The notes under the pieces are model-generated. The model was not told where the DNA came from, did not search any database, and saw only the letters and a list, made by a program, of their open reading frames with translations. Positions 1 to 24,886 of a stretch of 24,886 nucleotides of DNA are shown piece by piece. The stretch comes from a virus. The DNA lies in the IMG/VR virus record IMGVR_UViG_3300030085_003840, positions 1-24,886 of that record; one strand, written 5' to 3'. Within the stretch, counting starts at the first letter, position 1. The number at the start of each line of letters is the position of its first letter. Position numbers and translations under genes: made by a program.

Positions 1-374
1 CAGAAGGATTAATTTTATTAGAACCAGACTCATTTCAAACAATGGCCTCAGGATCCGGTATTATAAATGTATCTGAGAAAAGTCATGGTCGATCAACTGG
101 AGATACGGTTAGATTTAGAGGACCTATATCCACAACATCCGATCCGGATGGTTTTGAAAACCCTAAAAGTTTTGATGGTATTGATGGATCAAACATTGCA
201 AAGGCAGCAGGTTATACGATTACAGTGGGTAGAAAAGATTCAGGTGGTAGTGTGATTAGTGGTACGACAGATGATTTTTATACCTTTACTGTTGATACTA
301 ATACCGCTACAACGGGAGGAGTGTCTGGAGGAGGTGTATTTTGCACTTCTGGACCAGTTACGTTAGAGAGTTAA
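1..374 (+). CDS. Phage structural protein, 5' partial
   Basis: The reading frame is open from position 3 with no stop before the first ATG at 42, so this is the 3' end of a gene that begins outside the window rather than a 110-residue protein. The visible part is Gly/Ser/Thr-rich. It includes the segment HGRSTGDTVRFRG, a later GYTITV strand and a DFYTFTV strand. I know this pattern as a small beta domain common in virion proteins of marine phages, and a related segment appears in the nozzle-like gene at 6642. The stop at 372-374 is followed directly by the adaptor-like gene at 376, which suggests cotranscription. The exact role (neck, tail or decoration) cannot be decided. I am confident it is coding and moderately confident it is structural. 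Confidence 0.7.
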   Translation, partial: EGLILLEPDSFQTMASGSGIINVSEKSHGRSTGDTVRFRGPISTTSDPDGFENPKSFDGIDGSNIAKAAGYTITVGRKDSGGSVISGTTDDFYTFTVDTNTATTGGVSGGGVFCTSGPVTLES

Positions 375-375
375 T

Positions 376-1080
376 ATGGCAGGAATAAGTTATACAAATT
401 TAAGAACAAAAATTAGAGCTTACACAGAAGTTAGTGATACCGTTTTAACTGATACGATCATTGAAGGTTTTGTATTGGATGCTGAGTATAGAATTTATAG
501 AGATGTTCCAATCGATGCTTACAGAGATATTCAAATTACAAATTTTACTGCTGATCAAGACTTTGTAAATTCACCTGCAGGTGCACACGTTGTTAGAGCG
601 GTGCAAGTATTTGATGCAACCTCTGGATCAACTGGTGCTAATAAATATTTAATTAAAAAAGATGTTACCTTTTTAGAAGAATATATTGCAGCCAACACAT
701 CAACAGGCCAACCTAAATATTATGCGATGGGTCAAGGTGGAACTGGAGATGGCGCAACGAACTCAGGTAAGATTAGAGTAGTGCCTGTGCCTGATCAAGC
801 ATATGTGGTTCAGATACACTTTACAAAAATCCCAGATAAATTAGAAGCAAGCAGTAACGAAACAAGTTACATCAGTTTAAATTTTCCAAATGGTTTATTG
901 TATGCATGTTTGGTAGAAGCTTTTGGATTCTTGAAAGGTCCACCAGATATGATACAATACTATGAACGAAGATATCAAACTGAGATACAAAAATTTGGAG
1001 GCGAACAAATAGGACAACGTAGAAGAGATGACTACACTGATGGTACAATCAGAATACCAGTCAACTCTCCAACACCTTAG
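376..1080 (+). CDS. Head-to-tail adaptor-like protein
   Basis: This 234-residue protein starts MAGISYTNLRTKIRAYTE, typical of the small phage adaptor proteins that bind under the portal and join it to the tail. After the N-terminal helix (about residues 1-40) come alternating beta segments, including IRVVPVPDQAYVVQIHF near residues 134-151. A C-terminal helical part follows (YACLVEAFGFLKGP and YYERRYQTEIQKF), also typical of these families. Its length fits adaptor or gatekeeper proteins of short-tailed phages. It begins one base after the previous stop and is followed after 9 bases by a fibre gene, consistent with a neck/tail assembly order. The call comes from recognised pattern and position, not from a search. 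A T7 gp11-like tail tubular role is the main alternative. Confidence 0.65.
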   Translation: MAGISYTNLRTKIRAYTEVSDTVLTDTIIEGFVLDAEYRIYRDVPIDAYRDIQITNFTADQDFVNSPAGAHVVRAVQVFDATSGSTGANKYLIKKDVTFLEEYIAANTSTGQPKYYAMGQGGTGDGATNSGKIRVVPVPDQAYVVQIHFTKIPDKLEASSNETSYISLNFPNGLLYACLVEAFGFLKGPPDMIQYYERRYQTEIQKFGGEQIGQRRRDDYTDGTIRIPVNSPTP

Positions 1081-1089
1081 GATTAAAAT

Positions 1090-3501
1090 ATGGCATCATC
1101 ATTTTCAACACTAGGAATAGAACTTATAGCAACAGGAGAAGCATCCGGTCTTTGGGGTGATAAAACGAATGTTAACCTACAGATGTTTCAAGAAATTACA
1201 TCGGGTTATGTTGCAAAGTCTATTGCAGGTGGTGCACAAACAACTGCACTAAGTATTACAAACGCTACAGTGGGCAGTGATGCAAGACAAGCAGTTATTG
1301 AATTAACAGGAACAATAACAGGTAATCAAATCGTAACGGTCCCAGACTCATTAGAAAAAGTTTACATTGTAAAAAACGCAACATCAGGATCACACACCGT
1401 TCAATTTAAAACAGCTTCAGGAACTGGAGTTACCTTTGCTGCAACAGAGAAAACTTCAAAATTAGTTTTTGCAGATGGAACAAATATTGTCGATACAGGT
1501 TTTGCACTAGGTGTTGCAGCTGACGATATTTCAACAGGAGATGCTGCAGTTACAATCGCAACATCAAGTGGAGATATTACAATAGACTCACCTGCTGATA
1601 TTGTTTTAGACGCTGATGGCGCAAACGTAACTTTTAAAGATGGTGGTACTTCTATTTTGGATATTGCAAATAATTCTTCAGACGTAGAACTGACAGTTAG
1701 TGTTGCCGATAAAAATTTTAAAATTAAAGGAACAGATGGCTCATCAGCAATAACAGCACTAGATATCGACATGGCGTTAGCCGGAAAAACTACTTTTAAT
1801 GGAGACGTGGTAGTTGGTGGAGATCTTACAGTTACAGGCGATGATATCGTTATGGGAACAAATACTTCAGGTAATTTATTAATCGCAGATGGAACAAACT
1901 TTAATTCAGTTGCTGTTGGTTCACTTTCTGAAATATCTACAATAGCAAATGATGATGTATTTTTAGCTGTTGACACTTCAGGTGGTGGTCTTAAAAAAGT
2001 TGCAAGATCAACTGTGGTATCAGGACTTGCTACCTCAGGCGCAATCTCAAATCTAGTAGAAGATACTTCTCCACAATTAGGTGGTAACTTAGATACTAAC
2101 TCACATAATATTTTAATTGATGATGCACATTTTATTGGTGATGAAAACGGTAACGAACAAATAATATTTCAAACAACAAGTTCAGCAGTTAACCAGTTTG
2201 ATGTAACAAACGCAGCAACAGGTAATGCACCAAAACTATCTGCAACAGGTGGTGACTCTAATATTGATTTAGAAATTGAAGCAAAAGGAACAGGACACGT
2301 AACGGTTAGAGGTAATACAAACTCAGGGGCAATACAGTTTAATTGTGAAAGTAATTCACATGGTCAAATATTAAAAGCACAACCACACTCAGCAGCGGTT
2401 ACGAACGAAATGTTATTGCCTGATGGTGCTAACTCAACTTTAGTATCTCTTGTTGCCACTCAAACTTTAACAAATAAAACTTTAACGACACCTGTTATCG
2501 CAGAGATAGATTCAGGATCTACAATTACGTTAGATGCTACAACAGATATTATTCTTGATGCAGATGGTGCAGATATAATTTTTAAAGATGGTGGCACATC
2601 AATCGCTACGTTTACAAATAGTTCAACTGATTTTATTATTGAGTCTGCAACATCAGATAAAGATATCATATTTAAAGTTAATGATGGTGGTTCATCAACT
2701 GAGGTCGCAAGATTTGATGGAGACGTTTCTGCTTTTCTTATGGCGTCAGGAAAAGAATTAAGATTTGCAGATTCTGGAGAAAAAATTTCTGGTGATGGAA
2801 CAGATTTAACGATTGCCTCTGGAGCTAAAATTAATTTAACAGCAACATCAGACGTACATATTCCAAACAATGTTGGAATTGTTTTTGGTGGAGACTCAGA
2901 AAAAATTGAAGGTGATGGCACTGACATGACCATTAGTGCTAATAATCTTACTGTTGATGCTGCTGCGGACATAGTATTAGATGCAGCGGGTAACAATGTA
3001 ACATTTAAATCTGGTGGAACATCTATTCTTGATATCAGTAACAGTTCAAGCGATGCAGTTATAACTGCAAGTGTTCAAGACAAAGATATTATATTTAAAG
3101 GTGATGATGGTGGTTCTGCTGTAACAGCGTTGACTATGGATATGTCGGCTGGAGGTACTTCTATATTTGGTGCTGCAGCTTTTAACCAAGAAGCTACGCT
3201 AACAGATGCATCAACTATCTCTTGGGATGTTGCGGCATCTCCTGTTGCAAAAGTAACTCTTGGTGCAAACAGAACTTTAGGCGCAGGATCAAACGCTGTC
3301 GCTGGCCAGTTTGTTTCACTACTCGTTATACAAGATGGCACAGGATCAAGAACATTATCATTTAACGCTGTGTATGAATTTACTGCAGACACAGCACCAA
3401 CATTAACCACAACAGCTAATAAAGGAGACTTGTTTGTGTTTAGATATAACGGCTCAAAATTTTTAGAAGTCGGAAGAAATCTAAACCTAACGTTATCATA
3501 A
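1090..3501 (+). CDS. Tail fibre-like beta-repeat protein
   Basis: This is an 803-residue, Gly/Asp/Ser/Thr-rich protein with few aromatic residues, as expected for an elongated fibrous beta structure on the virion. Residues 1-150 form an N-terminal part (MASSFSTLGIELIATGE) likely to attach it to the tail. A module of about 60 residues then recurs three times, starting near residues 170, 486 and 627, each with D-I-hydrophobic-LDA-x-G and FK-x-GGTSI. Two shorter GDSEKI/GDGTD motifs sit between copies two and three. The C-terminal segment (about 690-803) lacks the repeats and may be the tip or a trimerisation domain. AGGA lies seven bases before the ATG. It is followed immediately by three more surface-protein genes, so it probably belongs to a receptor-binding cluster. 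It could instead be a virion appendage or decoration protein. Confidence 0.7.
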   Translation: MASSFSTLGIELIATGEASGLWGDKTNVNLQMFQEITSGYVAKSIAGGAQTTALSITNATVGSDARQAVIELTGTITGNQIVTVPDSLEKVYIVKNATSGSHTVQFKTASGTGVTFAATEKTSKLVFADGTNIVDTGFALGVAADDISTGDAAVTIATSSGDITIDSPADIVLDADGANVTFKDGGTSILDIANNSSDVELTVSVADKNFKIKGTDGSSAITALDIDMALAGKTTFNGDVVVGGDLTVTGDDIVMGTNTSGNLLIADGTNFNSVAVGSLSEISTIANDDVFLAVDTSGGGLKKVARSTVVSGLATSGAISNLVEDTSPQLGGNLDTNSHNILIDDAHFIGDENGNEQIIFQTTSSAVNQFDVTNAATGNAPKLSATGGDSNIDLEIEAKGTGHVTVRGNTNSGAIQFNCESNSHGQILKAQPHSAAVTNEMLLPDGANSTLVSLVATQTLTNKTLTTPVIAEIDSGSTITLDATTDIILDADGADIIFKDGGTSIATFTNSSTDFIIESATSDKDIIFKVNDGGSSTEVARFDGDVSAFLMASGKELRFADSGEKISGDGTDLTIASGAKINLTATSDVHIPNNVGIVFGGDSEKIEGDGTDMTISANNLTVDAAADIVLDAAGNNVTFKSGGTSILDISNSSSDAVITASVQDKDIIFKGDDGGSAVTALTMDMSAGGTSIFGAAAFNQEATLTDASTISWDVAASPVAKVTLGANRTLGAGSNAVAGQFVSLLVIQDGTGSRTLSFNAVYEFTADTAPTLTTTANKGDLFVFRYNGSKFLEVGRNLNLTLS
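1597..3150 (+). repeat. Three diverged ~180-bp coding repeats
   Basis: Three copies of a coding module start near 1597, 2545 and 2968 and run for roughly 180 bases each. They encode D-I-[VI]-LDA-x-G, then an FK-x-GGTSI motif, then a Ser/Asn-rich turn, then DK[DN][IF]-[IK]FK. The copies are clearly diverged at DNA level, so this is an old protein repeat rather than a recent duplication. The first gap is about 760 bases, while the last two copies are only about 240 bases apart, with GDSEKI-type motifs in between. Confidence 0.6.
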
Positions 3502-3502
3502 T

Positions 3503-4132
3503 ATGTTTGCATTAGTCGAATCAGGATCAATAACAAAATATTTCGCAGGTAATAAAGGTATTACTATTGGAGCTACTCAATATCCAAAATCAATATTTAC
3601 GCTTTGGAGTGAAAGTGACAGAAATGCGATTGGTGTTTATACTGTTACAGTAAATCAAACAAATAAAAAAGATGAACAGTGGTATGTAAACACAGATATA
3701 ACTTACTCTTTTGCAAACAATAAAGTTACAGGTTCTTATGGAACAGCAACCCCTAAAGCGCATGCAGATACTTTATGGACACAAGCAGACTCAGATAATG
3801 GATTTTTACCAAGTGATAAAGAAGTTGGAGATGTAAAAACTGAGGGTTTAAAAACAGTATTAATTAGAAATATTAAAAAAGAAGCTGCTGTTATATTACA
3901 AGAAACAGATTGGTATATTATTAGAAAAGCAGATGCGGGCACAGCGGTGCCATCTTCAATCACAACACACAGAGCAGCGGTTAGAACGAAAGCAGCTGAA
4001 ATGGAAACAGCGATTACTAATGCAGCAGACACTGCAGCATTAGAAACTTTGTATACTAACGTTAATACAGGAACAGAGGAAAACCCTGTGATGGAAAGAC
4101 CTATTGGTCATCTGCCAACGTTGGAGGATTAA
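3503..4132 (+). CDS. Tail-fibre-associated protein, unknown
   Basis: This 209-residue protein starts MFALVESGSITKYFAGNK and begins two bases after the preceding fibre gene stops. The N-terminal ~100 residues are beta-rich. The C-terminal part contains ILQETDWYIIRKADAG followed by a helical segment RAAVRTKAAEMETAI. The W-Y-x-x-R-x-AD plus helix layout resembles C-terminal regions of phage tail fibre assembly or fibre-linked proteins (DUF4376-like). This match is from memory and weak. Its place between a beta-repeat fibre and a LamG/SPRY adhesin suggests a chaperone or connector for those fibres. Its last codons contain the GGAGG (4123-4127) that serves the next gene, and its stop overlaps that start codon. 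Confidence 0.5.
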   Translation: MFALVESGSITKYFAGNKGITIGATQYPKSIFTLWSESDRNAIGVYTVTVNQTNKKDEQWYVNTDITYSFANNKVTGSYGTATPKAHADTLWTQADSDNGFLPSDKEVGDVKTEGLKTVLIRNIKKEAAVILQETDWYIIRKADAGTAVPSSITTHRAAVRTKAAEMETAITNAADTAALETLYTNVNTGTEENPVMERPIGHLPTLED

Positions 4133-5562
4133 TGCCTACCATTCTTGGAGCAAATTCAGTTAGAGATACAGGTTACAATGTAGATAATTCAATAAGACTT
4201 GATGGTACAGATGACCATTTAAGTAGAACATTAACTCAATCGGGAAATAGTAAGGCTTTCACCTTTTCTTGTTGGATTAAAAGAAGCAAAAGAAATACAG
4301 ATGTGCCAAGATTAATACACATGGGTGGAAGCGGTGCATCACCAAGTTACTATATAAGTGTTCGTTTTAGAGATGATCAAAATGGTAGATTATCATTTTA
4401 CACTGAAGCAGGCGGTGATGGTTTTCAATTAAATACAAATGCACTATTTAGAGATACCACAGGTTGGATGCACGTTGTTGTTGCAGTCAATAGTGCGGCT
4501 ACAGAAGAAATTGATAGACAAAAAATGTATGTTAATGGTGTTCAAATAACTAGCTTTTCATCAACAACTGCTATGTCGTATAATGCTGATTTAGGTTATA
4601 ACGATTCGGGTAATGTTATTTATCTTTTTAGAAAACAAGAGGACTCAGATCATTTTCCTGGTTATGCTTGTGAAGTAGCTTATATAGATGGACAGCAATT
4701 AGCACCCACAGCATTTGGAGAGTTTGATGAAGATAGTCCAACAATTTGGAAACCAATAGATTTTAAAGATGATGTTACTTTTGGTAACAACGGATTTTAT
4801 CTTGAATTTAAAGATAGTTCAGATTTAGGTATTGATACGTCTGGAAATGGTAATGATTTTAATGTATATTCTAATAATCAATCTACAGATACTTGTACCA
4901 ATAACTTTGCCGTACTAAATGATTTAAATACTTATCCATCAAATCCACCAGCAGTTTCAGAAGGTAATCTTCAAGTTGTAACAGTAAATGCTGATCCTGG
5001 ATATTTTGGAGCTTCATCAACCATAGGAGTAACACAAGGTAAATGGTACGCAGAATTTAAACCCACAGCTTCAACAGCTGGTGTTGCATATTTAATAGGT
5101 GTTTCTCATGATCCATTTCAAATGGCTAAAAATGGTGCTACTGCTGGAAATCAATATAATGATACTGTTTGGGCATACTACGCAAACAATGGTAATCAAT
5201 ATCACGATGGATCAAATAGTTCTTATGGAAATTCTTACACAACAAATGATATTATTGGTGTAGCTCTTGATCTTGATAACCATAAATTATATTTTTCTAA
5301 AAATGGTACATTTCAAAATAGTGGAGATCCAACATCAGGATCGACAGGTACAGGTGCTATTTCTATAGACACAGGTAAAACTTATTTTTTTGTTTTAACT
5401 GATTTAGGTGGAGCGGTAAGTACATTTCAAGCTAACTTTGGCAACCCAATTTTTTCTATTTCATCAGGCAACTCGGATGCAAACGGACACGGTAATTTTG
5501 AATATTCGGTCCCTTCTGGTTATTTTGCATTATGCACTAAAAATTTAGCGGAGTTTGGGTAA
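4132..5562 (+). CDS. LamG + SPRY-like surface adhesin
   Basis: This 476-residue protein appears to combine two beta-sandwich, lectin-like domains. Residues about 20-200 look like a laminin-G/concanavalin A fold: SIRLDGTDDHLSR, then FTFSCWIKRS, then GWMHVVVAV, then a KMYVNGVQI strand. Residues about 300-476 look SPRY-like: GKWYAEFK, YLIGVSHD, IIGVALDLDNHKLYFSKNG and a late TYFFVLTDLGG strand. Such domains bind glycans or proteins, so a receptor-binding role on the tail is likely. GGAGG lies four bases before the ATG, and its TAA overlaps the next gene's ATG. SPRY domains are best known from eukaryotes but also occur in marine phage proteins. The domain calls rest on motif order only. Confidence 0.65.
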   Translation: MPTILGANSVRDTGYNVDNSIRLDGTDDHLSRTLTQSGNSKAFTFSCWIKRSKRNTDVPRLIHMGGSGASPSYYISVRFRDDQNGRLSFYTEAGGDGFQLNTNALFRDTTGWMHVVVAVNSAATEEIDRQKMYVNGVQITSFSSTTAMSYNADLGYNDSGNVIYLFRKQEDSDHFPGYACEVAYIDGQQLAPTAFGEFDEDSPTIWKPIDFKDDVTFGNNGFYLEFKDSSDLGIDTSGNGNDFNVYSNNQSTDTCTNNFAVLNDLNTYPSNPPAVSEGNLQVVTVNADPGYFGASSTIGVTQGKWYAEFKPTASTAGVAYLIGVSHDPFQMAKNGATAGNQYNDTVWAYYANNGNQYHDGSNSSYGNSYTTNDIIGVALDLDNHKLYFSKNGTFQNSGDPTSGSTGTGAISIDTGKTYFFVLTDLGGAVSTFQANFGNPIFSISSGNSDANGHGNFEYSVPSGYFALCTKNLAEFG

Positions 5563-6638
5563 TGGCTTATACAACTATCGATGATCCAGGTTTATACTTT
5601 AACACCATTAAATGGACAGGAAATGATAATGACTCTAGAGACATAGATGGCGTAGGATTCCAGCCCGACTGGGTCTGGGGTAAACGTAGAGATGATGCGG
5701 CAGGTCATAACTTACTAGATGTTGTTAGAGGTGCTGGTGAAAATGGAGAGCTACAATCAAATAGTAATGGTGTTGAAGGTGCTGGAGCACAAGATCGTTT
5801 TGGTTATCTTAGTGCATTTTTATCAGATGGTTTTAGAGTTGAAGATGGATCAGAAGCATCAGGTGATAAAGCATATTGGAATCAAAATAATGCAACGTAT
5901 GTGGCCTGGTGCTGGAAGGCAGGAGGTTCTGCATCATCTAACACAGATGGAAGTATTACAAGTTCAGTAAGTGCTTCAGCAACTGCTGGATTTAGTATTG
6001 TGTCTTATACAGGAAATGGCTCTGCTGGTGCAACGATTGGTCATGGATTAGGTTCAGCACCACAATGGATTATTGTTAAAAGAAGAGCTACTACAGAGGG
6101 TTGGCAAATATTCCATACTTCATTAGGAAATACAAAATATATGGAATTAAATTCTACTGCGTCTCCTGTAACTGCTTCAACTTTATGGAACGATACATCT
6201 CCATCATCTTCTGTTGTTACATTTGGAACAAGTACAAGAGTTAATGCAAGTTCCAACACTTACATAGCATATTGTTTTGCGGAGAAGAAGGGATATAGTC
6301 GTATAATCAAGTACACTGGAAATAATAGCTCGGACGGGACCTTCGTCTACCTCGGTTTTAGGCCCTCATTCTGTATCGTGAAGGACATTACATCCACTGA
6401 CCCGTGGCATATGTTCGATGACCAAAGAGATGATGATAGAAATGTTATAAACAGAAGATTATTTCCTAACAATTCAAATGCAGAAAATAGCTCTACTGAT
6501 ATTTGTGATTTTTGTAGTACAGGTATAAAATTTAGAGGAAACAATGATGGGTTTAATGGTAGTAGAGATTATATTCTCATAGCTTTTGCTCATTCTCCCA
6601 TAGTAAATTCTAATGGGGTGCCAAACAATGCGAGGTAG
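5562..6638 (+). CDS. Triple-repeat tail fibre-like protein
   Basis: This 358-residue protein contains three tandem copies of a motif of about 100-130 residues. Each has a [FG]-x-P-x-[WF]-[VIC]-x-x-K core (FQPDWVWGKRR near residue 32, SAPQWIIVKRRA near 165, FRPSFCIVKD near 267). Each is followed by a W/F-rich stretch and ends in a Y-[VI]-[AL]-[WYI]-[CA]-[WF] strand (YVAWCWKAG, YIAYCFAEKK, YILIAFAHS). I recognise this arrangement from marine phage tail-fibre-like proteins (DUF7483-type), from memory. Its ATG overlaps the previous stop, completing a fibre cluster of four genes. Positions about 6279-6423, at the start of the third repeat, use many more G/C-ending codons than the rest of the gene, a sign of recombination. 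Confidence 0.6.
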   Translation: MAYTTIDDPGLYFNTIKWTGNDNDSRDIDGVGFQPDWVWGKRRDDAAGHNLLDVVRGAGENGELQSNSNGVEGAGAQDRFGYLSAFLSDGFRVEDGSEASGDKAYWNQNNATYVAWCWKAGGSASSNTDGSITSSVSASATAGFSIVSYTGNGSAGATIGHGLGSAPQWIIVKRRATTEGWQIFHTSLGNTKYMELNSTASPVTASTLWNDTSPSSSVVTFGTSTRVNASSNTYIAYCFAEKKGYSRIIKYTGNNSSDGTFVYLGFRPSFCIVKDITSTDPWHMFDDQRDDDRNVINRRLFPNNSNAENSSTDICDFCSTGIKFRGNNDGFNGSRDYILIAFAHSPIVNSNGVPNNAR

Positions 6639-6641
6639 ATT

Positions 6642-8807
6642 ATGTTACAAAAACTAAGATTTGCACCAGGAATAAATAAACAAGTTAGTTCTTCTAGTGG
6701 TGAAGGACAATGGACTGATGGTGATAATATTAGATTTAGATATGGTATTCCTGAAAAGATAGGTGGTTGGACACAGCTTGGTGATACAAAAATTACGGGT
6801 CGTAATACTGCTATTCATCACTTTGTAACAACGAATGGTATTAAATACGCAGCGCTTGGAACTAATAGAGTATTGTATGTTTATTCAGGCGGTGTCTTCT
6901 ATGATATTCATCCAATTAAATCGACAACAACGTTATCAAGTGCGTTTACAACTACTAACGGATCATCAACGGTTACCATTACTTTTGCTAGTGCACACAA
7001 CATTGAAAATGTTGGAGACATTGTTTTACTAGATAACTTTTCATCAATTACTAATTCTAATTTTGTATCTACGGATTTTGATAATAAAAAATTTGCAGTC
7101 ACCACTATTCCATCTGATACGACGATTACAATTACTATGCCATCAGCAGAGTCTGGTTCTGGTGCAACGACATCTGGAGGTATACGAGTTCAGTATTATT
7201 ATCCTGTAGGTCTAGCACTAGAAACGGCTGCAACCGGTTGGGGCCTTGGACAATGGGGTGGTCGATTATCAGGACAGTTTACATCAACGTTATCTTCATC
7301 TCTAACCGATAGCGCCACAAGTTTAACGATGGCAAGTTCATCTTCGTTTTCTTCATCCGGAACGGTGTTGATTGGAACTGAACTTATTGCTTACACAGCA
7401 AACGATGACTCTGGAACATTATCAGGTTTAACAAGAGGATCACAAGGAACTACGGCTGCTGCTCACAGTTCTGGAGCAACGGTAACAGATGCTGCATCTT
7501 TTGCTGCTTGGAACAGTGCGCCATCAGGAGACGTTGTTACTGCACCAGGAATCTGGTCTCTTGATAACTTTGGTAACTTATTAATTGCAACGATTAACGG
7601 TGGTGAAACATTTAGTTGGAACTCAGAAGCAACCGCTGCAAACTCAACACGTGCAGCGATATTAGCAAATGCACCAACAGCAACCGCTACGACATTAGTT
7701 TCTACACCAGACAGACACTTAATATTTTTTGGAACTGAAACAACGATTGGTACAAAGTCAACTAAAGATCCAATGTTTATTAGGTTCTCAGATCAAGAAA
7801 GTATTGATGCAACCACATCGTATGCTCCATCATCAACCAACACTGCTGGTACACAGAGACTGGCCGACGGATCACGGATCGTTGGAGCCATTCGTGGTCG
7901 TGATGCAATCTATGTTTGGACTGACACGGCATTGTTTATCATGCGTTTTGTTGGACCACCGTTTACATTCTCGTTTCAACAAGTTGGAACGAACTGTGGT
8001 TTGATTGGACAGAACGCTGCCGTTGAAGTTGATGGAACAGCTTACTGGATGTCAGAGAATGGTTTTTTTAGATATACCGGTAAACTAGAATCATTACCGT
8101 GTTTAGTTGAAGACCATGTTTACGATGATTTAAATACAACGCCAAGACAACATATCAATGCTGGACTGAATAACTTGTTTGGTGAAGTGATGTGGTTCTA
8201 TCCAAACGCTGGATCGAATACAGTTAATCGAATGGTCTCTTATAATTATTTAGACTCATCAGCTGAAAGACCGATCTGGTCAATTGGTACACTAGATCGA
8301 ACGGCTTGGTCTGATTCTGCAATCTTTGGTAAACCGCATGCAACAGATTATGATGATAGTTCAAATGTAGATTCAACATCAACAACCTATGTACAAGGTA
8401 ATCAAGATGGTTGCTCTGTTTACTATCAACATGAAACAGGACTTAACCAAGTGTTGTCAGGACAAACCACAGCGATTGCTGCAAACATTAAATCAGGTGA
8501 TTTTGATATTGGTCAACGTGAAGGGTTACAAGGTGATGGTGATACCATGATGAGAGTCAGCCGTGTGTTACCAGATTTTTTATCGCAAACAGGAAACGCA
8601 AAAATACAATTAGATTTAAGAGATTTTCCAAACGATACTGCAGCAAGCTCATCACTTGGTCCGTTTACTGTTAGCCCTGCTACACAAAAAATAGACACAC
8701 GAGCTAGAGCTAGATTCATAGCACTCAAAGTTTCTAATGATTCTACAGATCAGTTTTGGAGACTTGGAACATTTAGAATCGATTACAACTCGGATGGTAG
8801 AAGATAA
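6642..8807 (+). CDS. Tail nozzle / tail accessory-like protein
   Basis: This 721-residue protein starts MLQKLRFAPGINKQ, followed by QWTDGDNIRFRYGIPEKIGG. This opening is typical of the large beta-rich tail hub proteins of short-tailed phages (P22 gp10 / T7 gp12-like role, sealing the tail after DNA packaging). Residues about 85-185 hold a beta insert (SSTVTITFASAHNIENVGD) similar to the partial gene at 1-374. Residues about 212-280 hold a second insert with GTELIAYTANDDSG and LTRGSQGTTAAAH, a module found in many phage structural proteins. The remainder (DNFGNLLIATINGGE, GRDAIYVWTDTALFIMRF, YWMSENGFFRYTG) looks like repeated four-stranded blades. GAGG lies six bases before the ATG. The structural role is likely; the exact equivalence is inferred. 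Confidence 0.6.
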   Translation: MLQKLRFAPGINKQVSSSSGEGQWTDGDNIRFRYGIPEKIGGWTQLGDTKITGRNTAIHHFVTTNGIKYAALGTNRVLYVYSGGVFYDIHPIKSTTTLSSAFTTTNGSSTVTITFASAHNIENVGDIVLLDNFSSITNSNFVSTDFDNKKFAVTTIPSDTTITITMPSAESGSGATTSGGIRVQYYYPVGLALETAATGWGLGQWGGRLSGQFTSTLSSSLTDSATSLTMASSSSFSSSGTVLIGTELIAYTANDDSGTLSGLTRGSQGTTAAAHSSGATVTDAASFAAWNSAPSGDVVTAPGIWSLDNFGNLLIATINGGETFSWNSEATAANSTRAAILANAPTATATTLVSTPDRHLIFFGTETTIGTKSTKDPMFIRFSDQESIDATTSYAPSSTNTAGTQRLADGSRIVGAIRGRDAIYVWTDTALFIMRFVGPPFTFSFQQVGTNCGLIGQNAAVEVDGTAYWMSENGFFRYTGKLESLPCLVEDHVYDDLNTTPRQHINAGLNNLFGEVMWFYPNAGSNTVNRMVSYNYLDSSAERPIWSIGTLDRTAWSDSAIFGKPHATDYDDSSNVDSTSTTYVQGNQDGCSVYYQHETGLNQVLSGQTTAIAANIKSGDFDIGQREGLQGDGDTMMRVSRVLPDFLSQTGNAKIQLDLRDFPNDTAASSSLGPFTVSPATQKIDTRARARFIALKVSNDSTDQFWRLGTFRIDYNSDGRR

Positions 8808-8971
8808 TGGCTAAAATTGTACAATCACTTACACAACCGAATCAAGAGTATGATGTTATTACAGCAAGATCACTCGTTCGTGATATTGATGGTATTGTGC
8901 AAAAATTAAATACAACGTATCAACAAGACTTGAAGGATGAAGTTGAAGCACAAAACTTCTTTTTAAATTAA
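8807..8971 (+). CDS. Small conserved-looking phage protein, 54 aa
   Basis: This short gene starts at an ATG overlapping the nozzle-like gene's TAA and ends at a TAA overlapping the next ATG, so it is held by TAATG junctions at both ends. The 54-residue product starts MAKIVQSLTQPNQEYDVI, with a helical middle (RSLVRDIDGIVQKLN) and an acidic, amphipathic tail (QDLKDEVEAQNFF). It has no membrane segment or Cys pair. I do not recognise a family. The tight coupling within the structural block suggests a small virion or assembly factor. Confidence 0.75.
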   Translation: MAKIVQSLTQPNQEYDVITARSLVRDIDGIVQKLNTTYQQDLKDEVEAQNFFLN

Positions 8972-9312
8972 TGGCTAATACATTTATTAATAAAAAAGCA
9001 GATCTAACAACAACGAATGCAACCACACTCTACACGGTTCCTACTGCAACAACCTCGGTGATTCGATCTATACTGGTGTCTGAAGACTCAGGGAACGCGG
9101 ACACCATAACGGTGACCATTACTGATACATCCGATGCAGTATTTAGTTTATTTAAAACAAAGTCCATTAGTGCAAATGGGACAACAGAATTACTAACAAA
9201 TCCGCTAGTTGCTACAGAGTCTGAAGTTATAAAAGTGACTGCAGCTACAGCAAATCGACTCCATGTGGTGTTATCAGCCCTAGAAATTAAGCCTAGAGAG
9301 GTAACAACATAG
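8971..9312 (+). CDS. Small beta-rich virion protein
   Basis: This 113-residue protein starts MANTFINKKADLTTTN and then reads TTLYTVPTATTSVIRSILVSED. The pattern is common in small beta-sandwich structural proteins of marine phages (tail or capsid-associated). It is Thr-rich and lacks Cys and membrane segments. The alternating hydrophobic strands (DTITVTITD, AVFSLFKTKSI, VIKVTAATANRLHVVLSALE) fit one beta domain. It overlaps the preceding gene by one base and ends in TAG overlapping a possible GTG start. A decoration or tail-surface role is inferred from position only. Confidence 0.7.
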   Translation: MANTFINKKADLTTTNATTLYTVPTATTSVIRSILVSEDSGNADTITVTITDTSDAVFSLFKTKSISANGTTELLTNPLVATESEVIKVTAATANRLHVVLSALEIKPREVTT

Positions 9313-9374
9313 TGTTGATTTATCCTGTAAAAACTAGTAGATATATAGGTTCAGGTGAAATCCCTGCAGTTTAA
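9312..9374 (+). CDS. Possible 20-aa microprotein, GTG start
   Basis: A 21-codon frame begins with GTG overlapping the previous TAG stop (TAGTG), with GAGAGG about ten bases upstream, and ends at TAA 9372-9374. The product would be MLIYPVKTSRYIGSGEIPAV. It fills almost the whole gap between two clear genes, and the TAGTG overlap copies the junction style of this operon. The length is too short for composition to help, and the start codon is weak. I treat it as possible, not proven. Confidence 0.35.
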   Translation: MLIYPVKTSRYIGSGEIPAV

Positions 9375-9379
9375 TTAAG

Positions 9380-9805
9380 ATGAATGACGATATGCAGGTT
9401 GTTATCGAACTTTATAAAAAGTTTGATCGATATAAAGATAACACCTATGAAGAACTCTACCAACATATCTTGCCATCTTTTCAATTAGAACAGTATAAAA
9501 TACACAAGGACGGAGAAAACGTGATTGCTTTTACAAACTGGGCTTTTTTAAATAAAGAGGCTGAAAATAGATATTTAAAAACAACCGAGCTAGAACCGGG
9601 TGATTGGAATAGTGGTAGTCGACCATGGCACATCGATACAGTTTGTATAGGTAATATTATAAAAGTTCATCGTTGGACTAAAAAATATTTTACTGAGTTA
9701 TTAGGATTAAATAAATATGTAAGCTGGTTACGCGTATCACCAAACGGTGAAGTTTACAGAAAAACAAAAAGATTTACAAAAGGACATTATGGGCTCGAAA
9801 GTTAA
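9380..9805 (+). CDS. HlyC-like toxin-activating lysine acyltransferase
   Basis: This 141-residue protein matches the RTX toxin-activating acyltransferase family (HlyC, GNAT-like fold). That family moves a fatty acyl group from acyl carrier protein to lysines of a target protein. Visible landmarks in family order are ILPSFQLEQYKI (30-41), AFTNWAFLNKEAENRYL (50-66), EPGDWNSG (72-79) and WHIDTV (83-88). D86 corresponds to the family's conserved catalytic Asp. The catalytic His that lies upstream in HlyC seems replaced by Tyr18 in an ungapped alignment from memory; H29 is the only His before residue 42. It sits among virion genes, so a virion or host envelope protein is a likelier substrate than a toxin. 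No RTX repeats are seen in the window. Family confidence is high, activity uncertain. Confidence 0.8.
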   Translation: MNDDMQVVIELYKKFDRYKDNTYEELYQHILPSFQLEQYKIHKDGENVIAFTNWAFLNKEAENRYLKTTELEPGDWNSGSRPWHIDTVCIGNIIKVHRWTKKYFTELLGLNKYVSWLRVSPNGEVYRKTKRFTKGHYGLES

Positions 9806-11504
9806 AAAAGTTGTAAAGAGTGTAGTAAAACCAATTAAAAAAATTGTTAGTAGTCCTGTTGGACAACTTGGTCTAGCTGTTTTTGCACCACAATTTTCTT
9901 TTCTTAAAGGGACTGGTTTTATTAACCAAGCGTTAAATAGAGCTTTAGTAAACGCTGCTGCAACTAAACTTTCAGGTGGTGATGTTGATTTAAAAAGCGC
10001 ATTGGTTGCTGGAGGTATTGGTGCTGCTGTTCCTAATATCCCTGGTATTTCAGGAATAGAAAACCCAGCGTTACAAAGAGCTGCTGTGGGTTCTCTTACA
10101 AATATTGGAACGAATCTTGCTACCGGAAGAGATGTTAATTTACAACAAGCTGCATTAGCTGGTGGTTTATCTGCAGGTGTAGGAGCATTACAAGATAGGT
10201 TTGCGCCAATGACTATGGAACAAGCTTTGGATGAAGACGTTAAACTTAGAGCGGAACAGACAGGTGGAGCAATGCAAAGCGCTGAACAATTATCTGGTAT
10301 TGATGAGTTTGCAGAGGGTGAATTTATTGCAGCTAGCGAACCGCGTCTCGATACTTTCGATGAAGCTAGACTTCTTACTCCAACGAGTGATCGAGATTTT
10401 AATATCATAGGAACTGCGCAAGCAGCTGAATTAACACCAAAAGATAGAGCAGCGTTTAGAACTGCAAGAGCTGAAGCCGTTCAAGCAGAGGGTGCAGGAG
10501 ATTTGGCTGAGGCTGAAGCTGCTCGAACTGTTGAACAATTTTTAGGAAGAGGAGATCCAGTGGGACCAGGAGGAGTACCTCTTGCACAACCAACGGTTAG
10601 AGCATCTTTTTCAAACGTAGGAAAAAATATAATGAGTGGAAATTTTGGTGAAGCAATAAGTGAGCTAACCTCTTATGTAACAGATAAACAAAATGCACCA
10701 AAAGTTCTTTTAGGAGCACTAACCGCTGCACCTTTATTCTTTAACCCAGAACAACAAGAAGATGAAACTGCAGCAGAATTTGCACAAAGACGATCAGATG
10801 TTACAAAATTTTTACGACAGTATGGTAGTAATTTTTATTCTGGTGCTGAGCTAGATGATTTTCTATCTAGAACAACGTCTAACTTAGGTTATGCATCAGG
10901 TGGCCGTGTAAGTCTTGCAGAAGGTTCGGGTGGTTTTGAAAGTGCAAAAGATTTTATAGAAAGCACAGGTGATGAAGAATTGATGGATATGTATATTGAT
11001 GTTTTAAACGGTATAAAATCAGAAGAAGCTTTATTTAAATTGTTAAGAAAAAAAGGTTATCAAACTTATGCGGTAGGTGGCCGTGTAGATTATGCAGAGG
11101 GTAGTAAAGACAAGAGTGGTATTATGATGGCATCGGCACCAGATACAATGGACTCATTAAATGATTTAGCTCAAATGTTATTTGGTAAAAATTTAGATGA
11201 ACTTACCAATGATGAGCGTGATGAACTAGATGACTATAATCGTGGGCTAATGGCTAAAGGTGGCATGCCAACAGGTATTATGAGAACAAATGCAGCCGGT
11301 ATTAAGGAAAGAGATTACAGAGAAACAGGTGGTTTTGTACCTGTGGGTATAAAAGAAAAAGCAGATGATGTGCCAGCAATGCTTAGTAAAAATGAGTTTG
11401 TTATGACTGCTGATGCAGTTCGAGGAGCAGGCAACGGAAGCATTGAAAAGGGTGCGCAAAAGATGTATGACACAATGAAGGAGCTAGAAAATAGAGTAGC
11501 ATAA
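9789..11504 (+). CDS. Virion-associated protein with GGRV motifs
   Basis: I choose the ATG at 9789 (571 residues) because AAAAGGA lies just before it. The in-frame ATG at 9747 would give 585 residues but overlaps the acyltransferase gene by 59 bases and has a poorer site. The N-terminus is basic (MGSKVKKVVKSVVKPIKK), followed by Ala/Gly-rich hydrophobic helices (about residues 20-140) that could contact membrane. Then come Glu-rich helices and two copies of a YA-x-GGRV-x-x-AEG motif (near residues 369 and 428). The end contains DDVPAMLSKNEFVMTADAVRG, a motif also seen near the ends of phage tail or tape-measure-like proteins. A role as a minor virion or ejected protein is inferred. No enzymatic motif is seen. 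Confidence 0.65.
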   Translation: MGSKVKKVVKSVVKPIKKIVSSPVGQLGLAVFAPQFSFLKGTGFINQALNRALVNAAATKLSGGDVDLKSALVAGGIGAAVPNIPGISGIENPALQRAAVGSLTNIGTNLATGRDVNLQQAALAGGLSAGVGALQDRFAPMTMEQALDEDVKLRAEQTGGAMQSAEQLSGIDEFAEGEFIAASEPRLDTFDEARLLTPTSDRDFNIIGTAQAAELTPKDRAAFRTARAEAVQAEGAGDLAEAEAARTVEQFLGRGDPVGPGGVPLAQPTVRASFSNVGKNIMSGNFGEAISELTSYVTDKQNAPKVLLGALTAAPLFFNPEQQEDETAAEFAQRRSDVTKFLRQYGSNFYSGAELDDFLSRTTSNLGYASGGRVSLAEGSGGFESAKDFIESTGDEELMDMYIDVLNGIKSEEALFKLLRKKGYQTYAVGGRVDYAEGSKDKSGIMMASAPDTMDSLNDLAQMLFGKNLDELTNDERDELDDYNRGLMAKGGMPTGIMRTNAAGIKERDYRETGGFVPVGIKEKADDVPAMLSKNEFVMTADAVRGAGNGSIEKGAQKMYDTMKELENRVA

Positions 11505-12601
11505 TGGCAGAAACAACACAAAGAACATTACCCGCACCGTTTATTGAAGCAATAGGACAAACGTTTGCTGATCAACTTGCTAGAGTTGCAGGCACACCCA
11601 TTGATACATCTGCTTTTGCACCAACGGTTGCAGCACAAGATCCATTACAAACTCAAGCCGCAACGCTTGCAGCTTCTGGTGTTGGAGCGTTTCAACCATT
11701 TTTAACAGAAGCGGCGACTAGAGCAACAGAGGCAACAACACAATTAGGTGGTGTCCCTGCAGCCATTCAAGCGGCTGACTTAAGATTAGCCAATGTCCCT
11801 GGAGCAATCACAGCAGCACAACAAGGACTTACCGATGTAGGCACAACGTTAACAGGAGCAGCAGGGCTCACGGGACCAACAGCTTACCAATCTTATTTAT
11901 CACCATTTCAACAAGATGTTATTGATACAACACTTTCAGAGTTTGATCGACAAAGACAAATAGAAGAAGCAAGACAGTCTGCGGCCGTGCTAGGAGTTCC
12001 TGGCGCATTTGGTGGTGGACGTGAAGGAGTTTTACAAGCAGAGTTTGCAGCAAGATCAGATGCAAACAGAGCAGCATTACAAGCTGGATTATTACAACAA
12101 GGATTTACACAAGCACAACAATTAGCGGGACAAGATTTTAATAGACGATTAAATTTAGCACAGGCACAATCAGGACTTGCTGGACAACAATTAGGTATTG
12201 GTCAAGCTGAACAAAGTTTAGCACAATCTGCATTAGGTATTGGTGCAGCGAGAGCAGGTTTATCAACTGATCTTCAACGTTTAGGTGGTTTTCAAGCTGG
12301 ACTTGGTCAAACACAACAACAATTAGCTCAAAAAGATATAGGAACATTAAGTCAAGTTGGAATAGCTCAACAAGCTCAGGCACAAGCTCAGCTTGATGCT
12401 GCAGCAAGAGCGGCAAGAGAAGCTGCACTTGAAGAGCAACAAAGAACTGCTTTCTTTGGAACAGGTGTTACTGGATTATTTGGTTTCCCAGCACAATTTA
12501 ATTATCAACAAACTCCAGACCCAAGTCCATTACAAACTGCATTAGGTATTGGAGCAACAGGTGCTGGTATTTATAGAGCAATAAAAGGACCATTTGGATA
12601 A
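11504..12601 (+). CDS. Gln/Ala-rich internal virion protein
   Basis: This 365-residue protein is very rich in Ala, Gln and Gly and has long predicted helices, for example around LAQAQSGLAGQQLGIGQAEQ (about residues 216-236), with heptad-like Leu/Gln spacing. A better ordered block near residues 125-195 (SYLSPFQQDVIDTT, DRQRQIEEARQSAA, GVPGAFGGGREG) resembles a conserved region of tail-proximal proteins in marine phages. The composition and place in the operon suit an internal or ejected virion protein (analogous in position to T7 gp14/gp15), but homology is not shown. Its start overlaps the previous stop (ATAATG). The last residues (LGIGATGAGIYRAIKG) form a short hydrophobic tail. Confidence 0.6.
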   Translation: MAETTQRTLPAPFIEAIGQTFADQLARVAGTPIDTSAFAPTVAAQDPLQTQAATLAASGVGAFQPFLTEAATRATEATTQLGGVPAAIQAADLRLANVPGAITAAQQGLTDVGTTLTGAAGLTGPTAYQSYLSPFQQDVIDTTLSEFDRQRQIEEARQSAAVLGVPGAFGGGREGVLQAEFAARSDANRAALQAGLLQQGFTQAQQLAGQDFNRRLNLAQAQSGLAGQQLGIGQAEQSLAQSALGIGAARAGLSTDLQRLGGFQAGLGQTQQQLAQKDIGTLSQVGIAQQAQAQAQLDAAARAAREAALEEQQRTAFFGTGVTGLFGFPAQFNYQQTPDPSPLQTALGIGATGAGIYRAIKGPFG

Positions 12602-13284
12602 TGAGTAGAGTATTAAAAAGACCTATGTTTAGAAAAGGTGGACCTGCGATGGAGGGTGTAATGAACGGTATTGAAGATAGAACTAATTTTAATACTGGTG
12701 ATCTTGTACGACAGGCACAAGAAAGAAAAAAATTATTACAAGAGTTAGTAGGTCAGCCCTCACCAGGATCAGCTTTAACAAATTTTCTTTTACAGTTTGG
12801 TCCAGCAATTGCATCTAGACCAACTACTGGTAATATTTTTACAGATATTGCTGGAGCTGCACAAGCACCCTCAGCAAACTTAGCAAAACAGTTAGCTGCA
12901 GAGGATCAATTTCAAAGACAATTAGGACTTACCGCAGCTAAAAGTGTAATAGATCCTAAAAAAGATAAAACATTTGCAGCACAAACTGTTGATCAACAAG
13001 TAGAAAATTATTATTCTAATCTTGCTAAATCAATTAGTGGAAATCAATTAAAACAATTATATGCTTTAAGACCAGCAGTAAAAAAAGCGTTTCAAAAAGG
13101 AGTTTCTCCAAGAATTGCAGACACAGATGCTAGAGGTAATATTTCTTCAAGTTTTTATGCAAATAAACCAGATGGATTTTTATATATTAATCCAAACACA
13201 GGAAATTTTGAAAGAATTTACAACGGAAAACCATTTAGAAGAATTGATCAAGACACATTAAAGCCGATAACAACGGAGGATTAA
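12601..13284 (+). CDS. Probable virion protein, unknown
   Basis: This 227-residue protein begins MSRVLKRPMFRKGGPAMEG. A basic RPMFR-x-GG start followed by a G-x-x-x-G-I segment is a recurring N-terminus in proteins encoded beside ejection proteins in marine phages, as far as I recall. The middle contains amphipathic helices (LVRQAQERKKLLQELVG, ALTNFLLQFGPAIASR) and the end is beta-like with FLYINPNTGNFERIYNG. No catalytic motif or signal peptide is visible. It overlaps the stop of the upstream gene by one base. GGAGGATTAATCA near its own end serves the next gene. A role as an internal virion or assembly partner of the 1337-residue protein is inferred from order alone. Confidence 0.6.
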   Translation: MSRVLKRPMFRKGGPAMEGVMNGIEDRTNFNTGDLVRQAQERKKLLQELVGQPSPGSALTNFLLQFGPAIASRPTTGNIFTDIAGAAQAPSANLAKQLAAEDQFQRQLGLTAAKSVIDPKKDKTFAAQTVDQQVENYYSNLAKSISGNQLKQLYALRPAVKKAFQKGVSPRIADTDARGNISSSFYANKPDGFLYINPNTGNFERIYNGKPFRRIDQDTLKPITTED

Positions 13285-13287
13285 TCA

Positions 13288-16200
13288 ATGTCTTCGGCGA
13301 AAGAATTAGAAGCGATTAAAAGACTTCAAGAAAAAGATTTAGCAACCGAGCCTAAACCAATAGAAGATTTTGATATTACTGAAGGATATAATCCAGAAAT
13401 AAATAATGAAGTAACTCAATTGACAGCAGCCCTAGCAGGTGTTGTTTCTGGTGTATTTAAAATACCAGAGGGAATAGTATCGCTTGGTGCTGAACTTATT
13501 GACCTTGGTTTAGATACAAATACAGCTGCTTCAGTAGAACAATTTTTTGACAAAATAAATCCATTTGAAGAAATTGCAGAACAAAAAGCTGCAGGTAAAA
13601 TTACACAGGCTCTTACTCAAGTTGTATCTCTTGGAACTGCCGGTGCAAAAATTGCAACTGGATTAGCTAATAAAGCAATCAAAGCTAAACGTGCAGGTAA
13701 ATATCTTAATTTAAAATCACCTAATATAAGTAAAGGTATAGCAAAAGCAAAAAAAGAAAATTTATTATCAGGTAAACAAAAGTTTGCCGCAGTTGTTGTT
13801 GGTGGATCAGCTGGAGAAACTCTAGTTGCTGATGTTGAAGACATTGGAACATTTGGTGATGTATTTGAAGGAGGGCCAACAGAACTAGATCGAGATGTGA
13901 CTTCAGGAAGAGAAGATGCACAAAGAAAAATTTTAAATAGATTAAAGTTTGGATCTGAGTCTTTAGTTGCAACACCTTTTATTTACGGCACATTTAAAGC
14001 AGGTAAATTACTAGCGACAAGAGGCAAGCAACTTGCTTTTAGTGATAAAAAAATCGAAAGAGCTTTAAGTAGATTTGGTGGATTTTTTAGACCTCGTGGT
14101 GATGCACCAGAGGAAGTATTTTTAGCAAGGGTCAGAGAAAAAGGTAAAGAGATGGCAGATACTAATTTTGCCATGGAGCAGGTAAAAAGAATAGATAAAG
14201 AAGTAGACAAGATGTTTCCGGGGATTAAATCGTTTGTAGATAAATCAAACGATAAAAATAGGAATGAGTTTTTTAAAGATATAAATGATTTACTTTTTTC
14301 TGGTGATTTAAAAGCTAAAATCCCTTCCGATGCATATGATCGATTTATAAAAAGAGCTACAAAATTTAATGCAAGTGATGAGTCTGTTGATGTTATTTTA
14401 ACAGGAGTCAACAATGTTAGAAAACGTTTTGATGAGTTGTTAGATACTACTGCAAAAGGTCCTGTTGGTGTCACAACCATAAAAAAATTACAAACAAATT
14501 TAAGAGAGCTCATGGGGGATAGAGTTAAACAATATATTGGAACCACATACAGAATTTTTCAAAACCAAAACTTTGGTTTTTATACAAGATATAAACCAAC
14601 AGATGAAGTTGTTAATAGTGCTAAAAGATTATTCATGCGTTACGCTGCAAAAAATAAAAACCCAATCACAGAGCAACAAGCAGAAAATATGGTAAATGAA
14701 ATATTAGATCAAGCAAAACAATATAACCCAAAAACAAAATTACCCACGTTTACTTATGAAAATTTAACTGCAGGTGCAGACTCACCTGAAAATATAAAAA
14801 CATTTGCACAAACATTAAAACGTGAGTTGCCTGATGGTAAAGAAGAGTTAGAAGTTATTGGTAAAGGGTCAAAAATATTTAGAGAATTGTTTGGAGAAAT
14901 AGATGACGCAAGATATTCTATATATGAGGGCACTGCAAGACTGAGTAGTATTGCTAGAAAAAATGAATTATTTGATGAAATTTTAACCATAGATGATGCA
15001 CTAAAAGCAGCAAGAACACCAGAAACGCCACCAGGTCAAAGAGGATTCTTTTTTTCTTCTAAAATTGAAGCTCAACAAAATTTTGGTGGTGTGCCAAGAT
15101 CAGACATTGTTAAAATAGATGAGTATGTAGAAGAGTATTTTAAAGATGGAGTGCTGCTTAATAGACTTCAAGGCCAATATACAACAAGAGATATTGCAGA
15201 GGCTTTTTCAAACACGGCTAAAGTTTCTGAATTTATGAGAGGACAGTCTGGTGGTGCACTTGGTCGATTTGCATCATGGACGTGGAGAAATTTATTTTTA
15301 ACACCCAAAGCTGGATCACAATTTGCTAAAACTGTTTTATCTATACCCACACACGTTAGAAATTTTTTATCTTCATCTGCTTTTTCTTTAGCAAATGGTA
15401 CAATCTTTGTAGACCCTAGAGTTTATAAACGAGCAATGAAAGAGGCAGCTAAAGTTGTACAAGTTGGACTTAGAAAACCAGAAGCCATGGAAAAATACAG
15501 AGAGTATTTAAGATTAGGAATAGTAAATACAAACGTTAGAATGGGTGATCTTAAAAATTTAATGCGTGATGCTAAAATTAATGAAGTAGGTAATGTTGCG
15601 ACGGACAGTATTTTAAAACCTATGTTGGAAAAACTTGGCAAAATAGGTGAGGGGCTTGGAAGAACCACAAAAGCAACTGCACAAAAATTTCAGGATATTT
15701 ATGTAGCAGAAGATGATTTTTGGAAAATTATTAATTATGAAGTTGAGCTTCAAAAACGTATTAATGCTTATGAAAAATCAGGTATAAAAATAGGACCAAA
15801 TGCAATTGAAGAAATAAAACGAGAAACAGCTGAAATTGTAAAAAATACTATTCCAAATTATGCTTATGTAGGTGCATTTGTAAGAGCAATGCGTGTAACA
15901 CCATTTGGTAATTTTATGTCGTGGCCATCAGAAATATTTAGAACAGGGTATGGTATTATTAGACAAGGACTAAAAGATATTAAAGATCCTGTCACAGGAA
16001 GTATTAATTATTATAAAAGTACAAGTCCTACGAAATCAATTGGATTACAAAGATTGCTAGGTGCCACTATTGCATTTGGCGTGTTGCCCTACACTATTGT
16101 CAAAGGAGTTCAAGCTATGCAAGGTGTGTCTGATGAAGAGGCAGAGGCAGGAAAAGACTTTGTTGCTCCATGGTCTAAAGATTCACAATTGCTTTGGTTT

Positions 16201-17301
16201 AAAGATCCAAAAACAGGAGAGTTGTTTTATTCTGATTGGTCATCAAACAATGTGTACGATACTTTAACAAGGCCTGCTATGACTGTGTTAAACGCTGTTC
16301 AACAAGGTATTGAAGACGAAGAGGTATTATTAAAAGGTTTAGAAAGAGGAATCGTAAAAGCTGCAGCAGAGACTGCTGATCCATTTATTGGTGAGTCTAT
16401 ATTTACGGAAGCTGTTGCAGATATTATTGCAAGAGAAGGACGAACAAGAGACGGTAGAGTATTGTATACGGAAAACACACCAAGAGGGGAAAGATATGCT
16501 AGAATATTTAGACACCTTGCACAAACACAATTACCACAATATAAGCAGTTTGTTAGGGTATATGATTCAGCAACAGGTAAGCCAGATCGAAATGGTGATG
16601 TTATATCTGTTCCAAAACAATTAGCAGGTATATTTGGTTTTAGAATGATTAAAGTAAAACCAGAAAGAGCATTAAATTTTTATATAACTGATTTTATAAA
16701 AGGCGAGGAAAACTCTAGAAAAGAATTTACCGGAGGACAGGAAGGTGTGTTAAGACCTGGAAAAAATTCAAGAGATATTATTGAAAGATACTTCGTAGCT
16801 AACAAAATATTATTTGACGTACATAAAAAAATGAGAGGACATATTAGAAACGCAGAAAAATTAGGCACAAAAAAAGATGATATTTTTGAAGTTTTTAGAA
16901 AACGAGGTAGGAAAAGAGATTTTAATTATTTAACAGAAAATATATTTGACCCTTATTATCCAAGTAAAGCCATTAGACAAAAATTTGAAGAGATTACACC
17001 TCCTGGTAAAGTAAACCCTTTTCCACAGGCAGAACCAGTTTTAGATAGAATGTTTGAGGCATTTTCTAAAAAAAATTTAAGTGATCCAACGTTTGGTTTT
17101 AAATTAGAAGACTTCTTACCACCAGAGCAACCTAGTTTAAGTCAAGGTAATGTTCAACCAACACCACAACCTAACCCAGCTGTGGTCACACCACCTGTTC
17201 AACCAGCTGTGGCTGCACAAAGTGGCTTGACACCAACAGAGGAGGCTTTATTATCACCATCAGAAAAAGCAATCAGACTACGTCAAAGGGGACTAGGGTA
17301 A
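13288..17301 (+). CDS. Large internal virion / DNA-ejection protein
   Basis: This is the largest gene here (1337 residues), preceded by GGAGG eight bases before the ATG. Several Ala/Gly-rich hydrophobic stretches are spread along it: about residues 45-75 (LTAALAGVVSGVFKIPEG), 110-125, 172-185 (FAAVVVGGSAGE) and 918-940 (RLLGATIAFGVLPYTIVKG). They are separated by long basic/acidic helical regions such as LTPKAGSQFAKTVLS (about 672-686) and IPTHVRNFLSSSAF. A Pro/Gln-rich linker (about 1283-1308) leads to a short terminal motif LTPTEEALLSPSEKAIRLR. Size, membrane-prone helices and late position fit the huge proteins that short-tailed phages eject to carry DNA across the cell envelope (T7 gp16-like role). 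I see no clear lytic transglycosylase motif. A polyvalent-protein (LPD-type) identity is an alternative. Confidence 0.65.
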   Translation: MSSAKELEAIKRLQEKDLATEPKPIEDFDITEGYNPEINNEVTQLTAALAGVVSGVFKIPEGIVSLGAELIDLGLDTNTAASVEQFFDKINPFEEIAEQKAAGKITQALTQVVSLGTAGAKIATGLANKAIKAKRAGKYLNLKSPNISKGIAKAKKENLLSGKQKFAAVVVGGSAGETLVADVEDIGTFGDVFEGGPTELDRDVTSGREDAQRKILNRLKFGSESLVATPFIYGTFKAGKLLATRGKQLAFSDKKIERALSRFGGFFRPRGDAPEEVFLARVREKGKEMADTNFAMEQVKRIDKEVDKMFPGIKSFVDKSNDKNRNEFFKDINDLLFSGDLKAKIPSDAYDRFIKRATKFNASDESVDVILTGVNNVRKRFDELLDTTAKGPVGVTTIKKLQTNLRELMGDRVKQYIGTTYRIFQNQNFGFYTRYKPTDEVVNSAKRLFMRYAAKNKNPITEQQAENMVNEILDQAKQYNPKTKLPTFTYENLTAGADSPENIKTFAQTLKRELPDGKEELEVIGKGSKIFRELFGEIDDARYSIYEGTARLSSIARKNELFDEILTIDDALKAARTPETPPGQRGFFFSSKIEAQQNFGGVPRSDIVKIDEYVEEYFKDGVLLNRLQGQYTTRDIAEAFSNTAKVSEFMRGQSGGALGRFASWTWRNLFLTPKAGSQFAKTVLSIPTHVRNFLSSSAFSLANGTIFVDPRVYKRAMKEAAKVVQVGLRKPEAMEKYREYLRLGIVNTNVRMGDLKNLMRDAKINEVGNVATDSILKPMLEKLGKIGEGLGRTTKATAQKFQDIYVAEDDFWKIINYEVELQKRINAYEKSGIKIGPNAIEEIKRETAEIVKNTIPNYAYVGAFVRAMRVTPFGNFMSWPSEIFRTGYGIIRQGLKDIKDPVTGSINYYKSTSPTKSIGLQRLLGATIAFGVLPYTIVKGVQAMQGVSDEEAEAGKDFVAPWSKDSQLLWFKDPKTGELFYSDWSSNNVYDTLTRPAMTVLNAVQQGIEDEEVLLKGLERGIVKAAAETADPFIGESIFTEAVADIIAREGRTRDGRVLYTENTPRGERYARIFRHLAQTQLPQYKQFVRVYDSATGKPDRNGDVISVPKQLAGIFGFRMIKVKPERALNFYITDFIKGEENSRKEFTGGQEGVLRPGKNSRDIIERYFVANKILFDVHKKMRGHIRNAEKLGTKKDDIFEVFRKRGRKRDFNYLTENIFDPYYPSKAIRQKFEEITPPGKVNPFPQAEPVLDRMFEAFSKKNLSDPTFGFKLEDFLPPEQPSLSQGNVQPTPQPNPAVVTPPVQPAVAAQSGLTPTEEALLSPSEKAIRLRQRGLG

Positions 17302-17513
17302 TGGCAAAAGAACCTAAAACAACTGGTGAACATATTGTAGCTTTGTACGGCTATATTACAGGTCTCAAAAAAGATATTAATTCTATTAAGAATAATCATC
17401 TCAAACACATGCACCAGGACATCGATAAGACATCTAAAAAAATAGATTACGTCCTAGGACTGATTATTGCTGGATTAGCCTTTTTAGCTGCAAAAGGCTT
17501 AGAACTGCTATAA
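17301..17513 (+). CDS. Holin-like small membrane protein
   Basis: This 70-residue protein has a charged helical N-terminal part (residues 1-49, with KKDINSIKNN and DIDKTSKKIDY, likely coiled coil) and one C-terminal membrane span at about 50-64 (YVLGLIIAGLAFLAA) ending in GLELL. A long cytoplasmic helix plus a C-terminal anchor resembles XhlA-type hemolysin/holin-like phage proteins. It is the last gene of the late block, a usual place for lysis functions, and overlaps the previous stop (TAATG). No endolysin is next to it, so a lysis role is inferred. It could instead be a membrane partner of the ejection machinery. Confidence 0.55.
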   Translation: MAKEPKTTGEHIVALYGYITGLKKDINSIKNNHLKHMHQDIDKTSKKIDYVLGLIIAGLAFLAAKGLELL

Positions 17514-17541
17514 AAATCCTGCCTGAGAGCCTCAATTTTTA
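17511..17541. terminator. Weak bidirectional terminator candidate
   Basis: Between the convergent late block and the minus-strand genes, AAAAAT (17512-17517) can pair with ATTTTT (17535-17540). Inside it a 4-bp stem TGAG/CTCA closes over AGC, with CCTGCC bulged on the 5' side. An A-tract before and a T-tract after the hairpin would read as a terminator on both strands. The GC core is short, so strength is doubtful. Confidence 0.3.
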
Positions 17542-17579
17542 ACGAAACGACCCTTCCATGACCCGTGATACCTCCAAAA

Positions 17580-17645
17580 TTATGCTAAAAAATATATAAA
17601 TGATACAGCAATAAAAGCTGCTAATAATATGGCTATTGCTCTCAT
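17580..17645 (-). CDS. 21-aa single-span membrane microprotein
   Basis: On the minus strand an ATG at 17645-17643 overlaps the helicase TGA (ATGA). It is preceded by AAAGGAG eight to nine bases upstream, inside the helicase gene's last codons. The frame encodes MRAIAILLAAFIAVSFIYFL plus one Ala, then TAA. It is a nearly pure membrane helix with one basic residue at the N-terminus. The good ribosome-binding site and the coupled start argue for real translation. The function is unknown: it is too small to assign, though holin-like, membrane-stress or regulator roles are possible. Confidence 0.5.
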   Translation of the reverse strand: MRAIAILLAAFIAVSFIYFLA

Positions 17646-19075
17646 ATCCACTCCTTTAATTCTTCACCCATAATTTGAGTGGCAATGTTAACTTTTGTTC
17701 GAAGAGCTGCAACAATTCTTTCATCAATTGTTTTTTCGCAAATAAGATCAATGTAGGTCATATTTTTCTTTTGACCAATACGATCAATTCTTGCTTCGGA
17801 CTGTTGACGTTTTTCAAGATCATATCCGTTTGAATAATAAATCATAGTTGATGCAGCTGTTAACGTAATTCCGTATCCTCCTGTTTGTGGCGTTCCAACC
17901 AAGAATCTTGTAGGACTGGATAGATCTTGAATCTGTTTAATCGCTTTTTGGCGATCCTCTGTAGTCGTGTCACCATAATACGTAACGATTGAATTACTTC
18001 CATATTTTTTTTCAACCTCCTTTACAATTGTTTCAATATCGTGTCGGTAGTGAGCCCAGATAATAGCTTTGCCTTCAATCTCATCCAACACGTTCATCAG
18101 TTCACCTATTCTATTATTTTTAACTTCCTGAATCTCACCATCATCCGATGCAAAATGACCACAAGTAATTTGATGTAATCGCATGAGCTGTGTAATAACT
18201 GTGGCTGTCGTTACTTGCTTGCCGTTCAAATATGCAAGCGCCATTTCTTTCATTTGACGATATGTTTTCTTTTGTTCGTCTGTCATTTGTATCAAACGCT
18301 TCATGTATGTTTTTTCAGGAAGATCTAAACAGTCATCTTTTAAACATCTGTATGAAAAAGACTTTATTTTTTCTGATAATTCTTTTAAATTTCTATATGC
18401 TACAACGATATTAACCTGACGACCAGACACATTTATTGATTTCATTATAGCATAACGAGTTCTAAACGTATAATAAGAGTGATGCCCCAATAACCACGGA
18501 TCAAGGAACTGACATTGACTATACAAATCAAGCGGTGATTTAGTTACTGGTGATCCTGTTAAAATTCTTCTGTAAATACATTGTTTTGATAATGATAAAA
18601 TGTTTTTTGTTCTTTTAGCATTAGGGTTTTTTATAGTTGTCGACTCATCAATTGCCATTAATGCTCTGTGACAAGATAAAAATTTATTTGCAAACTCCAT
18701 ACCTTTTTTAGTTGAGAATGCCTCAACGTTCATAACTAATACGTTTAAATGTTCACCTGTTTGAAATAAAGTATTTAATTTTTTATTTTGTTTATCATTA
18801 ATTAAGGCCTGCCAAACCACTACATTTTTTTCTATATGGTCTGCCATGTGAGTTGGTATTTCTGAATCAGACCAGTTTTTATAAACACCTTTGGGTGCCA
18901 CAATTAGGACACCATTGATCTTACCGTTATCATAAAGCATGGATATGTTATCAATCAATACTTTAGATTTACCTGTACCCATCTCCATAAAATAGGCAAA
19001 GACTTCTTTTTTCCACGACATTTCTAACGCTTTTAATTGATGCGCGAATGGCTTTGTTTTAAATTTGTAATTCAT
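17642..19075 (-). CDS. SNF2-family DNA helicase/translocase
   Basis: This 477-residue SF2 ATPase shows the helicase motifs in order. They are HQLKAL (12-17, Q-like motif), Walker A MGTGKS (32-37), IVAPKGVYKNW (58-68, motif Ia) and Walker B-type DEST (143-146). LTGSP (172-176, motif III), GTPQTGGYGITLTAA (motif V) and QSEARIDRIGQ (425-435, motif VI with arginine fingers) complete the set. The RIGQ ending is characteristic of SNF2-like proteins, which translocate on double-stranded DNA. No nuclease, methylase or accessory domain is fused, and the length is just the two RecA-like lobes. It is the only long minus-strand gene. It is divergent from the replication genes, with which it probably acts in DNA remodelling, repair or replication. 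The exact role in the phage is unknown. Confidence 0.92.
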   Translation of the reverse strand: MNYKFKTKPFAHQLKALEMSWKKEVFAYFMEMGTGKSKVLIDNISMLYDNGKINGVLIVAPKGVYKNWSDSEIPTHMADHIEKNVVVWQALINDKQNKKLNTLFQTGEHLNVLVMNVEAFSTKKGMEFANKFLSCHRALMAIDESTTIKNPNAKRTKNILSLSKQCIYRRILTGSPVTKSPLDLYSQCQFLDPWLLGHHSYYTFRTRYAIMKSINVSGRQVNIVVAYRNLKELSEKIKSFSYRCLKDDCLDLPEKTYMKRLIQMTDEQKKTYRQMKEMALAYLNGKQVTTATVITQLMRLHQITCGHFASDDGEIQEVKNNRIGELMNVLDEIEGKAIIWAHYRHDIETIVKEVEKKYGSNSIVTYYGDTTTEDRQKAIKQIQDLSSPTRFLVGTPQTGGYGITLTAASTMIYYSNGYDLEKRQQSEARIDRIGQKKNMTYIDLICEKTIDERIVAALRTKVNIATQIMGEELKEWI

Positions 19076-19088
19076 AATTTAATTTTTT

Positions 19089-19136
19089 CTTTCTATTGAC
19101 AGGGCCTACCAAAAGTATATAGCTTTGTCAAGAAAG
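19089..19136. promoter_or_regulatory. Inverted repeat, candidate operator
   Basis: CTTTCTATTGACA at 19089-19101 and TGTCAAGAAAG at 19126-19136 form an inverted repeat whose arms (CTTTCT, then TGACA) differ only by two inserted bases. The arms are 24 bases apart, and the centre falls on the overlapping -10-like sequences. It lies in the 63-bp gap between divergent genes, so it could bind a dimeric regulator controlling both directions. This is inference from symmetry only. Confidence 0.4.
19096..19123 (+). promoter_or_regulatory. Sigma70-like early promoter
   Basis: A perfect TTGACA at 19096-19101 is followed after 16 bases by TATAGC at 19118-19123. Transcription would start about 19130, leaving a very short leader before the ATG at 19139. 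It is placed to drive the replication block. On the other strand TATACT (19119-19114) could be a -10 for the SNF2 gene, but I see no -35 at good spacing for it. Use of host-like sigma70 signals would suit early phage genes. Confidence 0.5.
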
Positions 19137-19138
19137 TT

Positions 19139-19498
19139 ATGAAAGAAAATATTGTATATGTATTACAAGATGTACCAGGGACACGAGATGGTCGTCCTAA
19201 AATTAATATTATTGGTGCAGCTGAATATGGTGAGTTAAAAATTTTATTGCCAGAAACTTCGCAAATTATTTTTTCTCCAGGTCCTTTAATTTTTAAATTA
19301 AGAAAATTATTAAAAGACTTTAAACCAGAAGATTACATTTTACTCACAGGTGACCCTGCAATTATTGGAGTCGCATGTTGTATTGTTTCAGATATGAACA
19401 ATGGTTCTTTCAATCTTTTGAAATGGGATAAACAAGAAAGAAGATATTACCCAATAAAAATTAATATCTACGAGAAAGGTAAAATAGATGACAATTAA
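19139..19498 (+). CDS. Unknown early phage protein, 119 aa
   Basis: This 119-residue protein, first in the replication block, begins MKENIVYVLQDVPGTRDGRP. It has an ILLPETSQIIFSPGP segment, then FKLRKLLKDFKPEDYILLTGDPAIIGVACC (split here by a likely turn at KPED), and a basic end. The LLTGDPAIIGVA stretch is hydrophobic and could be buried. I recognise the general sequence from marine phage replication modules but know no function. It overlaps the next gene by 11 bases, so translation is coupled. It could be an early regulator or a host take-over protein, but nothing in the sequence decides this. Confidence 0.7.
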   Translation: MKENIVYVLQDVPGTRDGRPKINIIGAAEYGELKILLPETSQIIFSPGPLIFKLRKLLKDFKPEDYILLTGDPAIIGVACCIVSDMNNGSFNLLKWDKQERRYYPIKINIYEKGKIDDN

Positions 19499-20036
19499 TT
19501 TTGAAGAAGATAAACAAGAAGTATTAACTGGTGTTGATGATGCTAATGCGTTGTCCTCACAAGTTTTAAAATTAAAAAATTTAGAAGATCAAATAAAAGA
19601 CGCAGAGGATACTGTAAAAAAATTAAAAGCAGAAGCGTCACATATTTCAGGCGATGTTATTCCAAACATGATGTCTGAGATGAATATTAAAACTATGAAA
19701 TTAGCAGACGGCTCAGCAATAGAAGTAAAGCCCGTCTACGGTGCCTCAATATCAGAAGGTAAAAAAGAAGAGGCATTTCAATGGCTTCGAGATAACGACC
19801 TAGGTGACATCATTAAAAATGAAGTGACCGTTTCTTTTGGTCGTAACGAAGATAACAAGGCTAGCAATTATGCAAACCTTGCCAAGGAGCGTGGGTTCGA
19901 ACCGGTTCAAAAACTAAAAGTTGAACCCATGACTCTGAAAGCTTTAGTTCGTGAGCGTATCGAGTCCGGAGCAGATATGCCTACAGAACTATTTAACGTG
20001 TTCGCAGGAAACAGAACCAAAATAACAAGGAAATAA
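19488..20036 (+). CDS. Coiled-coil early phage protein, unknown
   Basis: This 182-residue protein has an acidic start and then a coiled-coil segment at about residues 25-50 (VLKLKNLEDQIKDAEDTVKK). A conserved-looking block follows (MKLADGSAIEVKPVYGASI), then a basic C-terminal domain (LKVEPMTLKALVRERIESG, about 141-159). The layout, helix pair plus small beta/helical domain, vaguely recalls host-nuclease-inhibitor or recombination accessory proteins, but I cannot assign a family. It overlaps the previous gene and is followed after 5 bases by a candidate ssDNA-binding gene, suggesting a role in DNA metabolism. Its final codons (AAGGAAATAAGAACG) provide the next ribosome-binding site. Confidence 0.65.
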   Translation: MTINFEEDKQEVLTGVDDANALSSQVLKLKNLEDQIKDAEDTVKKLKAEASHISGDVIPNMMSEMNIKTMKLADGSAIEVKPVYGASISEGKKEEAFQWLRDNDLGDIIKNEVTVSFGRNEDNKASNYANLAKERGFEPVQKLKVEPMTLKALVRERIESGADMPTELFNVFAGNRTKITRK

Positions 20037-20041
20037 GAACG

Positions 20042-20806
20042 ATGAGCAAAGAACAAGCAATGACGAAAAAAGAAAATGCGTTGCCTTCAAATATGTTTGA
20101 AGCTGACGCTGGCCAAGGTATTGGTAATCTAACTCAAGAAGATTTAGCATTACCCTTTTTAAAAATACTTGGTCAATTATCTCCAGAAGTTAACAAAAGG
20201 GATGGTAAATATGTAGAAGGTGCAGAACCTGGCATGATTTACAATTCAGTGACTTCAGAATTATTTGATGGAGAAAAAGGATTAAATGTTATTCCGTGTC
20301 ATTATAAATTGGAATACATTGAATGGAGAGACAGAGGCGATGGCCCAGGAGCTCCAGTTACAATTCATCCATCAAGCAGTGATATCTTATCACAAACAAC
20401 TAGAGGAGCAGACTTCAAAGATAGATTACAAAATGGTAATTATATTGAGAAGACAGCAAGTCACTTTGTGATAACGATGGGAGAAACACCATCAACCGCA
20501 TTGATTGCCATGAAATCTACTCAGTTAAAAATTAGTAGAAAATGGAATACAATGATTAACCAAATTAAGTTTAAAGGTTCCAATGGGTTATTTACCCCGG
20601 CATCTTTTAGCCACATTTACAATCTAAAGACTGTGCAACAATCTAATGATAAAGGTACATGGTTTGGTTGGGAGATTAGCAAAGTTGGTCAAGTGCAAGA
20701 TGAAGCAGTTTACCAGCAAGCTAGAAGTTTTTCTGAGAGCGTTTCTAAAGGGGACGTTGCAGTCAAACATGGTGAGACTTCTGAAAAATCTAATTCACCT
20801 ATTTAG
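20042..20806 (+). CDS. Possible ssDNA-binding protein
   Basis: This 254-residue protein begins with a flexible polar stretch, then LALPFLKILGQLSPEVNK (about residues 37-54). A beta-rich core follows, containing GLNVIPCHYKLEYIEWRDRG and FVITMGETPSTALIAMKSTQ, then KISRKWNTMINQIKF. A W-x-G-W (TWFGWEI) strand comes near residue 204. Beta-rich aromatic/basic cores of this size beside primase and helicase genes are often phage single-strand DNA-binding proteins. The acidic C-terminal tail usual for SSBs is missing: the end is Ser/Lys/Glu-rich. The function is therefore tentative. A strong stem-loop lies 11 bases after its stop and may set its expression relative to the primase. Confidence 0.5.
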   Translation: MSKEQAMTKKENALPSNMFEADAGQGIGNLTQEDLALPFLKILGQLSPEVNKRDGKYVEGAEPGMIYNSVTSELFDGEKGLNVIPCHYKLEYIEWRDRGDGPGAPVTIHPSSSDILSQTTRGADFKDRLQNGNYIEKTASHFVITMGETPSTALIAMKSTQLKISRKWNTMINQIKFKGSNGLFTPASFSHIYNLKTVQQSNDKGTWFGWEISKVGQVQDEAVYQQARSFSESVSKGDVAVKHGETSEKSNSPI

Positions 20807-20816
20807 TTTAAACATC

Positions 20817-20840
20817 GATGGGCAGGTTAAACTGCCCATC
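20817..20840 (+). promoter_or_regulatory. GC-rich stem-loop before the primase
   Basis: GATGGGCAG (20817-20825) and CTGCCCATC (20832-20840) pair perfectly over nine bases around a GTTAAA loop. No T-run follows, so this is not a standard intrinsic terminator. It sits between the candidate SSB stop (20806) and the primase start (20854), with the purine-rich AAGAAAGTAGAG directly after it. Likely roles are mRNA 3'-end protection, processing or attenuation of downstream expression. Confidence 0.55.
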
Positions 20841-20853
20841 AAGAAAGTAGAGT

Positions 20854-22470
20854 ATGGAGAGCAGGTTTATAAAAATATTTTCTGGTCTAGAGCGTAACTA
20901 TGGTTACTGTAATGTTAAAAATGGTTATACCGATCCCGATACAGGAAAATTAAAATTCAAGCCAGGTGACTATGGTTGGTCACAAGATGCAGTTACAGAC
21001 CAAGACTACATCGATCACTTAAACGGAGAAAAATCTATTGGTATTCAACCTTGTGACGATGAGGGTATGGCACAGTTTGGTGCGATCGATATTGATCCTG
21101 AACGATACAAAGATTTCAACGCAAAATATTTTTTTGACATTATTGTAAAATGGGAATTACCGGTTGTACCAGTAAAATCTAAAAGCGGTGGTCTACATAT
21201 CTTTGTATTTTTAGATAAAAAAATTAAAGCAAGTTTAATCAGAAATTTTTTAGATAAATTATTATTTACATTTAAATTAAAACAAACCACAGAAATATTT
21301 CCAAAGCAAACAGAATTAGGAACTACAGACGATGGTACAAAGATTAATGGTAACTTTATTAATCTACCTTACTACAATAAAACAGAACGTGTTGCAGTTA
21401 ACCCACATGATGGAACAGAATTTACATTAGAACAATTTATACAAGTTGTAGAAACAAATTTACAAACACAAGATTCGATAGAAAATTTTGGTTCAGAGAT
21501 AATAAATAAACAATTAAAATTTGGAGACGAAGAGTTTAACGATGGTCCACCATGTTTGCAAGCGTTAACTCAAAATAAATTAACTGACGGACGAGATAGA
21601 TTTCTATATAATTATATGGTTTTTTCAAAAAAGAAATATCCTGATGACTGGGAGAAAAAAGTAGAAGCTGCAGCTAGAAAGTATTTTGAGTATTCTCCAG
21701 AGTGGGATGATAACAGAGTTAAATTAAAAATTAGATCATGGAAAAAAGAAACCAAGGGACATACTTGCACCGAGGATCCAATCGTTAATCATTGTGTAAA
21801 ATCAGTTTGTGTTAGAAGAAAGTTTGGTATTGCATCTGACAAAAAGAAAACTTGGCCGATGTTATCAAACTTAGTGAAGTATGATTACAAACCAGAACCA
21901 GAGTTTTGGTTGACCGTCACATTACCAGATAAAGGTAGTGGAGAAACTAAAAAACAAATCGTTGCACGAAGCATTGATAAACTAATTGAAATGCGAGAAC
22001 TAAGAAAAATAATTGCAGCGCAGACATCAGTTATCCCACCAAAAATAAAAGACAACGATTTTCAAATTATTTTAGATACACTAAAAGATACAGAAGAAGT
22101 TATGCAACCAGCTTCTGGAACTAGCCCAGAGGAACAACTACATAAATATTTAAACGATTATATTTTCCAAGTCATTGCAAAAACTTATGCATCATTTAAA
22201 AATGGATCAACACTGATTGAAGAAGATCATGCATATTTTGTTTACGAACATTTTTTTAATCATTTAAAAAATAAAGATTGGAGAATAAAAGAAGATAGAA
22301 CTGCAACACTCATGCAGAAAAATTATCATGCAGTGTTTGGTGAAAGAAAAAGATTTCCTAAATCAAAAGCACAAGGCATCTACTGTGTAAAAGTATCTTT
22401 AAAATATTTTACAAAAGAAGAAACCATGGATGAGGTCGTTGAGATGAAAAATCAAGATGACATCCTGTAA
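20854..22470 (+). CDS. Archaeo-eukaryotic-type primase (AEP)
   Basis: This 538-residue protein starts with an AEP primase core. The metal-binding DID motif (D79, D81 in GAIDIDPERY) is followed by SGGLH (111-115), the nucleotide-binding His motif, and FINLPYYN (168-175), as in TOTE/phage-type AEPs. These enzymes make the primer for DNA synthesis. Residues about 230-345 form a C-terminal domain with PPCLQAL, a GRDRFLYNYMVF helix and four cysteines (C234, C305, C314, C319). These resemble the helical primase C-terminal domain that in PriL-like proteins holds an Fe-S cluster. The last ~180 residues are helical and unassigned. It overlaps the SF1 helicase gene by 14 bases. Thus helicase and primase are separate proteins, unlike T7 gp4. 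Start choice: no other Met occurs in the first 70 residues. Confidence 0.85.
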   Translation: MESRFIKIFSGLERNYGYCNVKNGYTDPDTGKLKFKPGDYGWSQDAVTDQDYIDHLNGEKSIGIQPCDDEGMAQFGAIDIDPERYKDFNAKYFFDIIVKWELPVVPVKSKSGGLHIFVFLDKKIKASLIRNFLDKLLFTFKLKQTTEIFPKQTELGTTDDGTKINGNFINLPYYNKTERVAVNPHDGTEFTLEQFIQVVETNLQTQDSIENFGSEIINKQLKFGDEEFNDGPPCLQALTQNKLTDGRDRFLYNYMVFSKKKYPDDWEKKVEAAARKYFEYSPEWDDNRVKLKIRSWKKETKGHTCTEDPIVNHCVKSVCVRRKFGIASDKKKTWPMLSNLVKYDYKPEPEFWLTVTLPDKGSGETKKQIVARSIDKLIEMRELRKIIAAQTSVIPPKIKDNDFQIILDTLKDTEEVMQPASGTSPEEQLHKYLNDYIFQVIAKTYASFKNGSTLIEEDHAYFVYEHFFNHLKNKDWRIKEDRTATLMQKNYHAVFGERKRFPKSKAQGIYCVKVSLKYFTKEETMDEVVEMKNQDDIL

Positions 22471-23854
22471 GATACATAAAATTTATGGTCCACCTGGGAC
22501 AGGAAAAACTACTAGGTTACTAGAACTTGTAAAACAATACGATATAAAAAAGGTTGGTTACTTTGCTTTTACTCGTAAAGCTGCAAATGAAGCTAAAGGA
22601 CGAATAAATTTACCAGATAAAAAATTAAAATATTTTCAAACACTTCACGCTTTTGCATTTCACACTCTTGGTCTTAGCGAAGATAGTGTGATGCAACCTT
22701 ATCACTATGAAGACTTAGGTAAGATACTTGGTATACGAGTAAATTATGTTGATAAATTTAACGACCAACAAATACATTATTTAACATCAGATAATATTTA
22801 TTTTCAAATTATAAATAAAATGCAGAACCAAGATATTGAAGAGTATGAGGACCGAGATATTGATCCAGGTCTTTTGCGTCACATTGTTGTAAACCTAGCC
22901 GAGTATAAAAAGAAAAATAATTTATTAGATTTTAACGACATGATAAAAAGATTTGTTAACAAACCTGAATTGTGTCCAAACTTTGACGCTGTGTTTATTG
23001 ATGAAGCTCAAGATCTTTCACCTTTACAGTGGATGATGTATGACATTTTAAAAACTAAAACAAATAATATCTATCTTGCAGGAGATGATGACCAGGCAAT
23101 ATTTCAGTGGGCAGGAGCAGATGTTACACGTTTTATTGAAGAACCTGGAACAGAACAAATCCTAACACAATCAAGACGTATACCAAAATCTATTCAAGAA
23201 TTATCAAAAGTTATTACTGAGAGAATACAAGGAATCAAAGTATACAAAAAATATCTGCCAAGAGATATTGAAGGTAAGATTGAATATGTCAATAACGTCG
23301 GACAGTTAGATTTAAAAAAAGGTAAATGGTTAATTCTTGCAAGAACAAATACTAGACTCAAGGACGTTATGAAAAAATTACAGGAGATGGGATTGTATTA
23401 TCAGTATAAAAAAGGTAAAAGTTTTAAGGCAAAACTTTACAAAACAATTGTAAATTACACAAGGTGGACTAAAGGTGAGCCGTTAGAAGATAATGAGATA
23501 AAGGATATATTGGAGTGTTGTGATAGTAAACCAGATAAAACAAAACCATGGTATGAAGTTTTTACAGCAGTGCCTATGGTAGAAAGAGATTATTTAAGAC
23601 ACATGTTGTCAAACGGTGAAAAGTTAACAGAAGATGCAAGAATAAAACTATCAACAATTCATGCAGCTAAAGGTGGTGAAGAAGATTCTGTAGTTTTAAT
23701 TTTAGACAATTCTAAAAAAATTAGAGATGCGATTATGCATGACCACGTAAAAAGCGATGAAGAACATAGAGTCTGGTATGTTGGAGCGACTCGTGCTAAA
23801 AATAATCTTTATCTTATGAGAGCAAAAAAAGAAAGGCATGGTTATCAGTTGTGA
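22457..23854 (+). CDS. UvrD/Rep-like SF1 DNA helicase
   Basis: This 465-residue SF1A helicase carries all main motifs. Walker A is GPPGTGKTT (11-19), motif Ia FAFTRKAANEA (35-45) and Walker B DEAQD (182-186). Motif III is GDDDQAIFQWAGA (209-221), motif V STIHAAKGGEEDSVV (399-413) and motif VI VGATRAK (442-448). It unwinds DNA 3'-5' in the known family. It is shorter than cellular UvrD (about 720 residues), with small 1B/2B insertions, closer to phage Dda-size enzymes. It overlaps the primase gene by 14 bases, and its TGA overlaps the GTG start of the next gene. The operon suggests it is the replicative or fork helicase paired with the AEP primase and family A polymerase. Confidence 0.92.
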   Translation: MTSCKIHKIYGPPGTGKTTRLLELVKQYDIKKVGYFAFTRKAANEAKGRINLPDKKLKYFQTLHAFAFHTLGLSEDSVMQPYHYEDLGKILGIRVNYVDKFNDQQIHYLTSDNIYFQIINKMQNQDIEEYEDRDIDPGLLRHIVVNLAEYKKKNNLLDFNDMIKRFVNKPELCPNFDAVFIDEAQDLSPLQWMMYDILKTKTNNIYLAGDDDQAIFQWAGADVTRFIEEPGTEQILTQSRRIPKSIQELSKVITERIQGIKVYKKYLPRDIEGKIEYVNNVGQLDLKKGKWLILARTNTRLKDVMKKLQEMGLYYQYKKGKSFKAKLYKTIVNYTRWTKGEPLEDNEIKDILECCDSKPDKTKPWYEVFTAVPMVERDYLRHMLSNGEKLTEDARIKLSTIHAAKGGEEDSVVLILDNSKKIRDAIMHDHVKSDEEHRVWYVGATRAKNNLYLMRAKKERHGYQL

Positions 23855-24087
23855 CAAACAAATCATTTTTTCAAAAAGCATCCGACCGTCAAGAAGGGGG
23901 TGACCATTATAAATTAAAAATACAACCTTTTGATTTTATTATGGCAAACAAATTAAATTTTTTTCAAGGCAATGTAATTAAATATGTCGTGAGATATTTA
24001 AAGAAGAATAAAATAGAAGATTTAAATAAAATAAAACATTATTGTGATTTAGAAATAGATAGATTGAGAAAGGAGTGGGACAAATGA
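23851..24087 (+). CDS. DUF3310 phage protein
   Basis: This 78-residue protein with a GTG start (GTGA overlap with the helicase stop) matches the DUF3310 family. The signs are GGDHYK (17-22), IQPFDFIMANKLNFFQGN (24-41), VIKYVVRYLKK (42-52), EDLNKIKHYCDLEID. The family is widespread in phages next to replication and nucleotide metabolism genes. It is sometimes labelled nucleotide kinase, but I see no P-loop and do not support an enzymatic name. The GTG start is supported by coupling and by the HYK motif falling in its usual early place. Confidence 0.85.
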   Translation: MTNKSFFQKASDRQEGGDHYKLKIQPFDFIMANKLNFFQGNVIKYVVRYLKKNKIEDLNKIKHYCDLEIDRLRKEWDK

Positions 24088-24173
24088 ATGTTCAAGATAT
24101 AACACATGTGTATTGGTTAATTGGTTTTACCATTGTTATTGCTACACTTGTTTGGTGGAATAAAGATTTATAA
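24084..24173 (+). CDS. 29-aa membrane microprotein
   Basis: The ATG at 24084 overlaps the DUF3310 stop (ATGA), with AAGGAG beginning about 14 bases upstream, and the TAA at 24171-24173 overlaps the polymerase ATG (TAATG). The product starts MNVQDITHVYWLIGFTIVIA and ends TLVWWNKDL: one membrane span at about residues 9-25 flanked by Trp. It is coupled at both ends inside the replication operon, so it is very probably translated. The function is unknown; it could anchor or modulate the host membrane, or simply couple polymerase translation. Confidence 0.65.
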   Translation: MNVQDITHVYWLIGFTIVIATLVWWNKDL

Positions 24174-24886
24174 TGAAGATACCTTTTTTTAAAGCACAAA
24201 CAGAATGGACAGAACCAGAGGAGTTTCCGGATCTTAGGTCTTACGATGAGATTGCGATTGACTTGGAGACTCGGGATCCCGATTTAAGAAAATCAGGTTC
24301 AGGATCGGTGATAGGAAACGGCGACGTGGTTGGGATTGCTGTGGCGGTTTCTGGTCGCAAGTTTTATTTTCCGATCGGTCACGCATCAGGTCCAAACATG
24401 CCTCGAAAAAAAGTTCTGTCATGGTTGCAGGATACCATGTCCACGGATGCTGTCAAAATTTTTCACAACGCAATGTACGATGTGTGTTGGTTACGTCACT
24501 TAGGTATAAAAATAAATGGTGTGATTGTTGATACCATGATTGCAGCATCTCTTGTAGATGAGAATCGTTATCAGTATAGTTTAAATAGTTTAGGGTGGGA
24601 CTACCTTGGTTATGGTAAATCTGAAAATGATTTAATTGAAGCTGCAAAATCTAGAGGACTAGATCCAAAGGCAGACATGTGGCAACTGCCAGCAATGGAA
24701 GTTGGATCCTACGCAGAACGAGATGCAGAGTTAACATTAGATTTATGGCAGATGATGAAAAAAGAAATTATTCATCAAGACATTGAAAGTATTTTTAATT
24801 TAGAGACTGATCTTTTTCCTTGTTTGGTAGACATGCGTTTTTTGGGTGTAAGGGTGGACGTTGAACGAGCGCACAAATTGAAGCAA
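24173..24886 (+). CDS. polA: Family A DNA polymerase, 3' partial
   Basis: The frame from the ATG at 24173 is open to the window end (238 residues), so the gene is cut. The visible part is a DnaQ-like 3'-5' proofreading exonuclease. Exo I is AIDLET with D30 and E32, Exo II is FHNAMYDVCWL with N99 and D103, and Exo III is YAERDAELT with Y180 and D184. All the catalytic residues are therefore in place. After it comes IESIFNLETDLFPCLVDM followed by FLGVRVD, the usual linker (ME-x-x-G-[VI]-x-[VI]-D type) into the polymerase thumb of family A enzymes. The polymerase motifs A, B and C should lie beyond the window. Expected role: phage genome replication with the primase and helicase upstream. Codons about 24215-24470 are somewhat more G/C-rich than their surroundings. 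Confidence 0.88.
   Translation, partial: MKIPFFKAQTEWTEPEEFPDLRSYDEIAIDLETRDPDLRKSGSGSVIGNGDVVGIAVAVSGRKFYFPIGHASGPNMPRKKVLSWLQDTMSTDAVKIFHNAMYDVCWLRHLGIKINGVIVDTMIAASLVDENRYQYSLNSLGWDYLGYGKSENDLIEAAKSRGLDPKADMWQLPAMEVGSYAERDAELTLDLWQMMKKEIIHQDIESIFNLETDLFPCLVDMRFLGVRVDVERAHKLKQ

Follow-up and report, generated by a model that had tools for sequence, protein, structure and literature searches.

An inverted repeat conserved between SNF2 helicase and replication genes of HTVC027P-related phages is probably a pair of overlapping divergent promoters

In a phage related to the marine pelagiphage HTVC027P, a short inverted repeat lies between the SNF2 helicase gene and the replication genes, and we propose that it consists of a pair of divergent sigma-70 promoters that overlap and are used by host RNA polymerase, an interpretation to which we assign a probability of roughly 0.7. 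The phage is represented by the 24,886-base virus record IMGVR_UViG_3300030085_003840, which we analyzed along its whole length and refer to as the window. The arrangement is compact and would consist of basically ordinary promoters, and it is strikingly conserved in related phages.

The repeat occupies a gap of 63 nt (19076–19138) between two genes transcribed in opposite directions. On one side is an SNF2-type helicase gene (17642–19075, minus strand, with its ATG at 19075; PF00176, 8.7e-24; PF00271; phrog_62), the product of which shares 64% identity with the SNF2 protein from Pelagibacter phage HTVC027P and 62% with the one from phage 023Pt_psg01. On the other is a Pam3_gp32-like gene of unknown function (19139–19498, plus strand, with its ATG at 19139; PF23992, 4.1e-31), the first gene of a replication block that continues on the plus strand with gp33-like and gp34-like genes and those for a primase, a UvrD-type helicase, and DNA polymerase A. 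The primase (20854–22470, plus strand) has a match to PF22548 (7.5e-15), the archaeo-eukaryotic primase domain found in TOTE conflict systems, and amid the structural genes a 141-residue protein (9380–9805, plus strand) matches the HlyC family of RTX toxin acyltransferases (PF02794, 1.9e-16), which is unexpected in a phage. The Pfam scan covered 17 window proteins, leaving out those encoded at 4132–5562, 5562–6638, 6642–8807, and 13288–17301. No terminators were found between 18000 and 20500, compared with 1.5 expected from shuffled sequences, and a replication origin at the gap was considered and rejected, as the negative GC skew over 17–19 kb tracks the minus-strand SNF2 gene.

Reading the plus strand directly, the left arm of the repeat is CTTTCTATTGACA (19089–19101) and the right arm is TGTCAAGAAAG (19126–19136). 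When reverse complemented, the right arm reads CTTTCTTGACA, which matches CTTTCTATTGACA (11 versus 13 nt) only if a slip of 2 nt is allowed, and an ungapped repeat finder does not include the pair among the 25 listed of its 28 inverted pairs; the mirror arms reported in the initial annotation are thus present within the SNF2/gp32-like gap, with this slip. The core pattern TTGACA-N15..35-TGTCAA occurs once in the window (19096–19131, with N24), whereas shuffled sequences have a mean of 0.11 copies and at least one copy in 11 of 100 shuffles, and within one window the dyad core is only mildly unusual. It is the conservation in relatives, in 79 of 81 sequences including the window, that places the dyad beyond chance.

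The relatives are the best 80 of 561 viral loci in IMG/VR ranked by SNF2 similarity, and a CTTTCT...GTCAA pair is found in 78 of them. The starts of the two motifs are 36–40 nt apart, and exactly 38 nt apart in 56 of the 79 sequences when the window is included; the dyad annotated from the window alone therefore recurs in related phages at near-fixed spacing. In the other two relatives (L044 and L051), the right arm is absent and the sequence upstream of SNF2 is different, with CTTTCT still present before SNF2. We also scanned the viral collection with the pattern CTTTCTNTTGA-N24..32-GTCAAGAA, scoring for SNF2 or gp32 on the same stretch, exact distance aside; at least 120 stretches matched, and 119 loci were analyzed. 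Among the matches listed, 90 of the 119 have at least one of SNF2 and gp32 on the matching stretch (86 have both), and these 90 use gaps of 27, 28, and 29 nt only (66, 10, and 14 loci, respectively), whereas the gaps in the remaining 29 listed loci, without SNF2 or gp32, are scattered over 24–32 nt. Because the SNF2/gp32 loci are restricted to gaps of 27–29 nt, we conclude that the dyad is a feature of this gene junction, with constrained spacing. Four of the matches in which SNF2 and gp32 were undetected (L111, L144, L145, and L147) have in common CTTTCTTTTGAT and an ending of TGTCAAGAA, separated by an ATTATA stretch, as expected of an ordinary promoter with a purine-rich leader on the other strand.

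The proposal that the TTGACA arms are −35 boxes of a divergent promoter region is supported, with −10-like hexamers enriched at compatible spacing on both strands of the relatives. These were counted in 30 sequences thinned at an identity cutoff of 85%, with a −10-like hexamer being one that matches the consensus at 4/6 positions or better. The putative plus −35 box (19096–19101) is the consensus hexamer TTGACA, and 28 of the 30 thinned relatives have at least 4/6 matches here; in the window it is followed at N16 by TATAGC (19118–19123; 4/6), such that TTGACA-N16-TATAGC scores 10/12. A plus-strand −10-like hexamer at N16–18 is present in 22 of the 30 sequences, with a shuffle mean of 13.8 and one of 1,000 shuffles as high, although this excess loses significance under a weighted −10 matrix (160 of 2,000 shuffles as high); good plus −10 hexamers are absent from 8 of the 30. 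Owing to alternating TA in the region, N15 and N19 score nearly as high as N16–18 with the weighted matrix. A generic promoter scanner reports 7 promoter-like sites between 18000 and 20500, with no excess over shuffled sequences (9.5), and it omits the plus promoter because TATAGC lacks the final T.

On the minus strand, the candidate −35 box is the TTGACA of the right arm (19126–19131), the GTCAA of which is kept in 78 of the 80 relatives and in 74 of the 78 loci used from the HTVC027P-type set described below. Twenty-three of the 30 thinned sequences have a minus −10-like hexamer at N16–18, and none of 1,000 shuffles is as high (mean, 14.0); here the enrichment holds with the weighted matrix (11 of 2,000 shuffles as high), and a good minus −10 is absent from 7 of the 30. 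In the window itself, the position at N17 (19103–19108) has the poor hexamer TAGGCC (2/6), from which transcription would start at about 19096. The initial annotation had centered the dyad on two overlapping −10 sequences, TATAGC on the plus strand and TATACT on the minus strand; the first holds, at N16 from the left TTGACA, but the second (19114–19119, minus strand; 5/6) is just 6 nt from the right TTGACA, a spacer that rules out this pairing. TATACT thus appears usable as a minus −10 only without the right-arm −35. The generic scanner pairs it with TTCATA at N18 (9/12), and, whether alone or with TTCATA, it would start transcription at about 19107, approximately 23 bp from the plus start. 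Either ~19096 or ~19107 may be the minus start in the window.

Fifteen of the 30 thinned sequences have both −10 hexamers together with an acceptable plus −35, a number not reached in any of 1,000 shuffles (mean, 6.2), and in these two-promoter relatives the predicted starts are 35–36 bp apart in 14 and 32 bp apart in one. With starts 35–36 bp apart, each −35 would therefore cover the start region of the opposite promoter. In the window, the left-arm −35 would serve the plus promoter, which is predicted to start at about 19130, 7 nt past the −10, and to transcribe the gp32-like gene and the replication block, and the right-arm −35 would serve the minus promoter, which is predicted to start at ~19096 (or ~19107 if TATACT is used) and to transcribe SNF2. 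Each −35 would sit on the other promoter's start region and both promoters would share the same 36 bp, so simultaneous binding of two polymerases is not expected.

AGAAAG (19089–19094, minus strand) would lie near the 5′ end of the SNF2 transcript, and in 78 relatives, a set not thinned for relatedness, it is 35–39 nt (SD 1.0) from the minus TTGAC, as against 2–21 nt (SD 3.7) from the SNF2 ATG. A plain Shine-Dalgarno role for AGAAAG was rejected, as its distance to the SNF2 ATG varies and that to the minus TTGAC is nearly constant. The mirror symmetry of the arms may be explained by the same consensus boxes on both strands together with purine-rich AGAAAG at both transcript starts. On the plus side, the window leader is predicted to be about 9 nt long. 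Among the 77 of 81 sequences that were readable for this count (L039 and L045 are too short, L044 and L051 have no dyad, and near-copies were kept), an acceptable plus promoter is missing from 17 and a usable ATG from one; for the remaining 59, the predicted leader is 0–3 nt in 20, 6–9 nt in 31, and 11–20 nt in 8. If transcription starts where predicted, many gp32-like mRNAs would be leaderless or nearly so. In seven loci (L025, L027, L052, L053, L067, L070, and L078), transcription of the gp32-like gene is predicted to begin exactly at the A of its first in-frame ATG, and these transcripts would be leaderless if the start is right.

A distinctly less probable interpretation is that of a bidirectional promoter with a shared −10 region, in which the TATAGC and TATACT of the initial annotation overlap at 19118–19119, the starts are ~23 bp apart, and the right TTGACA does not act as a −35 in the window phage. 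TATACT scores 5/6 by itself and 9/12 with TTCATA at N18, and 23 bp is one common separation in Escherichia coli (PMC12825309); similar geometry is also predicted in HTVC027P-type phages. However, this reading leaves unexplained both the retention of GTCAA in nearly all of the relatives and the minus −10 hexamers 16–18 nt from the GTCAA side in 23 of the 30 thinned sequences, and a TATA on the plus strand yields a TATA on the minus strand for free. 

The HTVC027P-type phages bear on the same question. This set has 80 loci, two of which (L249 and L252) were excluded as their matches stop short of the N-terminus; four others (L256, L260, L271, and L278) have no CTTTCT, and the other 74 reduce to 37 distinct segments. 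All 37 have a minus −10 hexamer of at least 4/6 at N16–18 from TTGAC, and the 14 segments inspected have TTGACT-17-TATATA. The plus promoter, taken as the best match over many offsets and without a shuffle control, has TTTACT-18 followed by TATAAT or TATAGT in the 14 inspected, and the predicted starts are 21 bp apart in 33 of the 37. GTCAA is retained in these phages even though the plus start lies upstream, which supports GTCAA as a minus −35. HTVC027P itself (MN698241) has the same gene order, minus-side TTGAC, and CTTTCT as the window, but lacks the left TTGACA, and its predicted plus promoter, TTTACT-18-TATAAT, is further upstream and overlaps the minus −10. The HTVC027P type thus appears to be a tighter version with overlapping −10s, in which the minus promoter is kept and the plus promoter has moved. 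In contrast, 023Pt_psg01 (MW574966) has the window-type dyad at this junction, with CTTTCTAGTTGACA ... TGTCAAG between SNF2 and the first plus gene, although there are 25 nt between the hexamers and a longer stretch before the annotated plus-gene start. When representatives of the 80 HTVC023P-type loci were judged by eye, the CTTTCT...GTCAA pair was seen in none of these representatives, and the five DSL-LC04-type loci, also judged by eye, keep CTTTCT and have no TTGACA/TGTCAA arms. Copies of CTTTCTNNTTGA with at most one mismatch number 54 in total in HTVC027P, 023Pt_psg01, HTVC023P, and DSL-LC04 versus 45 for the reversed pattern, and 7 versus 0 on the DSL-LC04 reverse strand.

Published bacterial bidirectional promoters provide the closest comparison, as described in PMC12825309 and PMC10268837: they too have divergent sigma-70 starts on one short stretch, with −35s flanking the −10 region. 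They are defined by starts 7–25 bp apart around a shared −10 (PMC10268837), whereas in the window clade the predicted starts are mostly 35–36 bp apart with separate −10s, and in the window 34 bp apart (23 via TATACT). Judged by these predicted starts, the window-clade geometry would fall slightly outside the definition, and that of the sister clade, at 21 bp, inside it.

The initial annotation also proposed the arms as possible halves of an operator, and a repressor or activator of phage or host origin that binds them as half-sites could switch between SNF2 and the replication genes; we regard this as quite unlikely. The mirror symmetry extends past the −35 boxes and arm spacing is nearly fixed in relatives, as an operator would have it, but the arm-to-arm gap ranges over 21–26 nt across the 30 thinned sequences, with 24 nt the commonest, and half-site spacing is therefore not fixed. 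The AAGAAAG of the right arm is kept in only 11 of 56 thinned relatives, nine of which fall in a single group that includes the window (support 86/91) in a tree on which only the right-arm label was used, and L044 and L051, which have no right arm, still carry the left CTTTCT. All 13 thinned sequences with a left TTGACA also have a right TTGACA, compared with 12 of the 17 that have other left boxes, which would favor an operator; this association (13/0 and 12/5, tallied by hand from the 30 thinned sequences) has a Fisher p of 0.052 uncorrected for kinship and neither shows nor excludes co-change, so changes in the two −35 boxes are not clearly matched. Overlapping divergent promoters with a dedicated regulator and symmetric operators are familiar from the tet and mer systems, and the dyad resembles these in having two opposite promoters on one short DNA stretch; they differ in the dedicated regulator and symmetric operators, none of which was found in the window. 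Further sites and a regulator gene, which the initial annotation suggested seeking, did not emerge: in the window, a genome fragment, there is one other match with two mismatches, as expected by chance and not a good second site, and the 17 Pfam-scanned proteins of this fragmentary record include no transcription regulator.

That the plus promoter alone is real, SNF2 being transcribed from elsewhere and the right arm forming part of the leader and ribosome-binding region that precedes the gp32-like gene, is very improbable: the window's minus hexamer is indeed poor, but GTCAA is kept regardless of how far it lies from the start of gp32, and relatives show an enrichment of correctly spaced minus −10 hexamers.

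If the dyad is a pair of overlapping promoters, a switch through polymerase exclusion may operate by analogy, as steric constraints are described as barring two polymerases from binding simultaneously at a bidirectional promoter (PMC12825309). In the same source, however, the five bidirectional promoters tested in E. coli are too weak for competition until one direction is activated, and a real switch at the dyad should therefore not be assumed. We put forward only tentatively, and with some doubt, a fuller model in which the direction of polymerase binding would set the ratio of SNF2 to replication transcripts free of a regulator, many plus transcripts would be leaderless or nearly so, and the pair would have shifted between the 35-bp and 21-bp geometries in sister clades, with the SNF2 promoter fixed. 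Host polymerase would be the probable reader in the window phage, as the genome of HTVC027P carries no RNA polymerase gene and the phage is described as depending on that of its host (PMC12753301). The designation of the region as "early" is doubtful by analogy; PMC12753301 describes all early genes in HTVC027P RNA-seq data as having unknown functions, and by that account the helicase and primase, which are annotated, would not belong to the early class. The word "promoter" is absent from the main text of PMC12753301 and of PMC9599517, and the HTVC027P RNA-seq text gives no start sites; among the publications listed by a literature search, many of them unrelated, none concerned promoters of these phages.

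Should the interlocked arrangement prove true, its position at the head of a replication block and its lack of an evident regulator would make it a natural setting in which to ask whether gene ratios are set by opposing polymerases, and how bidirectional geometries change from one to another in evolution. Even if the dyad is simply two ordinary promoters, it would still provide a sound promoter assignment for these phages.
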